Source: Chlorobaculum parvum NCIB 8327 (GTDB taxonomy: Bacteria; Bacteroidota; Chlorobiia; Chlorobiales; Chlorobiaceae). Taken from it: a stretch of 64,000 nt of DNA. Positions within the stretch are counted from its first letter, which is position 1. Each line of letters starts with the position of its first letter. Below are positions 1 to 64,000 of this stretch, one piece after another. Under the pieces are notes generated by a model that saw only the letters and a program-made list of their open reading frames with translations, ran no database searches and was not told where the DNA came from. Made by a program: the position numbers and the translations under genes. The stretch is taken from positions 2,092,001 to 2,156,000 of the forward strand of contig NC_011027.1 of the NCBI RefSeq assembly GCF_000020505.1, in the 5' to 3' direction.

Positions 1-545
1 CATGCCGAACATGAAATACATGCATCCTGATCGATGTAGCAGCGGAAGCCGCCTTCCTGAACGTCGCCATAGAACTTGTAACCAATAGCGTTGATCTTCG
101 GCGGGCATTTGTCCAGACACAGTCCGCAGCCGACGCAGAGGTTCTCGATAATAAAATAGTGCTTCTTCGGACGCGGCGGAGCTTTCTTAACCGGTGCAGC
201 AGCTTTGGGTGCGGCCTTTGCCACTGGCTTGGCTGCTGGAGCGCCCTCTTTCGCAACAGGAGCACCTTTAGCTGCCGGAGCACCCTTGGCCGCAGGCTTG
301 GCTGCCGGTTTCGGAGGCGGCGCTGCCTTTGGTTTGACATACGGAAGCGCAGACTCCTGGCGAACACCGGAACGGCCGAGCGTAACATCAAGCGGAGACA
401 GCCTTGCCTTGCCAGACTGCTTGGCGGCAGGCGCTTTAGCCTTCGGCGCAGCCGGACCTTTGGGTGCGGCAGGCGCGCCGCCTTTCGGAGCCGCTTTTGC
501 TCCCGGAGCAGGTGCCTGGTTTTTGTTTTCAACAGGTTCGGCCAT
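1..545 (-). CDS. pscB: Photosystem P840 reaction centre iron-sulfur protein PscB (partial, C-terminus off the left edge)
   Basis: PscB carries the two terminal 4Fe-4S clusters (FA/FB) of the green sulfur bacterial type-I reaction centre and passes electrons to ferredoxin on the cytoplasmic side. About 181 residues are visible, reading leftward from ATG 545. The first ~125 are a low-complexity Ala/Pro/Lys-rich extension typical of PscB. Then comes a ferredoxin-like domain with CVGCGLCLDKCPP (first cluster) and the start of the second motif, CISCSAC, which is cut by the edge. A purine-rich ribosome-binding site (AGAGAGGGGGG) precedes the ATG. It lies about 90 bp downstream of pscA on the same strand, and the gap contains a strong hairpin, so the two are probably cotranscribed. 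Partial because of the window edge, not because of mutation. Confidence 0.95.
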   Translation of the reverse strand, partial: MAEPVENKNQAPAPGAKAAPKGGAPAAPKGPAAPKAKAPAAKQSGKARLSPLDVTLGRSGVRQESALPYVKPKAAPPPKPAAKPAAKGAPAAKGAPVAKEGAPAAKPVAKAAPKAAAPVKKAPPRPKKHYFIIENLCVGCGLCLDKCPPKINAIGYKFYGDVQEGGFRCYIDQDACISCSA

Positions 546-601
546 ACAAACCCCCCTCTCTAAAATTGTTTTGCGTTGTAAACGTTATGACTCAAGATGG
601 T

Positions 602-624
602 CGAAGGGGCAAAAAGCCCCTTCG
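602..624 (-). promoter_or_regulatory. Perfect stem-loop between pscA and pscB
   Basis: A 9-bp perfect stem (CGAAGGGGC / GCCCCTTCG) with a five-base loop lies just after the pscA stop and before the pscB ribosome-binding site. No T-tract follows it in the leftward (psc) direction. It therefore looks more like an mRNA-stabilising or attenuating intercistronic hairpin than a full terminator. Confidence 0.6.
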
Positions 625-635
625 TACCTTAACTG

Positions 636-2831
636 TTACGCAATCAGTTTCATCAGCGTATCAACCAACTGGGCAAGCATCTGCTGTCCCGATACTGCTG
701 CGTGGCTGACGGGAGGCGGCAGCGGAGAATCGGTCTGATAGAAGCCGTTGGCGATGAAGAGGAACACCAGCATGAAGGTACCGCCGAAGTACAGGAAAGT
801 ACCAGCAAGCTTGGAGTCCGAAATGGTCAGCACCGGGAAGCGGAACTGGACGTCCCTGTTGAGGAACTTCTTGCCCAGCCAGCGGATGGTGCGGGTCTGA
901 ATATCAGCACCTTCAAGACGCGAACCGCGATCCTCGAACCAGACAGCAAAGCTGATGAACCACACCAGGTGACCAATCATGAGAATGGTCGAGAGGTGCG
1001 AGCTGGAGAAGATCGTCACGGTCTCAGTCCAGAAGTAGTAGAAGATACCCGAGGTATAGTGATGATGCAGTCCTGCAATCGCATCCCAAGCCTTCGCATC
1101 TGCAGCAGGCACGCCGTACATCATCGATGCAATCCAAGCACCATCGATATACCAGCAAACTGCGGACAGACCTTTGATACCCCAGAGCATGGCGAACCAG
1201 AGCTGGTCCTGAATGGAGACACCGCAGGTACCGCCATAGACCGGACCAAGGCACGGGAAAGAGTAAGAGTTCTTCTTCAGACCCAGGTCATCCCACAGAG
1301 GAGAGGTATGAGCGAAGAAGGCGATACGAACAAGAGCGATCAGCGAGAAAAGCGAACCGGCCGTGATAACGTGGGCCATGACCCAGTCGTTGATGCTCGG
1401 GTCAGCGAACATCCACTGGAAGATCGGCAGCGGTTTGAGCCAGTAGAACGACATCATGATGTTGGTGCCGAAGATGTTCAGCTCGCAGATCGTGTTCCAG
1501 ACGATGACGGCATACACCGAAAGCATGGTCGAGAAGCAGAGAGCCATAACGGTACCGAGGATTTTGACCTGAACTTCCTGGTCGCGGCCCTTGGTGATCC
1601 AGATCGACTTGATCTGGTTGTAAATACCGTTGAGCTGGATCTTGAGGAGATACTGGCCACCATGATACACACCGGCAAACACATAAAGCACACCACAGAT
1701 GATGTGGTTGAAGGTAATGAGGTTTGTCACCACCCTTGCCATGCCGAACGAAGCGCCGTTCCTGGGAAGAATAGCGTACGGTGCGAACTCGGCAAACTCC
1801 TTGGAGCCGGAGATGATCTTGCCGCCCTGCTCAACGAAGTCGAAGCTGACGCGGTTGAACGGCTCACCATAGATATAGAACACCAGATTGTCGAGCTCTT
1901 TGTAGTAAGCATGGAACGACGGCTGCTGGAAGGCGACAAAGGCAATCACGCCAAGCGCGATGTTGATGTAGCCAATAGCGGTCAGGTGAACCGAGAACGC
2001 GGCCTTCATATCATCGTTAAGATGGATAGCTGCATTCGGGGGATTGTTCCACCAGTAGATACCAAGAGCGAAGAAAACGACAAACCAGACAAACGACATG
2101 AAGGTTTCGGAGTTGATCGTCTGGAAATCGGGAATCGGAGCGAAACCAAGGAGAAGCCACATCAGAAGGCCCCAGCCAAGGAAAAGCAAAGACATGTAAA
2201 CAGCGTGTGGCCCGAGAGCTTCTTTGTAGCTCTTTGCGCTGGTGCCGCTGAAGACCATGTCACCGAATTTGCCGAGGAAACGGAAATCGCGGAAGTTACC
2301 GCAGCGGCCGGTGAAGGGGTTGGTCAGATTGTGCGTCCAGTGGCGCCAGCCGCCGAACAGGAGAATCGAACCGGAGAGGAAATGGAAGGCTGCCCATCCG
2401 AGGAGCCTTGCACCAGCAGCCTCGAGATCGGCAGTTTTGGTGCTGTAGGTGTCGATGCCGAGCGAAACCATTCTCGGCTTGATGGTCAGGTAGAACCAGT
2501 TGTCATGGAAACCCGGGGCTCCCCAAGGAAACACCTGGATACCCGAGATGTAGTAGATTGCCATGATAAAGCCGAGCACACCGAGCAAGGCAAGATGGCC
2601 GCCTACGACCTGCTCGTCATCGAGCTTTTCGGTATCGAAGATCTGGTACCACTTCGTCGAGCGCGTTTCTGTTCGCTGGAACAGAAAACGTCTCATCTTG
2701 GCGGCATCCTGCTCTTTAATGACCGATGCTCCGCCTGGCGCGCCATTTGCCTTCGGAGCCGGCGCCTTTCCTTTTGGAGGAGGCACTGTCCCCTTCGGCT
2801 TGACCCCTGCGGGTTTCACTTGTTCAGCCAT
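636..2831 (-). CDS. pscA: P840 reaction centre core polypeptide PscA
   Basis: Large core subunit of the homodimeric type-I photosynthetic reaction centre. It binds the P840 special pair, antenna bacteriochlorophyll and the inter-subunit FX cluster in the cytoplasmic membrane. The 731-residue length matches the Chlorobi family. An Ala/Pro/Lys-rich hydrophilic N-terminus (~1-40) precedes about 11 hydrophobic segments. The FX ligand loop PCLGPVYGGTC is present near residues 527-536, in the typical position before the last helices. The start is supported by AAAGGAGAG upstream of the ATG. The protein is nearly identical to my recollection of C. tepidum PscA, which is the main basis for assigning the organism. 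First gene of a pscA-pscB unit; the opposite-strand reading frame is a shadow. Confidence 0.98.
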   Translation of the reverse strand: MAEQVKPAGVKPKGTVPPPKGKAPAPKANGAPGGASVIKEQDAAKMRRFLFQRTETRSTKWYQIFDTEKLDDEQVVGGHLALLGVLGFIMAIYYISGIQVFPWGAPGFHDNWFYLTIKPRMVSLGIDTYSTKTADLEAAGARLLGWAAFHFLSGSILLFGGWRHWTHNLTNPFTGRCGNFRDFRFLGKFGDMVFSGTSAKSYKEALGPHAVYMSLLFLGWGLLMWLLLGFAPIPDFQTINSETFMSFVWFVVFFALGIYWWNNPPNAAIHLNDDMKAAFSVHLTAIGYINIALGVIAFVAFQQPSFHAYYKELDNLVFYIYGEPFNRVSFDFVEQGGKIISGSKEFAEFAPYAILPRNGASFGMARVVTNLITFNHIICGVLYVFAGVYHGGQYLLKIQLNGIYNQIKSIWITKGRDQEVQVKILGTVMALCFSTMLSVYAVIVWNTICELNIFGTNIMMSFYWLKPLPIFQWMFADPSINDWVMAHVITAGSLFSLIALVRIAFFAHTSPLWDDLGLKKNSYSFPCLGPVYGGTCGVSIQDQLWFAMLWGIKGLSAVCWYIDGAWIASMMYGVPAADAKAWDAIAGLHHHYTSGIFYYFWTETVTIFSSSHLSTILMIGHLVWFISFAVWFEDRGSRLEGADIQTRTIRWLGKKFLNRDVQFRFPVLTISDSKLAGTFLYFGGTFMLVFLFIANGFYQTDSPLPPPVSHAAVSGQQMLAQLVDTLMKLIA

Positions 2832-3180
2832 TGTATTCTCTCCTTTGTTTGGACGTATTTTCAGGTTGAAGAAACCGAAAAAACCGGTGATACACCCCCA
2901 CGGTAAGCGGCCACTTGTCTGTCACGGATACATTTCCGCTGGCTGACACGACATGGAGAAATTCCCGGAAAAAACAGTTTTGCAGATGATCTCAGAGAAA
3001 AAAGCATCCTGCAACAGTAGCAAATAAAATAAGAAAATTTATTTAATAGTAAAGTTTTTTGCCCCCGCTTCCCCTTTAGCCAGAGGGCTTTGGCGCGATT
3101 TGTCTGCGCTCGGGCGAGCTGCCGGGAAAACGGGTACCGCAATCAGCATCTCAGCAAAACAAAGCATCCGGATCAACATC
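2832..3180. other. Divergent intergenic region pscA / dapF
   Basis: This 349-bp gap separates leftward pscA from rightward dapF. It holds an AT-rich stretch around 3022-3060 that is a plausible place for the pscA promoter when read leftward (TTTACT near 3056, then 17 bases, then ATTTTA). The boxes match the sigma-70 consensus poorly. No gene is supported here; a possible upstream extension of dapF to 3100 lacks family similarity. Confidence 0.4.
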
Positions 3181-3975
3181 ATGCAGATCGAATTCACCAA
3201 AATGTCGGGAGCCGGCAACGACTTCATCGTCATCGACAACAGGCAGAGTCAGTTCAACCTCGAACCGGAACAGGTGCATGCGATGTGTACCCGGCGAACC
3301 GGCATCGGTGCTGACGGCCTGATTCTTATCGAGGCATCCGAAACTGCCGATTTCAGAATGAATTACCACAACGCCGACGGGTATCCCGGTTCGATGTGCG
3401 GAAACGGCGGCCGGTGCGCGGTCTACTTCTCCTACCTCATCGGTATCCGCCCGGCAGGAAATCGCTACCGCTTTGAAGCCGGCCCCGGAACGTATGAGGC
3501 AGAGATCACTGGCAAGGAGTCGGTCAGGCTACATATGCTTCCGCCAAAAAACTTCAGAGACGATCTGCATGCGGGCGCATGGAGCTGCCATTTCGTCGAT
3601 ACCGGTTCCCCGCACGCCATCGCCTATGTCGATAACCTCGACCAGATGGACGTCTTCACCGAAGGCCGCACCATCCGGAATAACAAGGAGGTCTTCCCGG
3701 AAGGCACCAATGTCAACTTTCTGGAAGTCACCGCACCCGATGCACTCAGCATCAGGACATTCGAGCGGGGCGTCGAGGATGAAACCCTCGCCTGCGGCAC
3801 CGGCACGGTAGCGGCCGCTCTGATGAGCTACCGGCTCGGCAAGGTTGCGTCATCGCCAGTCAGGGTGACGGTAAGAAGCGGCGAAACACTGATGGTCGGC
3901 TTCAATGACGCGATGGACGAGATTTACCTCGAAGGGCCGGCCCGCCCGGTCTATCAGGGAACTATCGCCCTGTAA
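3181..3975 (+). CDS. dapF: Diaminopimelate epimerase
   Basis: Converts LL- to meso-diaminopimelate for lysine and peptidoglycan synthesis. The family opening MQIEFTKMSGAGNDF sets the start at 3181; an in-frame extension back to 3100 has no family similarity. The two catalytic cysteines are visible as C73 in the MCGNGGRC motif and C205 in ACGTGT, on the two symmetric lobes. The length of 264 residues is normal. There is no clear ribosome-binding site. It is divergent from pscA and about 70 bp upstream of amrS, with no evident functional link to either. Confidence 0.95.
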   Translation: MQIEFTKMSGAGNDFIVIDNRQSQFNLEPEQVHAMCTRRTGIGADGLILIEASETADFRMNYHNADGYPGSMCGNGGRCAVYFSYLIGIRPAGNRYRFEAGPGTYEAEITGKESVRLHMLPPKNFRDDLHAGAWSCHFVDTGSPHAIAYVDNLDQMDVFTEGRTIRNNKEVFPEGTNVNFLEVTAPDALSIRTFERGVEDETLACGTGTVAAALMSYRLGKVASSPVRVTVRSGETLMVGFNDAMDEIYLEGPARPVYQGTIAL

Positions 3976-4045
3976 GTCCGCCTTATAATTAGTTTGTCGT
4001 GGCAGGGTCAACAGCCCTGATCCGAAAGCCTGAAGTCGATGAGCC

Positions 4046-5050
4046 ATGCATACGACAAGCTTCTATCATACAGCTCCGGACGGAGTGCTTCAGTGTGACC
4101 TCTGCCGTCACTACTGCCGCATCCGTCCTGGGCGCAGCGGCCTGTGCAGGGTAAGGAAAAACATCGACGGCCGACTGATTGCGCTCACCTACGGCAGGGC
4201 GCTGTCGCAGTCGGTTGATCCGGTGGAGAAAAAGCCGCTCTACCACTTCATGCCAGGCACGGCGACCTGGTCGTTCGGTACGGCGGGCTGCAACTTCACC
4301 TGCGCCAACTGCCAGAACTGGCAGATCAGCCAGGCGCTCCCGGACGAAGAAGCCACGCCATTCATCCCACCCGAAAAGATCGTACAGAACGCCATCCGCG
4401 CCGGATGCCCATCAATCTCCTGCACCTACACCGAGCCGACAATCTTTGCCGAATATGCACTCGACGTCATGAAGCTCGCCAAAGAGAGCGGGCTCAAAAC
4501 GATCTGGGTGAGCAACGGCTACCTGTCGCCGCTCTGCCTCGACACCATTCACCCGTGGCTCGACGCGATCAACGTCGATCTCAAATCGATGGATGACGCC
4601 TTTTACCGTCGCCTCTGCGGCGCACGACTCGCCCCGGTGCTCGACAGCCTGCGTCAGATTCGCAAAAGCGGCATCCATCTTGAAATCACCACGCTCGTCA
4701 TCCCCGGCCATTCGGATGATCCGGCCATGCTCGAACGCCTTGCAGGCTTCATCGCTGACGAACTCGCTAGCGACGTGCCCTGGCACCTTATTCCGTTTTA
4801 CCCGGAGATTTCATGGAAGATGCACGAAACACCGGCCACCGAACCGTCAGCGCTTGAAACAGCTTGGCAGATCGGCCGGGATGCCGGATTGCAACACGTG
4901 TACTCAGCGTCTCACAACGACACCCTTTGCGCGCACTGCGGCGCGACGCTCGTTAAACGCGAACGCCAGTTCATCGGAGCGCAGGTCAAACGGTTCGACG
5001 CTGGAGGTCGATGCCCATCCTGCAACCAGCCATCGCCTGTAAAAAACTAA
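4046..5050 (+). CDS. amrS: AmmeMemoRadiSam system radical SAM enzyme
   Basis: A 334-residue radical SAM protein of the AmrS family (PflA-like). The reaction of this system is not established to my knowledge. Residues 17-36 hold a Cys-rich segment (CDLCRHYC ... GLC). The radical SAM 4Fe-4S motif is CNFTCANC at roughly residues 87-94, followed by a TIM-barrel-like body. The C-terminus has paired CxxC motifs (CAHC, CPSC) suggesting a zinc or iron-sulfur site. The stop abuts the start of the next gene (amrB), so the two are translationally coupled. The AMMECR1-type third partner (amrA) is not adjacent. Confidence 0.88.
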   Translation: MHTTSFYHTAPDGVLQCDLCRHYCRIRPGRSGLCRVRKNIDGRLIALTYGRALSQSVDPVEKKPLYHFMPGTATWSFGTAGCNFTCANCQNWQISQALPDEEATPFIPPEKIVQNAIRAGCPSISCTYTEPTIFAEYALDVMKLAKESGLKTIWVSNGYLSPLCLDTIHPWLDAINVDLKSMDDAFYRRLCGARLAPVLDSLRQIRKSGIHLEITTLVIPGHSDDPAMLERLAGFIADELASDVPWHLIPFYPEISWKMHETPATEPSALETAWQIGRDAGLQHVYSASHNDTLCAHCGATLVKRERQFIGAQVKRFDAGGRCPSCNQPSPVKN

Positions 5051-5914
5051 ATGATGGCAATGCAGCGAAACATCAGGAACCCAGCTGTTGCAGGCGCTTT
5101 TTATCCGGCTGATCCCTCTGAACTCAACACTCTGCTCGCTGAGCTTTTTGAGAAAACAAGCCAGCCATCGAGCCAACCCAGCCCCAAAGCCGTCATCGTC
5201 CCGCACGCAGGCTACCGGTTCAGTGGGCGGGTTGCCGCTCGGGCGTTTAGCACGCTGGAGGGACAGCACATCCGAACCGCGGTGCTGCTCGGCAATGCCC
5301 ACGCTGCACTGTTCGACAGCATCGCCATCGATCCGCACGACGGCTGGCGCACACCGCTGGGCACCGTACCGTTGGACAAAATGATGCGAATCCGGCTGAT
5401 CGAACTCGATCCGACACTGTATCATCAATCTGACATCGCCCACCAACGCGACCACGTGCTCGAAGTCCAGCTTCCGCTGCTCCAGCACGCACTGGCGTCC
5501 GGCTTCAAAATCCTGCCCGTACTATTTGGCCAAAACCCGGCGGGTACGTACTGGCAATGCGCAGAAGCCCTCCTTTCGCTCCTCTCGGACGACGACCTGC
5601 TCATAGCCAGCTCAGACCTGTCGCACTACCCGACCTACCACGATGCCCAAGCCATTGACACCCGAACTCTCGAACATCTGGTTGAGCTGGACATTCAAGG
5701 ACTCGAACAGCACGAACAGGAGGTCATGCAGCGCAGAATCCCTGGCCTTGAAACCGTTTTCTGCGGCCCGGATGCCGTCAAAACCGTCCTCGAAATCGGC
5801 AGCAGGCTAGGCTGGAAAGGCAAGCTGCTCAGCTACCGGAACAGCGGCGATGCCGATCAAGCCTCCCGGGATGCCGTGGTCGGTTATGGCGCAGTCATGT
5901 TCACCACCCACTGA
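5051..5914 (+). CDS. amrB: AmmeMemoRadiSam system protein B (MEMO1 family)
   Basis: A 287-residue MEMO-like protein related to the LigB-type dioxygenase fold. The start is either ATG 5051 or one of the next ATGs (5054, 5060); the family motif [13 protein letters not shown] begins about nine residues in. Family histidine-bearing signatures are visible: [10 protein letters not shown], a GNAHA segment, and a SSDLSHY motif near residue 190. It starts immediately after the amrS stop codon, indicating one transcript. Its function is inferred only from association with AmrS; many homologues are of unknown activity. Confidence 0.88.
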
Positions 5915-5943
5915 TTTACACACAACCCCTAACTCCATTTGTC

Positions 5944-7272
5944 ATGCAGACAATCGACGACCACCCGCCAGAAGGCACGCCAGCTCCCGAACCCTTCGTG
6001 CTCGACACCTGCACATCCGCCGGAGCAGCAAAAGACAATCCGTTCGAAATCGCCCGCAGGCAGCTCGACGAAGCGGCAACGGTCATCGGCCTCGATCCGG
6101 AAGTGCTGGAACTGCTCCGATGGCCGATGCGCGAAATGCATATCACCATTCCGGTCAAAATGGACGACGGCTCGGTGCGCGCGTTTCACGGCTTCAGGGT
6201 GCAGTACAACGACGCGCGCGGCCCCAACAAAGGCGGCATCCGGTTCCATCCCGACGAAACCATCGACACGGTCAGGGCGCTGGCTGCATGGATGACCTGG
6301 AAAACCGCCGTCATGAATATTCCGCTCGGCGGCGCCAAGGGCGGAGTGATCTGCAATCCGAAAGCCATGTCTGAAGGCGAGCTCGAACGGCTCTCGCGAA
6401 GCTACATCCGGCAGGTCGGTCGACTGCTTGGACTGACAAAGGACGTGCCCGCGCCTGACGTCTATACCACCCCGCAGATCATGGCCTGGATGGCCGACGA
6501 ATACTCCTTCATGCAGGGACACAACGACTTCGGCGTCATTACCGGCAAGCCGATCGCCCTCGGAGGATCGCTGGGGCGCGGAGACGCAACGGCACGGGGC
6601 GGCATCATCTGCATCCGCGAAGCCGCCAAAGCGCTCGGCATCGACCTTCACGGCAAAATCGTCGCCATCAACGGCTACGGCAACGCAGGCTCGTTCGCGC
6701 ACAAACTCGTTGTCGAACAGCTCGGCATGAAGGTGGTCGCCGTCTCCGACTCGAAAGGCGCAATCTATCAGCCGGACGGTATCGACTACGACGCCATCAT
6801 GGAGCACAAAAGACGCAACGGAACCGTGGGCGGATTTCCGGGCTCGACACCGCTAAGTAACGGCGAACTGCTCAAGCTCAACGTCGCCGTGCTCATTCCG
6901 GCCGCCCTCGAAGACGAGATCACCGGCGCCAACGCTCGCGACATCAACGCCGCCATCGTGGCGGAACTGGCCAACGGCCCAACTACCCCCAAAGCCGACA
7001 AGATCCTCCACGAACGAGGCGTCTACCTCATTCCCGATCTTCTCTGCAACGCAGGTGGCGTAACGGTCTCCTACTTTGAAATGGTGCAGAACACCAGCGG
7101 CTGGTACTGGGAGGAAGAGGAGGTTCACCGACAACTCGAAAAAAAGATGACCGCCGCCTTCAGCGCGGTGCACGAAGCCGCCCTCGCCTGGAAGGTCGAT
7201 AACCGCACGGCCGCAATGATCGTAGCCATACGCCGCATCGAGGAGGCCATGACACTGCGTGGCTGGGTGTAA
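5944..7272 (+). CDS. gdhA: Glu/Leu/Phe/Val dehydrogenase family protein (glutamate dehydrogenase)
   Basis: 442-residue amino-acid dehydrogenase, most likely glutamate dehydrogenase interconverting glutamate and 2-oxoglutarate plus ammonia. The N-terminal domain contains the substrate segment [10 protein letters not shown] and the catalytic-lysine loop GGAKGGV (~residues 135-141). The C-terminal NAD(P)-binding Rossmann domain has GYGNAGSFA (~240). The length matches hexameric enzymes. About 25 additional N-terminal residues precede the conserved part and the ribosome-binding site is weak, so the start is not certain. Coenzyme preference cannot be read by eye. Confidence 0.9.
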
Positions 7273-7487
7273 GCCACTTGATGCCGGTCAAACCCTAACG
7301 ATGCACTGGCAAAAAAGGAAATAACTGATTAAGGTAGAGCGCGGAGAACTTTTTATAACGATCGTGACCTTACTTGGTTATTGATTAACGCCATGCCTTG
7401 GCAGAAGAGCGTTTTTCGATGTTAATCCGAAGTACAAGAATGTTTTTGTGAACCCCCCATAACTTTTCATTCAAAAGGAGACGAGAT

Positions 7488-7649
7488 ATGCAGAAATACG
7501 TATGTGTGCCTTGTGGCTATGTTTACGATCCGGCAGATGGCGATCCGAACAACGGAATCGATCCGGGAACGCCGTTCGAAGATCTTCCGGAAGACTGGGT
7601 ATGCCCGGTGTGCGGAGTGGACAAATCCTTGTTCGAACCCGAGTCCTGA
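7488..7649 (+). CDS. rub: Rubredoxin
   Basis: A 53-residue rubredoxin with the two Fe-binding pairs CVPCGY (residues 6-11) and CPVCGV (39-44), typical spacing and length. It is a small cytoplasmic one-electron carrier; in green sulfur bacteria rubredoxins have been implicated in electron transfer from ferredoxin-linked enzymes and oxidative-stress defence. A strong ribosome-binding site AAAAGGAG sits seven bases before the ATG. It is a single-gene unit: 215 bp separates it from gdhA and a terminator follows directly. Confidence 0.97.
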
Positions 7650-7672
7650 AAAAACTTCGCCTTGTTGTTTCC

Positions 7673-7714
7673 AGCCAGTCCGGCAGACACTCAGTCTCCG
7701 GACTGGCTTTTTTG
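7673..7714. terminator. Rho-independent terminator after rubredoxin
   Basis: An 11-bp stem (AGCCAGTCCGG / CCGGACTGGCT) is followed by a T-run on the plus strand, terminating the rubredoxin transcript. The last codons of convergent mtgA lie within the hairpin, so the stem doubles as coding DNA on the minus strand. Confidence 0.85.
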
Positions 7715-8575
7715 TTCGGACTCTACATGCACCGGCTCTTTTTCAGCACTATCACCACCCTTCTCTGCGGTGCTGTCCGCCTGCAACGCCTCATCGATAA
7801 GCCCCTCCGGAATACCGACGACCACCGAATCGGGCTGAGCGCTTCCGGTTGTATCGGGTTCGCTGATCACCTCACGATAATCGGGCACGACAAGCCCTCG
7901 CCTCATCATGATGCCCTGAATCAGCCTGGCGCGCTTTTCGACAAAACGGGACGTTCCGTTCGGCTTGAACCTTATCGGGTTGGGCAGCACCGCCGCCAGC
8001 CGCGCCGCCTGATTTGCAGTGAGTTGTGAAGCGCTGATGCCGTAATAGTGTTTCGCGGCCGCTTCGATACCAAAAATCCCACTCCCCCACTCAACGGTGT
8101 TGACGTAAAGTTCGAGAATGCGCCGTTTGGAAAGCGTGCGTTCGAGGCGCCAGGTCAGAATCGCCTCCTGGAGTTTTCTGACCGGATTTTTCGATGGCGA
8201 CAGATAGAGATTCTTGGCCAGTTGCTGGCTGATGGTGCTCGCCCCGAACCTGAACTCACGCGCTTCGATGTCTTTTTCGACAGCGTTCCGGATCGCCTCG
8301 TAATCAAATCCTTCATGGTGCCAGAACTTGTCATCCTCGGCAATGAGTACCGCTTTGACAAGCATTGGCGAAACCCGGCTCAACGGCACCCAGCGCTGCG
8401 AAATGGTGCGATCAATGCCATCACGTCGCCACTGGGCCTTTCGGGACTCCATGAACGCTGTGGTTTCGGGATTGACGGTCTTCAATTCGGCAACATCCGG
8501 CACGACGAAGTACCGGCCCACATCAACCAGCAGAATGAACAGGATGAACAGGAACAGATTTCTGAGCAATTTCAT
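7691..8575 (-). CDS. mtgA: Monofunctional biosynthetic peptidoglycan transglycosylase
   Basis: GT51-family glycosyltransferase that polymerises lipid II into glycan strands at the periplasmic face. 294 residues. An N-terminal signal-anchor (residues ~4-22) is followed by the GT51 motifs: AEDDKFWHHEG with the catalytic Glu, GASTISQQLAKNL, RKLQEAI and ELYVNTVEWG. No transpeptidase domain follows. About 50 residues of charged C-terminal tail (Glu/Lys/Ser) extend beyond the ~240-residue norm and overlap the rubredoxin terminator. Convergent with rubredoxin and divergent from the cytochrome gene. Confidence 0.93.
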   Translation of the reverse strand: MKLLRNLFLFILFILLVDVGRYFVVPDVAELKTVNPETTAFMESRKAQWRRDGIDRTISQRWVPLSRVSPMLVKAVLIAEDDKFWHHEGFDYEAIRNAVEKDIEAREFRFGASTISQQLAKNLYLSPSKNPVRKLQEAILTWRLERTLSKRRILELYVNTVEWGSGIFGIEAAAKHYYGISASQLTANQAARLAAVLPNPIRFKPNGTSRFVEKRARLIQGIMMRRGLVVPDYREVISEPDTTGSAQPDSVVVGIPEGLIDEALQADSTAEKGGDSAEKEPVHVESEQKSQSGD

Positions 8576-8766
8576 GAGGGTGAAGTGAACGGTTCCGGAA
8601 AGACCTTTGGTTCAGCTCGAAGGCATCTTCAAGTATAAAGATTTACAACGCTTCGTAAAACATGATGCAGCTCGTTGATTCCCTGACTGGCTTTTCCGTT
8701 TTTTAGCTACTTTTATATTCGTACGAAAGGCTGACGAATTTTCGAAACCATGAAATGCGATGAACC

Positions 8767-9213
8767 ATGAACAAGATTAACGACATGCTTACCAAAGCGA
8801 AAGTGCTTGCCCTGTCGGGCCTGATGCTCTGGGGCTTTTCTTCGACAGCGTCTGCCGCCGTGGACGGCAAGGCGGTCTTCGACAGGAGTTGCAGCGTCTG
8901 CCACTCGATTACGCCGCCGCCAAAATCCGCGCCACCCATTCTGCCTATTTCGGCAAGGTACCACCAGCGCTACTCCTCTCGAGCTGAGGGAATCAAGCAG
9001 ATGGCTGACTTCATCAAAGCCCCCAGCAAAGAGAAGGTGCTTGCCGACCAGCAAGCCATCACCCGTTTCGGCCTGATGCCAGCCATCCCCCTCAGCGCTG
9101 AAGAGCTGGCGGCTGTGTCTGCATGGGTATGGGATCAGTACTCCGGCGGGCAATGGGGCCCCGGCAAGGGTCAGGGCAGAGGAACCGGACAGGGCGGATG
9201 CTACCAGCAATAA
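8767..9213 (+). CDS. Small soluble c-type cytochrome
   Basis: 148 residues with an N-terminal signal peptide (hydrophobic ~12-28, ending near SASA). A single haem motif CSVCH lies at about residue 42, and a likely distal Met ligand is in RFGLMPAIPLS near residue 105, followed by the terminal helix typical of class I cytochromes. The Gly/Gln-rich tail (about 20 residues with one Cys) is unusual. A periplasmic electron carrier is the safe reading; a donor to the P840 complex is possible but not shown. Monocistronic, with a strong terminator after it. Confidence 0.85.
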   Translation: MNKINDMLTKAKVLALSGLMLWGFSSTASAAVDGKAVFDRSCSVCHSITPPPKSAPPILPISARYHQRYSSRAEGIKQMADFIKAPSKEKVLADQQAITRFGLMPAIPLSAEELAAVSAWVWDQYSGGQWGPGKGQGRGTGQGGCYQQ

Positions 9214-9245
9214 GCACTTCGCATTCGAACAGACGATAAAAAAAA

Positions 9246-9274
9246 GCAGCAGGGAAAACCCTGCTGCTTTTTTT
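9246..9274 (+). terminator. Rho-independent terminator of the cytochrome gene
   Basis: A 9-bp perfect stem GCAGCAGGG / CCCTGCTGC with an AAAA loop, preceded by an A-run and followed by seven T. The symmetric A/T tails mean it could also act leftward downstream of the tRNA. Confidence 0.93.
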
Positions 9275-9310
9275 CCGCCGGAGCGACCTCGTATGAGTGG
9301 TATGAGGAGT

Positions 9311-9382
9311 ACCCTTGGGCAGACTCGAACTGCCGACCAACAGTTTAGGAAACTGGTGCTCTATCCACTGAGCTACAAGGGT
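9311..9382 (-). tRNA. tRNA-Arg (anticodon CCU)
   Basis: Reading leftward, a cloverleaf of 72 nt folds: acceptor ACCCTTG/CAAGGGT, D-arm GCTC/GAGC, anticodon loop TTCCTAA (anticodon CCT, decoding AGG), T-arm GGCAG TTCGAGT CTGCC. The outermost anticodon-stem pair (C27-U43) is a mismatch. CCA is not encoded. It lies between the cytochrome gene and mutL. Confidence 0.93.
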
Positions 9383-9482
9383 AAAAAATCGTTCTGGCCG
9401 GTAATGTACAAACTTATTTTTCAGGAAACAAGACAACTGCTCGCGGCGTACAGACATCCAACTTTTCCGCCACTCCGTGCAT

Positions 9483-11363
9483 CTACGTTCTTCCGAACAT
9501 GCGATCGAGTTCGCCGAGTGAGAGGCGGATGATGACCGGTCTGCCGTGCGGACACACGTAGGGCATTCGTGTGGCGAACAGGCGATCGATGAGCATCCGC
9601 ATCTGTTCGACGTCGAGCTTCTGACCAGTCATGATGGCGTTGCGGCAGGAGTACGATTTGGCCAGGTTATCGCGCTTTTCCAGCTTCAGCTTCGAGGCGT
9701 TCTCCTGATATTCGGCAATCATATCCTGCAAAATCGTGGCCTCATTTCCGTCGCGCACGTCCGGCGGGACGCCTTCGATCATGACGCTCAGCCCGCCGAA
9801 AGGACGGATCGTGAAGCCGAGTCGGTACAGCTCTTCGGAAATTTCCTCGTACACCTCGTACTGCCACGGCTTGAGGTCAATCTTCTGCGGAAACAGCAAT
9901 TGCTGCGAGTTGGGCACAGCCTCGTTCATCACGTCGATCGCGCGTTCGTACAGCACCCGCTCGTGCGCCACGTGCTGATCGATAATCATCAGGCCGGTTT
10001 TGATCTGGCAGATAATGTACTTGTTATGCAGCTGCCAGATTTTCGGTTCCTTGTCCGGCGCGACAGGATTCTGCTCGTCAGCGGCGGACGGCTGATCTGC
10101 AGACGGCGTCAGAAGCGACTCCTGCACCATCGAAGGGTATGGTTCTCCGGAACCGGAGCCGAAAGACGATTCAACCGGGTCAATCGATGGCGGCGGCACG
10201 GACGCGCCGGAGAGATCGAACGCACCCTGCCGGTAGTTCCGGTACAGATCACCCGTGGTCGAGGATTTGCCGGAAAAGTCCGAATAGGCCAGTTTACGAG
10301 AGCTGCTTTCCGGCAACCCGATGCCATGTGAGCCGACCGGTGCCGGCGAAGGCGCTACGGTCGCCTCAGGAGAAAAATCAGCCGTCCGGACGGCGCGCTT
10401 GACGACCGGATAGACCATGCTCCGGATGCTTTTTTCATCCTCGAATTTTACTTCCAGCTTGGCCGGGTGCACGTTCACATCGACCAGCGAAGGGTCAAGG
10501 CCGAGAAAGAGCAATGCAAACGGAGACTGCCGCTCCTCAAGCAGCTCGGCGTAGGCCTGCTGCACCGCCTGCACCAGCATCCGGTTCTGGATCAGACGCC
10601 GGTTGATGTAGAAATACTGGTCATATTTCTGGCGCACCATCATGCCGGGCTTGCCGAGATAGCCGCCGATGGTCATGTAATCGTTCTCCTCGGTCACCTC
10701 GATCAGGCTTTCGCCGAATCCCTCGCCGTAAAAGTGGCTCAGGCGCTCACGAACGTCCGGCGTGCGAAAATAGAACAGCTCGTGATCGTCGTTGATCAGG
10801 CGCCACTCGATTTCCGGGTAGGCCAGCACGAACGCCTTGACGGTTTCGTGAATGTGCTTGAACTCGGTAGCGTTGGATTTGAGGAACTTGCGGCGGGCCG
10901 GAACGTTGAAAAAGAGGTTGCGCACCGAAATCGACGTACCGGGCTCGCACTGCGCAGGCTGAGGGCCTTCGATCTCACCGCCGTTGCTGATGAGCTGGAT
11001 GCCGACCGGCTCGCTCTGGCGACGGGTCTTCAGCTCGAAGTGCGAGACCGACGAAATGCTTGCCAGCGCCTCCCCGCGAAAGCCGAGCGTCCGGAGTGCA
11101 TTGAGATCATCCACGTCGGAAATCTTGCTGGTGGCGAACCGTTCCACGCTGAGCAGGGCGTCATCGCTGTCCATGCCGCAGCCGTTATCGATGATCCGGA
11201 CGAGTTGCCGGCCGGCCTCCTTGATGACGACGGTGATGGCCGAAGCTCCGGAATCGATTGAATTTTCGAGAAGCTCCTTGACCACCGAGGCCGGACGCTG
11301 CACCACTTCGCCAGCCGAAATTTTATTGGCAACGATATCAGGAAGTTTTGCAATGGAAGGCAT
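9483..11363 (-). CDS. mutL: DNA mismatch repair protein MutL
   Basis: Mismatch-repair matchmaker/endonuclease of about 626 residues. The N-terminal GHKL ATPase domain shows the N-box ELLENSIDSGA, DNGCGM and GFRGEALASIS. A Ser/Pro-rich linker (~330-430) leads to the C-terminal dimerisation domain. There the nicking-endonuclease signature DQHVAHERVLYE and the metal-site motif CPHGRP are both present, so this is the endonuclease-type MutL found in bacteria lacking MutH. The start MPSIAKLP at 11363 is preferred over a three-codon extension. Downstream of cinA on the same strand with a 150-bp gap. Confidence 0.97.
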   Translation of the reverse strand: MPSIAKLPDIVANKISAGEVVQRPASVVKELLENSIDSGASAITVVIKEAGRQLVRIIDNGCGMDSDDALLSVERFATSKISDVDDLNALRTLGFRGEALASISSVSHFELKTRRQSEPVGIQLISNGGEIEGPQPAQCEPGTSISVRNLFFNVPARRKFLKSNATEFKHIHETVKAFVLAYPEIEWRLINDDHELFYFRTPDVRERLSHFYGEGFGESLIEVTEENDYMTIGGYLGKPGMMVRQKYDQYFYINRRLIQNRMLVQAVQQAYAELLEERQSPFALLFLGLDPSLVDVNVHPAKLEVKFEDEKSIRSMVYPVVKRAVRTADFSPEATVAPSPAPVGSHGIGLPESSSRKLAYSDFSGKSSTTGDLYRNYRQGAFDLSGASVPPPSIDPVESSFGSGSGEPYPSMVQESLLTPSADQPSAADEQNPVAPDKEPKIWQLHNKYIICQIKTGLMIIDQHVAHERVLYERAIDVMNEAVPNSQQLLFPQKIDLKPWQYEVYEEISEELYRLGFTIRPFGGLSVMIEGVPPDVRDGNEATILQDMIAEYQENASKLKLEKRDNLAKSYSCRNAIMTGQKLDVEQMRMLIDRLFATRMPYVCPHGRPVIIRLSLGELDRMFGRT

Positions 11364-11514
11364 AAAACACAAACGCAGTTTTCATTGGGTAGTCATCTCT
11401 TCTTCGCGCCCCTGTTCCGGAGCAGACAACCTAACACTTGCGGAACACCAGCGAAAAAATATACACAATTCAAAAGCCCCTGAAAGCGTTCGGCAGCAAT
11501 CGGAAGCTCGTCTA

Positions 11515-12786
11515 TCAGGAGCCGGGCTGTTTCAGCCTGACCAGCAATGCGCGGAGAGCTGCCTCACTGAAGCGCGCCTTGTTCTGCTGGCGGTCACCGT
11601 GCATCGAGAACGTCGAGGCCTCGACTGTCACATCGCCCTTTCCTGAACGGGAAGCAACCGCGATGCAGACCGTGCCAACCGGCTTTTCCGGCGATCCTCC
11701 ACCCGGCCCGGCAATGCCTGTCGTGGAGACCGCGATGTCCGCGCCGCTCCGTTCGAGGCAGCCACGGGCCATCTCTTCGGCCACAGGCTCGCTGACCGCG
11801 CCGAGCTCTTCGATTGTCAACGGATCAACGCCAAGCTGTGCGACTTTGGCCTCGTTGCTGTAAGTGACCAGCCCTTGCAGAAAACAGCCGGACGAACCGG
11901 CCACATCGGTCAGACGGCTCGCGATAAGGCCACCGGTGCAGGACTCAGCCACAGCCACGGTCATCTTTTTTTCAAGCAGCGTCTCGACCACCACCTCTTC
12001 GAGCCGTGCATCCCTGATCGCATAGACAAAAGACCTGGCTCGTTCAACGATGGCATCGACTACCCGGCGGTTCTGTTCGTCGACCTCCTCTTTCCGGCTC
12101 CCCGAAGTGCTCACCATGAGGCTCACCCCGGCGGCATGGGGCAGATAGGAGAGCGTGGTGCCTGACGGCAGTTCGTCTTCAACCTGAGCAATCAGCCCCG
12201 AAAGCTGCGACTCGCCGATGCCCATTGTCATGATAGGGGTGTGGCGAATGAACGCGCCAGAGAGCGGCTCGAAAAACGGAATGACCGTGAGCTGCATCAT
12301 GGCCTCCATCTCCACCGGCACGCCCGGCATGAGAACGAGATAGCGGCCCGCGAACTGCGGCGCGCATTCGATAATCATGCCGGGTGCGGTGCCTTTCGTG
12401 TTGGGCACGGTGACCGAGCCTTCAATGACCATCGCCTGCGCTTTCATCGCCTCCGTTACCGGGCGGCCGCGGCGTCGGAACATCTCGGCAATTCGCTCGA
12501 ACGAAGGCTCGTCAAAGACGAGGCCGCGGCCGAGCAGCTCCTGTACGGTGGTGCGTGTCCGGTCGTCGTTGGTCGGGCCGAGCCCGCCGGTCATGAGCAC
12601 CGCTTCGGCCTCTTCGAGCGCCGACGTCACCGCAACGCGAATCGATTGCGGATCGTCCGAGCAAGTAATGATGCGGCTTACGGGAATGCCGATGGTGCCA
12701 AGCTGGCGCGCGATGAACGGAGCGTTGGTGTTAACGCGATGCCCTTTGAGCAACTCGTCGCCGATGGAGATGATGACTGCTTTCAT
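11515..12786 (-). CDS. cinA: CinA: competence/damage-inducible protein, nicotinamide-nucleotide amidase
   Basis: 423 residues with two domains: an N-terminal molybdopterin-binding-like (COG1058) domain opening [17 protein letters not shown] with GGLGPTNDD, and a C-terminal PncC-type amidase domain with VAESCTGGL and [18 protein letters not shown]. The family deamidates nicotinamide mononucleotide in NAD recycling, and the N-terminal part hydrolyses ADP-ribose in some members. The start codon is 8 bp from the thrA stop, so it is cotranscribed with thrA. Confidence 0.94.
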
Positions 12787-12794
12787 GCGCCGCC

Positions 12795-15251
12795 TCAGAC
12801 CAGATAACTTGCGATCCGGAGAATGTCGGCGAACACACCGCCCGCGGTCACTTCACCGCCCGCACCCGGCCCCTTGACCACCAGCGGGGTGTCGAGGTAG
12901 CGGTCGGTGGTGAAAACCACCAAATTCTCCGTCCCGTTCAGGCCGGCCACCGGGCTTTCCAGCGGCACGCGCTTCAGGCCGACCTTCGCCTTGCCATCCT
13001 TCAGCTCACCGGTGTAGGCGATGGTCTTGCCCTCTTTGGCCGCACTCTCCATCTCTTCGACATACCAATCGTCGATGGTTGCGAGTCGGTCGAGGAATTC
13101 AGCCGTACTCATGTCGCCCTGGCAAGATTCGGGAACGAGGCTCTGGCACTCCACATCGTCGTACTCGAGCTGGTAGCCAAGCGCACGCCCGAGGATGAGC
13201 ATTTTGCGAGCGAAGTCCGCGCCGGAAAGATCGTCGCGCGGATCGGGTTCGGTGTAGCCGGACTCCTTGGCTTTGCGCACGATCTCACTGAAGCGTCCGC
13301 CTTTGCGCAGCTCGTTGAAGATGTAGCTCAGAGTGCCGGACAGCACGCCTTCGATGCAGATGATCCGGTCACCGCTGTTCTTCAGGTCGTTAAGCGTGCT
13401 GATGATCGGCAGGCCCGCACCGACGTTGGTTTCGTAGAGAAACCGGGCGTTGCTCGACCGCTCGGCCTTCATGATTTTGCCGTACAGTTCCCCCGAACCG
13501 GCCATGCCGAGCTTGTTGGCCGTGGCCACGGAGATATTGGCCTGAAGCAGCTCCGGGTAGCTCTCGGCAACCTGCTTGCTGGCCGTGCAATCCACCACGA
13601 TGGTGTTGTGCAGGTTCTCTGCCCGGATCAGCTTGATGTAGTGGCCGATGCCCTGATGCGCTTCCCTGGTCTTCATCGATTCCTCCCAGTGCTCCAGATC
13701 GATGCCCTCCGGCTCGATGCAGATCGCCCGGGTGTTGGCCAGACCCGCAACCACGATGTCGAGCGCCATCTCCTGCTGAAGGGTCGCGCGATGATCCCTG
13801 ATCTGGCTGATCAGGCTCTTGGCGATCGTGCCGGTTCCAGCGATGAACACGTGCACCTTGCGCATCGAGAGGAAGAAGGACTCGTGGATGCAGTTGAGCG
13901 CTTTGTCTTCATCGCTGCTGTCGATGACGACCGAGATGTTCATCTCGTTGGCGCCCTGCGCAACGGCGATCACGTTGACGCCATTCTTGCCGAGCGTTTC
14001 AAAGAGCTGCGCCGACACGCCAGGGTGCCCCGACATCTTGTTGCCGACGATGGCAACCATCGCCAGGTTGCGGCGAACGCTGACCGGGTCGATCCGACGC
14101 TCCTTGATCTCACGCGAGTACTCCTCTTCGAGCACCTTCTTGGCCATCGATGCCTGATCCGGAGCGACCGCAAGGCTGATCGACTGTTCCGACGAAGCCT
14201 GCGAAATGAAGATGATGTTGATGCTGTGCCGTGCAAGGCAGGTGAAAAGACGCGATGCCGTGCCAGGCACACCGGCCATACCGCTGCCGGAAAGGTTGAG
14301 CAGCACGACGCGATTGATCGAGGTCAGGCCGGTCACCGGTCTTGGCTGGCCGTCGGTCGAGGCGGGTAACTGACCGATTCGGGTACCGGGATTCTCCGGA
14401 TCGGAGGCGTTGCGGATCAAGAGCGGAATGCTAGCCTTCATCACCGGCTGCACGGCCAGCGGGTGCAGCACCTTGGCGCCGGCGTGCGAAAGCTCCATCG
14501 CCTCGGCGTAGCTGATCTCCGGCAGCACCTTCGCATCGGGCACCCGTTTCGGATCGGCACTGTAGAAACCGTCCACGTGGGTCCAGATCCAAACCTCTTC
14601 GGCATGAAGCGCCGCGCCGAGAATCGTGGCGGTGAAATCGGAACCGCCGCGCCCAAGATTGGTCACGCTGCCATCTTCCGCAGATGCGATGAAACCGGTC
14701 ACAACCGGAACAGGATCGTACGTCTGGAAGCGCTCTTTGATGCGCTTGCCCGTGGCCAGTCGATCGACTTTCGCATAGCAGTAATTCTCGTCCGTCACGA
14801 TGAGCTCACGAGCATCCACACACTCGGCTGGCGTACCCGAAACATCAAGGCATCGGCTCATGATCCGGCACGAAAGCCGCTCACCGTAGCTCAGAATGAG
14901 GACTAGGCTCTTGTCGGAAAGCTCCCTGAGCAACGCAACACCGTGCAGCACATCGTTCAGCTCGGCCACCACTTCCCGAAGCCACGCCTCCTCTGGAGCG
15001 GCTTCTTCGCCGAACAGCTCACGGATGACGTCAGCATGCAGCGATCCGATCACGTCAAGCGTTTCACGCCAGGCCTCGTCACCCTTGCCGGCCTGCGCGC
15101 CGGCTTCGGCAAGCAGATCGGTCACTCTGGCAATGGCTGAAACCACGACGATAAGCTCCGAGCGCTCCAGCTCCTTCCTGATGATAGCGGCTGCGTTACT
15201 GATATTGGCCGCCGATGCGATCGACGATCCTCCGAACTTGAATACCTTCAT
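12795..15251 (-). CDS. thrA: Bifunctional aspartokinase / homoserine dehydrogenase
   Basis: Catalyses the first and third steps from aspartate toward threonine and methionine. 818 residues. The N-terminal aspartokinase begins [12 protein letters not shown], with [10 protein letters not shown] near residue 210. A central ACT pair (~310-460) provides likely threonine feedback regulation. The C-terminal homoserine dehydrogenase begins near residue 465 ([13 protein letters not shown]) and contains [14 protein letters not shown] and [16 protein letters not shown] 15251 is chosen; an upstream TTG adds three residues. It is separated from thrB-thrC by atpAG and lies on the opposite strand, so the pathway is split here. 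First gene of thrA-cinA. Confidence 0.96.
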
Positions 15252-15356
15252 GCTGTACAATGGTGCGTTACACGTTTAAACGGACATCCTAATTTCTTAC
15301 GGCCGGGTGAATAATACAAGCCAAAGTGCGACTCTTTTTTCCTTCCCCGTCAACAC

Positions 15357-15390
15357 AAAAAAAGAAAGCGCCCTGTATGGGGGCGCTTTC
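15357..15390 (-). terminator. Terminator of the atpAG operon
   Basis: Reading leftward, a 10-bp stem GAAAGCGCCC / GGGCGCTTTC is followed by a run of T. It lies 25 bp after the atpG stop and insulates thrA. Confidence 0.9.
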
Positions 15391-15414
15391 CAATGGTTCC
15401 TGTAACCGCTGAAA

Positions 15415-16293
15415 TTACTGCTTCAGGGCGTCGGCGCCGGCGACAATCTCGCTCAGCTCTTTGGTGATCGCAGCCTGACGTGCGCGGTTGTAGCTGATGT
15501 TCAGCACCCGGATCAGCTCCTTGGCGTTCTCGGTTGCCGAATCCATGGCAGCCATTCGGGCAGCCTGCTCGGCGGCGTTGGACTCAAGCATCACTCTCCA
15601 GACCTGGGTATTGAGATGCTTGGGCACCAGCTCGTCGATGATGGCTTCCGGCGAAGGCTCGTACAGATACTCGCTGCCTGCGGCCTCTTCCGTTCCCTCT
15701 TCAGGAGCGATAGGCAGAAGCTGCTCTGTTCTGAGATTCGGAGCGAGCACTGACTTGAACTCGTTATAAACCAGAATGACCTTGTCGGCCTCACCTTTCA
15801 GGTACATCTGCGAGGCGAGCTCGGCAATCTCTTTTGCCGAAGAGAAGTCGAGATTCTGGAAAACACCGGGATAGGCCTTGGTGACATTGTAGCCTCTCTT
15901 GCGGAAAAAGTCACTGCCTTTGGTTCCCGCGCAGATCATGGTCACCGCACCTTTGGCGTGCTGCGCTGCGTAATCCTCATGAATGACCCTCTGAGCGAGC
16001 TTCATGATATTGGCGTTGAAGCCACCGCAAAGACCTCGGTCGGAGGTAACCAGCACCACCAGCACCTTGTTCACCTCTTCGCGAGGCGAGAGCAGCGGGT
16101 TGAGCGAGGTGTCGACCTTGGTCGAAAGGGAGGCGAGCATCTCTTTCAGCTTCCCGGCATACGGACGGGCCTGAATCGCCCTGTCCTGGGCCCTTCTCAG
16201 CTTGGCGGCCGCAACCATCTTCATGGCCTTGGTCACCTGCTGGGTGGATTTGATACCCTTGAGCCGTATGCGTATATCCTTTAACGTTGGCAT
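15415..16293 (-). CDS. atpG: ATP synthase F1 gamma subunit
   Basis: Central rotor stalk of F1-ATPase, coupling proton flow to catalysis. 292 residues beginning [19 protein letters not shown] with [12 protein letters not shown], the conserved N-terminal helix. The C-terminal helix ends [21 protein letters not shown], the family signature. It is 83 bp downstream of atpA on the same strand. Only atpA and atpG are present; other F1Fo genes must be elsewhere. Confidence 0.97.
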
Positions 16294-16376
16294 GTATTCC
16301 GAAACATTGTTGGTATTGCCGAATAACTTGCAAACGCCCCTGAGTTTTCAGGGGCGCTCACTCACTTGTGCTGCCT

Positions 16377-17957
16377 TCAGGCCTTGTGCTTCTCTTTGAA
16401 TGCGGCGACATACTTCTGCGCCACATCTGTCAGCTTGGAGGCCATATCGGACTCAAGCTTGCCGGTTTCGGCAATCGACGAGAGAAGGTCGGGATGCTTC
16501 TGCTCCAGCATCTCGAGGAAGCTCTCCTCAAACTGGCGGACATATTTGATGTCAACCGTATCGAGCAGACCCTGGGTACCAACGAAAATAATGGCAACCT
16601 GCTTCTCAACCGCCATTGGAATATACTGGCCCTGTTTCAGGATTTCGACCAGGCGAGCACCACGGTCGAGCTGAGCTTTGGTGGCCTTGTCGAGGTCAGA
16701 ACCGAACTTGGAGAAGGCTTCAAGTTCACGGAACTGCGCCAGGTCAAGCCTGAGCGTACCGGCAACTTTTTTCATCGCCTTGATCTGAGCGGCACCACCC
16801 ACACGGGAAACCGAAATACCGACGTTGATAGCAGGACGCTGACCAGCGTTGAACAGGTTCGACTCAAGGAAGATCTGACCGTCGGTAATCGAAATCACGT
16901 TGGTCGGAATGTAAGCCGAAACGTCACCAGCCTGGGTTTCGATGACCGGAAGCGCCGTAAGGCTGCCACCGCCCTTCACCATCGGCTTCAACGGCTCGGG
17001 AAGGTCGTTCATCTGCCTGGCCACTTCGATATCGTCGGTGATCTTTGCAGCGCGTTCGAGAAGGCGCGAGTGCAGGTAGAACACGTCACCGGGGTATGCT
17101 TCGCGTCCCGGCGGACGGCGGAGAAGCAGGGAAAGCTGGCGGTATGCCACAGCCTGCTTGGAAAGGTCATCATAAATAACCAGAGCGTGACGGCCGGTAT
17201 CACGGAAAAATTCGCCGATGGTCGCGCCGGCGAACGGAGCGATGAACTGCAGCGGAGCCGGGTCGGAAGCCGTAGCCGAAACGACCGTGGTGTATTCCAT
17301 AGCACCGTGCTTCTCAAGGGTGTTAACAACCTGAGCAACGGTCGAGCCTTTCAGGCCGATAGCCACATAAATACACTGTACGCCCTTGCCTTTCTGGTTA
17401 ATGATGGTGTCGAGCGCGACAGCGGTTTTACCCGTCTGGCGGTCGCCGATGATCAGCTCACGCTGGCCGCGGCCGATCGGAATCATGGCATCGATAGCTT
17501 TCAGACCGGTCTGAAGCGGCTCGTGCACCGATTTACGGAAGATAACACCGGGAGCCCTGCGCTCAAGCGGCAGGCGGATTTCGGTGTTGATCGGGCCTTT
17601 ACCGTCGATCGGCTCGCCAAGCGGGTTGACTACCCTGCCGAGCATTGCTTCACCGACCGGGATGGAAGCGAGAATGTTGGTACGCTTGACGGTATCGCCT
17701 TCCTTTACCGAACTCGCCTTGCTGAACATCACAGCACCGACGTTGTCTTCTTCGAGGTTCAGGGCCATGCCCATGACATCATTGGGGAATTCGAGGAGCT
17801 CACCGGCGGCGACATTCGACAAACCGTAAATACGGGCGATACCGTCACCGACCTGCAGAACGGTTCCTACATCATATACATCCGCTTCCGACTCGAAACC
17901 TGCGAGCTGCTTGCGGAGTATGGAAGACACCTCATCGGGTCTGACTGCTGTTGACAT
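16377..17957 (-). CDS. atpA: ATP synthase F1 alpha subunit
   Basis: Non-catalytic nucleotide-binding subunit of F1. 526 residues. The Walker A motif [11 protein letters not shown] (~residue 170), the N-terminal beta-barrel with DGIARIYGL, and the signature [17 protein letters not shown] (~residue 375) are visible. First gene of a two-gene atpAG operon divergent from thrB; the ~140-bp gap must hold its promoter. The atpH/delta gene that commonly precedes atpA is absent. Confidence 0.98.
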
Positions 17958-18167
17958 ATGGAATTCGATAGGTTATTGTTAAGAAAAGAAAAAGATTCTC
18001 CGTACCTTCTCTTGAATCTGGCTACGGCCCGTTACCCTCCAAAAAATAAAAGCCAAATTTAATGAAAAGCTTCCAGTTATTCAAATGCACAAGACAATTT
18101 GGATAAGAGACTTTTCCGGAGCAACCCGTCGCCGTACCGTTTCAGCAATCATGCCCCCTATCACGCT

Positions 18168-19142
18168 ATGAAAACCGTCACTGGATTTGCGTCGGCAACA
18201 GTAGGAAATGTTGCCTGCGGTTTTGACGTCCTCGGTTTTGCCATTACCGAACCCGGTGATGAAGTTATCCTGACGCTTCATGACGAACCCCGGAGCGGCA
18301 GCCCTGTCACGATCACCTCGATTTCGGGGGACGGAGGCGCCTTGCCGCTCGACCCGAAAAAGAACACGTCGAGCTTCGTCGTGCTCAAGTTTCTCGAATA
18401 TATCCGTTCGACCAAGGGCATCGACTTCAAGGGGCATATTGACCTGGAACTGAAAAAGCATCTGCCGCTCTCAAGCGGCATGGGCAGCAGTGCGGCCAGT
18501 GCCGCAGCGGCGCTCGTTGCGGCCAACGAACTGCTCGGTTCGCCCTGTTCCAAGATGGAGCTGGTACATTTCGCCATCGAAGGCGAGCGCGTCGCGTGCG
18601 GCTCGGCCCATGCCGATAATGCCGCGCCGGCCATGCTGGGCAATTTTATCCTGATCCGCAGCTATCATCCGCTCGACCTGATCACCATCAGGCCACCCAA
18701 AGACCTGTTCTGCACGCTCGTACATCCGCACACCGAAGTAAAAACCTCGTTCGCCCGCTCCGTGCTGCCAAAATCGATTCCGCTTTCCATGGCTATTCAG
18801 CAGTGGGGCAATGTTGGCGCACTGGTCTCCGGACTGCTGATGGAGGATTACGACCTGATCGGCCGCGCGCTGGTGGATGTGGTCGCCGAACCGAAGCGCG
18901 CACCGCTCATTCCCGGCTTCAACGAGGTCAAACAGGCCGCGCTCGACGCCGGAGCTTTGGGATGCAGCATCGCCGGATCCGGCCCGTCAGTCTTCGCATT
19001 CTCCTCATCCCGCGCGACAGCCGAAACGGTCGGCGCGGCCATGCAGGAAACCTTCAAACTCTCGAAAGCCGAGCTGGATTCCGACATGTGGGTCTCGCCC
19101 GTGTGCAGCCAGGGCGCACGCGTCATCAGCTCAACTCTTTGA
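18168..19142 (+). CDS. thrB: Homoserine kinase
   Basis: GHMP-family kinase phosphorylating homoserine for threonine synthesis. 324 residues from MKTVTGFASATVGNVACGFD; an in-frame extension to 18099 is unlike the family. The ATP loop is LPLSSGMGSSAASAAAA near residue 95, and the C-terminal GHMP motif GCSIAGSGPSVFAF is near 270. It is 13 bp upstream of thrC, forming a thrBC operon. Confidence 0.95.
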   Translation: MKTVTGFASATVGNVACGFDVLGFAITEPGDEVILTLHDEPRSGSPVTITSISGDGGALPLDPKKNTSSFVVLKFLEYIRSTKGIDFKGHIDLELKKHLPLSSGMGSSAASAAAALVAANELLGSPCSKMELVHFAIEGERVACGSAHADNAAPAMLGNFILIRSYHPLDLITIRPPKDLFCTLVHPHTEVKTSFARSVLPKSIPLSMAIQQWGNVGALVSGLLMEDYDLIGRALVDVVAEPKRAPLIPGFNEVKQAALDAGALGCSIAGSGPSVFAFSSSRATAETVGAAMQETFKLSKAELDSDMWVSPVCSQGARVISSTL

Positions 19143-19155
19143 AACGCATCACGAT

Positions 19156-20472
19156 ATGATTTTCTACAGCACCACGAAAGCTTCCGCTCCCGTCACGATG
19201 AAAAAAGCTACCCTCGAAGGCCTCGCGCCCGATGGGGGGTTGTACGTGCCATCCGAAATGCCGCGCTTCTCCGCCGAGGAGATTTCGCTGCTGGAGAGCG
19301 GCTCGTTCACCAATATCGCCTTTGCCATCGCCAAGAAGTTCGTAGGTGATGAAATTCCGCTCGACCGCCTCTCGGCGCTGATCGACGACTGCTTCACCTT
19401 CGAAACGCCTCTGCACGAACTCGATGCCGATACCTTTGTCGAAGAACTGTTCCACGGCCCGACGCTCGCGTTCAAGGATTATGGCGCACGCTTCCTGGCA
19501 AGGATGACCGGCTTTTACGCCGCCGAAGAGAGCCGGATGATCACCGTGCTGGTGGCCACCTCCGGCGACACCGGCAGCGCGGTAGCTTACGGCTTCCACG
19601 GCATTCCCAACACCCGGGTGGTGCTGCTCTACCCGTCGGGCAAGGTGAGCCATTTGCAGGAGCAGCAGCTCACCACGGCGGGCGACAACGTCCATGCTCT
19701 CGAAGTCAAGGGCGATTTCGATGACTGCCAGCGCCTGGTCAAGCAGGCCTTCGTCGATCAGTCGCTTCGGCAGAAGCTGACGCTGACCTCGGCCAACTCC
19801 ATCAACATCTCGCGCCTCATTCCGCAGTCGTTCTACTACGCCTGGGCTGCCCTGCAACTCCGCCAGCACCAATCGAATGCGCTGCCGACCTTCTCGGTGC
19901 CGAGCGGCAACTACGGCAACCTGACCGCCGGCGTGATGGCGAAAATGATGGGCTTCCCGATCGGCGGATTCATCGCGGCCTCGAACGCCAACGACAGCGT
20001 CACACGCTATCTCGACGAGGGACGCTTCGAACCGCGGCCGACCATCAAGACCCTGACCACGGCGATGGACGTCGGCAACCCGAGCAACTTCGCCCGCCTG
20101 CTGCACTTCTACGAAGGCGACTTCCGCAAAATGGGTGTTGACATTGCAGGCATCGCAGTCTCGGACGCTGAAACCGTTGAAACGATCCGTGCTGTACATG
20201 ATCGATACGGCTACATCATGGATCCCCATACCGCCGTCGGATATCGGGCGCTCGAACACTTCCGCGATACCCGCTCAGGTGCCGGGAAACCGGCGGTCGT
20301 GCTCTCCACGGCGCATCCGGTCAAGTTCGACGAAGCGATCAGGACGGCCACCGGCAAGGAGGTGCCGATCCCGGAATCGATGCACGACATCATGAACAAG
20401 CCGAAACAGGCTACGCTGATCGGTAACAGATACGAAGATCTTGCCGGATTCCTTGGCAATCTCGACCGGTAA
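19156..20472 (+). CDS. thrC: Threonine synthase
   Basis: PLP enzyme converting O-phosphohomoserine to threonine. 438 residues, starting MIFYSTTKASAPVTMKKA; a longer open frame back to 18877 overlaps thrB and is not used. The PLP-lysine motif HGPTLAFKDYGARF is near residue 105 and the phosphate-binding TSGDTGSAVA near 135. Length and motifs fit the long (yeast/E. coli-type) class. Follows thrB by 13 bp and precedes plsC by 23 bp. Confidence 0.96.
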   Translation: MIFYSTTKASAPVTMKKATLEGLAPDGGLYVPSEMPRFSAEEISLLESGSFTNIAFAIAKKFVGDEIPLDRLSALIDDCFTFETPLHELDADTFVEELFHGPTLAFKDYGARFLARMTGFYAAEESRMITVLVATSGDTGSAVAYGFHGIPNTRVVLLYPSGKVSHLQEQQLTTAGDNVHALEVKGDFDDCQRLVKQAFVDQSLRQKLTLTSANSINISRLIPQSFYYAWAALQLRQHQSNALPTFSVPSGNYGNLTAGVMAKMMGFPIGGFIAASNANDSVTRYLDEGRFEPRPTIKTLTTAMDVGNPSNFARLLHFYEGDFRKMGVDIAGIAVSDAETVETIRAVHDRYGYIMDPHTAVGYRALEHFRDTRSGAGKPAVVLSTAHPVKFDEAIRTATGKEVPIPESMHDIMNKPKQATLIGNRYEDLAGFLGNLDR

Positions 20473-20495
20473 GCAACCAGACCCCGACAGAACCC

Positions 20496-21209
20496 ATGAA
20501 TCTCCAGACGATTCTCTTTTTCCTGGTGATCATCCCGGTCATGTTCTTCGGGATGCTCTTTGCGCTCATCCTGAACCTGTTCGATCCGACCGGTGACCGG
20601 TTTCATACCATGGCCGCCTGGTGGGGACGCTTTGCCGCAAAGCTGCTCGGCATTACCGTCACGGTGGAGGGAGAGGAGAACTACAACCCCGACAAGAACT
20701 ACCTGGTCGTCAGCAACCATGCCGGCATGGCCGACATTCCACTGATTCTTGGGGCGATAAAACTCAATCTGAGGTTTGTAGCCAAGGAGGAGCTTGGCAA
20801 GGTGCCGATATTCGGCCATGCGCTGAAATCGGGCGGCTATGTTTTCATCAAGCGTGGCCAGAACCGGGAGGCGCTGCAAAGCATGCTGAAAGCGGCCGAC
20901 ACGCTCAAAGCCGGGCGTTCGATTCACATCTTCCCCGAAGGCACGCGCTCCAAAACAGGCGACATCCTGCCCTTCAAGCGGGGTGCATTCATCATTGCCG
21001 AGAAAGCGAAAGTGCCCGTGCTGCCCGTAACCATTGTCGGCAGCAACCTCATCACTCCGAAAAAGAGCCTGAAAATCAACCACGGCACGGTGCGCATGAT
21101 CATTAGCAAACCGATCGATCCCGACCAGCACGCCAAAGCCGAAGAGTTGATGAAGGAGAGTTACAGAATCATCAGCGGCAATCTGGAGCAAGTGAACAAC
21201 GCCGCGTAA
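20496..21209 (+). CDS. plsC: 1-acyl-sn-glycerol-3-phosphate acyltransferase
   Basis: Membrane acyltransferase making phosphatidic acid. 237 residues. An N-terminal hydrophobic segment (~2-25) is followed by the catalytic motif NHAGMAD (H-x4-D, ~residue 74), a VFIKRGQNR block and FPEGTRSK (~145). Other lysophospholipid acyltransferase family members look similar, so substrate is inferred. It is the third gene of the thrB-thrC transcript by spacing, without obvious functional linkage. Confidence 0.88.
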   Translation: MNLQTILFFLVIIPVMFFGMLFALILNLFDPTGDRFHTMAAWWGRFAAKLLGITVTVEGEENYNPDKNYLVVSNHAGMADIPLILGAIKLNLRFVAKEELGKVPIFGHALKSGGYVFIKRGQNREALQSMLKAADTLKAGRSIHIFPEGTRSKTGDILPFKRGAFIIAEKAKVPVLPVTIVGSNLITPKKSLKINHGTVRMIISKPIDPDQHAKAEELMKESYRIISGNLEQVNNAA

Positions 21210-21218
21210 GAGTTGAAC

Positions 21219-21251
21219 CTGTAGCGGCAAGTTCGCAAACCACCGCTACAG
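21219..21251. terminator. Hairpin between convergent plsC and ribH
   Basis: A 9-bp inverted repeat CTGTAGCGG / CCGCTACAG with a 15-nt loop in the convergent gap. There is no T-tract on either side, so this is a possible factor-dependent or bidirectional terminator only. Confidence 0.4.
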
Positions 21252-21290
21252 CTCACCGAGGGCGACCGGGCGGCCACCCATTGCTAAACG

Positions 21291-21761
21291 TTATCCCAAC
21301 TGCTTGTAGAGATTGACCATCTCGATAGCCCCAAGCGCTGCATCAAAGCCTTTGTTGCCAGCCTTGGTGCCAGCCCTCTCGATTGCCTGCTCCAGATTCT
21401 CGGTGGTCAGCACGCCGAACGTAATCGGAATCATCGTTTCCAGTCCGACCTGCGCGATCCCTTTGGTCGCTTCGGCGGCAATCACATCGAAGTGCGGAGT
21501 CGAACCGCGGATGATCACGCCGAGGGTAATCATGGCGTCGAACTTGCCGGACATGGCAGCCTTACGGGTCACCGACGGCAGCTCGAACGCGCCGGGACAG
21601 CGGATAACCGTGATGTTGTCAGCCGATCCGCCGTGGCGCACGATGCAGTCGATTGCCCCTTCCACCAGCTTCTGGCCGATGAAATCGTTGAAACGCGAAA
21701 CAACCAGCCCGAACCTGATGCCCTGGGCGGTCAGCGTACCTTCGATATTCTGTACCTGCAT
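21291..21761 (-). CDS. ribH: 6,7-dimethyl-8-ribityllumazine synthase
   Basis: Penultimate enzyme of riboflavin synthesis. 156 residues from [13 protein letters not shown]; the frame extends upstream to 21833 but the added residues are not family-like. Key segments: [16 protein letters not shown] (substrate loop), [20 protein letters not shown] and [13 protein letters not shown], with the basic AGNKGFDAA near the C-terminus. Stand-alone leftward gene. Confidence 0.95.
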
Positions 21762-21846
21762 AATTGTGTCGTTGTTTGATTTGTAATTCCGATTATGAAC
21801 AGATGAGGTGGTATGGACAAAATTTGCCCCCATTCCTTATCAATTG

Positions 21847-22476
21847 TCAGGCGTATCCCATCATTGATTCAACAAGCTCGACGATGACGTGGCCTATGGC
21901 GATGTGGCACTCCTGCGTCCGATCTGCGCTTCCTGTGTGCGGAACAACCACGGCAAGATCGGCATGTGGGCGGATCGTGCCACCATCACCTCCGAGCAGG
22001 GCAAGGGTTTTCAACCCAAGCTTGCGCGCCGTTTGCAGCGCCTTCAGCACATTGGGGCTGTTGCCGCTGGTCGAGAGGCCGAGCAGCAGATCGCCCGGAC
22101 GTCCGTAAGCCTCGGTCAGACGCGAGAACACCTCATCGAACCCGAGATCGTTCGCACCCGCCGTCAGGGCCGAGGTGTCGGTCGAAAGCGCGATAGCTGG
22201 CAGCGCTGGCCGGTTCACCGAGCTGCGATAACGGATGGTCAGCTCGGCAGCCAGATGCTGCGCATCGGCAGCGCTTCCGCCGTTGCCGCACAGAAGCACC
22301 TTACCTCCATTCCGGAAGGTCTCGGCAATCATCGTGGCCATCGCCGCGATCACGTCGCTGTCGCGCCGGGCGACCGTCTCCTTGAGTCGGGCGCTGTAAA
22401 GCATCCGCTCGAGCACCAGCTCTTCGTAACGTCCGGAACCGCAGCTTCCCTCCGAACAGTTGCACTGCCTTGTCAT
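21847..22476 (-). CDS. gmhA: Phosphoheptose isomerase (SIS domain)
   Basis: Converts sedoheptulose 7-phosphate to D-glycero-heptose 7-phosphate for lipopolysaccharide core synthesis. 209 residues from [15 protein letters not shown]; a longer frame upstream overlaps the hemE terminator and hemE coding region and is rejected. The SIS core shows [19 protein letters not shown] and [15 protein letters not shown]. The Cys-rich first 13 residues (CNCSEGSC) are not part of the usual domain and might bind a metal. Confidence 0.88.
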
Positions 22477-22511
22477 GGCGTAACTGCTTTGTTGAAAATT
22501 TCTTGCAATAT

Positions 22512-22549
22512 AAAAAAAACTCCGCCTTGCAAGCACAGGGCGGAGTTTT
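22512..22549 (-). terminator. Rho-independent terminator after hemE
   Basis: Reading leftward, stem AACTCCGCC / GGCGGAGTT is followed by eight T. It separates hemE from gmhA, so gmhA needs its own promoter in the short remaining gap or read-through. Confidence 0.9.
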
Positions 22550-22571
22550 GAAAGCGAAATCGGGAAGGCGC

Positions 22572-23627
22572 TTAGTGGTACTTGGCGCTCTCTTCCTTGA
22601 CGAACTCGACGAGGCACTTCAGGTTTGCCGGATCGACGTCGGGCAGAATGCCGTGGCCGAGGTTGAAAACGTGGCCTGAGCAATCGGTGTGCTGACCGAA
22701 CTGCTTGAGAATCTTTGCAGCTTCCGATTTGATCTTCTCCGGAGTGCCGTAGAGCACCGTCGGGTCCATGTTGCCCTGGAGGCAGACGCGGTCGTTGAGC
22801 TCTTTGCGGGCCTTCGCGATATCGATGTTCCAGCCGAGGCCAACTGCATCGGCACCGGTGTCGGCGACGTCGGAAAGGATGGTGTTCATGTCTTTGGCGA
22901 AGACGATCACTGGAACTTCCGGATATGCAGCCTTCACGGCAGCGACATTCTGCTTGATGTACGGCAGAGCGAACTCGCGGTAGTCATCCTCGGAGAGCGC
23001 GCTTGCCCAGGAGTCAAAAATCTGGATAGCGTCGGCGCCGGCTTCGACCTGCTTGATGAGGTAGTTGCTGATGCAGGTGGTGATCTTCTGGAGAAGCTGG
23101 TGGGCCATCTGCGGCTCACGGTACATCATCTTCTTGGCGTTGGCGTAGTTCTTCGAACCGCCGCCTTCGACGGCATAGGTGAAGAGCGTCCATGCAGCGC
23201 CCGAGAAGCCGATGAGCGGCACGCGGTCGTTCAGCTCCTTCTTGGTGAGGCGGATCGCGTCGAACACGTAGCCGAGCTTCTCCTCGACGTCGGGATCGAT
23301 CAGCTTGTCGATGTCGGCCTGCGAGCGGATCTCTGGAGTCAGCTTGATGCCTTTGGACTCGATGATCTGCACATCCATGCCCATCGCTTCGTTCACCACA
23401 AGGATGTCGGAGAAGATGATCGCCGCATCCACGCCCATCAGATCGACCGGCTGAATGGTGACTTCACAAGCCAGTTCAGGCGTTTTGCAGAGGGTCAGGA
23501 AGTCGGTTTTTTCCCTGACTGCACGGTATTCCGGCAGGTAACGACCAGCCTGGCGCATTACCCAGATGGGAGTACGAGGGGTCGACTGCCTCTTCAACGC
23601 CCTGAGAAAAAGATCATTTTTGAGCAT
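22572..23627 (-). CDS. hemE: Uroporphyrinogen decarboxylase
   Basis: Decarboxylates uroporphyrinogen III to coproporphyrinogen III on the haem/bacteriochlorophyll route, so flux must be high in this organism. 351 residues. The N-terminal signature [17 protein letters not shown] (~residues 20-36) carries the substrate arginines, [17 protein letters not shown] is near 145, and the C-terminal [13 protein letters not shown] motif is intact. Monocistronic, with a terminator directly after it. Confidence 0.97.
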
Positions 23628-23751
23628 GGAGTGCGATGATTAGTGATGTTGTGAAAAGAGCTGCCCCTCGGGCCGGACGGTGCCGGAAACCTTGCGGACA
23701 TTGATAAATCAGGTGCAAAAGTACACTTTTTCAGCCATTTATTAAAACAGA

Positions 23752-23775
23752 CAGGCGCCCTTAATAAGGCGCCTG
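23752..23775 (-). terminator. Probable terminator of the frdAB operon
   Basis: Inverted repeat CAGGCGCC / GGCGCCTG lies 15 bp after the HdrB-like stop. The leftward tail is T-rich (TCTGTTTTAATAAA) but lacks a clean T-run. Confidence 0.65.
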
Positions 23776-23789
23776 CGAGGCCCGATGGC

Positions 23790-24641
23790 TCAGGCCGTAA
23801 CGATATGCCGCTTGATGCCGAGCTGCCGTTCAGAGTATCCTAGTGCCAGGCCCACCATTTCGGAGAGATGATAGACCGGAATGGAGCCCTTGAGGCCATT
23901 CTGCTTGAGCGCCTTGGCCTGATAGCCGTCGAGCACGGTGTGGCAGAGCGGGCAGGGCGTGACGATGAAATCGGCCTTCTGCTCCATAGCCTCTCCCAGC
24001 GCCTCGGCAGCCACGTTGAGTGACTCCTCCTCGGCAACCAGCAGGGTGTGGAAACCGCAGCAGCGGTTTTTGTGGTCGTAAGGAATCGACTTGCCGCCAA
24101 GTGCTTCGAGCAAAAGATCGAGCGAGGTCGGTTCGAGCGGATTGTCCTTGCCGAGCACGGTAGAAGGACGGAGAATATGACAGCCGTAGAACGGTGCAAT
24201 CCGGAAATTCGAGAGCGGCTTTGTGACCTTTTTGCGGATGACATCGAGACCGACATCGTCGATGAGCACCCACAGCAGGTGGCGCACATCGGAGGTGCCG
24301 CGATACTCGAGCCCTTCCTCTTTGAGAATTTCGTTGACCTCTGCCCTCAGCTCGGCAGACTCATCGAGCTTTTTCTTGGCGGTTCTGATGGTCATCAGGC
24401 AGGTATTGCAGGAGACGATCAGGTCGAGGCCCTGCTTTTCGGCGAGAGCGATATTGCGGGCGTTGACCAGCGCGAACTGCTTGGGGCTCACGTAGTCGAG
24501 GTTGCTGCCGCCGCAGCAGACGCTTTCGTGCAACTTGACCATCTCTATGCCAAGATCATGCTGCCAGAGATCAATCGAACGATCGACCTCGCGGGTCATC
24601 GCTTCGTTGATGCAGCTCTGATAGTAGGCGTAACGCTTCAT
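23790..24641 (-). CDS. HdrB-like (CCG-domain) subunit of succinate dehydrogenase/fumarate reductase
   Basis: 283 residues from MKRYAYYQSC, with two cysteine-rich CCG domains: CCGGSNLDY (~residue 43) and CCGFHTLL (~185), each with partner cysteines (CNTCLM; CPLCHTVLDG). This is the heterodisulfide-reductase-B/SdhE type that replaces the membrane anchors SdhC/SdhD in type E quinone reductases. It starts 4 bp after the FrdB-like stop and ends the operon. In the reductive TCA cycle of green sulfur bacteria the complex should run as fumarate reductase; the electron donor is not deducible here. An in-frame upstream extension overlaps FrdB and is rejected. Confidence 0.85.
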   Translation of the reverse strand: MKRYAYYQSCINEAMTREVDRSIDLWQHDLGIEMVKLHESVCCGGSNLDYVSPKQFALVNARNIALAEKQGLDLIVSCNTCLMTIRTAKKKLDESAELRAEVNEILKEEGLEYRGTSDVRHLLWVLIDDVGLDVIRKKVTKPLSNFRIAPFYGCHILRPSTVLGKDNPLEPTSLDLLLEALGGKSIPYDHKNRCCGFHTLLVAEEESLNVAAEALGEAMEQKADFIVTPCPLCHTVLDGYQAKALKQNGLKGSIPVYHLSEMVGLALGYSERQLGIKRHIVTA

Positions 24642-24645
24642 ACTG

Positions 24646-25683
24646 CTATTCTCCGGATTTTTTTTGGTGATCCTTCGCCACATGGCTGGCCATCTCCTTC
24701 ATCTCCTTGCGAAGGGACTGAATGCCTTTTGAGGCTTTGACCAACGGCGGCGGCGGCGGGGTGCGTCGCTTGAGTATCATCTTGAAGGCCATCGGCAGCA
24801 GGTTCTTGAGCGTCCAGGCGATACCGTTGGTGCGGATCGGAAGGGTGGCTTCAACCAGCTTGCCCTTCTTCTCGATGTCATCCATGAAGGCTTCGGCATG
24901 ACGGGCACCACTGGTATCCTTGGTACCGCGGCGTTCGATAGCGTCCTCCCTGATGCCGTGAATGGCATCCATGATGGGGATGTTCTTGACGCAGGTCTCC
25001 TGGCAGCGATAGCAGTGGGTGCAGTCCCAAACACCGTGATCCTTGACAAGCCCGGCAAGCCGCTGTTCGTGAATGCCATCACGGGTGTCGGCGTTCATGC
25101 GATATGATTTGAGCAACACGACCGGGGAGACGTACTCCTTGTTGGCACGCAGAATGGTGCACTCCGAAACGCACGAAGCGCACAGAATGCAGTCGGTGGC
25201 CTTGTCGTAAGCCGAGAACTCCTCTTCGGAGATCAGGAACTCCTTCTGGCCCCACTGCTCCTCAGGCATTTTGGAGTCCACCCAGTTCGAGTGCTGCTTC
25301 ATCTTGCCGACCAGCGGATCCATCTCCACGACCAGATCCTTGATCAGCGGAAGGTTCCTGAGCGGCTCGATAGTGATGACGCCGGGCTCACGGGCCTTGT
25401 CAAGCTCATCCCACACCTGAGTGGTGCAGGCCAGCTTGGAAATACGGTTGATCCTCATGGAACAGGAACCGCAGATACCGGCCTGGCAGAACGCCCTGAA
25501 AGTCAGCGTCGAATCGACATGCTCCTTGATATAGTTGAGAGCCCTGAGCACGGTAATACCTTTTTCGAGCTTGATCGTGTAGTCATCGAAATAGGGCTTG
25601 CTATCCACCTGAGGGTTGAACCGGTGCACCCTGAAGGTGACGTCCCGACTCTCCTCATGATGCTGTATCGTAGAATCGCTCAT
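24646..25683 (-). CDS. frdB: Succinate dehydrogenase/fumarate reductase iron-sulfur subunit
   Basis: 345 residues. An N-terminal 2Fe-2S domain has CQAGICGSCSM (~residue 67), followed by two ferredoxin-type motifs, CILCASCVSEC (~168) and CTHCYRCQETC (~218). A ~100-residue C-terminal extension, basic and Pro-rich (RRTPPPPPL), goes beyond the usual 230-260 residues. Transfers electrons between the FAD subunit and the CCG subunit. It starts 14 bp after the flavoprotein stop. Confidence 0.92.
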   Translation of the reverse strand: MSDSTIQHHEESRDVTFRVHRFNPQVDSKPYFDDYTIKLEKGITVLRALNYIKEHVDSTLTFRAFCQAGICGSCSMRINRISKLACTTQVWDELDKAREPGVITIEPLRNLPLIKDLVVEMDPLVGKMKQHSNWVDSKMPEEQWGQKEFLISEEEFSAYDKATDCILCASCVSECTILRANKEYVSPVVLLKSYRMNADTRDGIHEQRLAGLVKDHGVWDCTHCYRCQETCVKNIPIMDAIHGIREDAIERRGTKDTSGARHAEAFMDDIEKKGKLVEATLPIRTNGIAWTLKNLLPMAFKMILKRRTPPPPPLVKASKGIQSLRKEMKEMASHVAKDHQKKSGE

Positions 25684-25697
25684 TGAATATCCTTCGG

Positions 25698-27401
25698 TTA
25701 ATAGGTTCGTTCCTGAAGCTCGTACTTGCCCATCGTGACCTCCTTGAATCCGATCTTCGGATGACCGCCTTCAAGAGTGTAGGTAGTGTGCTTGTGCCAC
25801 TTTTCGTCGTCACGCGTCGGGAAGTCGGTCCTGGTATGCGAACCGCGGCTCTCCTCTCGTACGAGAGCGCCGGCGGCCACTGTATCGGCCAGATCGAGCA
25901 TATTCTTCAGTTCAAGCACCTGAACCAGGTTGGTGTTGTAGATGTCACCCGTATCGAACACCCTGACGTGCTGGAAGCGCTCCTTGAGGCTGTCGATCTC
26001 CTCGATTCCTTTCTTGATCTTCTCCTCCACGCGGAAGATGCCGACGTTCTGGGCAAGCGTCTGACCAAGCTCTTCGCGGAGTGTGCCGTAGCGTTCGTAG
26101 TGGCCCTTGGGCTGCATGTAGCTTCTGAGCTCCTGCTCCTTCTCGTTCACCTCGGTCTGCGTAATGGTCGCGGGGTTGAAGTTGCGGGCCTCCTCGGCAG
26201 CCGTGCGTCCGGCGATGCGACCGAAAACGAGGATGTCAAGCAGCGAGTTGCCGCCGAGACGGTTGGCGCCGTGCACCGAAACGCAGCCGCACTCACCGGC
26301 GGCGTACACGCCCTCCATGACGGTGCGTCCCTGGTTGTCGGTATCGATGCCGCCCATCGAGTAGTGAGCCGTCGGTCGAATCGGAATCGGCTCGTCGATC
26401 GGATCGACGCCCTCGAAGTACATGCACATCTCGCGAATCTGCGGCAGGCGCGACTTGATGAGGTCGGCGCCGAGATGGCGGAGATCGAGATGCATGTATT
26501 TACCGGCTGGGCTGTCGAAGCCACGGCCTTCGAGAATTTCAGTTTCAATGGAACGGGAGACCAAGTCACGCGGGCCAAGCTCCATTTTGGAGGGAGCGTA
26601 ACGCGACATGAAGCGCTCGCCGTCGATGTTCACCAGATAACCGCCCTCGCCGCGTGCACCCTCGGTCACGAGCAGGCCGCTCTTGCGCAGGCCGGTCGGG
26701 TGGAACTGCACGAACTCCATATCCTTGAGCGGAATGCCCGCGCGGTAGGCGATCGCCTGTCCGTCGCCGGAATTACCCGCCGCGTTGCTGGAACGGTTCC
26801 AGTACATCTTGGCGTAGCCGCCGGTCGCAAAAATGACCGTGCGTGCTGGGAAAGCCTCGACCTTGCCGGTCTTCATGTTCATGGCGATCAGGCCGCGCGA
26901 ACGGCTGCCGTCATGGACGAGATCGAGCGCGAAATACTCGTTGAAGAAAAACACGCCTTTGCGCAGGCACTGTTCGTACAGGGTCTGCAGAATGGTGTGG
27001 CCCGTCTTGTCGGCACAGTAGCAGCAGCGCGGACGGCCGGCACCGCCGAACGGACGCTGGGCGATGGTCTTGTCGTCGAGCCTTGACCACGGCGTACCCA
27101 TGTTTTCGAGCTCACGGATGATCTTGGGAGCCTCGGAGCAGAGCACCTCGACGGCGTCCTGGTCGGCCAGATAGTCGCTACCCTTGATGGTATCGAAAAT
27201 ATGCATCTCGACGCTGTCGTCCTTGGCTGTGTTGGCCAGGGCCGCATTGGCGCCACCCTGGGCGGCCGAGGTATGCGAACGGTTCGGATAGACCTTCGAA
27301 AGCACGGCGATATTGAGACCCGGATTGGTCTTCATGGCCTCCATAGCCGCGTAAAGGCCGGCACCGCCACCGCCGACGATGACGATATCAAATGGTTTCA
27401 T
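25698..27401 (-). CDS. frdA: Succinate dehydrogenase/fumarate reductase flavoprotein subunit
   Basis: 567 residues starting MKPFDIVIVGGGGAGLYAA, the FAD-binding Rossmann motif. The histidyl-FAD loop is NRSHTSAAQGGANAAL (~residue 45). The active-site segment HPTGLRKSGLLVTEGARGEGG (~240) and HYSMGGIDTD (~345) are intact. Catalyses fumarate/succinate interconversion; in a reductive TCA organism the fumarate reductase direction is expected. ATG 27401 is used; an upstream TTG adds two residues. No SdhC or SdhD membrane-anchor gene accompanies it. Confidence 0.95.
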   Translation of the reverse strand: MKPFDIVIVGGGGAGLYAAMEAMKTNPGLNIAVLSKVYPNRSHTSAAQGGANAALANTAKDDSVEMHIFDTIKGSDYLADQDAVEVLCSEAPKIIRELENMGTPWSRLDDKTIAQRPFGGAGRPRCCYCADKTGHTILQTLYEQCLRKGVFFFNEYFALDLVHDGSRSRGLIAMNMKTGKVEAFPARTVIFATGGYAKMYWNRSSNAAGNSGDGQAIAYRAGIPLKDMEFVQFHPTGLRKSGLLVTEGARGEGGYLVNIDGERFMSRYAPSKMELGPRDLVSRSIETEILEGRGFDSPAGKYMHLDLRHLGADLIKSRLPQIREMCMYFEGVDPIDEPIPIRPTAHYSMGGIDTDNQGRTVMEGVYAAGECGCVSVHGANRLGGNSLLDILVFGRIAGRTAAEEARNFNPATITQTEVNEKEQELRSYMQPKGHYERYGTLREELGQTLAQNVGIFRVEEKIKKGIEEIDSLKERFQHVRVFDTGDIYNTNLVQVLELKNMLDLADTVAAGALVREESRGSHTRTDFPTRDDEKWHKHTTYTLEGGHPKIGFKEVTMGKYELQERTY

Positions 27402-27510
27402 AGACAATCGGAATTCCTTGCACGCCCGCCTCGGGCAGGCATGCTGGTTGGAAAAAGGGCTCGCCGTCCCCGCCTTTTGGCGACGCGGGACGAGTCAGCG
27501 AAAGGCAGCG

Positions 27511-27957
27511 TTACAGGGCGATATGATCGTCGTGCACCGGAAGCTCCTCGACGGCATGCAGCACATCAGCCATGTTGAGCACACCGATCACCTTGTTGTT
27601 GTCCATGATGGTGAGCCGCCTGACATTGGTGCGCTTCATCAGACGCAGAGCATATTTGATTCTCATGCTCGGATTGACGCTGATGATGGGTTTGCTCATG
27701 ATCTGGAAGACCGGAGTATTCCATGGATCGCGATGCACATCTTCACCGGGGTCGATCACTTTTTCGAGAATATCCTTTTCGGTCACGATGCCGTAGCAGT
27801 CATCTTCATTGCGCGGCAGAACAATAAGTCCGCTCTCACCGGTCTTTTTCATGAGCTGCAAAGCTTCAGCCACGGTGGAGCTGCCCTTGATGGTGTGGAA
27901 ATCCTTCTGCATAAGGGCGGAAACCGGAAGGGTCCGTAAGGTGATGAGCTGATCCAT
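27511..27957 (-). CDS. CBS-domain pair protein
   Basis: 148 residues with essentially only two CBS motifs (residues ~8-62 and ~78-135): [21 protein letters not shown] and [20 protein letters not shown]. Such Bateman modules bind adenine nucleotides and regulate a partner. It lies 110 bp upstream of frdA and ~190 bp downstream of the MBL gene, all leftward, so it could sense energy charge for the fumarate reductase complex; that is only positional inference. Confidence 0.85.
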
Positions 27958-28149
27958 GTCGATATTCTCTCGTTTGAAAAAGACGGGCTGTGTCCCGTTA
28001 CATATTGCTTGAAACTGATCGCGCAGAAGCTACGAAAGTGTGTTCTGACGCAGGGTAGGCATGCTTCGGCAGAGAAAGCCCAAAAAAGCACTATCCTGTA
28101 ATATAATGGAATGAGATATGAAATAAAAATCAAGGCGACGGAGAAAAGC

Positions 28150-28797
28150 TCAGGCGATGCCGTGCGCTTTTTTGTAGGCAGCCCAGTTAGCTTTCAGGTC
28201 GATGAAGGCCTCGACATCGGGCTGAAGCAGGAACGGATTGCTCTTTTTTTCCTCGCCGATCGTCGAAGAGGGACGGGTGCCGTAGTCATGTCCGGGGAAA
28301 ACACGGAACTGTTCGGGCAGCGCCATCACCCGGTCGTGCAATGAGTGATACTCCTGCCTGGAATCTTCGTCGCTCCAGGTACCGCCGACCTTACCGACAA
28401 AGAGCGTGTCGCCCGTGAAAAGCGCATCTCCGGCCTGAATACAGATGGAGTCCGGCGTATGGCCGGGCGTGTGAAGAATGGAAATCGAGCTGTTGCCGAG
28501 AGGAAACACCGCGCCGTGCTGAACGGCGATACCGGTGAGCGGGCAACGGTCTCCGTAAAGAAGCACCCGGAGCCTGGTCAGGCGCTCGAACGCTTCGTTA
28601 CCGTTGGTGTGATCGCTGTGGCCGTGCGTCGCAAAGGCATAGCCGAGACACCAGCCCTTGCGGGTAGCGGTCTCGGCTACAACGTCGGGGGAAAAAGAGG
28701 GGTCAACGGCAAAGGCCGCTCCCGTCGCCTCATCGGCGCAAAGATAACCGAAGTTACGATCCCCTCCGGTTCTGATCTGTTCGACCAGCACTCCCAT
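28150..28797 (-). CDS. Metallo-beta-lactamase-fold hydrolase, ETHE1/persulfide-dioxygenase-like
   Basis: 215 residues. The metal motif is THGHSDH at residues 57-63. Further ligand segments are HTPGHTPDS (~110), FTGDTLFVG (~128) and FPGHDYG (~165). The run from YHSLHDRV through FPGHDY to TIGEEKKSNPF resembles the ETHE1 subgroup (mononuclear-iron persulfide dioxygenases) more than classic glyoxalase II, though the canonical GCGRTDF is replaced by GKVGGTWSD. Glyoxalase II is the alternative. Last gene of the block headed by the CsoR/CstR-like regulator, 11 bp downstream of the PII-like gene. Persulfide oxidation or another sulfane-sulfur role fits the regulator; O2-dependent chemistry would be odd in an anaerobe. 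Confidence 0.75.
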   Translation of the reverse strand: MGVLVEQIRTGGDRNFGYLCADEATGAAFAVDPSFSPDVVAETATRKGWCLGYAFATHGHSDHTNGNEAFERLTRLRVLLYGDRCPLTGIAVQHGAVFPLGNSSISILHTPGHTPDSICIQAGDALFTGDTLFVGKVGGTWSDEDSRQEYHSLHDRVMALPEQFRVFPGHDYGTRPSSTIGEEKKSNPFLLQPDVEAFIDLKANWAAYKKAHGIA

Positions 28798-28808
28798 GGC
28801 GGCGCTCC

Positions 28809-29117
28809 TCAGGCGGTCTTTTCGACGTTCATGAGGAAAGCTCTGGCCGGAAAGTTCGGCTCGACGGCGACCGGCTTGCTCTCAAGCTCCTCCATGATCG
28901 AGACGGCTTTATCGTCCTCAAGGATGGCGAAGCAGAGCGAAGAGTAGGCTCCGATCGACTCGTCAGCGGGCCACCAGGACTGGCTCTCGAAATCCGAGGG
29001 CTGGCAGTTGCAGCCCCGGATTGAGATATTGCTGAACATATTGACCCGGTGCTTTTTGAAGAGTTCCCGCACCAGAGGGCGGGTCTCTTCGTGGCCCATG
29101 ACCGCAAGCAATTTCAT
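28809..29117 (-). CDS. Small PII-like / RND-associated protein
   Basis: 102 residues, no signal peptide. The beta-alpha-beta pattern (MKLLAVMGHEETRPLVREL ... FAILEDDKAVSIMEEL) resembles ferredoxin-fold PII-like proteins (DUF3240-type) that accompany metal RND pumps. A GCNC motif near residue 37 could bind a thiophilic ligand. It lies 14 bp after the RND gene and 11 bp before the MBL gene, so it is cotranscribed. Function not established. Confidence 0.6.
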   Translation of the reverse strand: MKLLAVMGHEETRPLVRELFKKHRVNMFSNISIRGCNCQPSDFESQSWWPADESIGAYSSLCFAILEDDKAVSIMEELESKPVAVEPNFPARAFLMNVEKTA

Positions 29118-29131
29118 GGCGTGTACTCCAC

Positions 29132-32100
29132 TTATTTGTTTCGTTTTTCAATCATGTAGTAGACCAGCGGCACCACCACGAGCGTCAGCACCGTGGAGAG
29201 CACGCCACCCCAGATCATCGAGATGGCCAGACCCTGGAAAATCGGGTCGAAGAGCATCACGATCGAACCGGTGACCACCGCACCCGAGGTGAGGATGATC
29301 GGACGGGTACGCACGGCGGCAGACTCGATAATCGACTGTTTGAGCCCAATGCCCTGATCCAGACGGATTTCGATAAAGTCGATCAGCAGCACGGCGTTAC
29401 GCACCATGATACCAGCCAGCGCGATCATACCGATCATACTGGTCGCCGTGAAGAAGGCATGATGAATGAAGTGACCGGGAATGATACCCACCAGACTCAA
29501 CGGGATCGAAATCATCATGATGAGCGGCGTCTTGAACGACTGGAACCAGCCGACAATCAAGAGGTAGATCACAACCAGCACAACAGCGAAAGCAGTACCG
29601 AGATCGCGGAACACCTCGAAGGTGATCTGCCACTCACCGTCCCACTTCATCGAGAGATTCTGCTCCGAGGTCGGCGGTGCCGTGTAGAGCGGGCTGATCT
29701 TGTAGCCGCCCGGCATTTCGAGCGCCTCGATCTTCTTGTCCATTTCAAGCATTGCATACACCGGGCTTTCGGTCACGCCGGCCACGTCAGCCGTCACGTA
29801 CACAACCCTGCGCAGATCTTTGCGATAGATGCTCTTGTCCTGAACCTTTTTGACCACCTTGACCAGTTCGGACAGCGGCACCATCTCACCAGCGCGGCGG
29901 CGCGTGGTAAGCGTACCCATGCCCTGCGACTGGACGAAAATGTTCGACAGATCCTTGAGCGAAGTACGGTCGGCCTTCGGCAGGCGCACCTGAATAGTGA
30001 CCTGTTCGAGGTCTTTCTGATGGTGCAGCACACCGGCATCCATGCCGGCGATGGACATGCGGAGCGTGTAGGCGATCTGCTCCGGAGTCACGCCGTATGC
30101 AGCAGCCTTCTCCTTGTTGACCACGAGGTTATAGACCTCCTGGTCATCCTCGACGAGCCAGTCAACGTCAACCACGCCCGGAGTCTCGGAGAAGATCTCC
30201 TTGACCTTTTTGGCAAGCTCGATCTGCTGCGCCTCGGTCGGGCCGTAGATTTCAGCCACGATGGTCGAAAGAACCGGAGGGCCCGGCGGAATTTCGACGA
30301 TCTTGGCGTTGCCGTTGTAGCGCTTGGCGATCTCCTGAACACCGTCCCTGACGCGCTTGGCAATGTCGTGGCTCTGCGCGCTGCGCTCGCCTTTGTGCAC
30401 CAGGTTCACCTGAATATCAGCCATGTTCGGGCCTTTGCGCAGGTAGTAGTGACGCACCAAGCCGTTGAAGTTGATCGGCGCATTGACGCCGGCATAGTAC
30501 TGGTAGCTCTCGACCTCCGGAACCGTTTTGAGGTAGTCAGAAATCTCCTTGGCAACCTGCGTGGTCTTTTCGAGCGCAGTGCCTTCGGGCATATCGAGAA
30601 TCACCTGGAACTCGTTCTTGTTATCGAACGGCAGCATCTTCAGCTCGACCGCTTTCATCGGAATGAGGGCAATCGCGCCGACAAGCATCAGGCCGACGAT
30701 ACCGAAAGCCATCCAGCGTTTGAAGGCGCTGTCGATCATCGGCGAAAGGATGCCGTTGAAGAACTTGTAGTAGCCGGTCTTCTTGATGTCATACTCTTCG
30801 TGGCCATCGTCGTCAGCCTTGAGCAGCCTGTAGGAGAGCCACGGGGTGACGATCAGCGCGACCATCAGAGAAAAGATCATGGCCAGCGAAGCGCCGATCG
30901 GCATCGGGCTCATGTACGGGCCCATCAGGCCGGAAACGAACACCATCGGCAACACGGCTGCGATCACCGTGAAGGTGGCCAGAATGGTCGGGTTACCCAC
31001 CTCACTCACAGCCGCGATAGCAGCTTCGAGTTTCGGCATCTTCTTCATAGAGAAGTGGCGGTGGATGTTCTCGGCGATGATAATCGAGTCATCGACCACA
31101 ATACCCGTCACGAAGATGAGCGCGAAGAGCGTCACCCTGTTGAGCGAGTAATCGAAGAGATAATAAACAAGCAGCGTCAGCGCGAAGGTAATCGGCACCG
31201 ACATGAAGTTGACCAGCGCACCCCTCCAGCCGAGGAAAAAGGCTACGATAACGGTCACAGCCACGATTGCGATGCTGAGGTGCTCGAGCAGGGTGAAGAC
31301 CTTTTCGGTCGCGGTCTCACCGTAGTTACGGGTCTGGGTCACCGTGATATCGGCAGGCACAAGGGCGCCTTTCAGATCCTCGACCTTGGCAAGCACCTGG
31401 TCGGCCAGCACGGTAGCGTCTGCGCCTTTGCGCTTGGCGACGGTCAGGGTCACGGCAGGGAACTCACCCTCGCGGCCTTCATGGTCGGCTGCGCCCCAGC
31501 CGAAGAAGCTGTAGTTGTTCACCTCTTCAGGGCCATCGATGACCTGAGCCACATCACGCAGATAGACCGGCGAACCGCCGTACAGACCGACAACAATGTT
31601 GCCAACATCTTCGGCACTCTCGAAGAACTGACCGCTTCTGACGATCACCTCTTTATTGAGGTTCTCGAGGTTGCCGGAGGTCATCTGGCTGTTGGAGGTC
31701 TGGAGCTGTTTGACAATCTGGAAAGCGCTCACGTTGCGAGCGGCAAGCTTGTCTTTATCAAGCAGGACGCGGATCTGGCGTTTCAGGCCACCCTTGACCT
31801 CGACGTCGCCGATGTCCTTGATCTGCTTGAGCTGGTCACCAACATCGACGGCCGCCTTGCGAAGCTCGTATGGCGTAGCGTCCTTGCCCCAGAAAGTGAG
31901 GGCGAGCACCGGCACGTCATCGATGGAGACCTTCTTCATGAGAGGCATCTGGACGCCCTGCGGCATTTTGTCCATGTTCTTCATGAGCGTGGCCCAGAGC
32001 TTCACCATGCTGGCCTCGGCATCCTCGCCCACCTTGTAGCGGACGGTTACAAGCGCGAAGTCCTGCATGGAGGTCGAATAGACGTAATCGACACCGGGAA

Positions 32101-32335
32101 TCTCGGTGAGCGTGCGCTCGACCGGCTTGGCAACCCGATCCTCGACCTCAGCAGGAGCTGCACCGGGGAACGGAATGTAGATATCCACCATCGGAACCAC
32201 GATCTGCGGTTCCTCCTCTCGGGGGGTCATGAAGGTGGCCAGAAGGCCGACCAGCAGAGCCGCCACCATAATCAGCGGCGTAATCTTTGAATTGATAAAC
32301 TGTTTTGCCAGTTTACCGGCAATACCCTCATTCAT
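29132..32335 (-). CDS. RND-family efflux transporter (AcrB/CusA-like)
   Basis: 1067 residues, the typical inner-membrane RND pump size, with 12 hydrophobic segments: one at residues ~18-37, a group of five around 345-505, and a mirrored set in the C-terminal half. Two large periplasmic loops carry porter motifs such as FPGAAPAEVEDRVAKPVERTL. TM4 contains FVTGIVVDDSIIIAENI with the proton-relay Asp pair. Substrate is not evident. It overlaps the upstream adaptor-like lipoprotein gene by 8 bp and is followed by a PII-like gene. The regulator at the head of the block suggests reactive-sulfur or thiophilic-metal control. Confidence 0.9.
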   Translation of the reverse strand: MNEGIAGKLAKQFINSKITPLIMVAALLVGLLATFMTPREEEPQIVVPMVDIYIPFPGAAPAEVEDRVAKPVERTLTEIPGVDYVYSTSMQDFALVTVRYKVGEDAEASMVKLWATLMKNMDKMPQGVQMPLMKKVSIDDVPVLALTFWGKDATPYELRKAAVDVGDQLKQIKDIGDVEVKGGLKRQIRVLLDKDKLAARNVSAFQIVKQLQTSNSQMTSGNLENLNKEVIVRSGQFFESAEDVGNIVVGLYGGSPVYLRDVAQVIDGPEEVNNYSFFGWGAADHEGREGEFPAVTLTVAKRKGADATVLADQVLAKVEDLKGALVPADITVTQTRNYGETATEKVFTLLEHLSIAIVAVTVIVAFFLGWRGALVNFMSVPITFALTLLVYYLFDYSLNRVTLFALIFVTGIVVDDSIIIAENIHRHFSMKKMPKLEAAIAAVSEVGNPTILATFTVIAAVLPMVFVSGLMGPYMSPMPIGASLAMIFSLMVALIVTPWLSYRLLKADDDGHEEYDIKKTGYYKFFNGILSPMIDSAFKRWMAFGIVGLMLVGAIALIPMKAVELKMLPFDNKNEFQVILDMPEGTALEKTTQVAKEISDYLKTVPEVESYQYYAGVNAPINFNGLVRHYYLRKGPNMADIQVNLVHKGERSAQSHDIAKRVRDGVQEIAKRYNGNAKIVEIPPGPPVLSTIVAEIYGPTEAQQIELAKKVKEIFSETPGVVDVDWLVEDDQEVYNLVVNKEKAAAYGVTPEQIAYTLRMSIAGMDAGVLHHQKDLEQVTIQVRLPKADRTSLKDLSNIFVQSQGMGTLTTRRRAGEMVPLSELVKVVKKVQDKSIYRKDLRRVVYVTADVAGVTESPVYAMLEMDKKIEALEMPGGYKISPLYTAPPTSEQNLSMKWDGEWQITFEVFRDLGTAFAVVLVVIYLLIVGWFQSFKTPLIMMISIPLSLVGIIPGHFIHHAFFTATSMIGMIALAGIMVRNAVLLIDFIEIRLDQGIGLKQSIIESAAVRTRPIILTSGAVVTGSIVMLFDPIFQGLAISMIWGGVLSTVLTLVVVPLVYYMIEKRNK

Positions 32336-32753
32336 TTGACTGAACCTCCTCTGCTGCAGCCTGATTCTGTTTTACAAAAACACCTCCCTCAAGTTCGGGA
32401 TCGTACGATCCCACGATCTGCGAGTCTCTTTCGAGACCGGCAAGCACGATCACGTCGGAACCGACCGTGTGGCCGGTGCTGACCCAGCGGGCTTCGACCC
32501 GTCCATCGACGTTGACGGCAAGCACGCCGACAAGCGCACCCTGGCGGAACAGGGCCGTCTGAGGCACGACGATATACTCGACGCCACCTTCGTTCAGAAC
32601 CCTGACCGGCGCGACTGCGGAGGCCGGCACCTTCTTGGCGTCATGGGCAGCCTTGTGCGGAGCGGAGCCCTCATGGCCGTGACATCCGGTCAGAAGCACC
32701 GGAACAGCAAGAGCCATAAGGAGCACTAACTGTATGGATACCTTTTTTATCAT
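32328..32753 (-). CDS. Half-size membrane-fusion-like lipoprotein
   Basis: 141 residues from MIKKVSIQ. A lipobox LLTGC near residue 25 is followed by a His-rich segment (HGHEGSAPHKAAHDAKK) and then only the C-terminal, membrane-proximal part of an adaptor (VVPQTALFRQGALVGVLAV through IVLAGL). The lipoyl/barrel-sandwich and hairpin domains of normal ~350-residue RND adaptors are missing. The frame is open and the 8-bp overlap with the pump gene is intact, so this does not look like recent decay. It may be a reduced adaptor or metal-binding lipoprotein. Confidence 0.75.
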   Translation of the reverse strand: MIKKVSIQLVLLMALAVPVLLTGCHGHEGSAPHKAAHDAKKVPASAVAPVRVLNEGGVEYIVVPQTALFRQGALVGVLAVNVDGRVEARWVSTGHTVGSDVIVLAGLERDSQIVGSYDPELEGGVFVKQNQAAAEEVQSNE

Positions 32754-32795
32754 GATATGGTTGACTTCGGTTAACAAGCAGATTGATCCGACTCC

Positions 32796-34154
32796 TTAGT
32801 TGCCGCCGGTATAATAGTCATACTCGCTCTTGGCGATGCAGTAGTCGTATCGGGCCTGGTTCAGACGCATCTTCGCCCAGGTGTATGCGCCTTCACGCAT
32901 CAGGAGTTCGAAGGTCATCGCCATGCCGCTTTTGTACTGCTTGCCGATGAAGTCGAAGCTTACCTTTGCAGCATCGAGCGACTGGCTCACAACGGCAATC
33001 CGCTCACGCGAAGTTACCAGCGTACGACGCGCCATGTCGAGATCGAGATCGCTCTTCTCCTTGGCAGCCTCATAATTGTAACGGGCTTCGAGTGCCTGAG
33101 CCTTGGTTTCCTGAATCTTGCCGCGGGTGGCCATGCCGTCGAAGATCTGCCACTGCACATTCAGGCCAACCGTCCAGCTCGACCCGTCAGTTCCAAGGAA
33201 GGAGCTGTCGTGCCAGTTCTGCTGGGCAAAGGCGTTGACCCTTGGCAGGTTCTTGGCGCGCTCCATGTCGTGCTGGTAATCGGTCACCTCTTCGAAGGCC
33301 TTGAGCGCCTTGAGGTCACTGCGGCCTTCCGTGCTGGCCGTCTTGACCGAAGCCGGGATTTTCGCGTCAACCGACAGGCTGCCGACCGGCACGATAGCGT
33401 CATCTTTGCCGAGCGCAAGCATCATGCGCAGAGAGTCTTCAGCATTCTTGATTCCATCCAGAATCTGGAGCTTCTGATCCTGCATCTCGGCAAGCCGTAC
33501 CTGCGTGGAGAGCTTGTCGGACTTGTTCATCACCCCTGCGTTGTACCCACGGGCCGCCTCGTCGCTGTAAACCTTCATGATGCGAATCGACTGCTCCAGG
33601 TCGGCCAGGTTCTTCTTTGCCAGCAGGAGGCCGTAAAAAGCCTTTTTGACGTTCAGCTCGATGGTCTCCTCGGCGCGATCCACCATGAACCCCTGCGCCT
33701 TGCGGGCACTCTTGGCCATCGAACCGCCGATGAAGGCGTCACGATTGTAGATCGGCTGCATGATCTGGAGGCTGGTGTGGAAGTCGGTGATCGCCGCAGG
33801 ATGGTTCAGCTTGTCCAGCGCGAAGTCACCAAAATCTGGAGGCGCGTTGTTCGGAAAATTGTAGTAAGCAATCTCCTGCTGGAGCTTGCCCACAAGCACC
33901 GCACCGGGATCGTTGGAGTGCAGGAGGGTTTCGGAAAGCGTTACCTTCGGCAGATAGGCCTGGCGGCTCTGCACGATGCGTGCATCGGCCTGGTCGATCT
34001 TGGCGCGCTGCGCCTTGAGCATGGTGTTCCGCTCACGCGCCATCTTCAGCGCATCATCGAGCGAGAGCCTCATGGTTGCAGCATCAGCCTGCCCGAAGGC
34101 GGCCATACCGGCCACGAGCAGGGCGATGAACCTTCTGGTTACCTTCTTGGTCAT
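32796..34154 (-). CDS. TolC-family outer-membrane efflux protein
   Basis: 452 residues with an N-terminal signal peptide (FIALLVAGMAAFGQADA). Two long helical repeats follow, each opening with a TolC-like segment (LSLDDALKMARERNTMLKAQ near residue 32), and the C-terminal region is rich in KMRLNQARYDYCIAK. It forms the outer-membrane channel for the RND pump encoded two genes downstream. It starts 1 bp from the regulator's stop codon, so regulator and channel are translationally close. Confidence 0.88.
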   Translation of the reverse strand: MTKKVTRRFIALLVAGMAAFGQADAATMRLSLDDALKMARERNTMLKAQRAKIDQADARIVQSRQAYLPKVTLSETLLHSNDPGAVLVGKLQQEIAYYNFPNNAPPDFGDFALDKLNHPAAITDFHTSLQIMQPIYNRDAFIGGSMAKSARKAQGFMVDRAEETIELNVKKAFYGLLLAKKNLADLEQSIRIMKVYSDEAARGYNAGVMNKSDKLSTQVRLAEMQDQKLQILDGIKNAEDSLRMMLALGKDDAIVPVGSLSVDAKIPASVKTASTEGRSDLKALKAFEEVTDYQHDMERAKNLPRVNAFAQQNWHDSSFLGTDGSSWTVGLNVQWQIFDGMATRGKIQETKAQALEARYNYEAAKEKSDLDLDMARRTLVTSRERIAVVSQSLDAAKVSFDFIGKQYKSGMAMTFELLMREGAYTWAKMRLNQARYDYCIAKSEYDYYTGGN

Positions 34155-34403
34155 CTATTTTTTCGATATAAGTTTGAGAATTTTTTCCACGCTTCCCGAA
34201 TCCTGCCTGCTCAGGCAGTTCTGGAGGTTTCTGTTCAGAACAAGAGAGTAGGTGTTGTCGAGCGCGGCTTTGGCAGCCTGAAACTGGGTCACCACCTTCT
34301 GGCAATCCTCTTCGCCCTCGAGCATCCTGATCAGACCGTGAATCTGACCATTCACCTTCTTAAGTCTTACGATCACATCGTCCATTCGGCATTCATCGCT
34401 CAT
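34155..34403 (-). CDS. CsoR/RcnR/CstR-family repressor, CstR-like
   Basis: 82 residues from MSDECRMDDVIVRLKKVNGQ with ribosome-binding site AGGAAAGGGG; M7 is an alternative start. The all-helical DUF156 fold is recognisable. The two sensing cysteines are conserved at C34 and C63 (29 residues apart), but the Cu(I)-ligand histidine four residues before the second Cys is Asn (N59). This pattern resembles persulfide-sensing CstR rather than copper-sensing CsoR. First gene of the block with the RND system and ETHE1-like protein. A palindromic operator lies in its promoter about 116 bp upstream of the ATG. Nickel/cobalt (RcnR) or formaldehyde (FrmR) sensing is less likely. Confidence 0.8.
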   Translation of the reverse strand: MSDECRMDDVIVRLKKVNGQIHGLIRMLEGEEDCQKVVTQFQAAKAALDNTYSLVLNRNLQNCLSRQDSGSVEKILKLISKK

Positions 34404-34518
34404 CGTCCGTCCCCTTTCCTGTATGTGCAGGAAACCGTTTAACGGCCACCTCCGAATCCGCGTCATTCCTGCAACTGCCGGGATTATGACACATTTTCAG
34501 GGCGCCACAAAGCTTACC

Positions 34519-34537
34519 TATACCCCGTTAGGGTATT
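34519..34537. promoter_or_regulatory. CsoR/CstR-type operator within a promoter
   Basis: Palindrome ATACCC-CGTTA-GGGTAT (34520-34536). Read leftward it sits in the 17-bp spacer between TTACTT and TATAGG, a plausible -35/-10 pair (the -35 match is weak). Location and sequence fit autorepression by the CstR-like protein encoded just downstream. Confidence 0.65.
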
Positions 34538-34647
34538 GAAAGTAAGAAAAAACAATCCTTTGTGCAACAGCGATTGTTTCCGGAAACAATCGCAATCCGC
34601 CAAAGCATCAAGAATCAAAATCAAGAGACGGGGCGGAACTGAACAAA

Positions 34648-34680
34648 AAAAAAGAGCGCCCGGGACGCGGACGCTCTCGA
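34648..34680 (-). terminator. Terminator of the START-like gene
   Basis: Reading leftward, stem AGAGCG / CGCTCT with a GC-rich loop is followed by a run of nine T, 25 bp after the stop of the upstream gene. It insulates the CstR-like promoter region. Confidence 0.85.
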
Positions 34681-34702
34681 AACAGATTGGCTCTGAACAG
34701 CT

Positions 34703-35320
34703 TCAGGCCGTTCCGCCGGAAGCGTTCAGTTCGGCTGTGGTGCAGCACAGATCGCTCTGCACCTGGCAGAGCATACTTTCGGTAGCCTGCTGCATGATGT
34801 TCGACATGATCGCTTCAGTCGTGAACTTGAGAATAGCTTCCGGCATCAGGTTGAGCGGAAAGGAGAGTTCGAAGTCCAGCGTGATGTCGGTTTCAAAGTG
34901 CACCTCGGTACGCTGGTTGTCCAGATGGTACAGGCAGATTCTGGTGTTAGCCCGCCCCACAAAAGTGTTTTTGCTGTCCAGCGGTATCTCGGGAATCTTA
35001 GCTGCATTGACCCATCTGATGCATCGACCTCCAACAGCCTCGCTGCGCGCTGCCTCCTCTTCCGGAGACGCCGGTGCAATGGAGGTGTCTTTGAGATGCT
35101 CTTCGTCCTGCGTGACGAAGAAAACTGCTGTAATGGGATTGTCGCGCGGATCGTTCACCTGAAAAATCCACTGATAGACGCCATGCTCCTTCAAATAGGT
35201 GACCCCGGTACAGTAGGGATTGCATTTGAGAATTTTTACATGATCCGAAAAATATACCACCGAATCATTCAGGTGCGACTCTATGACCGCTTTGGCCTTG
35301 CTTCTTCCTATAACTTCCAT
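34703..35320 (-). CDS. Conserved protein, START/polyketide-cyclase-like (DUF1997-type)
   Basis: 205 residues, no signal peptide or membrane segment. The beta-rich pattern with VHFETDITLDFELSFPLNLMPEAILKF near residues 140-165 resembles DUF1997/START-like ligand-binding proteins, some of which occur in phototrophs. It contains KCNPYC near residue 33 and a CC pair near the C-terminus. Function not known. Monocistronic and leftward; its upstream region shares a 24-bp motif with that of the CstR-like gene. Confidence 0.55.
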   Translation of the reverse strand: MEVIGRSKAKAVIESHLNDSVVYFSDHVKILKCNPYCTGVTYLKEHGVYQWIFQVNDPRDNPITAVFFVTQDEEHLKDTSIAPASPEEEAARSEAVGGRCIRWVNAAKIPEIPLDSKNTFVGRANTRICLYHLDNQRTEVHFETDITLDFELSFPLNLMPEAILKFTTEAIMSNIMQQATESMLCQVQSDLCCTTAELNASGGTA

Positions 35321-35623
35321 ATCGACTGCAACACTTGGTACTTGAGTGCGCCGCTAAAAAAGTCCCGACGGCAGCCGGGATCATGACGCGTTTTCAACAG
35401 CGCGAAGAAAGATTCTTTTCACAATTTTTTCAATGAACGCCCCCCCAAATCACAGAGTTCCCTCCGCCTGCTACCATCCCGGAAGAGAACAGAAAAGGCC
35501 TTCGCCGGTAAAAGCCTGTTGCAATACAGGTTTTTTCTTATTTTCATCACACATGGCGTTGCAAGCAAGTGGCGTCCACTGCTTCAACAACCGTCTCCAT
35601 AACAACGCGATAATCATCACCCA
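35321..35623. other. Intergenic region between the START-like gene and the small membrane ORF
   Basis: About 300 bp between divergent genes. It holds an imperfect hairpin around 35363-35380 (CCCG / CGGG) followed leftward by a T-run, and just beside it the shared motif described in the findings. TTGCAA near 35518 followed by an AT-rich stretch may be part of a rightward promoter. No gene is supported. Confidence 0.4.
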
Positions 35624-35746
35624 ATGGCTGACGCATTCAACTATACAACCATTTTTGCTCCGCTCGGCTTCTTTCTCGGCGGCATCGTTCTGGTGCTTCT
35701 GCTCAACCGGTTCATCGGCAAATCGCAGAACAAAAAGGCTAACTGA
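35624..35746 (+). CDS. Small single-pass membrane peptide (40 aa) upstream of csmB
   Basis: ATG 35624 opens a 40-residue frame: a polar N-terminus (MADAFNYTT), one strong transmembrane helix (residues ~9-28, rich in Ile/Phe/Leu/Val/Gly), and a basic tail (RFIGKSQNKKAN) predicting N-out/C-in topology. There is no good ribosome-binding site. It lies 240 bp upstream of csmB on the same strand. The architecture resembles small single-helix subunits of photosynthetic or respiratory complexes. I do not recognise it as a named subunit, so function is open. Confidence 0.55.
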   Translation: MADAFNYTTIFAPLGFFLGGIVLVLLLNRFIGKSQNKKAN

Positions 35747-35985
35747 AAAGCAACGAAAGCCTGGCCGATCAGCCGACCGACCTCTTCATAGTGCGCCAAG
35801 AGCAGCCACGCATAACCGGCTGGAATATACCTGCTGAGAGCATGACCAGTTAACACGTTTTTTACGCACCCGCGCTTGCGCAACCGGTTAAAATATATTA
35901 GCTTTATTTCATTATCACGAAAGCCTGCCTTTGTGCGGAGAATTTCTCTTATGTGCTTTCTAACAACTCAAAACATATACGCATC

Positions 35986-36213
35986 ATGTCAAACGGAACT
36001 AACATCGATGTCGCGGGTGCAATCAACACCCTCACCGAAACCTTCGGCAAGCTTTTCCAGATGCAGGTTGATGTTGCCAACAACAGCCTCAAAGCTCTTG
36101 CTGAAGTCGCCGAGCCCCTCGGCAAGACCGCTACCGATCTGGTTGCCAGCTTCGCTAACGTTGCTACCCAGGTTCTGCAGAACGTCTCTTCGGCTGTAGC
36201 CCCGAAAAAATAA
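35986..36213 (+). CDS. csmB: Chlorosome envelope protein B
   Basis: 75-residue protein of the chlorosome envelope monolayer, beginning MSNGTNIDVAGAINTLTETF. The amphipathic helical sequence with few aromatic or charged residues fits CsmB. The longer frame from 35953 is not used because the mature-like N-terminus at 35986 matches CsmB. Upstream (35885-35900) is AT-rich with TATATT. It is the last gene before a strong terminator, so a short abundant transcript is expected. Confidence 0.93.
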   Translation: MSNGTNIDVAGAINTLTETFGKLFQMQVDVANNSLKALAEVAEPLGKTATDLVASFANVATQVLQNVSSAVAPKK

Positions 36214-36231
36214 GGGAACTTCCCTGATTGC

Positions 36232-36268
36232 AAGCACCTTATGCCTCCGCGTAAGGTGCTTTTTTTTT
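36232..36268 (+). terminator. Strong terminator of csmB
   Basis: Stem AAGCACCTTA / TAAGGTGCTT (10 bp) with a 10-nt loop and a nine-T tail, 19 bp after the csmB stop. Confidence 0.95.
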
Positions 36269-36296
36269 AGGGTTTCGTTTCAATCCACCTCGCTTC

Positions 36297-37304
36297 ATGA
36301 ACGCCCTGGACTCCATCCGCCAACTCTATCCCGTCAGCGAGCGCGCAAGCCTCGGTATACGCCGTCTCAAAGGAGATGCCTCGACAAGGAGCTATTTTCG
36401 CGTGACAGCACCGCACGGCACGGCCATTGCTTGCATCGATCCGGCATTCATCAACGCCGCTCCTGACACCTACCCATTCCTCATCGTCCGCGAGCTGCTT
36501 GCAACGCATGGCGTACGGGTACCCGAGGTGTACGGAATGTCCGGCGGAACCGGCTCGCTATTGCTCGAAGATTGCGGTGACCTGATGCTTCAGGACGAGA
36601 TTCCGCAGCTCGATCGTGAGCAGCTCTCCGCACGCTACCGGCAGATCATCGACCTGCTCGTCAAGATCCAGTCGATCCGACCTGATGAAAAAGCACTGGA
36701 ATCAGCGATTCCCTTTTCGCTCAGTTTCGATCATGAGAAGTTGATGTTTGAATTCGACTTCTTTATCGAACACGCCCTGAAGGACTATTTTGCAGGAAGG
36801 CTCGGCGAATCTGCAATCGGACGGCTTCGCGAGGAATTTCTCGCCATCACGGATCTGCTGGTGCTGCCGGAGCATTTCGTGCTCAACCACCGTGACTTCC
36901 ATTGCCGCAACATCATGCTTTTCCGGAACGAGCCGGTGATCATCGACTTTCAGGATGCCCGTATGGGACTACCGCAATACGATGCGGTATCGCTTTTGCG
37001 CGACTCCTATGTGCGGCTGGATGCCAACCTCGTGGAAGAGTTGAAACGCTACCACTTCGAGCAGCTCCGCCAGCATGGCCTGACGACGATGAGCGAGGAG
37101 GAGTACCGGCGTTTGTTCGACCTGATGGCATTTCAACGCAACGTCAAGGCGGTCGGCACCTTCTGCTACCAAACCTCCGTGGTCGGCAACTCCTCGTTCG
37201 AGGCCGACATCGCACCGACGCTGGGCTACCTGCGCGACTACATCGAAGCACGCCCGGAGCTTGCAACCGCAGGCGAGCTGCTTGAACCACTCATTTCCCG
37301 CTGA
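36297..37304 (+). CDS. amgK: AmgK-like anomeric sugar kinase (aminoglycoside phosphotransferase family)
   Basis: 335 residues. The APH-fold motifs typical of AmgK are present: RRLKGDASTRSYFRV near residue 22, HRDFHCRNIM (catalytic loop, ~residue 198) and IDFQDARMGLPQYDAVSLLRD (~215). AmgK phosphorylates C1 of N-acetylmuramic acid (and GlcNAc) in cell-wall recycling. Only 2 bp separate it from the MurU-like gene, the expected next enzyme, and a NamZ-type muramidase follows. The neighbourhood makes the assignment much stronger than the fold alone. Confidence 0.82.
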   Translation: MNALDSIRQLYPVSERASLGIRRLKGDASTRSYFRVTAPHGTAIACIDPAFINAAPDTYPFLIVRELLATHGVRVPEVYGMSGGTGSLLLEDCGDLMLQDEIPQLDREQLSARYRQIIDLLVKIQSIRPDEKALESAIPFSLSFDHEKLMFEFDFFIEHALKDYFAGRLGESAIGRLREEFLAITDLLVLPEHFVLNHRDFHCRNIMLFRNEPVIIDFQDARMGLPQYDAVSLLRDSYVRLDANLVEELKRYHFEQLRQHGLTTMSEEEYRRLFDLMAFQRNVKAVGTFCYQTSVVGNSSFEADIAPTLGYLRDYIEARPELATAGELLEPLISR

Positions 37305-37306
37305 CC

Positions 37307-38239
37307 ATGAACGCCTTCGTCCTGGCCGCCGGATTCGGCACCCGCCTGCAGCCGCTGACCGATACCCTACCCAAGCCGCTCATTCCGGTGCTGAACGTGC
37401 CAAGCCTCTGCTACTCTCTGTTCCTGCTGAAAAGAGCTGGTATCAGCAAAGCGATCATCAACATTCACCACCATCAGGAGAGCATCCGCCGCTTTTTCGA
37501 CGAGCACGACTTCGGCGGTCTCGAAATTGTACTGTCCGAAGAGCCGACCATCCTCGGCACCGGTGGCGGCCTGAAGAAGTGCGAAGCGCTGCTCGGCGAT
37601 GAGGAGTTCCTGCTCATCAACAGCGATATTATTAGCGACATCGACCTGCGCTCGCTCATCGACACGCACCGGCGATCGGACACAGGTGGCACGCTGGCCC
37701 TGTATGAAACTCCGCTGGCAGCAGAGATCGGCCACATCGGCGTCAAAGATGGCCGTGTGCTCGATTTCCGCAACCGGCGTGGCACTGGGCTTGACTCTTC
37801 CTTCATCTACACCGGTACGGCGATATTGAGCCCTGCCATTTTCCAGCATCTGGAGAGCGGCTACTCAGGCATCGTCGAAACCGGATTTAATGGGCTCGTG
37901 GAAAACGAAGGTCTCGCCTTTTACGAGCACAAGGGGTTGTGGCAGGACATCGGTACGTTGCCGAACTTTTACCGCGCGAACCTTGACGATAATTTGCGTA
38001 TCCTTCAACTTGCGGCAGAAATGAAACAGCAGATCGGCTTTTTCCCCCATCGGATCTCGCCTGAAGCCTCGATCAGCCCGGATGCAACGGTCATCGATTC
38101 GGTGATCGGCGCGAACTGCTCCATCGCGAAGGGCGCGGTCGTGGAGCACTCGGTACTGCTGCCCGGCACGATAATCGGCCCGGATGAAGCTGTCAGAAAT
38201 TCAATTGCCGCACCACCGAACGTGCGCATTCCGCTCTGA
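37307..38239 (+). CDS. murU: MurU-like sugar-1-phosphate nucleotidyltransferase
   Basis: 310 residues. The nucleotidyltransferase core begins MNAFVLAAGFGTRLQPLTDTLPKPLIPV (signature LxxGxGTRLxPLTxxxPKPL), with GTGGGLKKC and the metal-binding LLINSDIISDID. After residue ~235 comes a short left-handed beta-helix-like tail with hexapeptide repeats (ISPEASISPDATVIDSVIGANCSI), which the 223-residue Pseudomonas MurU lacks. Likely uridylylates MurNAc 1-phosphate from AmgK; a GDP- or TDP-sugar pyrophosphorylase is the alternative. Confidence 0.78.
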   Translation: MNAFVLAAGFGTRLQPLTDTLPKPLIPVLNVPSLCYSLFLLKRAGISKAIINIHHHQESIRRFFDEHDFGGLEIVLSEEPTILGTGGGLKKCEALLGDEEFLLINSDIISDIDLRSLIDTHRRSDTGGTLALYETPLAAEIGHIGVKDGRVLDFRNRRGTGLDSSFIYTGTAILSPAIFQHLESGYSGIVETGFNGLVENEGLAFYEHKGLWQDIGTLPNFYRANLDDNLRILQLAAEMKQQIGFFPHRISPEASISPDATVIDSVIGANCSIAKGAVVEHSVLLPGTIIGPDEAVRNSIAAPPNVRIPL

Positions 38240-38260
38240 ACCTCTCATTTCACAAACGGC

Positions 38261-39427
38261 ATGGTCATCAACGGTCTCGACATCCTGCTCGGCAATCCCG
38301 ATCTGCTGGCTGGCAGAAGCATCGGCCTGATCGCCAACCAGACATCGGTATCGTCGAAACTCGACTATTCGTGGACGCTGCTGCGACGCGCCGGTGTCGA
38401 ACTCACCCGAATCTTTTCGCCCGAACACGGCCTGTTCGCCGTCGAGCAGGATCAGATCGCCGTAGATCGTGAACCCGAGACCGGCTGTGAAATCGTCAGC
38501 CTGTACGGCCACAACGAGCAGTCGCTCGCCCCGGCCCGCGAGCTGCTCGAAGGGCTCGACCTGGTGCTGTTCGACATTCAGGATGTCGGCTCGCGCTACT
38601 ACACCTACGTCAACACGCTGGCGCTCTTCATGGAGGCTGCGCAGGGGCTCGACATCGAAATCATGGTGCTCGACCGGCCGAACCCACTCGGCGGCGAGCT
38701 GATCGAAGGCCCATTGCTCGACCCGGCGTTCCACTCGTTCGTCGGGGTAATGCCGGTGCCGGTGCGCCACGGCCTGACCGCCGGAGAGATCGCCCACTTC
38801 TACCGCGACTACAAAAAGCTCGACCTCAACCTGAGCGTGCTTGCGATGCAGGGCTGGTCGCGCCGGATGCTCTTTCCGGAAACCGGACTGCCGTGGGTGC
38901 CGCCGTCGCCGAACATGCCAACGTTCGAAGTCGCGGAGGTCTATCCCGGCATGTGCCTGTTCGAGGGTCTCAATGTTTCGGAGGGGCGCGGCTCAACCAC
39001 ACCGTTCCTGCTGAGCGGCGCGCCATTCGTCGATCCGGAAGCGCTTGCCGCACGTCTCAGCTCGATGCCACTGGAGGGCGTTGTCTTCCGTCCAACCTGG
39101 TTCAGACCGACCTTCCACAAGTATGCCGGTGGAGTCGTCGGCGGCATCTACCTGCACGTGACCGACCGCGAGCGATTCCGCCCTTTCGCAACCGGAGTAG
39201 CCATGACCTGCGCGCTTCGCGAGCTGTACGGCGACCGCCTCTCGTTTCTGGACGGTGTGTATGAGTTCAGGGATGACATCCCCGCATTTGACCTACTTGC
39301 CGGAAGCAGTGAAATCCGTTCGATGATTCTCGACGGAAAACCCGCCGAAACCATCATCAGCTCCTGGCAGCAGGACGAAGCCTCGTTTGCCGCCATCAAA
39401 CCCAACTTCCATCTGTACGACTCGTAA
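38261..39427 (+). CDS. namZ: DUF1343 exo-beta-N-acetylmuramidase (NamZ family)
   Basis: 388 residues with family signatures GLIANQTSV (~24), IFSPEHGLFA (~50), LFDIQDVGSRYYTY (~105), DRPNPLGG (~140), YPGMCLFEGLNVSEGRGST (~230) and the C-terminal FRPTWFRPTFHKY. NamZ releases terminal MurNAc from peptidoglycan fragments. There is no signal peptide or lipobox, unlike secreted family members, so action in the cytoplasm on imported disaccharide is inferred. It is 21 bp after murU and 13 bp before the transporter. Confidence 0.85.
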   Translation: MVINGLDILLGNPDLLAGRSIGLIANQTSVSSKLDYSWTLLRRAGVELTRIFSPEHGLFAVEQDQIAVDREPETGCEIVSLYGHNEQSLAPARELLEGLDLVLFDIQDVGSRYYTYVNTLALFMEAAQGLDIEIMVLDRPNPLGGELIEGPLLDPAFHSFVGVMPVPVRHGLTAGEIAHFYRDYKKLDLNLSVLAMQGWSRRMLFPETGLPWVPPSPNMPTFEVAEVYPGMCLFEGLNVSEGRGSTTPFLLSGAPFVDPEALAARLSSMPLEGVVFRPTWFRPTFHKYAGGVVGGIYLHVTDRERFRPFATGVAMTCALRELYGDRLSFLDGVYEFRDDIPAFDLLAGSSEIRSMILDGKPAETIISSWQQDEASFAAIKPNFHLYDS

Positions 39428-39440
39428 CCCGCAGATCTCG

Positions 39441-40850
39441 ATGCAACCGATCGATTACGCTATCATCATCAGCTTCCTCGCGGCCAGCACGCTTTTCGGC
39501 CTCTGGCAGGGTCGCAGCAACAAGCAGACCAGCGACTACTTTCTCGGCGGCCACAAGCTGCCATGGTTCGCCGTCATGCTCTCCGTGGTGGCTACCGAAA
39601 CCTCGGTACTCACCTTTGTGAGTGTTCCGGGGCTGGCCTACCGGGGCGACTGGACCTTCCTGCAACTCTCGTTTGGCTACATCGTTGGCCGGATTCTGGT
39701 CAGCTTCATTCTGCTGCCAGCCTATTTCAAACACGGCGTCACCTCGATTTACGAAGTCATCGGCATGAGATTCGGCCCCGGAATCCAGAAAACCGCGTCA
39801 GGCATTTTTTTGATTACCCGCATCCTCGGCGACGGCATCCGGTTCCTCGCCACCGGTGTGATCGTGCAGGTGGTCACCGGCTGGCCGCTCTGGCTGTGCG
39901 TGCTCATCATTGGCATGGTTACGCTGATCTACACCATTTCTGGAGGACTCAGAACCGTCGTCTGGCTTGACAGCTTTCAGTTCGGGCTCTACCTTGCCGG
40001 TGGGTTTATCTCCATCGGTTACGTCCTCATGCACATTGGCATGCCTCTGCCGGAGATTTTCAGTTCGCTGTATGAGGCCGGAAAGCTGCGGGTCATCGAC
40101 ACCGATCCCCACCTTTTCACCCACCCGCTCTCCTTTGTGAGCGCCTTTGTCGGTGGGACACTCTTATCGCTCTCCTCGCACGGTGTCGATTACCTGATGG
40201 TGCAGCGGATTCTGGGGTGCAAGGGGCTCGGTTCGGCGCGAAAGGCGATGATCGGCAGCGGCATCTTCGTGCTGTTTCAGTTCGCGCTCTTCCTGCTCGC
40301 CGGATCGCTGATTTACCTCTTCATGCACGGAGCGCCGGCGACCAAAGACCGCGAATTCACTTCGTTCATCGTCAACGTACTTCCGGCAGGCCTGAAGGGC
40401 GTGCTGCTGGCCGGCATCTTGTCGGCAGCGATGTCGACCCTCTCCTCCTCGATCAATGCGCTCGCCGCCTCAACCGTGACCGACCTGCTGAAAGGGAACG
40501 CTTCGCTCACCGCATCCCGCTTCATCAGCATCGGCTGGGCCGCAGTGCTGATCGGCATCGCGCTCGTATTCAACGAAAACGACAAATCGATTGTGATGCT
40601 GGGTCTTGAAATCGCCTCGTTCACCTACGGCGGACTGCTCGGCCTGTTTCTCCTTTCGCGCAGCAGTCGGGAGTTCCACTCTACCAGTCTCATCGCCGGA
40701 TTGCTGGCAAGCACGGGCGTGGTGTTTCTGCTGAAATTCCTCGGGCTGGCATGGACCTGGTACATAGCCGTCTCGGTAATCGTGAACCTGCTGGTAACCT
40801 TGCTCATCGAGGCTTTACAGTCGAAAAAGAGCAATACGAAGTTGTCCTGA
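39441..40850 (+). CDS. Sodium:solute symporter (SSS family)
   Basis: 469 residues from MQPIDYAIIISFLAA with about 12-13 hydrophobic segments. The family core LPWFAVMLSVVATETSVLTF (~residues 45-64) and GILSAAMSTLSSSINALA (~330) match SSS transporters of the NIS/SGLT type. Four-gene operon position behind namZ suggests a sugar substrate, perhaps MurNAc or a muropeptide-derived disaccharide; that is inference from context. Confidence 0.85.
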   Translation: MQPIDYAIIISFLAASTLFGLWQGRSNKQTSDYFLGGHKLPWFAVMLSVVATETSVLTFVSVPGLAYRGDWTFLQLSFGYIVGRILVSFILLPAYFKHGVTSIYEVIGMRFGPGIQKTASGIFLITRILGDGIRFLATGVIVQVVTGWPLWLCVLIIGMVTLIYTISGGLRTVVWLDSFQFGLYLAGGFISIGYVLMHIGMPLPEIFSSLYEAGKLRVIDTDPHLFTHPLSFVSAFVGGTLLSLSSHGVDYLMVQRILGCKGLGSARKAMIGSGIFVLFQFALFLLAGSLIYLFMHGAPATKDREFTSFIVNVLPAGLKGVLLAGILSAAMSTLSSSINALAASTVTDLLKGNASLTASRFISIGWAAVLIGIALVFNENDKSIVMLGLEIASFTYGGLLGLFLLSRSSREFHSTSLIAGLLASTGVVFLLKFLGLAWTWYIAVSVIVNLLVTLLIEALQSKKSNTKLS

Positions 40851-41008
40851 AAGTTAAATACGCCCAAGAAAAATGAGCGTAAAGTCTGGCGTTATTATAG
40901 AAGAAAACTGTATCTTCGCTTATTAGCGCTATACACTGGTTCCTGTCATTACCATCCAAGACTAAGCGCTAAACCGGCATTTTTCAAAAACCATTGACAG
41001 AAAAGACC

Positions 41009-41386
41009 ATGAAAATTGAAGCTCCCATCCTAGTCATCGAGGATGAGGAGGATATCCGGCAGATGATTTGCGATATTCTTAATGAGGATGGCTACAGTAC
41101 AATACAGGCAGCGGATGGGCACGAAGGGCTCCTGTCTTTGAGAAAAACACCCGAGATCCACATAGTCATCACAGACTTATTGATGCCTAAAAAAGAAGGC
41201 ATCGCAACCATCAGCGAACTACGCAAGGACTTTCCCTGGATAAAAATTATAGCCATATCGGGAGGCGGCATCTGTTTTCCGGAAAACTATCTCAATCGCG
41301 CAAAGGCCATGGGGGCAGATGCAACGCTCTGCAAGCCGTTTGGAAACTCAGAACTACTTAGTATCATTGACGAGTTAAACCAGTAG
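41009..41386 (+). CDS. Stand-alone response-regulator receiver protein
   Basis: 125 residues, only a CheY-like receiver domain. The acidic pair (IEDEED), phospho-acceptor Asp in VITDLLMPKKEG (~residue 55), the Ser of AISGGG and a terminal KPF lysine are all present. No output domain. It is closely related to the receiver at 43429, including the rare AISGGG...PENYL stretch, so the two are duplicates flanking the kinase. A TTG at 40994 is an alternative start. Confidence 0.88.
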   Translation: MKIEAPILVIEDEEDIRQMICDILNEDGYSTIQAADGHEGLLSLRKTPEIHIVITDLLMPKKEGIATISELRKDFPWIKIIAISGGGICFPENYLNRAKAMGADATLCKPFGNSELLSIIDELNQ

Positions 41387-41471
41387 GCTGAACCACTACC
41401 GAAAAAGGCCACAGAACATTACATTCTCAATGTAAGAAACGGCGACAAAGCTCGAAGAGCGACCTGTAGTG

Positions 41472-41794
41472 ATGGAAACGCAAAAGCAAGGCAAAGGAGA
41501 CGATCGTGCAGGTAACAGTTCCATGCGCGAACGTCGCGCCTTAACATCTGAGCAAGCAATAAAGGACGCTAAGATGGCCCACTGGGAGTGGGTTACGCCG
41601 GGGAAGGTCTTACCCCCATAACCATAGAACGATGGAAACAACAGCTCCCCCAGATGATCGTGAACGAGCCATCAAATCTCTCGAAGAACAAGCGGCTGGA
41701 AAATCCAGCTCATTGTGGAACTACGATGAGGGGGCATCACAAATGCGGATGCTGGGGCAGTATCCTTGATCGTGAAAAAATCCTGCATCACGAC
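41472..41794 (+). pseudogene. Frame-shifted N-terminal PAS domain of the histidine kinase
   Basis: Three pieces of one PAS/PAC domain are readable in three frames. Piece A (41472-41621) encodes EQAIKDAKMAHWEW, a PAS start, and stops at TAA 41619. Piece B (about 41596-41769) encodes PPDDRERAIKSLEEQAAGK, a PDDR-type PAS core, up to WNYDE. Piece C, in the kinase frame from about 41730, encodes HHKCGCWGSILDREKIL, a PAC motif. At least two frameshifts, perhaps with a small deletion, have broken what was an extra sensor domain on the downstream kinase. Confidence 0.7.
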
Positions 41795-43432
41795 ATGAAC
41801 AGCAAGCCGCTGAGTATTGCCGGATCACGGCGGCCCATCAATACAATCAGAACCGAAAACACGTCAACAATGGAAAACTGCGCCCTGGAATTGCGCTCCT
41901 TGATCGAAAACATCCCGGGGACGATCTATCAAATCGACACTTCAGGTAAAACCACCCTGCTATCCCGCCCCCCGGCTTTTCTGAAGGAGGCGTCTGCTGA
42001 GCAGTACACCAGGCATCTGTTCGATACCCTCTCGATAATACACCCTGATGATCGGCAAATGGTAGCCGAGTCGTACAAAAAACTCAAATCAGCCCCACAA
42101 TCGATCAAGATATCCTACAGGGTTGTCACACCAGAGAACGCCATCCGCTGGCTCGAAGACCAGAAAACCTCGACATTCTCGGATAACGGAACCTTCAAAA
42201 GCATCGGAGGAATTCTGTTTGATATCACCGATCGAATTGCTGCTATTGAAGAAAACCGCAGATTGGAATCGCAAGTACGGAAATCGCAGCGCCTCGAAAC
42301 CATCGGCACACTTGCAGGCGGCATAGCCCACGATTTCAACAACATCCTGACCCCAATCCTCGGATATTCTGAAATGGGCCTTGGCAGTCTCGACGAAGAT
42401 GACCCGATGTATGAGTACTTCACCGAAATCATGCAAGCTGCCGAACGCGCCCAGAAGCTTGTTTCACAGATTCTGACTTTCAGCCGAGCACAGGACGGCA
42501 ATCCTGCCCCAGTGCTTATACAAGACATCATCGGCGAAGCGCTCAAGCTGCTCAGGCCATCTCTGCCATCGACCATCTCAATCGAACAACGCATCGATCA
42601 GGCCTGCCGGAGTGTACTGGCCGATCCGTCGCAGATTCATCAGGTTATCATCAACCTCTGCACCAATGCGTTCCATGCCATGGAGCATACCGGCGGCACC
42701 CTGACCATCGGCCTGAAAGAAATACTGCCTGGAGAACAGCAAGCCGCCTCGCTGCCAGATCTTCTGGAATCCGGCTACGTCAAGCTAACGGTTTCAGATA
42801 CGGGAAACGGCATAGACGAGGCAACCATGGAACGTATTTTCGAGCCCTTTTTTACGACCAAATCGATCGAAAAAGGCACCGGGCTCGGGCTTTCGGTCGT
42901 GCACGGTATCGTCACCGGTGCTGGCGGACAGATCATCGCTGAAAGCAGCCGAGGCAAAGGCTCGGCATTCCATGTCTACTTACCGGTTATCAACGAAAAC
43001 AAAGCCCCCGAACCGCCCCAAAAACTGCAGTTCAACAAACATAATGCCAATATTCTTTTTGTTGATGACGAGCCTGCGGCAGTTCAGATGATGACCATTA
43101 TGATGCAAAAACTTGGCTATACGATCCATGCCGAGAAATCACCCATCGAAGCGCTCAGGCGATTCCGGGAAAACCCGGAACAGTACGACCTGATCATTAC
43201 GGACCTGACCATGCCGGAAATGACTGGCACTCAACTTGCTGAAAAACTGCACAAGCTCATGCCATCAACCCCGATCATCCTGATGACCGGCTATGGCAAA
43301 CTCATCGGTCATGAAACACCGTTAAACCATTACGGCATCAACCGCCTCCTCAAAAAGCCAGTCAAGCTGCATCAATTGGCATCAACAGTCCATGAAGTAC
43401 TCAACGAAACCAACCACTGTAAAACGCAATGA
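41795..43432 (+). CDS. Hybrid sensor histidine kinase (PAS-HisKA-HATPase-receiver)
   Basis: 545 residues from ATG 41795; the open frame extends to 41588 but that part belongs to a broken PAS domain, and ATG 41870 is another candidate. One intact PAS domain (~40-150) is followed by HisKA with phospho-His in GGIAHDFNNILTPILGY, an HATPase with INLCTNAFHAMEHTGGTL, DTGNGID and GTGLGLSVVHGIV, and a C-terminal receiver with phospho-Asp in LIITDLTMP. No membrane segment, so a soluble sensor. Overlaps the next receiver gene by 4 bp (ATGA). Placement just upstream of csmE invites a role in light or redox control of the chlorosome, unproven. Confidence 0.88.
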   Translation: MNSKPLSIAGSRRPINTIRTENTSTMENCALELRSLIENIPGTIYQIDTSGKTTLLSRPPAFLKEASAEQYTRHLFDTLSIIHPDDRQMVAESYKKLKSAPQSIKISYRVVTPENAIRWLEDQKTSTFSDNGTFKSIGGILFDITDRIAAIEENRRLESQVRKSQRLETIGTLAGGIAHDFNNILTPILGYSEMGLGSLDEDDPMYEYFTEIMQAAERAQKLVSQILTFSRAQDGNPAPVLIQDIIGEALKLLRPSLPSTISIEQRIDQACRSVLADPSQIHQVIINLCTNAFHAMEHTGGTLTIGLKEILPGEQQAASLPDLLESGYVKLTVSDTGNGIDEATMERIFEPFFTTKSIEKGTGLGLSVVHGIVTGAGGQIIAESSRGKGSAFHVYLPVINENKAPEPPQKLQFNKHNANILFVDDEPAAVQMMTIMMQKLGYTIHAEKSPIEALRRFRENPEQYDLIITDLTMPEMTGTQLAEKLHKLMPSTPIILMTGYGKLIGHETPLNHYGINRLLKKPVKLHQLASTVHEVLNETNHCKTQ

Positions 43433-43791
43433 AAATACTAGTCATCGACGACGATCCATCCGTCAGAAAGTTTATCGCCACAACCCTGAAAAATGAGAAC
43501 TATACAGTCACCGAAGCGGAAAATGGCGAGGATGGGTTAAAAAAATTCCAGGAAGAAAGAGATATCGGCATCATCATCACCGATCTGCTCATGCCCGATA
43601 AAGAGGGAATTGAGACGATCATGGAAATAAGAAAAGTCAATCCATCGATAAAAATTCTTGCCATTTCTGGCGGTGGAAAAGCTGGCCCTGAGAACTACCT
43701 TCTTCTGGCCGATGCCGTTGGAGCAAATGCAACACTCAAAAAACCATTCAGCGGTCAAGAGTTAATCATGTGCCTGAGACTACTTGAGTAA
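43429..43791 (+). CDS. Stand-alone response-regulator receiver protein
   Basis: 120-residue CheY-like receiver. IDDDPS acidic pocket, phospho-Asp in IIITDLLMPDKEG (~residue 53), AISGGG, and KKPF lysine. Translationally coupled to the hybrid kinase by a 4-bp overlap, so it is the likely phosphate acceptor partner. Paralogue of the receiver at 41009; neither has an output domain. Confidence 0.9.
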   Translation: MKILVIDDDPSVRKFIATTLKNENYTVTEAENGEDGLKKFQEERDIGIIITDLLMPDKEGIETIMEIRKVNPSIKILAISGGGKAGPENYLLLADAVGANATLKKPFSGQELIMCLRLLE

Positions 43792-43881
43792 CGGCAACCC
43801 TGAGAATGGCTATTGCTACGATCCATTATTTTTTTTACCTTGTTACAAAGTCTGATAATCCATCAAAAGGAACATCTTATT

Positions 43882-44139
43882 ATGAACAACCCGTCAGGAG
43901 CATTCGTCCAAGGCGCTGCAGCATATGGCAGATTTCTTGAGGTTTTTATCGATGGCCACTGGTGGGTAGTCGGTGATGCACTTGAAAATATCGGCAAAAC
44001 AACAAAAAGGCTTGGTGCGAACGCCTATCCTCACCTTTATGGTGGTGCAGGATCTGGATCCGGTCTCAGAGGCTCGTCACCTGTTGCTTCCGGATTCGCG
44101 ACTCCGTCCAAAGAGGTGAAAAGTCGTTTCAAAGACTAA
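43882..44139 (+). CDS. csmE: Chlorosome envelope protein E (CsmA/CsmE family)
   Basis: 85 residues from MNNPSGAFVQGAAAYG with ribosome-binding site AAAAGGA. It shares the CsmA-type core (GRFLEVFIDGHWWVVGDALENIG) and a C-terminal propeptide-like segment (LRGSSPVASGFATPSKEV) that is cleaved in CsmA. CsmA binds bacteriochlorophyll a in the baseplate; CsmE is a minor paralogue. It follows the receiver-kinase-receiver cluster by 90 bp and has its own terminator. Confidence 0.9.
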   Translation: MNNPSGAFVQGAAAYGRFLEVFIDGHWWVVGDALENIGKTTKRLGANAYPHLYGGAGSGSGLRGSSPVASGFATPSKEVKSRFKD

Positions 44140-44162
44140 GCGGTTACCGGCATTGGAATCTC

Positions 44163-44188
44163 AAAAGGGGCTTGATAGCCCCTTTTTT
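44163..44188 (+). terminator. Terminator of csmE
   Basis: Stem GGGGCT / AGCCCC with loop TGAT, flanked by A-run and T-run, 24 bp after the csmE stop. Confidence 0.9.
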
Positions 44189-44359
44189 GTTTTCACACCT
44201 GCTGAATATTGAAGGAGTCTGGCCGAATGAGTACATTTCACCAATAAAACCAATCCAATGCCCGCTAAAAAACTATCGCCGAATTCCCCGCGTTACAGCG
44301 ATACGGCCAAGCAGGTACGGAGCGGAAATTCTTAAAGCTGAATCAAAGGAGAACAGATC

Positions 44360-44806
44360 ATGGCAGAAGAAGCAAAAACCGCTGCAGCAGAACCTACCAC
44401 TGAAAAAATCGACACCATGAAGTCTTTTGACTTCGCCGTTAAAAGCATAACGGAAGCAGGAGTCAACCAGCTCAACCTTATTTCGAACACTATTGAGTCC
44501 GCAGTACCAGCCATTACCAATGCCGCTCAAGGCATTACCGACGCTGTTTCGGCATCGGTCAAGTCGGTAAGCGAGGCTGCTGGCTCGATTACCGGCGCAT
44601 TGGGCGGACTTGGTGGCGCTGTGGTCAATCTCGCAGGAGCCGTGGCCAACTCCGCCGTTTCGGTGGCCCAGTCGGGTGTCGACACCGTCAGCAAAGCCAT
44701 CTCCAAACCGGCCAGCACCGAGCCAAAAGCTGTTGCATCCCCCAAGCCAACCTACAGCACTCCCGCCAACCCGGCCGGATCAAACCAGACCGCAGCAAAG
44801 AGCTGA
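44360..44806 (+). CDS. Chlorosome envelope protein of the CsmC/CsmD/CsmH type
   Basis: 148 residues, ribosome-binding site AAAGGAGAA. A short charged N-terminus (~1-20) is followed by a long amphipathic Ala/Ser/Val/Thr/Gly-rich helical region (~22-112) with repeated ITxAxxSxV patterns as in CsmC/D, and a Pro/Ser tail. No cysteines or aromatic-rich motifs. Which Csm family it belongs to (CsmD or CsmH most likely) cannot be settled by eye. It is 220 bp after csmE, downstream of the csmE terminator, so it is probably transcribed separately. Confidence 0.75.
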   Translation: MAEEAKTAAAEPTTEKIDTMKSFDFAVKSITEAGVNQLNLISNTIESAVPAITNAAQGITDAVSASVKSVSEAAGSITGALGGLGGAVVNLAGAVANSAVSVAQSGVDTVSKAISKPASTEPKAVASPKPTYSTPANPAGSNQTAAKS

Positions 44807-44831
44807 ACCAGCTCACGCGCCATTAAAAGCA

Positions 44832-44864
44832 AACCCGGAGACCTGCAAAAGAGGACTCCGGGTT
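44832..44864 (+). terminator. Hairpin after the chlorosome gene
   Basis: Inverted repeat AACCCGGAG / CTCCGGGTT with a 15-nt loop, 26 bp after the stop. No T-run; a stabilising or weak terminator hairpin. Confidence 0.5.
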
Positions 44865-44959
44865 ACAGCGTACAGAATATCTTCCCCTCGACTCTGCGGC
44901 TAGCTCAATCGGAAAGCTTGTCGAAATAACCTGCAAGTGACTGCTGAGGTTCAGGTGCC

Positions 44960-45607
44960 TCAATCACCACCTCGAAGGTCTTTGTTTTTCGCCTTGTCAA
45001 TCCAAAGCGAAAGTACCGCCAGCTCGGCCACGTCAGACCGGTTCATCCAGCCGTTCCACAGTCGATCGCCCTGATCGACATGCAACCGGTGCTGCAGCGG
45101 CTCCCCGTCTCTGAGCCCGCCGGGTCTGATAATGGTGTACGAACGCCCATCAGTAGCAAAAACCTTCCGAAGATGCTCCTCTGCAGCATGCTTCATTGTC
45201 AGTACACCTCCAAAAAGATTGAGCGGATGAAACCATTTGGTCACGGCCAGAGAGCTGACCATCGCGATATGCCTCACCCCAGCTTTCGCGGCTTCATCGA
45301 TCAGCCTGATCGCGCCATCGCGGTCAACCTCTGAGGGAGAGGCCTCGCCGCTCACCGCAGAAGAGCCAAGAGCAGAGATGACAGCATCACATCCGCTAAC
45401 CGCCCGTCTGACCGCCTCGGGATCCTGGATTTTTCCTTCCACAACCTCAACGGTATCTCCGAACATTTCCCGCGCTTTCTGTTCCGAACGGGCAAGAACC
45501 CGCACCGGAACCTTGTAATGCAGCAAGCGCCTGACGACCCAGCTGCCCGTTTTTCCGGTTGCGCCCGCAACAAGCACCTTTTTGCCGTATTCCGTTTTGT
45601 CGTCCAT
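44960..45607 (-). CDS. NAD(P)-binding atypical SDR (NmrA-like)
   Basis: 215 residues. The N-terminal dinucleotide motif is VLVAGATGKTGSWVVRRLL (~residue 10), with the acid-rich loop at the end of strand 2 replaced by an Arg-bearing VRVLARS typical of NADP preference. DAVISALGSS is near 72 and HIAMVSSLAV near 112. The active-site Tyr-x3-Lys is absent, as in atypical SDRs. Substrate unknown. Convergent with the csm genes. Confidence 0.8.
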   Translation of the reverse strand: MDDKTEYGKKVLVAGATGKTGSWVVRRLLHYKVPVRVLARSEQKAREMFGDTVEVVEGKIQDPEAVRRAVSGCDAVISALGSSAVSGEASPSEVDRDGAIRLIDEAAKAGVRHIAMVSSLAVTKWFHPLNLFGGVLTMKHAAEEHLRKVFATDGRSYTIIRPGGLRDGEPLQHRLHVDQGDRLWNGWMNRSDVAELAVLSLWIDKAKNKDLRGGD

Positions 45608-45814
45608 GATTACATTTATTTATGTTCATTCAGATATCTATAAATCAAAACCAGAGCTGGCACCATTCAGTTTCCGACGGGTTTTTGACTGAATTTCCCT
45701 GACAGAGGCTGCGAATCTGATGGACTCTCTCTCTTTTTCATTAATTTTGAGTCAAACCGTCGCACGTCATTCCGACAAGCTGACACTCTTTCAGGCATAC
45801 CACCCTACTGCATC

Positions 45815-47134
45815 ATGAAAGCTCATACCCTTGCCATTCCAGCCATGCTTTTTGCAGGCCTTTGCGCGCTGACGCCTTCGGCTCATGCGTACAACCGCGA
45901 CCAGCTCAACCTGCTTCGCAGCAATGTCGAAAAGTGGAATGCCATGCGAGCAGCGCAGCCGGAGCTGCCGATCGACCTCTCGAAAGCCAATCTGGAGGAT
46001 GCCAATCTGGATGGAGCCAATCTTTCAGAGGCCAACCTTTCAAAGGCAGACCTGAGCGGAGCTTCACTTGACCAGGCCAATCTCCGCAAGGCAAACCTGT
46101 CGATGACCTATCTGAAACGAGCCGACCTGAAGAAAGCCGATCTTTCCGAGGCATGGATGGTGAGCGCAAATCTTAGGGATGCATTCCTCAAAGATGCCCG
46201 GCTGTCGAGAGCCAACCTCTCCGGAACAAATCTGCGATGGGCAAAGCTCTGGGATGCCGACCTCGGGCAGGCAAATCTGAAAGACGCCAACCTTTTTGAA
46301 ACCAGTTTCGAAAGAGCAAACCTCAAAGGCACGCTGTTTACCAAGGCCCGGTTTCTTGAAAACGCAGTCATGAACGATGCCAAAGTATCGAACAATACCG
46401 TCATACCGTCCGGAGAACCTGCATCGAGAGGATGGGCAATGCGGCACAACAGCCGCTTCGTCCAGGAGGAGCCGAGCGCACCTGCCGAGTTTGTCCCGCC
46501 GGTTGTTGCACCGCCAGTCATCATTCCGGAAAACCTGCCTAATGGTGCGACCTCGCAGGCCGTTCCAACTCAGCCCGTTCCCGATGTTCGTGAGGTTGAA
46601 GAGTGGAATACGATGAGAGAGAAGCACCCGGAAGCGCCCATCGAGATGAGCGAGGAAAAGCTTGGGGATGCCAATCTCGAAGAGGTTGATCTGAGCAATG
46701 CGAATCTGAAGCAATCGGACTTCGAAAGCGCCGATCTCGACAAAGCCAATCTTGCCGGAGCCAACCTGGCGGGCGGCAATTTCAGCCGTGCAGACATGGA
46801 AAAGGCAAACCTGAAAGGAGCTAATCTTGAAGGTGCAGTGCTGGACCGTGCGTTTATGAAACAGGCCGACTTGTCGAACGCTAATCTCCGAAATGCAAAC
46901 CTGTTCGGCGCCATGCTGTCCGGAGCCAATCTTGACGGCGCTGACCTGACCAATGCCTCGCTGTTCGATGCCAATCTGGAAAAAGCTTCGCTGAAGGGGA
47001 CGAACCTGACCGGAGCAAACCTGATCGGCATCAATCTGACCGGCGCGGCAATCTCGTCCTCGACGCTCACCCCCTCAGGCAAACCGGCCACCCGTAGCTG
47101 GGCAGTACTCAACAACGCAACCTTCACGGAGTAA
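45815..47134 (+). CDS. Exported pentapeptide-repeat protein with internal duplication
   Basis: 439 residues with a signal peptide (MLFAGLCALTPSAHA). There are two blocks of A(D/N)LxxANL pentapeptide repeats (residues ~45-190 and ~280-415), predicted right-handed beta-helices. Each block is introduced by a related segment (VEKWNAMRAAQPELPI; VEEWNTMREKHPEAPI) and closed by a related cap (TVIPSGEPASRGWAM; TLTPSGKPATRSWAV), so the protein arose by duplicating a ~200-residue module. Role unknown; periplasmic. Confidence 0.85.
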   Translation: MKAHTLAIPAMLFAGLCALTPSAHAYNRDQLNLLRSNVEKWNAMRAAQPELPIDLSKANLEDANLDGANLSEANLSKADLSGASLDQANLRKANLSMTYLKRADLKKADLSEAWMVSANLRDAFLKDARLSRANLSGTNLRWAKLWDADLGQANLKDANLFETSFERANLKGTLFTKARFLENAVMNDAKVSNNTVIPSGEPASRGWAMRHNSRFVQEEPSAPAEFVPPVVAPPVIIPENLPNGATSQAVPTQPVPDVREVEEWNTMREKHPEAPIEMSEEKLGDANLEEVDLSNANLKQSDFESADLDKANLAGANLAGGNFSRADMEKANLKGANLEGAVLDRAFMKQADLSNANLRNANLFGAMLSGANLDGADLTNASLFDANLEKASLKGTNLTGANLIGINLTGAAISSSTLTPSGKPATRSWAVLNNATFTE

Positions 47135-47183
47135 CCCGGAGCACAGTCAGCCAAAAGAGACTTAACGGAAAACAACGCGCATC

Positions 47184-47417
47184 ATGGCAAACATTCTTGT
47201 CGCAAGCTATTACAGCCGCTGGGATCTGACTCACCACAAGGGCCGAATCGCGCTGTACGACTCAAGCAACCAGCTTATCGAAAATCATCTGTTCGCCGAT
47301 CCGGCTGAATTCCAGGCCGTGGCCAGCATGCTTCGACATGAAAAACCGCTCTGGTTCGATACCGAAGCAAAACACCTGCGCACCGGCTCAGAGCCGGTAG
47401 GCGAGTGGGAAATGTGA
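47184..47417 (+). CDS. Small hypothetical protein
   Basis: 77 residues, MANILVASYYSRWDLTHHKG onward, no membrane segment or recognised motif. Codon use and composition match the surroundings. It is 50 bp after the pentapeptide-repeat gene on the same strand, so cotranscription is plausible. Function not recognised. Confidence 0.55.
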   Translation: MANILVASYYSRWDLTHHKGRIALYDSSNQLIENHLFADPAEFQAVASMLRHEKPLWFDTEAKHLRTGSEPVGEWEM

Positions 47418-47439
47418 CCGACAGCGAAGTACGCAGCAG

Positions 47440-47718
47440 CTAATTGGGGAAACGCTTTCTGTAGAGAAACTGCTGCAGGGGGTGGGCTCTACTGAGATTG
47501 GGGTCATTAACCGGCAGAGTGTGCTTCTTGCCCGTTCTGGTAACAACTTCTATGGTACCATCATTGTTGACCGAAGAGACTTTCCAGTACTTGTCAACCA
47601 CATAGTGGTAATGCTCTCCGTGCTCGAGCGCATAAACCTGCCTGGCCCTCGGTCCCGGCGATACCGAGCTTTTGGGTTTGTGATAAACAATGGGATCACC
47701 GACTCTGAACTGAGACAT
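47440..47718 (-). CDS. Small conserved hypothetical protein
   Basis: 92 residues, starting MSQFRVGDPIVYHKPK with a strong ribosome-binding site (AAGGAGG). The sequence reads like an SH3/Tudor-type barrel (VGDPIVY ... YWKVSSVNNDGTIEVVTRTGKKHTL) followed by a basic tail, a form seen in small nucleic-acid or stress proteins. Convergent with the preceding gene; function not recognised. Confidence 0.65.
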   Translation of the reverse strand: MSQFRVGDPIVYHKPKSSVSPGPRARQVYALEHGEHYHYVVDKYWKVSSVNNDGTIEVVTRTGKKHTLPVNDPNLSRAHPLQQFLYRKRFPN

Positions 47719-47872
47719 TACGCCCTCCTTTCTTACCGTTACAAACTTCGGGCTTAACGATTATTAAAAAAGTTGTACCGTTGATTGTATAAAAAAAATT
47801 GCAATTATACCACCCTTTGTCCAGAACAAACTTTTCAACCAACGTCGTAATCTGCTCTTTACGGCCAATCCA

Positions 47873-49057
47873 TCAATTGACAGACTCCCTGAAACTGATC
47901 ACAAGCCGGTCAGCCTCGCGCCGAGCCCCGGTGGTTTTCAGGGTTGCCAGTGACTGGGGAAGCACCATGTTTCGGCGGTGGTTGCCGATCCTGATGTTCA
48001 GTTCATCGCCGCTTTTGCTTAACTGAACCTCTTCGTCGGGAACCCCTGGCAAGAGCAGTTCAAGTTCGAAGCCGCCTTCTGTCTGGTGGATCTGATAGGG
48101 GTTGCGGGTGTAATAGACCTGTGATGGATCTTCGTCACCATACAGCATATCCTTGAGCTTTTCGAGCGTTTCGAGACCGCAGATTTCACGGGAATACAGC
48201 GGCACCTCCTTGACCGGGAGCGGACTGAAGCTGTCGATAATTTCCTGGCGGTAAAGCTTCTGATTCTCTTTCCAGTACTGAAAATAGGGGTCGGTCACCT
48301 CATCTGGAATGATGCGATTGGCCACCACCATGTCGATCGAGATGTTGTACAGACTGAGATAGGCCTGTGCGCGAAGCGACTCCTTGATAACCATCTTCTC
48401 AGGGTTGGTAACCAGCCGCACCGAAGTGACGCTGTGGTCGGTCAGAATTCTGCCGAGCGCCTCGATCTGCTCATAGAACTCGAAAGGCAGATCCATCATC
48501 TCCTTGTCGGGAAGCGAAAAGCCGGCAATCGGCCTGAAAATCGGCTCGACGATCGGACGCAGGTACACAGCCATTTTTTCGAGCGGCTTGTACAATCGCC
48601 TCATGTACCAACCGCCGACCTCCGGAATACTCAGCAGCCTCAGCGCAGTACCGGTCGGAGCCGAATCGATGATCAGCACATCGTAATGCCCCTCCTTGTG
48701 ATGACGGAATACCCTGACCAGGCCAAAAATCTCGTCCATGCCTGGCAAAATGGCAAGCTCTTCGGCCTGCACGCCTTCGAGACCCCTGGCCTGCAGCACC
48801 TCGGTCATGTACCGCTTGACGCTGCCCCAGTTCTGCTCAAGCTCTTCAAGCACATCCAGCTCCGCGCCCCAGAGGTTCTCACAGACCTTCCGCGGCTCAT
48901 GCCCGAGAGGCATATCGAAACTGTCCGCAAGTGAATGGGCAGGGTCTGTACTCAATACAAGGGTTTTGTACCCGAGTTCGGCGCAGCGCAACCCGGTGGC
49001 CGCAGCCGTCGAAGTTTTGCCGACACCACCTTTTCCCGTCATCAAAATCAGTCGCAT
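47873..49057 (-). CDS. ArsA/GET3-family ATPase with C-terminal Hsp20-like domain
   Basis: 394 residues, opening [24 protein letters not shown] with the deviant Walker A (P-loop K-G-G-V-G-K-T), then [11 protein letters not shown] and [13 protein letters not shown] switch motifs. The last ~90 residues ([28 protein letters not shown]) form an alpha-crystallin-like domain. There is only one ATPase domain and no arsenic operon nearby, so arsenite export is unlikely. Such chimeric ArsA proteins occur in several copies in green sulfur bacteria and may target membrane or chlorosome proteins; that role is speculative. Confidence 0.85.
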
Positions 49058-49153
49058 AAATCCCCCTTATATTCGTTTATCTACGCCCGTAGGAAAAACA
49101 TTGGTCAGGGGGAAAAAGTTTGCGTCATTAAGGCAGCACTTTGGCTCGCTAGA

Positions 49154-49813
49154 TCAGTACAACTGTGCGTCTGTTTTGCGCAGAATCATCGCATATTCGT
49201 TCTGATCGGTCATTGGCTTTCTCTTTACCGAAAGGCTCCACTCCGCGTTTAACCACTCACCGGTACCGGTCTTGAAACGTGAATAGAACATAAGCACCGA
49301 ATCCTGAGAATTCTGGCGTTCAAGCGCCATTTTGAATTGGACATAATCCTCGGGATGAATAATATCGGAAAGCGGCACGGAGGCCAGAGCGCCCAGCTCA
49401 TAACCAAGGAATTTTTCAATCGAGCTGCTCAGATCAACAATCTTCTCCTCATCATCAAGCACGGCATAGGCCTCGATGGCCGGTTTGAGGCGCTCTTCGA
49501 AACGCCCGATATGCACACGAACCTGCCGAAGAAGATTGTCGATATCCATCCGATAACGTGAAATAGCAAGTGCGTCACTTATAGGACTTGACTGCTCTCC
49601 GACGGCATGGCCAGTAAGAATCCAGTCTACATCGGCACCATCCTTTTCGAGCCGCTCGATCATCTTTTTCCCCGGCTGACACTTCCCTTTGAGATAGGGT
49701 GTCATCTGCGCAGGGTATTTAATACCAACAGCCCGACAAAATGCGTTTACTGAACCATGTTTTTTCAGAATGTAATTTCTGAGACGGTGATGGAACCCAC
49801 TTTGTGTTGTCAT
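49154..49813 (-). CDS. HTH-PAS sensor/regulator
   Basis: 219 residues from MTTQSGFHHRLRNYI. An N-terminal XRE/CI-repressor-like helix-turn-helix (HGSVNAFCRAVGIKYPAQMTPYLKGK..., ~15-45) is followed by a linker and a PAS domain (~100-215) with SSSIEKFLGYELGALASVPLSDIIHPEDYVQF. Soluble, one-component regulator combining DNA binding and ligand or redox sensing. The neighbouring targets are not evident. A frame extension to 49867 is not used. Confidence 0.75.
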   Translation of the reverse strand: MTTQSGFHHRLRNYILKKHGSVNAFCRAVGIKYPAQMTPYLKGKCQPGKKMIERLEKDGADVDWILTGHAVGEQSSPISDALAISRYRMDIDNLLRQVRVHIGRFEERLKPAIEAYAVLDDEEKIVDLSSSIEKFLGYELGALASVPLSDIIHPEDYVQFKMALERQNSQDSVLMFYSRFKTGTGEWLNAEWSLSVKRKPMTDQNEYAMILRKTDAQLY

Positions 49814-50327
49814 GATCGTCAGAGAATATTGTCCGTTAATCGTTATCGAATAGAACGACAGGCTCAAAAGCTACTAAGTGCCACCTGTCAAAACGCCGCA
49901 TGCGGAATCACAAAGGATATGAGCCTATACCTGGAACCGGCAAATACCTCCGATCTCATCCTTTTGCGGAAACAGTGAAAAGATGAAGAATAGCATCCAA
50001 ACAAGAACCTTGCCCATAGCAGACCGAAAAAATTCACGACACCCTCTTCAAAGCATAGCACTGAGGCGATACTACACCTCTATATACTTGGAGCTAAAGT
50101 GCAGGACTCAAATAAAAACAGACCAATCTGTGGCTTCCGACACAAGCCCTATACTAATATACATACAAATATATAAAACCAAACAATAAAATTGCTATAA
50201 CGAGTGAAAGCGCCTATAGAGGCGCTTTCAGCGTATTATTTGACCATCCGACACAGTACCCCCAAAATGTATAGAACCACTAATTAAATGAAAGAAAAGA
50301 AGATATCGCCGAACGGGGTACAAGCCG
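49814..50327. other. Gene-poor AT-rich gap with a hairpin
   Basis: About 510 bp without a supportable gene. A rightward frame (49983-50189, 68 residues) is AT-rich, basic and without ribosome-binding site or family features. The composition falls well below the GC of flanking genes around 50080-50200. At 50205-50230 a perfect 10-bp stem TGAAAGCGCC / GGCGCTTTCA may end transcription from kup, though no T-run follows. Confidence 0.5.
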
Positions 50328-52241
50328 TCAAATCTGCACCTGCATACCGATTTCGATCACCTGGCCGGAAGGCAGATCATAGTAGGCCGTGGCACTCAAC
50401 GCATTGCGCGACATGAGGGTAAACAGCTTTTTCCGCCAAAGGCTCATTTTCGATTTGATTCCGGTGACGATCTTTTCCCGGTTAAGGAAAAAACTGATCG
50501 CATCGGCCTTGAACTGCATTCCCTGCTGGTTGGCGAGGGAAAGCACCTGACGGATGTTGGGGTATTCCATGTACCCATATCGGGCGATAACCTTGTACAG
50601 GCCGTAGTTCAGCTGCACGACCTCGACTTTTTTGCTGTTCGGCACGCGGGGAACCCGCTCGGTGGAAAAATGCAAAAGGCAGACCTCTGAATGCAGAACC
50701 CTGTTGTGACGCAGGTTATGCAACAGCGCGATCGGCACCACATCAGGATTGGCCGTCAGATAGACCGCCTGCCCCTTCACGCGCTGCGGTTGCTGCAAAG
50801 CGAGGCTCTCGATGAATTCACTGACCGTAAGCGTACGATCATCGATCTGCTTGAGCAAGAGCTTCCGCCCCTGTTTCCAGGTAATCATCAAGGTAAAAAG
50901 CGCCAGACCGATCACAAGCGGAAACCAGGCCCCGTGAAACAGCTTGCTGACACTTGCGCCAAAAAACGCCAGGTCAATCACCATAAACAAGCCCATCAAC
51001 AGGTTGAGTATAAAAGGATTCCAGTTCCAGAGATCACGGGCAACATAGTAAAACAGCACCGCTGAAATCAGCATGGTTGCCGTCACGGCAACGCCGTATG
51101 CCGATGCCAGACGGCTCGAAGAACCGAACCCCGCAACCAGCGCGATCGTCGAAAACATAAGCGCCCAGTTGGCCGCCGGAACGTAAATCTGACCGATGTG
51201 GCTCGCCGAAGTGTGCCGCACGGTCAGACGGGGGATGTAGCCAAGCTGAATGCCCTGCTGGGTCAGGGAAAACACACCAGTGATGAGCGCCTGGGAAGCG
51301 ATGATGGTCGCCAACGTCGCGAGAATGACCATGGGAATGACCCCCCATGACGGCACCAGGGCATAAAACGGGTTCCATGACTTTGACGGCTCGGACAGCA
51401 GCACCGCCCCCTGGCCGAAATAGTTCAGCAACAGAGCCGGCAGCACCAAGAGGCTCCAGGTCAAGCGGATCGGCCGCCGTCCAAAATGGCCCATGTCGGC
51501 ATACAGCGCCTCTGCACCGGTCACAGCCAGAAAGACCGCGCCAAGCACCAGAAAGCCCTGGCCATGATTGTGCAGGAGAAACTCAATGCCGTACCAGGGA
51601 TAGACCGCCTTGAGAATGGCGGGATACTTGACGACCTCAACCAGCCCGAAAAGCCCGATCGAGGTGAACCAGATCAGGATGATCGGCCCGAAAAAAGCAC
51701 CCACCTTGGCCGTACCGTTATGCTGAAACAGAAACAGTCCTGCCAGAATGGCGATCGTCATGGGAATCACCAGAAAAGTCAGATTGGGCGCGATGAGCTG
51801 GATCCCTTCAACGGCACTGAGCACGGAGACCGACGGGGTAATCATACCGTCACCGTAGAGCAACGCCGCGCCGAACAGCCCGATACCCACAAGGAACCAC
51901 CGTTCGCTCTTGTTCTTCTTGCTGTGGGAAATGATGAGGGAGGTCAGGGCAAGGATGCCACCTTCACCCTCGTTATCGGCCTTCATGATGAAGGTCAGGT
52001 ATTTGAGCGTAACGATAAGCAGGATCGCCCAGATCAACAGAGAAAGCACGCCGAGCACATTCAGGGTGGTCACGGGAATACTGTACTCTCCGTGAAAACA
52101 CTCCCTGATGGCATACAGCGGGCTGGTGCCGATATCACCGAACACCACGCCGAGCGCAGCAAGCGATAAAGCGGCAAAATGCTTGAAATCGGAACGGCCT
52201 GATTGCGAGGAAGGCAGGGAATCTTCGGATGAGATTGACAT
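50328..52241 (-). CDS. kup: Kup-family potassium uptake protein (copy 1)
   Basis: 637-residue K+/H+ symporter with about 12 transmembrane helices in residues ~20-440 and a ~190-residue soluble C-terminal domain. Family signatures: ALGVVFGDIGTSPLYAIRECFHG, KADNEGEGGILALTSL, FLAVTGAEALYADMGHFGRRPIRL, QALITGVFSLTQQGIQLG. A tandem paralogue lies directly upstream, 64 bp away; the copies are highly similar throughout and their 3' ends are nearly identical. Confidence 0.95.
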   Translation of the reverse strand: MSISSEDSLPSSQSGRSDFKHFAALSLAALGVVFGDIGTSPLYAIRECFHGEYSIPVTTLNVLGVLSLLIWAILLIVTLKYLTFIMKADNEGEGGILALTSLIISHSKKNKSERWFLVGIGLFGAALLYGDGMITPSVSVLSAVEGIQLIAPNLTFLVIPMTIAILAGLFLFQHNGTAKVGAFFGPIILIWFTSIGLFGLVEVVKYPAILKAVYPWYGIEFLLHNHGQGFLVLGAVFLAVTGAEALYADMGHFGRRPIRLTWSLLVLPALLLNYFGQGAVLLSEPSKSWNPFYALVPSWGVIPMVILATLATIIASQALITGVFSLTQQGIQLGYIPRLTVRHTSASHIGQIYVPAANWALMFSTIALVAGFGSSSRLASAYGVAVTATMLISAVLFYYVARDLWNWNPFILNLLMGLFMVIDLAFFGASVSKLFHGAWFPLVIGLALFTLMITWKQGRKLLLKQIDDRTLTVSEFIESLALQQPQRVKGQAVYLTANPDVVPIALLHNLRHNRVLHSEVCLLHFSTERVPRVPNSKKVEVVQLNYGLYKVIARYGYMEYPNIRQVLSLANQQGMQFKADAISFFLNREKIVTGIKSKMSLWRKKLFTLMSRNALSATAYYDLPSGQVIEIGMQVQI

Positions 52242-52305
52242 AGCTCAGAAAAATCTCGTTACGCAAGCCTTTTCGGTTTGGAAAAACAGCTCAAAAAAGA
52301 ACCCG

Positions 52306-54219
52306 TCAAATCTGCACCTGTACACCGATTTCGATCACCTGACCGGAAGGCAGATCATAGTAAGCCGTCGCGCTCAACGCATTGCGACTCATAAGGGCAA
52401 ACAGTTTTTTCCGCCAGACGCTCATCTTCGACTTGATTCCCGTCACGATCTTTTCACGGTTGAGGAAGAAGCTGATGGCCTCAATCTTGAAGTGCATTCC
52501 CTGCTGGTTCGCCAGTGCAAGCACCTGCCGGATATTGGGATACTCCATAAAGCCGTAACGAGCGGTAATCTTGTACAACCCGTAATTGAGCTGAACAACC
52601 TCCACCTTTTTGCTGTTCGGCACCCTCGGCACTCGCTCGGTGGAAAAGTGCAGGAGCCCGACTTCGGAGTGCAGAATCTTGTTATGACGCATGTTATGCA
52701 ACAGGGCCATCGGCACCACGTCCGGGTTGGCCGTCAGGTAAATCGCCTGCCCCTTGATGCGCTGCGGCTGCTGCAATGAGAGACTTTCGACAAATTCGCT
52801 GACCGTGAGCGTGCGTTCATTGATCTGCTTGTACAGCAATTTCCGTCCCTGCTTCCAGGTCATCATAAGCATGAACAGGCTCAGACCCATCACAAGCGGG
52901 AACCATGCGCCATGAAACAGTTTGCTCATGCTGGCGCTGAAAAACGAGAGATCGATCACCAGAAACATCACCAGCAGACCGAACGAGGCAAACGGGTTCC
53001 ACTTCCACATGTGCCTTGAGACGAAGAAGAACAGAATGGTCGAAATCAGCATCGTGGTGGTCATCGAAGCACCGTACGCAGCTGCCAGCCGGCTCGAAGA
53101 GCCAAAGCCGAGTACGAGGCTGATCGTGGCGACCATCAGCCCCCAGTTAGCCGCCGGAACGTAGATCTGACCGATATGGCTGGCCGAGGTATGCCGGATC
53201 GTCAGACGCGGTAGGTAACCGAGCTGGATAGCCTGTTGGGTCAGCGAGTAAAGACCGGTAATCAGCGCCTGCGATGCAATGACCGTTGCAACCGTCGCCA
53301 GCAACACCATCGGAATCAGGGCCCACGACGGCACGAGCGCATAAAAAGGGTGGTGCGATACCGAAGGATCCGCGAGAAGCAAAGCTCCCTGACCGAAATA
53401 GTTAAGCAGCAGAGCCGGCAGGACGAAGATTGCCCAGGTCAGGCGAATCGGACGCCTTCCGAAATGGCCCATATCGGCATACAGCGCCTCTGCGCCGGTC
53501 ACGGCAAGAAAGACCGCGCCGAGCACCATGAAACCATGGATCTGGTTGTTCATCAGAAACGAAATGCCATGCCAAGGGAAGAAGGCCCGAAAGATTTGCG
53601 GATACTGGAAGATCTGAACCAACCCGAGCACAGCAAGCGATGCGAACCAGAGCAGAATAATGGGACCGAACAACGCCCCGAGCCGTGCCGTACCGTGATG
53701 CTGAAAAAGAAACAGGCCTGCAAGAATGGCGACCGTCACCGGAATAACCAGGTTCGATGAGGCCGGAGCGATCACCTGAAGTCCCTCGACGGCGCTGAGC
53801 ACCGAAATTGCCGGCGTAATCATCGCCTCACCGCACAGTACCGACGCGCCAAAAAGCCCGATCCCCACAAGGAACCAGCGTTCGCTCTTGTTCTTCTTGC
53901 TGTGGGAAATAATGAGGGAGGTCAGGGCAAGAATGCCGCCCTCGCCTTCGTTATCGGCCTTCATGATGAAGGTGAGATACTTGAGGGTAACGATCAGAAG
54001 CAACGACCAGACCAGCAGCGAAAGCACGCCGAGCACATTCTGCTCGGTCACCGGAATACTGTACTCACCATGGAAGCATTCGCGGATCGCATAGAGCGGA
54101 CTGGTACCGATATCGCCAAACACCACACCCAGTGCGGCCAGTGACAACGTGGCAAGATGCTTGAAATCAGATTTGCCGGAGGGGGAGGATAAATGGGAAT
54201 CTTCGGATGTTGCTGACAT
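52306..54219 (-). CDS. kup: Kup-family potassium uptake protein (copy 2)
   Basis: 637 residues from MSATSEDSHLSSP; an upstream in-frame Met at 54258 is not used. The same 12-helix architecture and signatures as copy 1. Differences concentrate in the N-terminus, in the loop after helix 3 (CGEAMITPAISV versus YGDGMITPSVSV in copy 1), and in mid-protein helices, consistent with diverged roles. Tandem duplication of an ancestral gene. Confidence 0.95.
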   Translation of the reverse strand: MSATSEDSHLSSPSGKSDFKHLATLSLAALGVVFGDIGTSPLYAIRECFHGEYSIPVTEQNVLGVLSLLVWSLLLIVTLKYLTFIMKADNEGEGGILALTSLIISHSKKNKSERWFLVGIGLFGASVLCGEAMITPAISVLSAVEGLQVIAPASSNLVIPVTVAILAGLFLFQHHGTARLGALFGPIILLWFASLAVLGLVQIFQYPQIFRAFFPWHGISFLMNNQIHGFMVLGAVFLAVTGAEALYADMGHFGRRPIRLTWAIFVLPALLLNYFGQGALLLADPSVSHHPFYALVPSWALIPMVLLATVATVIASQALITGLYSLTQQAIQLGYLPRLTIRHTSASHIGQIYVPAANWGLMVATISLVLGFGSSSRLAAAYGASMTTTMLISTILFFFVSRHMWKWNPFASFGLLVMFLVIDLSFFSASMSKLFHGAWFPLVMGLSLFMLMMTWKQGRKLLYKQINERTLTVSEFVESLSLQQPQRIKGQAIYLTANPDVVPMALLHNMRHNKILHSEVGLLHFSTERVPRVPNSKKVEVVQLNYGLYKITARYGFMEYPNIRQVLALANQQGMHFKIEAISFFLNREKIVTGIKSKMSVWRKKLFALMSRNALSATAYYDLPSGQVIEIGVQVQI

Positions 54220-54432
54220 AGAGCAGAAATGTCTTGTTACCGCAAGCCAGTTCAACACACGGTGCGGCCGTATACTGCCTTGTTATCTAAAGTACATAAC
54301 CCGGCCGATATGAATGAGCAGTGTTGCAATGCACATTGGCTGCGGAATACTAATCCAAACCGAGGAATATACACAATACTCCTCAATTGCAAACCGGGAC
54401 CTCCGGGGCCGCATCAACGGCCAATCTCCGGC

Positions 54433-55395
54433 TCAATGCTCCGGTGCGATCAGCTCTTCAAGTACCGTGACGGCCAGCGAATCCCCCAGCTCCGCCGCCC
54501 TCGTCAGGTCGGCAATCGCTCCCAGGCGATCACCGGCAACTTTCCTGACCACCCCACGGTTGTACCAGCCTGTCGCATCATCCGGAAAAGCCTCCACAAC
54601 CCGGTCCAGATCGCTTAACGCTCCGGCATGATCACCAAGCGTGAGTCGGGCAAAAGCGCGGTTGTTTCGGGCTGCAACCATCTCGGGATCGAGCACCAGC
54701 ACCTTCGTGTAATCCTCAACCGCACCCTGAACATCATCCTTGGAAACACGCGCATTGCCCCGGTTATACCAGGCGACCGTGTAACGCGGATCGATCCTCA
54801 CCGCAAGCGTGAAATCCCCGATCGATCCATCCAGATCGCCATCCAGACCTCTGGCAAGTCCCCGATTATTGTACGCTCCGGCGAGCACCGGATCAAGATC
54901 GATGGCACTGCTGAAATCGGCGATAGCTCCCCGGTAATTGCTCATGGACATGCGCACCGCACCGCGGTTGTTATACAATTGTGCCATCTTCGGTTCGATG
55001 GCAATGGCAAGGGAGATATCCACAAGCGCTTCTGCATACCGACCGAGCGCTGCTCTGGTAAAACCGCGATTGTTATACGCCTCGAATGAGCGGGGCTTTC
55101 GTTGAATTGTCTGCGTATAATCGTCAATCGCGCCGTTCAGATCGCCGATAACGCTGCGAGCAAGACCGCGATTGTAATAAGCCTCCGCATTGTTCGGGCT
55201 GAGCCGTAATGCCTGGGAAAACAACTCGATCGCACCATCATAATCCCCACGCTGGCCAATCTCGATACCGCGATCAACCAGCTCTTCGGCAGAAGTGCCA
55301 GCCATCGCCGTCTGCACAAAGCAGAGAAGGCAGATCGTCAACACCACGACGCCCTGCACAAAGCCGCTGCAACGCATTGCTCGATAGGTTCTCAC
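54433..55395 (-). CDS. Exported TPR-repeat protein
   Basis: 320 residues. A signal peptide (FVQGVVVLTICLLCFVQTAMA) precedes about eight tetratricopeptide repeats of 34 residues (for example AEAYYNRGLARSVIGDLNGAI), filling the rest of the protein. A GTG start at 55395 is preferred because GGAGAG sits nine bases upstream; ATG 55377 is possible. Likely periplasmic scaffold; partners unknown. Confidence 0.8.
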   Translation of the reverse strand: MRTYRAMRCSGFVQGVVVLTICLLCFVQTAMAGTSAEELVDRGIEIGQRGDYDGAIELFSQALRLSPNNAEAYYNRGLARSVIGDLNGAIDDYTQTIQRKPRSFEAYNNRGFTRAALGRYAEALVDISLAIAIEPKMAQLYNNRGAVRMSMSNYRGAIADFSSAIDLDPVLAGAYNNRGLARGLDGDLDGSIGDFTLAVRIDPRYTVAWYNRGNARVSKDDVQGAVEDYTKVLVLDPEMVAARNNRAFARLTLGDHAGALSDLDRVVEAFPDDATGWYNRGVVRKVAGDRLGAIADLTRAAELGDSLAVTVLEELIAPEH

Positions 55396-55678
55396 TTGCC
55401 AATACTCTCCAGAAATAGTTGATCATCTCCCCACCGTTTATTAACCGAATCGAAAGCCTAAACACTTCCCTGAAGCTACCAGGCAAGGCCAATATGATGG
55501 CAACACCGGCAAGCTGATAGCTGACGATTTCGTTTTTGAAAATCTTTTTCTTATAATTGAGGATGTGCTTCAAAAATAAAAGCTAACCGGCGCACTACCA
55601 GAAACATTTATTCAGTACGAAAAAAGGCTCCATGCACAACCATCGAAGGGGTAGCTGCGCAATAACCGGGATACGATT

Positions 55679-56119
55679 ATGCACTATAAAAACAACGTTT
55701 TATCAGGATTTCTCGTCCTTGCACTCTCATTTATCACCCTACTCTCACCAAACAGCGTTTTCGCTCGCCAGAACACCCCGGCGCTGAAAAGCAAAACCGC
55801 CCAACCCGTCGCTAACGGCAACAAATTTCTCGTAGCCACAGGAACAGCCTCCTACTATGGAAGCAAATTCCATGGCAGAACGACAGCCAATGGCGAACAG
55901 TTTGACATGAGAACTTTCACGGCCGCTCACCGCTCACTGCCTTTCGGCACCATTGTCCGGGTCACCAACCTCAACAATGGTAAAATGGTCTTCGTGACCA
56001 TCAACGACCGCGGTCCCTACGTCGGCAAGCGCATCATCGACCTCTCGAAGGCCGCTGCCAAGCAGCTCGACATGGTCGACGCTGGCGTCAGCAGGGTCAA
56101 GATCGAAGCCTACAACTGA
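55679..56119 (+). CDS. rlpA: RlpA-family septal-ring lytic transglycosylase
   Basis: 146 residues with signal peptide ([21 protein letters not shown]). The double-psi beta-barrel core is intact: [23 protein letters not shown] (with catalytic-type Glu/Asp), [44 protein letters not shown]. No SPOR domain, so it is the short form. Cleaves naked glycan strands in Pseudomonas; here inferred. Monocistronic. Confidence 0.88.
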
Positions 56120-56289
56120 TCGGCAGCTCTCTTCCCGAACCATCGCCAGACATGAGCCTGTGCTGTCTCGTCGCATGATGAGACAGCGCAAGCCTGCCGC
56201 CTCACCCCGTCCCCGGAAAGTTCACACACCGTTCACGCCCTGTTCCCGCTTTTCACTGTACCTTTCGGCAAAACTTTACCCGAACGGCT

Positions 56290-56994
56290 ATGCAGTGGCT
56301 TTATTGCGATTTTCACATCCATACGACCTGGAGTGACGGTTCGTGCTCGATTGACGAGGTGGTCGATCTGTACGGCGATGCGGGCTTCGACGTGATCGCC
56401 ATCACCGACCACGTGCTCGACACCGAAAGCATCACGAGATACGGACGACCGGTATCGGAACTTCAGGTCATGGACAGTTCACAATTCAGCGAGTACCAGG
56501 CAGCCTTGTGGCAAGGTGCGCGAAGAGCTTGGGAACGCTATGGAATGCTGCTCGTTCCGGGCGTCGAGCTAACCAACAACACCGGGCGCTACCACATCCT
56601 CGCCCTCGACATCAAGGAGTACATCTCACCCGACCTCTCCGTCGAGGAGATCATCGAGGCCATCAGACGGCAGCATGGCATTTCTGTCGCCTGCCACCCC
56701 TACATCCGTAACCACTCGGGCGAGAACCCTTCCGCTCACCTCTGGCAGAACCACGAACGGCTCGCCGCGATGTTCGATGCGTGGGAGGTGGCCAACCGCG
56801 ACGACCTGTTCAACGTGGTCGGGTTGAAGAAGTTCAACTATATCGCCAACTCCGACTTTCACGAACAGCGCCACCTGCTCTCGTGGAAAACGCTCCTGCG
56901 ATGCGAAAAAAATGTCGAGTCGGTCAAGTCGGCCATCAGAACGAACGACCAGGTTTCGTTGTTTCTCTACCGCGGAGGGAAAATCAGGCAGTAA
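56290..56994 (+). CDS. PHP-domain metal-dependent phosphoesterase-like protein
   Basis: 234 residues. PHP motif I FHIHTTWSDGSC (~residue 9), motif II ITDHVLD (~38), GVELTNN (~85), SVACHPY (~135) and SDFHE near 196 carry the usual metal-binding His/Asp/Glu. Possible roles are a nucleotide or sugar phosphatase; it is not a polymerase or histidinol-phosphatase by neighbourhood. The membrane-protein gene follows 46 bp downstream on the same strand. Confidence 0.82.
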   Translation: MQWLYCDFHIHTTWSDGSCSIDEVVDLYGDAGFDVIAITDHVLDTESITRYGRPVSELQVMDSSQFSEYQAALWQGARRAWERYGMLLVPGVELTNNTGRYHILALDIKEYISPDLSVEEIIEAIRRQHGISVACHPYIRNHSGENPSAHLWQNHERLAAMFDAWEVANRDDLFNVVGLKKFNYIANSDFHEQRHLLSWKTLLRCEKNVESVKSAIRTNDQVSLFLYRGGKIRQ

Positions 56995-57040
56995 TTACTG
57001 AATACCTCTGCATTTATCAGCGAAACCGATTGAGAACAAT

Positions 57041-57910
57041 ATGACCGCCATTTCCCGACAGCTTGTTGGCTTGTACGATTTTCTTGAGCATCTCTGGGAG
57101 CATAAACGTACGGAGCGCATCATCGCGCGCCTGCTGATCACCGTCTTCCTCGCCTTGCTCATTCTTATCGAGCTTTCACGACAGGGATTGCTGCCCGCGC
57201 AACTGGCCGCTTTACTGCCGCACAGCCACTTCTACGCCATCAACGTCGCCTTCTCCATGCTGCTCGGCCTCGAAGTGTTCGGACTGGTCTTCAGCCTCGC
57301 CAGCTCGGTCTCCGTGTCAGTCGGTAAACAGTTCGAGATTCTGTCGCTCATCCTGCTCCGCCACTCCTTCAAGGAGCTGGTCCATTTCAGCGAACCGCTC
57401 CACTGGGACAGCTCTACGGAGGCTGTGCTGCACATGCTCTCCAACGCCAGCGGCGGACTGGTGATCTTTGTGCTGCTCGGCGTCTATTACAAAATGCAGA
57501 AGCATCGCGCCATCACCTGCGACATCGAGGCCGCAACCCACTTCATCGCCTCGAAAAAGGTGGTCTCGCTGCTGCTGCTGGTGCTCTTCAGCATCATCGG
57601 CGTGATCGACGGAATCCGCTACCTGTCGGGCACCTCGCTCGAGAACTTCTTCTCGCTGTTCTACACGATTCTGGTCTTCAGCGACGTGCTGATCGTGCTG
57701 ATTTCGTTGCGCTACAGCTCCGACTACCCGATCGTGTTCCGCAACTCGGGCTTCGCCTTCGCCACGGTGCTCATCCGGCTCGCCCTCACCGCACCGGCCT
57801 ACTTCAACGTGCTCATCGGCATCGGGGCTGTTGTGTTCGCCATCGGCATCACCTACGCCTACAACCGCTTCGAGAAACCGGACATGGCCGACAATTCACT
57901 CTGCGAATAA
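57041..57910 (+). CDS. Hypothetical polytopic membrane protein
   Basis: 289 residues with about six hydrophobic segments (residues ~25-45, 65-95, 135-155, 175-195, 205-225, 240-275). No known transporter or enzyme signature. Soluble-loop stretches are short. It follows the PHP gene by 46 bp, so the two may act together. Confidence 0.65.
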   Translation: MTAISRQLVGLYDFLEHLWEHKRTERIIARLLITVFLALLILIELSRQGLLPAQLAALLPHSHFYAINVAFSMLLGLEVFGLVFSLASSVSVSVGKQFEILSLILLRHSFKELVHFSEPLHWDSSTEAVLHMLSNASGGLVIFVLLGVYYKMQKHRAITCDIEAATHFIASKKVVSLLLLVLFSIIGVIDGIRYLSGTSLENFFSLFYTILVFSDVLIVLISLRYSSDYPIVFRNSGFAFATVLIRLALTAPAYFNVLIGIGAVVFAIGITYAYNRFEKPDMADNSLCE

Positions 57911-58008
57911 ACGCTGAATCCTGCTGCACGAACCGGAAATCGCGGTTGGCGACGGCTTAAAAAAGCTTCGCTTCATCGGGATATTTCCGTTTCTTTAGAG
58001 CGGAACTG

Positions 58009-58437
58009 ATGAACACACAAAGCAAAAGAGCTATGGAGAAAAATCAGGAATCGGTCACCAAAATGGCACTGCAATTCCTGGCCGAAGCGATCGGCCAATG
58101 CCCGGCCGGACTTGAAAAAAGCACCAATCAGGATGTGATTTTCGCCGTGGTCGGCTTCCAGTTCGGCGCCGTGCAGAGCGCCGCCTACGTTGCCGGACTC
58201 GACGAACAGAGCTGCACCGACATCGCCGGAGATGTTCTCGCCCGGATCAACGGCATGGAGCAGGAGATCGTTGCGCAATTTCTCTCCGTCATGCCCATGC
58301 TCGCTCACAAGGAGTATCCCCCGATCGGCATCGGCGGGCAGGCGATCATCCGCTTCTACAACGCCGCGACCGACAAAGAGAAGCTCACCGCCGCCGGGGC
58401 GCTGCGCGAAATCCTCCGCCAGATCGACGAAGCGTAA
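58009..58437 (+). CDS. Hypothetical protein
   Basis: 142 residues, soluble, mostly helical by eye (MEKNQESVTKMALQFLAEAIGQC ... LREILRQIDEA). One region resembles the small-molecule-binding or chaperone type (QFGAVQSAAYVAGLDEQ) but no family is recognised. It lies 98 bp after the membrane-protein gene, possibly in the same unit. ATG 58009 is used; ATG 58033 would remove eight residues. Confidence 0.6.
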   Translation: MNTQSKRAMEKNQESVTKMALQFLAEAIGQCPAGLEKSTNQDVIFAVVGFQFGAVQSAAYVAGLDEQSCTDIAGDVLARINGMEQEIVAQFLSVMPMLAHKEYPPIGIGGQAIIRFYNAATDKEKLTAAGALREILRQIDEA

Positions 58438-58577
58438 AGCCATCAGGGTGAGATTTGAATCTGGAGCGAGAGACCCGGGCATCTGATTGCTGATGACAAA
58501 AACGTGTGCCGAGCTCGTTACATTTTTGTAACTTGTCAAATTATTTCAAGCCTCGCCGATCTTCCCGCGCAGTTATC

Positions 58578-59270
58578 ATGAGTACAGATCCCATCACGAT
58601 CTTCCGCAAAACCTGGGCAACCTACCAGAAAGTCATCAGCAACAACCTCATGTTCCACCGGGAGATCTCGGCTGCGGTCTCGCAACTGTTCAAGGCAAAC
58701 GGTGAACCGCTCCGCCTCATCGACCTCGGCTGCGGCGACGCATCGCACATTCTGAAGCTCCTCGAACCCGGCGAGCTTGCAGAATACTGCGGATGCGACC
58801 TCTCGCAATACGCCCTCGACGAAGCCCGCAAAAACCTCGAACCGTTCGGCGCCGCCATCAACCTGTGCTGCAAGGACATGCTCTCCGCGCTGAAGGAAGC
58901 GCCCGCAAGCCACTTCGACATCGTCTATTCCAGCTACGCCCTGCACCATCTGCCCGCTGAAGGCAAGCTGGAGGTCTTCACCGAATGCCACCGCGCCCTT
59001 CGCGACAACGGCAGCATGATTCTTGTGGATGTGATGCGCGACGAGGGGCAGGCACGACAGGAGTATCTTTACAGCTACAACAAGGCAGTGCGGACGCAAT
59101 GGGAGGCACTCACGCCCGACGAACGCAACCAGGTGCAGGAGCACATCCGGAGCTGCGACTTCCCCGAAACGGCCTCAACGCTTGAACAACTTGCCCGAAA
59201 CGCAGGATTCACGAAATGCCGGAGGCTTGAAAAACAGACCTGGCACGAAGCCTGGTGCTACGAGAAATGA
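58578..59270 (+). CDS. SAM-dependent methyltransferase (class I)
   Basis: 230 residues from MSTDPITIFRKTWATYQKV; a longer frame from 58506 is not used. The SAM-binding motif LIDLGCGDASHILKLL (~residue 45), the acidic loop EYCGCDLSQYALDEAR (~70), and the post-II motif FDIVYSSYALHHLP (~115) are typical. Substrate unknown; possibly a small molecule or quinone type. Confidence 0.82.
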   Translation: MSTDPITIFRKTWATYQKVISNNLMFHREISAAVSQLFKANGEPLRLIDLGCGDASHILKLLEPGELAEYCGCDLSQYALDEARKNLEPFGAAINLCCKDMLSALKEAPASHFDIVYSSYALHHLPAEGKLEVFTECHRALRDNGSMILVDVMRDEGQARQEYLYSYNKAVRTQWEALTPDERNQVQEHIRSCDFPETASTLEQLARNAGFTKCRRLEKQTWHEAWCYEK

Positions 59271-59311
59271 GATAAGAGAGGAATGCCCTCCCCGCTTCAA
59301 TCCAGCTTTTT

Positions 59312-59797
59312 TCAATACGCCTCGATCTGCACGATCTCCAGGCGGAACGCCCCCTCCTGTTTGTTCGAAATAAGCAATCCGATCTGCACAATGTTGGCGT
59401 TGTCAAGCGGCGGAGCGTCGTTGAGCGTTCTGCCGCGAAAGCTGGGAACAAACCCTGCAAAGGGAAGATCGATCTCCATCCATTCGCCCGGCACGGTCTC
59501 GAAATCGGATTTATAGACGACGCCATCGAACCGCTCGTCGTTCCTCGCCCTGAAGCTGTAACGCTTGCCATCGCCTTTCACCCTGATCCGGAACCCGTCG
59601 AAATCCGCATAATTCCGCTGCGCAAGCACCGTACGCACCGAAGCGAAACCACCGGAGTTTTCCAGCGACAGATTCCCGGCAAACAAAGCGGTTCCGTCTG
59701 GAGTCAACTGCATCGCGCTGTCCGAAACGCCACCCATCACGACATCATCGACGTTCATCCAGTTCAGGCACGTGGTTTTGAAATCACAAACAAGCAT
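59312..59797 (-). CDS. CIA30-family protein
   Basis: 161 residues from MLVCDFKTTCLNWMNVDDVVMGGVSDS, with GGFASVRTVLAQRNYADFDGFRIRVKGDGKRYSF, the signatures of the NADH dehydrogenase intermediate-associated protein 30 domain (a beta-jellyroll). Such proteins are widespread in bacteria without a role in complex I. No good ribosome-binding site. Convergent with the methyltransferase and divergent from the SPFH gene. Confidence 0.8.
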   Translation of the reverse strand: MLVCDFKTTCLNWMNVDDVVMGGVSDSAMQLTPDGTALFAGNLSLENSGGFASVRTVLAQRNYADFDGFRIRVKGDGKRYSFRARNDERFDGVVYKSDFETVPGEWMEIDLPFAGFVPSFRGRTLNDAPPLDNANIVQIGLLISNKQEGAFRLEIVQIEAY

Positions 59798-59996
59798 GGT
59801 TTTATCTTTTATTTGTAGCAAGCACTCGCTGCCCGACACTGAATATGCAGCAAAGCGAGTAAGTTATTTTGATAAAACAAAACGTAACATCGGCCTCCAT
59901 GAGCATTGCCCGGAGGGAAAAACAGGTACATTAAATGTAACCAAACCTGCCCCTCATCAGGCGCACATCTTTTCAACCTCAACCCATCTGCGCTTT

Positions 59997-60911
59997 ATGA
60001 ACTTTCTTGTCTTTCTCGGAGTCATCCTTTTGGTTATTGGCGTGGCCAACAGGTCAACAAACAAGCCCGGCAAAAGGGTTTCTGGCGTGTTAAAGATAGC
60101 GGGAATCGTGATCGTTATTCTTGGCCTGCTGTCGTCTGTTTTCAGGATTGTAGAGCCCGGTAAAGTTGGCGTCAAAAGCCTTTTCGGAAAGGTCCAGCCC
60201 ACCATTCTGACCAGCGGCCTCAACATTATCAATCCCCTCGAAAAAGTCGAGTTCTTCGACGTTACGACCCAGAGCTATACCATGTCCGGCTCGGAAAAAG
60301 AGCCCTCGCAACGGAGCGACGGCCCGATCAGGGTACTGAGCGCTGACGGCCTTGAGGTCACCATCGACATGACCGTGCTCTACAGGGTCAACCCGACGCA
60401 GGCGCCTGCCATCCGCCGTGAGATCGGACCGGGATATGCCTATATCGACAAGATCATCCGCCCGACCGCCCGTACCAGAATTCGCGATAACGCTGTGATG
60501 TATAACGCCATCGATCTGTACTCGAAAAAACGCGAAGAGTTTCAGGTGAACATTTTCGAGAGCATCAGGAAGGATTTCGAAAAACGCGGCATTATTCTGG
60601 AGAACCTGCTGGTACGCAACATCTCGCTTCCGGAGTCGGTGAAGATGGCTATCGAGGCCAAAATCAACGCCGAGCAGGAGGCTCAGAAAATGCAGTTCGT
60701 CCTTCAGAAAGAGACCCAGGAAGCCGAACGCAAGCGCGTCGAGGCGAAAGGTATCTCCGACTACCAGCGAATCATCTCGGAATCGCTGAACGACAGGCTG
60801 CTGAAGTACGAACAGATCAAGGTGATGCAGAACCTTGTCAAGACCGAGAACTCAAAAGTCATCATCCTCGGCGACAGCAAAAACGCCTCGATGCTCATCG
60901 GCGACAAGTAA
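59997..60911 (+). CDS. SPFH/prohibitin-family membrane protein
   Basis: 304 residues from MNFLVFLGVILLVIGV; an upstream frame from 59772 is not used. Two hydrophobic N-terminal segments (~1-16 and ~33-53) precede the SPFH domain (PGKVGVKSLFGKVQPTILTSGLNIINPLEKVEFFDVTTQ ~60-100). A long coiled-coil (AEQEAQKMQFVLQKETQEAERKRVEAKG ~225-255) and a helical C-terminus complete the prohibitin-like form. Bacterial prohibitins organise membranes or control FtsH-type proteases; no protease gene is adjacent. Confidence 0.88.
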   Translation: MNFLVFLGVILLVIGVANRSTNKPGKRVSGVLKIAGIVIVILGLLSSVFRIVEPGKVGVKSLFGKVQPTILTSGLNIINPLEKVEFFDVTTQSYTMSGSEKEPSQRSDGPIRVLSADGLEVTIDMTVLYRVNPTQAPAIRREIGPGYAYIDKIIRPTARTRIRDNAVMYNAIDLYSKKREEFQVNIFESIRKDFEKRGIILENLLVRNISLPESVKMAIEAKINAEQEAQKMQFVLQKETQEAERKRVEAKGISDYQRIISESLNDRLLKYEQIKVMQNLVKTENSKVIILGDSKNASMLIGDK

Positions 60912-60913
60912 AA

Positions 60914-60954
60914 AATCACTGCCGAACCGGGAGAAACCCGGTTCGGCAGTGATT
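60914..60954 (+). terminator. Long perfect hairpin after the SPFH gene
   Basis: An 18-bp perfect stem (AATCACTGCCGAACCGGG / its complement) with a five-base AGAAA loop, starting 2 bp after the stop codon. It has no T-run, but stability alone should stop or stabilise the transcript end. Confidence 0.75.
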
Positions 60955-61011
60955 CAATCCTTGGCAGTTTGTGGTTGTCCATCCAAGCTCATGCCCCTCA
61001 CGCTCTTACCC

Positions 61012-61037
61012 GTCATTCCCGCGGAGGCGGGAATCCA
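61012..61037 (+). repeat. dRS3-like palindromic repeat R1
   Basis: 26-bp element GTCATTCCCGCGGAGGC-GGGAATCCA, an inverted-repeat core (ATTCCCGC / GCGGGAAT). Orientation opposite to R2; both flank the GIY-YIG gene. Confidence 0.85.
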
Positions 61038-61058
61038 TGTGCGAACCTGAAGAGTTGA

Positions 61059-61349
61059 TTAGTGGCAAATATCTTCCCACAAATCGCGCCAGTCGGGATT
61101 CTCCTTCTCGATCAGTGCAATTTTCCAGGCGCGATTCCATTTCTTGAGCTGTTTTTCTCTGGTGAAAGCTGAGGGCATATCATTGTGTTGCTCGAAGTAT
61201 ACTAAGTGATGAACGTGGTATTTTTTGGTAAATCCTTCGAGCAGCTGATTTTTGTGCTCCCAGACTCGCTTGACCAGGTCGCTAGTCACGCCAATGTAAA
61301 GTGTGCCGTTGGGCTTGCTGGCGAGAATGTAAACGGCTGGCTCTCTCAT
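61059..61349 (-). CDS. GIY-YIG domain single-domain nuclease
   Basis: 96 residues covering little more than a GIY-YIG domain: VYILASKPNGTLYIGVTSD (GIY and YIG equivalents), the Arg of LVKRVWEHK, and the catalytic-type Glu in FTREKQLKKW. It is the UvrC-like short form (YhbQ/UPF0213-like). It is isolated, and sits between two oppositely oriented copies of a 26-bp palindromic repeat, with two more copies beyond the second. Confidence 0.85.
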   Translation of the reverse strand: MREPAVYILASKPNGTLYIGVTSDLVKRVWEHKNQLLEGFTKKYHVHHLVYFEQHNDMPSAFTREKQLKKWNRAWKIALIEKENPDWRDLWEDICH

Positions 61350-61392
61350 CTTTCTGATCCTTGAATGGATTCCCTGGATTTACGCATTCAGA

Positions 61393-61418
61393 TGGATTCC
61401 CGCCTTCGCGGGAATGAC
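61393..61418 (-). repeat. dRS3-like palindromic repeat R2
   Basis: TGGATTCCCGCCTTCGC-GGGAATGAC, reverse-complement orientation of R1, lying just upstream of the GIY-YIG gene. Confidence 0.85.
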
Positions 61419-61548
61419 AGAATAGAATGTTGATCGGTAATGGTGAACTGAAAATCGAGTAGGCACATAGGGAACATTAACAACCACATAAACATTTATC
61501 ACGCTCCCCCTTATTCGAATTCCAGTTCATTCATGCAACCGCTTCCTC

Positions 61549-61574
61549 GTCATTCCCGCGCATGCGGGAATCCA
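61549..61574 (+). repeat. dRS3-like palindromic repeat R3
   Basis: GTCATTCCCGCGCATGC-GGGAATCCA, same orientation as R1. With R4 it forms a second inverted pair 18 bp apart in the 325-bp gap before mnmE; apart from R2-R4 nothing else was seen in that gap. Confidence 0.85.
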
Positions 61575-61592
61575 GAACCTGGAATAAGCTCG

Positions 61593-61618
61593 TGGATTCC
61601 CGCCTTCGCGGGAATGAC
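61593..61618 (-). repeat. dRS3-like palindromic repeat R4
   Basis: TGGATTCCCGCCTTCGC-GGGAATGAC, identical to R2 and inverted relative to R3. Confidence 0.85.
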
Positions 61619-61674
61619 GGACTGAAATGCCACGAGCCCGATGATGATGCTTAGTTGTTTTAGAATCCCTCCCC

Positions 61675-63096
61675 CTATTTCCCGATACAAAACTTGTCAA
61701 AAATCGTATTCAGTACCTCTTCGTTCACCACCTTTCCGGTGATTTCTCCGACGTAGTCGAGGGCGGCTCGGAGTTCGAAGGCGATGAGTTCGGTTTCGCT
61801 CTGGTGTTCGATAAGTTCGAGGGCGTTCTGCAGGGCGTCGGAGGCGTTGCGCAGCGCTTCGTAGTGGCGGAGGCTGGTGACGAGCACGCTCGCTTCGTGG
61901 AGTTTGTCGAGGCCTTTGGTAAGCTCGCCCATGTGCTGCTTGAGCTTGGCGATGCCGTCGCCGTTGAGCGCGGAAATGCCGATGACTTCCGTGCCGGTGC
62001 CATCGGTGATGGCGCGGATGAGATCGCCCGAGTTGTCGGCGCGGTCGAGCTTGTTGGCGACGGTGAGGAATTTCGCTTCGGGATGCACCGCCTTCAGCTC
62101 GCGGATTTCCGTGAGTTCGTCGTCGAGCCGCTCCGTGCCGAGGTCGAGCAGGTAGAGAATCAGGTCGGCTTCGGCCATCTTCATGCGGCTTCGGCGGATG
62201 CCTTCGTGCTCGATCTCCTCGCCCGCTTCGCGCAGTCCGGCGGTGTCGGTGAGGCGAAACATTGTCTTGTCGTGGATGAAACACTCCTCGATGTAGTCGC
62301 GCGTGGTGCCGGGCATGTGGCTGACGATGGCGCGCTCCTGGCCGAGTAACGTGTTGAGCAGCGTTGATTTACCGGCGTTCGGCTTTCCGGCGATAACCGT
62401 GGCGACACCCTCACTGACGAGCCGTCCGTGCTGGTAGGAGTCGATGAGCCGGTTCACTTCGATCCGGAGCGTTTCGACCTGCGCGGTCAGTTCGTCGCGG
62501 CTCTGGAACTCGACATCCTCCTCGCTGAAGTCGAGTTCGAGTTCGATGAGTGCCCGCGAGCGGATGAGCTGTTCGCGCAGTGCGCCGAGCTGCGCCGAGA
62601 GGTCGCCTTTCATCTGGCTGATCGCCGTGCGATACGCCGATTCGGTGCGGGCATGGATCATCTCACCGATCGCTTCGGCCTGCAAGAGATCGATGCGCCC
62701 GTTGAGGAAGGCGCGGCGCGTGAACTCGCCCGGTTCGGCGAGGCGGCAACCCTTGTCGAGCATCAACCGCAGCACGCGCCCGACCACCACCGGCCCGCCG
62801 TGGCAGGTGAACTCCACCATCTCCTCGGCGGTAAAAGAGCGCGGCGCGCGGAACACCAGCGCGATCACCTCATCGACCATCTCTTCGCCGTCGTAGAGAC
62901 GCCCGAAGTGCGCAGTGTATCCGGCGGCATCGGCGAGCTTTTCGCTGCCGTGCGCCTTGCGGAAAACGCGGTCGGCCAGGTCGAGCACGCCCGCGCCGCT
63001 GATGCGCACGATGGCGAGCGCCCCGACGCCAACCGGAGTAGCGATGGCGGCAATGGGATGGCCGGGAACGGGAAGATGAAGATCGGAGGATGACAT
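61675..63096 (-). CDS. mnmE: tRNA uridine-5-carboxymethylaminomethyl modification GTPase MnmE
   Basis: GTPase that, with MnmG, modifies wobble uridine 34 of several tRNAs. 473 residues: N-terminal tetrahydrofolate-binding domain (AIATPVGVGALAIVRISG), a helical domain, and an inserted G domain with GKPNAGKSTLLN (~232), DTAGLREAG (~279) and NKLD (~350). The C-terminal CIGK carrying the catalytic Cys is intact. Single gene here, 21 bp downstream of an SDR gene on the same strand. Confidence 0.97.
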   Translation of the reverse strand: MSSSDLHLPVPGHPIAAIATPVGVGALAIVRISGAGVLDLADRVFRKAHGSEKLADAAGYTAHFGRLYDGEEMVDEVIALVFRAPRSFTAEEMVEFTCHGGPVVVGRVLRLMLDKGCRLAEPGEFTRRAFLNGRIDLLQAEAIGEMIHARTESAYRTAISQMKGDLSAQLGALREQLIRSRALIELELDFSEEDVEFQSRDELTAQVETLRIEVNRLIDSYQHGRLVSEGVATVIAGKPNAGKSTLLNTLLGQERAIVSHMPGTTRDYIEECFIHDKTMFRLTDTAGLREAGEEIEHEGIRRSRMKMAEADLILYLLDLGTERLDDELTEIRELKAVHPEAKFLTVANKLDRADNSGDLIRAITDGTGTEVIGISALNGDGIAKLKQHMGELTKGLDKLHEASVLVTSLRHYEALRNASDALQNALELIEHQSETELIAFELRAALDYVGEITGKVVNEEVLNTIFDKFCIGK

Positions 63097-63117
63097 AAGT
63101 CAAAACGAGATTATGAG

Positions 63118-63789
63118 TTACAAAGGGCGGACGGTCATTTCGTCGGGAAGCATTCCGTCTGGCAATTGGACAAGCGAGACGATCAGCCGGGCGAGGTCAT
63201 CCGGTTGCATATGCTTTTTCGGTTCGATACCGGCTTGATCGAAAAACTCCGTCATAACCGAGCCGGGATTGAGGCACGACACGCGGATGCCGAAGCCGCG
63301 CAGCTCCTCCATGAGCGATTCGGAAAAGCCGTTGACCGCGAATTTGGAGGCGCTGTAGGCCGTGCCGCCCCTGATGCCGCGCTTGCCCGCGACCGAGCCG
63401 ATGTTGACGATCATGCCGCGCCCGGCCTTTTTCATCGACGGCACCACCTTGCGCGTGCAGAGAAACATGGCGGTCAGGTTGGTGTCGATCAGCCGCCGCC
63501 ACTCCGCCGGATCGATGGATTCGATGTCGCGGAAAAAGCCGAACCCGGCGTTGTTGACCAGCAGATCAACGCGCCCGCGTTCGGCGAACACCGCCTCGAA
63601 CGCCCGGTCGATTTCGGCCTCGATGGTCACGTCGGTCGGCAACCAGCGGAAGCGCTCGTGCGCGATGGGCGTCTCGCGGCGGCTGAGGCCGAACACTGAA
63701 GCTCCGGTGTCGAGCAGGGCGCGGCAAGTGGCCAGACCGATGCCGGAGCTGGAGCCAGTCACGACGGCGGTTGAATCTGCGAAGTTCAT
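63118..63789 (-). CDS. Short-chain dehydrogenase/reductase
   Basis: 223 residues, a classical SDR. Coenzyme motif TGSSSGIGLATCRALL (~residue 11), NNAG (~80), catalytic Ser in IVNIGSVAGKRG and Tyr-x3-Lys in YSASKFAVNGFSESL (~145). An Arg after strand 2 (GLSRRE) hints at NADP(H). Substrate unknown. Probably cotranscribed with mnmE. Confidence 0.88.
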   Translation of the reverse strand: MNFADSTAVVTGSSSGIGLATCRALLDTGASVFGLSRRETPIAHERFRWLPTDVTIEAEIDRAFEAVFAERGRVDLLVNNAGFGFFRDIESIDPAEWRRLIDTNLTAMFLCTRKVVPSMKKAGRGMIVNIGSVAGKRGIRGGTAYSASKFAVNGFSESLMEELRGFGIRVSCLNPGSVMTEFFDQAGIEPKKHMQPDDLARLIVSLVQLPDGMLPDEMTVRPL

Positions 63790-63818
63790 GAGATAGTGAT
63801 TTTCTGACTGCTGAGATA

Positions 63819-63973
63819 TTGGGCTGAAGCCCGGATTTTTTTATAAAACCACACATACCCCGGACTGAAGTCCGGGGCAATTATGGCTTCAGGAATTATA
63901 ACTCTTGACAATTGCCCCGGCTTTTAAGCCGGGGATGCCTGACAACACAAAATAAATCAGGGCTTTAGCCCAA
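63819..63973. repeat. REPIN-like element: two inverted 64-nt copies
   Basis: Left copy 63819-63882 and right copy 63910-63973 are reverse complements in layout and exactly equal in length. Each contains a short palindrome (GGGCTGAAGCCC / GGGCTTTAGCCC) then, after 25 nt, a longer one (CCCCGGACT-GAAGTCCGGGG / CCCCGGCTTTTAAGCCGGGG) and CAATT. A 27-bp spacer separates them. Confidence 0.85.
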
Positions 63974-64000
63974 TTCCTTGTTGTTTACGGGACAAAAGAG

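Follow-up and report, generated by a model that had tools for sequence, protein, structure and literature searches.

The four genes at positions 36297–40850 of the window (the whole stretch of 64,000 nucleotides of Chlorobaculum parvum NCIB 8327 DNA that was analyzed) form a coherent and well-conserved operon, new in its composition, that probably salvages MurNAc and takes the place of the AnmK/MurQ route in Chlorobiaceae. This reading is drawn from the conservation of the operon, the absence of MurQ and AnmK and of any AmpG above cut-off, a firmly assigned NamZ, the genomic neighbors of the transporter in other phyla together with one gene fusion, and carboxylate-site residues resembling those of the sialic acid transporter SiaT. 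From the gene content we infer a sequence of steps in which the symporter (S) would import MurNAc or a saccharide of the MurNAc-GlcNAc type with Na+, a cytosolic NamZ (Z) would cut off the non-reducing MurNAc, the kinase (K) would phosphorylate MurNAc (perhaps GlcNAc too) at C1, and the nucleotidyltransferase (N) would transfer UMP to yield UDP-MurNAc, rejoining wall synthesis beyond MurA/MurB. Either the wall of the cell itself or neighbors could supply the imported fragments.

The window covers bases 2,092,001–2,156,000 of the genome, a single contig of 2,289,249 bp from a member of the Chlorobiaceae. All four genes lie on the plus strand in the order K-N-Z-S with intergenic gaps of 2, 21 and 13 bp, a layout given in the preliminary description and confirmed here by the open reading frames and their Pfam domains. 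K (36297–37304, 335 aa; PF01636, 112 bits) encodes an AmgK-like sugar-1-kinase of the APH fold, N (37307–38239, 310 aa; PF00483, 84 bits, plus hexapeptide repeats) a MurU-like sugar-1-phosphate nucleotidyltransferase, Z (38261–39427, 388 aa; PF07075, 252 bits, and PF20732, 167 bits) a NamZ-family exo-beta-N-acetylmuramidase, and S (39441–40850, 469 aa; PF00474, 99 bits) a sodium:solute symporter of the SSS (SLC5) family whose start at 39441 is backed by a conserved MQP(I/L)D N-terminus. A strong terminator-like hairpin (36232–36261, plus strand; 13 pairs followed by a T run) is located directly upstream of K and had been overlooked in the preliminary description. An 86-aa protein encoded further upstream (35953–36213) is conserved in the Chlorobiaceae loci examined and has no Pfam match; it was considered as a fifth member of the operon and rejected, since the hairpin sets it apart from K.

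Conservation was followed in 61 genomes of the class, 54 from Chlorobiaceae and 7 from two sister families. K was found in 53 of the 54 Chlorobiaceae genomes, all 53 of which also harbor S; in 51 genomes the two genes share a contig at operon distance, in the remaining 2 they are separated by contig ends, and in these operons NamZ is located between K/N and S. Such recurrence argues that the operon is not a product of chance. The sole exception (G013) has neither K, S nor the operonic NamZ, and a true loss cannot be claimed because its contig ends beside the operon site (the neighboring gene lies ~325 bp from the contig start). A Chlorobium chlorochromatii MAG (L085:1-3117) has retained Z and S, but upstream of them a ParE-like ORF is found and neither K nor N.

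As the preliminary description had anticipated, MurQ was above cut-off in none of the 54 Chlorobiaceae genomes, and AnmK was likewise found in 0/54. The sister families differ from each other in MurQ (5/5 genomes of one, 0/2 of the other), all 7 of their genomes harbor AnmK, and 98 of 148 sampled Bacteroidota genomes have MurQ above cut-off. AmpG exceeded its cut-off in 0/61 genomes of the class, with a model that may miss divergent forms, and MurA did so in 60/61. Two GH3 genes are present per Chlorobiaceae genome examined and could supply NagZ-type activity. With MurQ and AnmK absent, no AmpG above cut-off and MurA present, the operon is, as far as gene content can tell, the only recognizable MurNAc-salvage route of Chlorobiaceae beside de novo synthesis. 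Salvage, if any, thus has to use the K-N-Z-S operon or something unrecognized, and would complement de novo synthesis, not substitute for it.

Z is the one gene of the operon whose family can be assigned firmly from its sequence: both NamZ Pfam domains are above their curated cut-offs and cover the full length, as they do in the NamZ exo-muramidases of Bacillus subtilis and Tannerella forsythia, from which Z differs in having no signal peptide and in sharing an operon with K, N and S. The known product of NamZ is MurNAc, and export by a signal peptide is a usual, though not strictly defining, trait of the characterized secreted NamZ proteins. Z begins with MVINGLDILL, and neither Z nor any operonic ortholog carries a signal peptide (judged by eye from the sequences, without a predictor); the operonic orthologs begin directly at the domain with M-x-x-x-GL(D/E), which leaves no room for one. 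A hydrophobic N-terminus or signal peptide is present in most sister-family NamZ proteins and in the second NamZ that these genomes encode. In the tree, this second NamZ clusters with the copies from the sister families (100/100) whereas the operonic NamZ stands apart. Since Z is without a signal peptide and the second NamZ has one, Z is predicted to be cytosolic. The role of MurNAc releaser that was given to it in the preliminary description therefore agrees with its NamZ domains but not with a secreted muramidase that simply feeds the importer. A cytosolic Z would also depend on the import of a saccharide whose non-reducing MurNAc is free, and the need for this hypothetical substrate counts against the salvage reading. 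A variant of that reading, somewhat short of an even chance and able to hold together with it, has S importing free MurNAc that the second, signal-peptide NamZ would release in the periplasm, while the cytosolic NamZ would act on another substrate or be a minor helper. The Marinimicrobia relatives of S adjoin, and in one case are fused to, a NamZ with a signal peptide or transmembrane segment, so that free MurNAc would be the natural substrate there, and Chlorobiaceae have kept the second NamZ; however, the variant assigns no evident task to the cytosolic NamZ that is conserved within the operon.

The kinase and the nucleotidyltransferase are more divergent. K has the APH fold (PF01636 above cut-off) with intact catalytic residues, H198/R199/D200 and N205 of the HRDxxxxN motif as well as D217 being invariant in 12 orthologs. 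Its only NCBIfam matches are two AmgK models, whose equivalog cut-offs it fails by far (121 bits against 550 and 61 bits against 500). N fails the equivalog cut-off for MurU (131.4 bits against 250), although its catalytic motifs are invariant in orthologs; it is 32% identical to Pseudomonas putida MurU (PDB 4y7t) over 220 columns, and for the catalytic domain alone this MurU is the best solved relative by a narrow margin. The C-terminus of N forms a left-handed beta-helix of ~60 aa (hexapeptide repeats at residues 250–302) and so departs from the minimal MurU layout, a nucleotidyltransferase without a C-terminal beta-helix; the structure prediction for N has a pLDDT of 43. Because both proteins score far below the equivalog cut-offs, they are called AmgK-like and MurU-like, and their identity rests on context: K, not a certified AmgK, is predicted to phosphorylate MurNAc at C1, and N, not a certified MurU, to form UDP-MurNAc from MurNAc-1-P and UTP. 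Salvage of MurNAc, as first proposed for the operon, stays the best reading with MurQ and AnmK absent, and is weakened by these scores (121/550 and 131/250 bits); the word "complete" applies to the set of import, cleavage, kinase and uridylyltransferase and in no wider sense.

The low scores of K and N speak against salvage, as does the fact that N matches mannose-1-P guanylyltransferase equally well (134.6 bits, cut-off 440). The latter would suit a pair that makes a different activated sugar, such as a GDP- or UDP-sugar destined for surface polysaccharide, with NamZ and S sharing the operon only through envelope metabolism. Such kinases and nucleotidyltransferases are common in sugar activation, and the beta-helix extension of N agrees with this. 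It is nevertheless unlikely, given that AmgK models are all that K matches in NCBIfam, that MurU is the closest solved relative of the N catalytic domain, if narrowly, and that, in a family without AnmK and MurQ, the K/N pair has remained together with NamZ and S. In Chloroherpeton-type genomes (L058:16306-17778 and L059:6628-8088) an AmgK-like kinase fused to a RapZ C-terminal domain adjoins a MurU-like transferase. A direct descent of K and N from this pair was considered and rejected, the pair being a distant relative only (~24–31% identity) whose kinase carries the RapZ C-terminal domain.

Membership of S in the SSS family is clear from its SSF domain (99 bits, cut-off 22.8), with a score against TIGR00813 just under the cut-off (167 against 184 bits). 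S is 61–72% identical to the S proteins in named Chlorobiaceae records, which supports the placement of the genome in this family. Its structure model (pLDDT 83.8) matches NIS, SiaT and SMCT1 about equally (structural Z 40–42), and the proteins of solved structure closest to it are SiaT and the symporters for iodide, monocarboxylates and multivitamins. SiaT (PDB 5nv9, 5nva) shares the SSS fold with S (Z 41.6 for 5nva) at ~27% identity and has different neighboring genes. In SiaT, Ser60 and Thr63 bind the sialic-acid carboxylate (PMC5931594); their counterparts Ser55 and Thr58 are kept in all aligned members of the S subfamily, most of which also carry the motifs ETS..T, TR....R and SHG.D. Unlike SiaT, S has a glycine (Gly130) in place of Arg135, flanked in TM3 by two additional conserved arginines, Arg127 and Arg134. 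These residues fit a carboxylated sugar such as MurNAc without proving it.

The genomic neighborhood of S outside Chlorobiaceae was surveyed by searching genome contigs with an alignment of S proteins, from which 80 loci were kept (65 outside Chlorobiaceae) and neighbor genes were counted within a flank of up to 7 kb. NamZ, AnmK or MurQ lies near S in 25 of these 65 loci, in five phyla, compared with ~1 locus expected by chance (for three genes in single copy and 15 kb out of 4 Mb; a rough estimate that ignores kinship and has no control subfamily). The neighbor is AnmK in Actinomycetota, NamZ in Gemmatimonadota and Marinimicrobia, MurQ in Actinomycetota and a Rhodanobacteraceae MAG, and NamZ plus MurQ in Singulisphaera, with examples of the AnmK and NamZ neighbors confirmed by Pfam. 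In a Marinimicrobia MAG (L096:3299-5881) an S-type symporter and NamZ share one 860-aa frame with a hydrophobic segment between them, which may instead reflect a lost stop codon or an assembly error. This linkage and the single fusion, read from gene order, point to a MurNAc-type substrate; S is predicted to import MurNAc or a MurNAc-containing saccharide and appears to be a member of an uncharacterized importer family across many phyla. Salvage is opposed by the 40 of the 65 loci with no MurNAc gene within the examined flank, by the glycine at the SiaT Arg135 position and by the C. chlorochromatii MAG locus, which lacks K and N upstream of Z and S. That S is a mere neighbor moving an unrelated carboxylated solute, as the functional diversity of the SSS family and its nearest solved relatives could suggest, is quite improbable when members of this one subfamily recur, across several phyla, beside MurNAc enzymes of three kinds and are once found in a fusion. 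Two further arrangements were noted: a NamZ of Singulisphaera that is fused at its N-terminus to a beta-lactamase-family domain, with MurQ and the gene of a BadF-type kinase coming after it (L160:8495-10846), and, in other Bacteroidota (L232, L235, L239), SSS proteins 25–29% identical to S beside MurQ, NamZ and GH3 genes.

In the S tree, the Chlorobiaceae proteins group with those of Marinimicrobia (100/100) and not with the sister-family Chlorobia, which group with Ignavibacteriota. Forcing all Chlorobia S proteins together cost 202 log-likelihood units (AU p ~1e-62), a post hoc test made after the first tree had been seen and hence with an only indicative p. The placement makes it likely that Chlorobiaceae gained S by horizontal transfer, and a Marinimicrobia-like donor, with the direction this implies, is the suggested source. 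One record named Chlorobiaceae (L121, BC.017) has an S that groups with Ignavibacteriota and is probably mislabelled. A broader proposal can be put forward tentatively: S would found a widespread, uncharacterized subfamily of Na+-coupled importers of peptidoglycan amino sugars (Chlorobiota, Marinimicrobia, Ignavibacteriota, Gemmatimonadota, Actinomycetota, Planctomycetota and some Pseudomonadota), and Chlorobiaceae would have taken S from a Marinimicrobia-like source, dropped AnmK/MurQ and moved a NamZ to the cytosol, so that a disaccharide containing MurNAc would now be recycled directly into UDP-MurNAc.

Two known systems resemble the operon in part. The MurU pathway of Pseudomonas and Caulobacter (AnmK-MupP-AmgK-MurU) also has the kinase and uridylyltransferase genes side by side and reaches UDP-MurNAc past MurA/MurB; in Caulobacter, where the pathway is genetically verified, the functional AmgK and MurU are 30% and 37% identical to those of P. 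aeruginosa (PMC13046382). Chlorobiaceae differ in having no AnmK, no AmpG above cut-off, divergent K and N (the latter with its beta-helix), and predicted SSS import and NamZ release instead. The salvage system of T. forsythia (MurT, MurK, MurQ, AmgK, MurU, NamZ1/NamZ2) likewise combines NamZ and AmgK/MurU with a transporter described as a member of the sodium symporter superfamily (PMC5790795, PMC7670621), but T. forsythia has MurQ and no MurA/MurB (PMC7670621, PMC10465942), while in Chlorobiaceae MurA is present and MurQ absent. Its transporter Tf_MurT imports MurNAc and is placed in the sodium symporter superfamily in PMC5790795 (citing Ruscitto 2016), while PMC7670621 speaks of a novel Bacteroidetes family. 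A sodium-linked importer of MurNAc is therefore not a new idea in general, and the earlier statement that the substrate of the symporter is undescribed has to be narrowed to the S subfamily, which itself seems undescribed. A 2021 review of prokaryotic SSS proteins makes no mention of muramic acid, MurNAc or peptidoglycan (PMC7918813), and the literature search found no paper on such an operon in green sulfur bacteria. What is new here is the NamZ without a signal peptide, the linkage of the S subfamily to MurNAc genes and the grouping of S with Marinimicrobia.

If the salvage reading is true, it would tell by which route green sulfur bacteria salvage their cell wall, a subject on which the literature searched had nothing, and would give a testable substrate to an SSS subfamily found in many phyla. 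A NamZ working in the cytosol would put that enzyme to a new use, and one MurNAc route would be seen to replace another within a single class.
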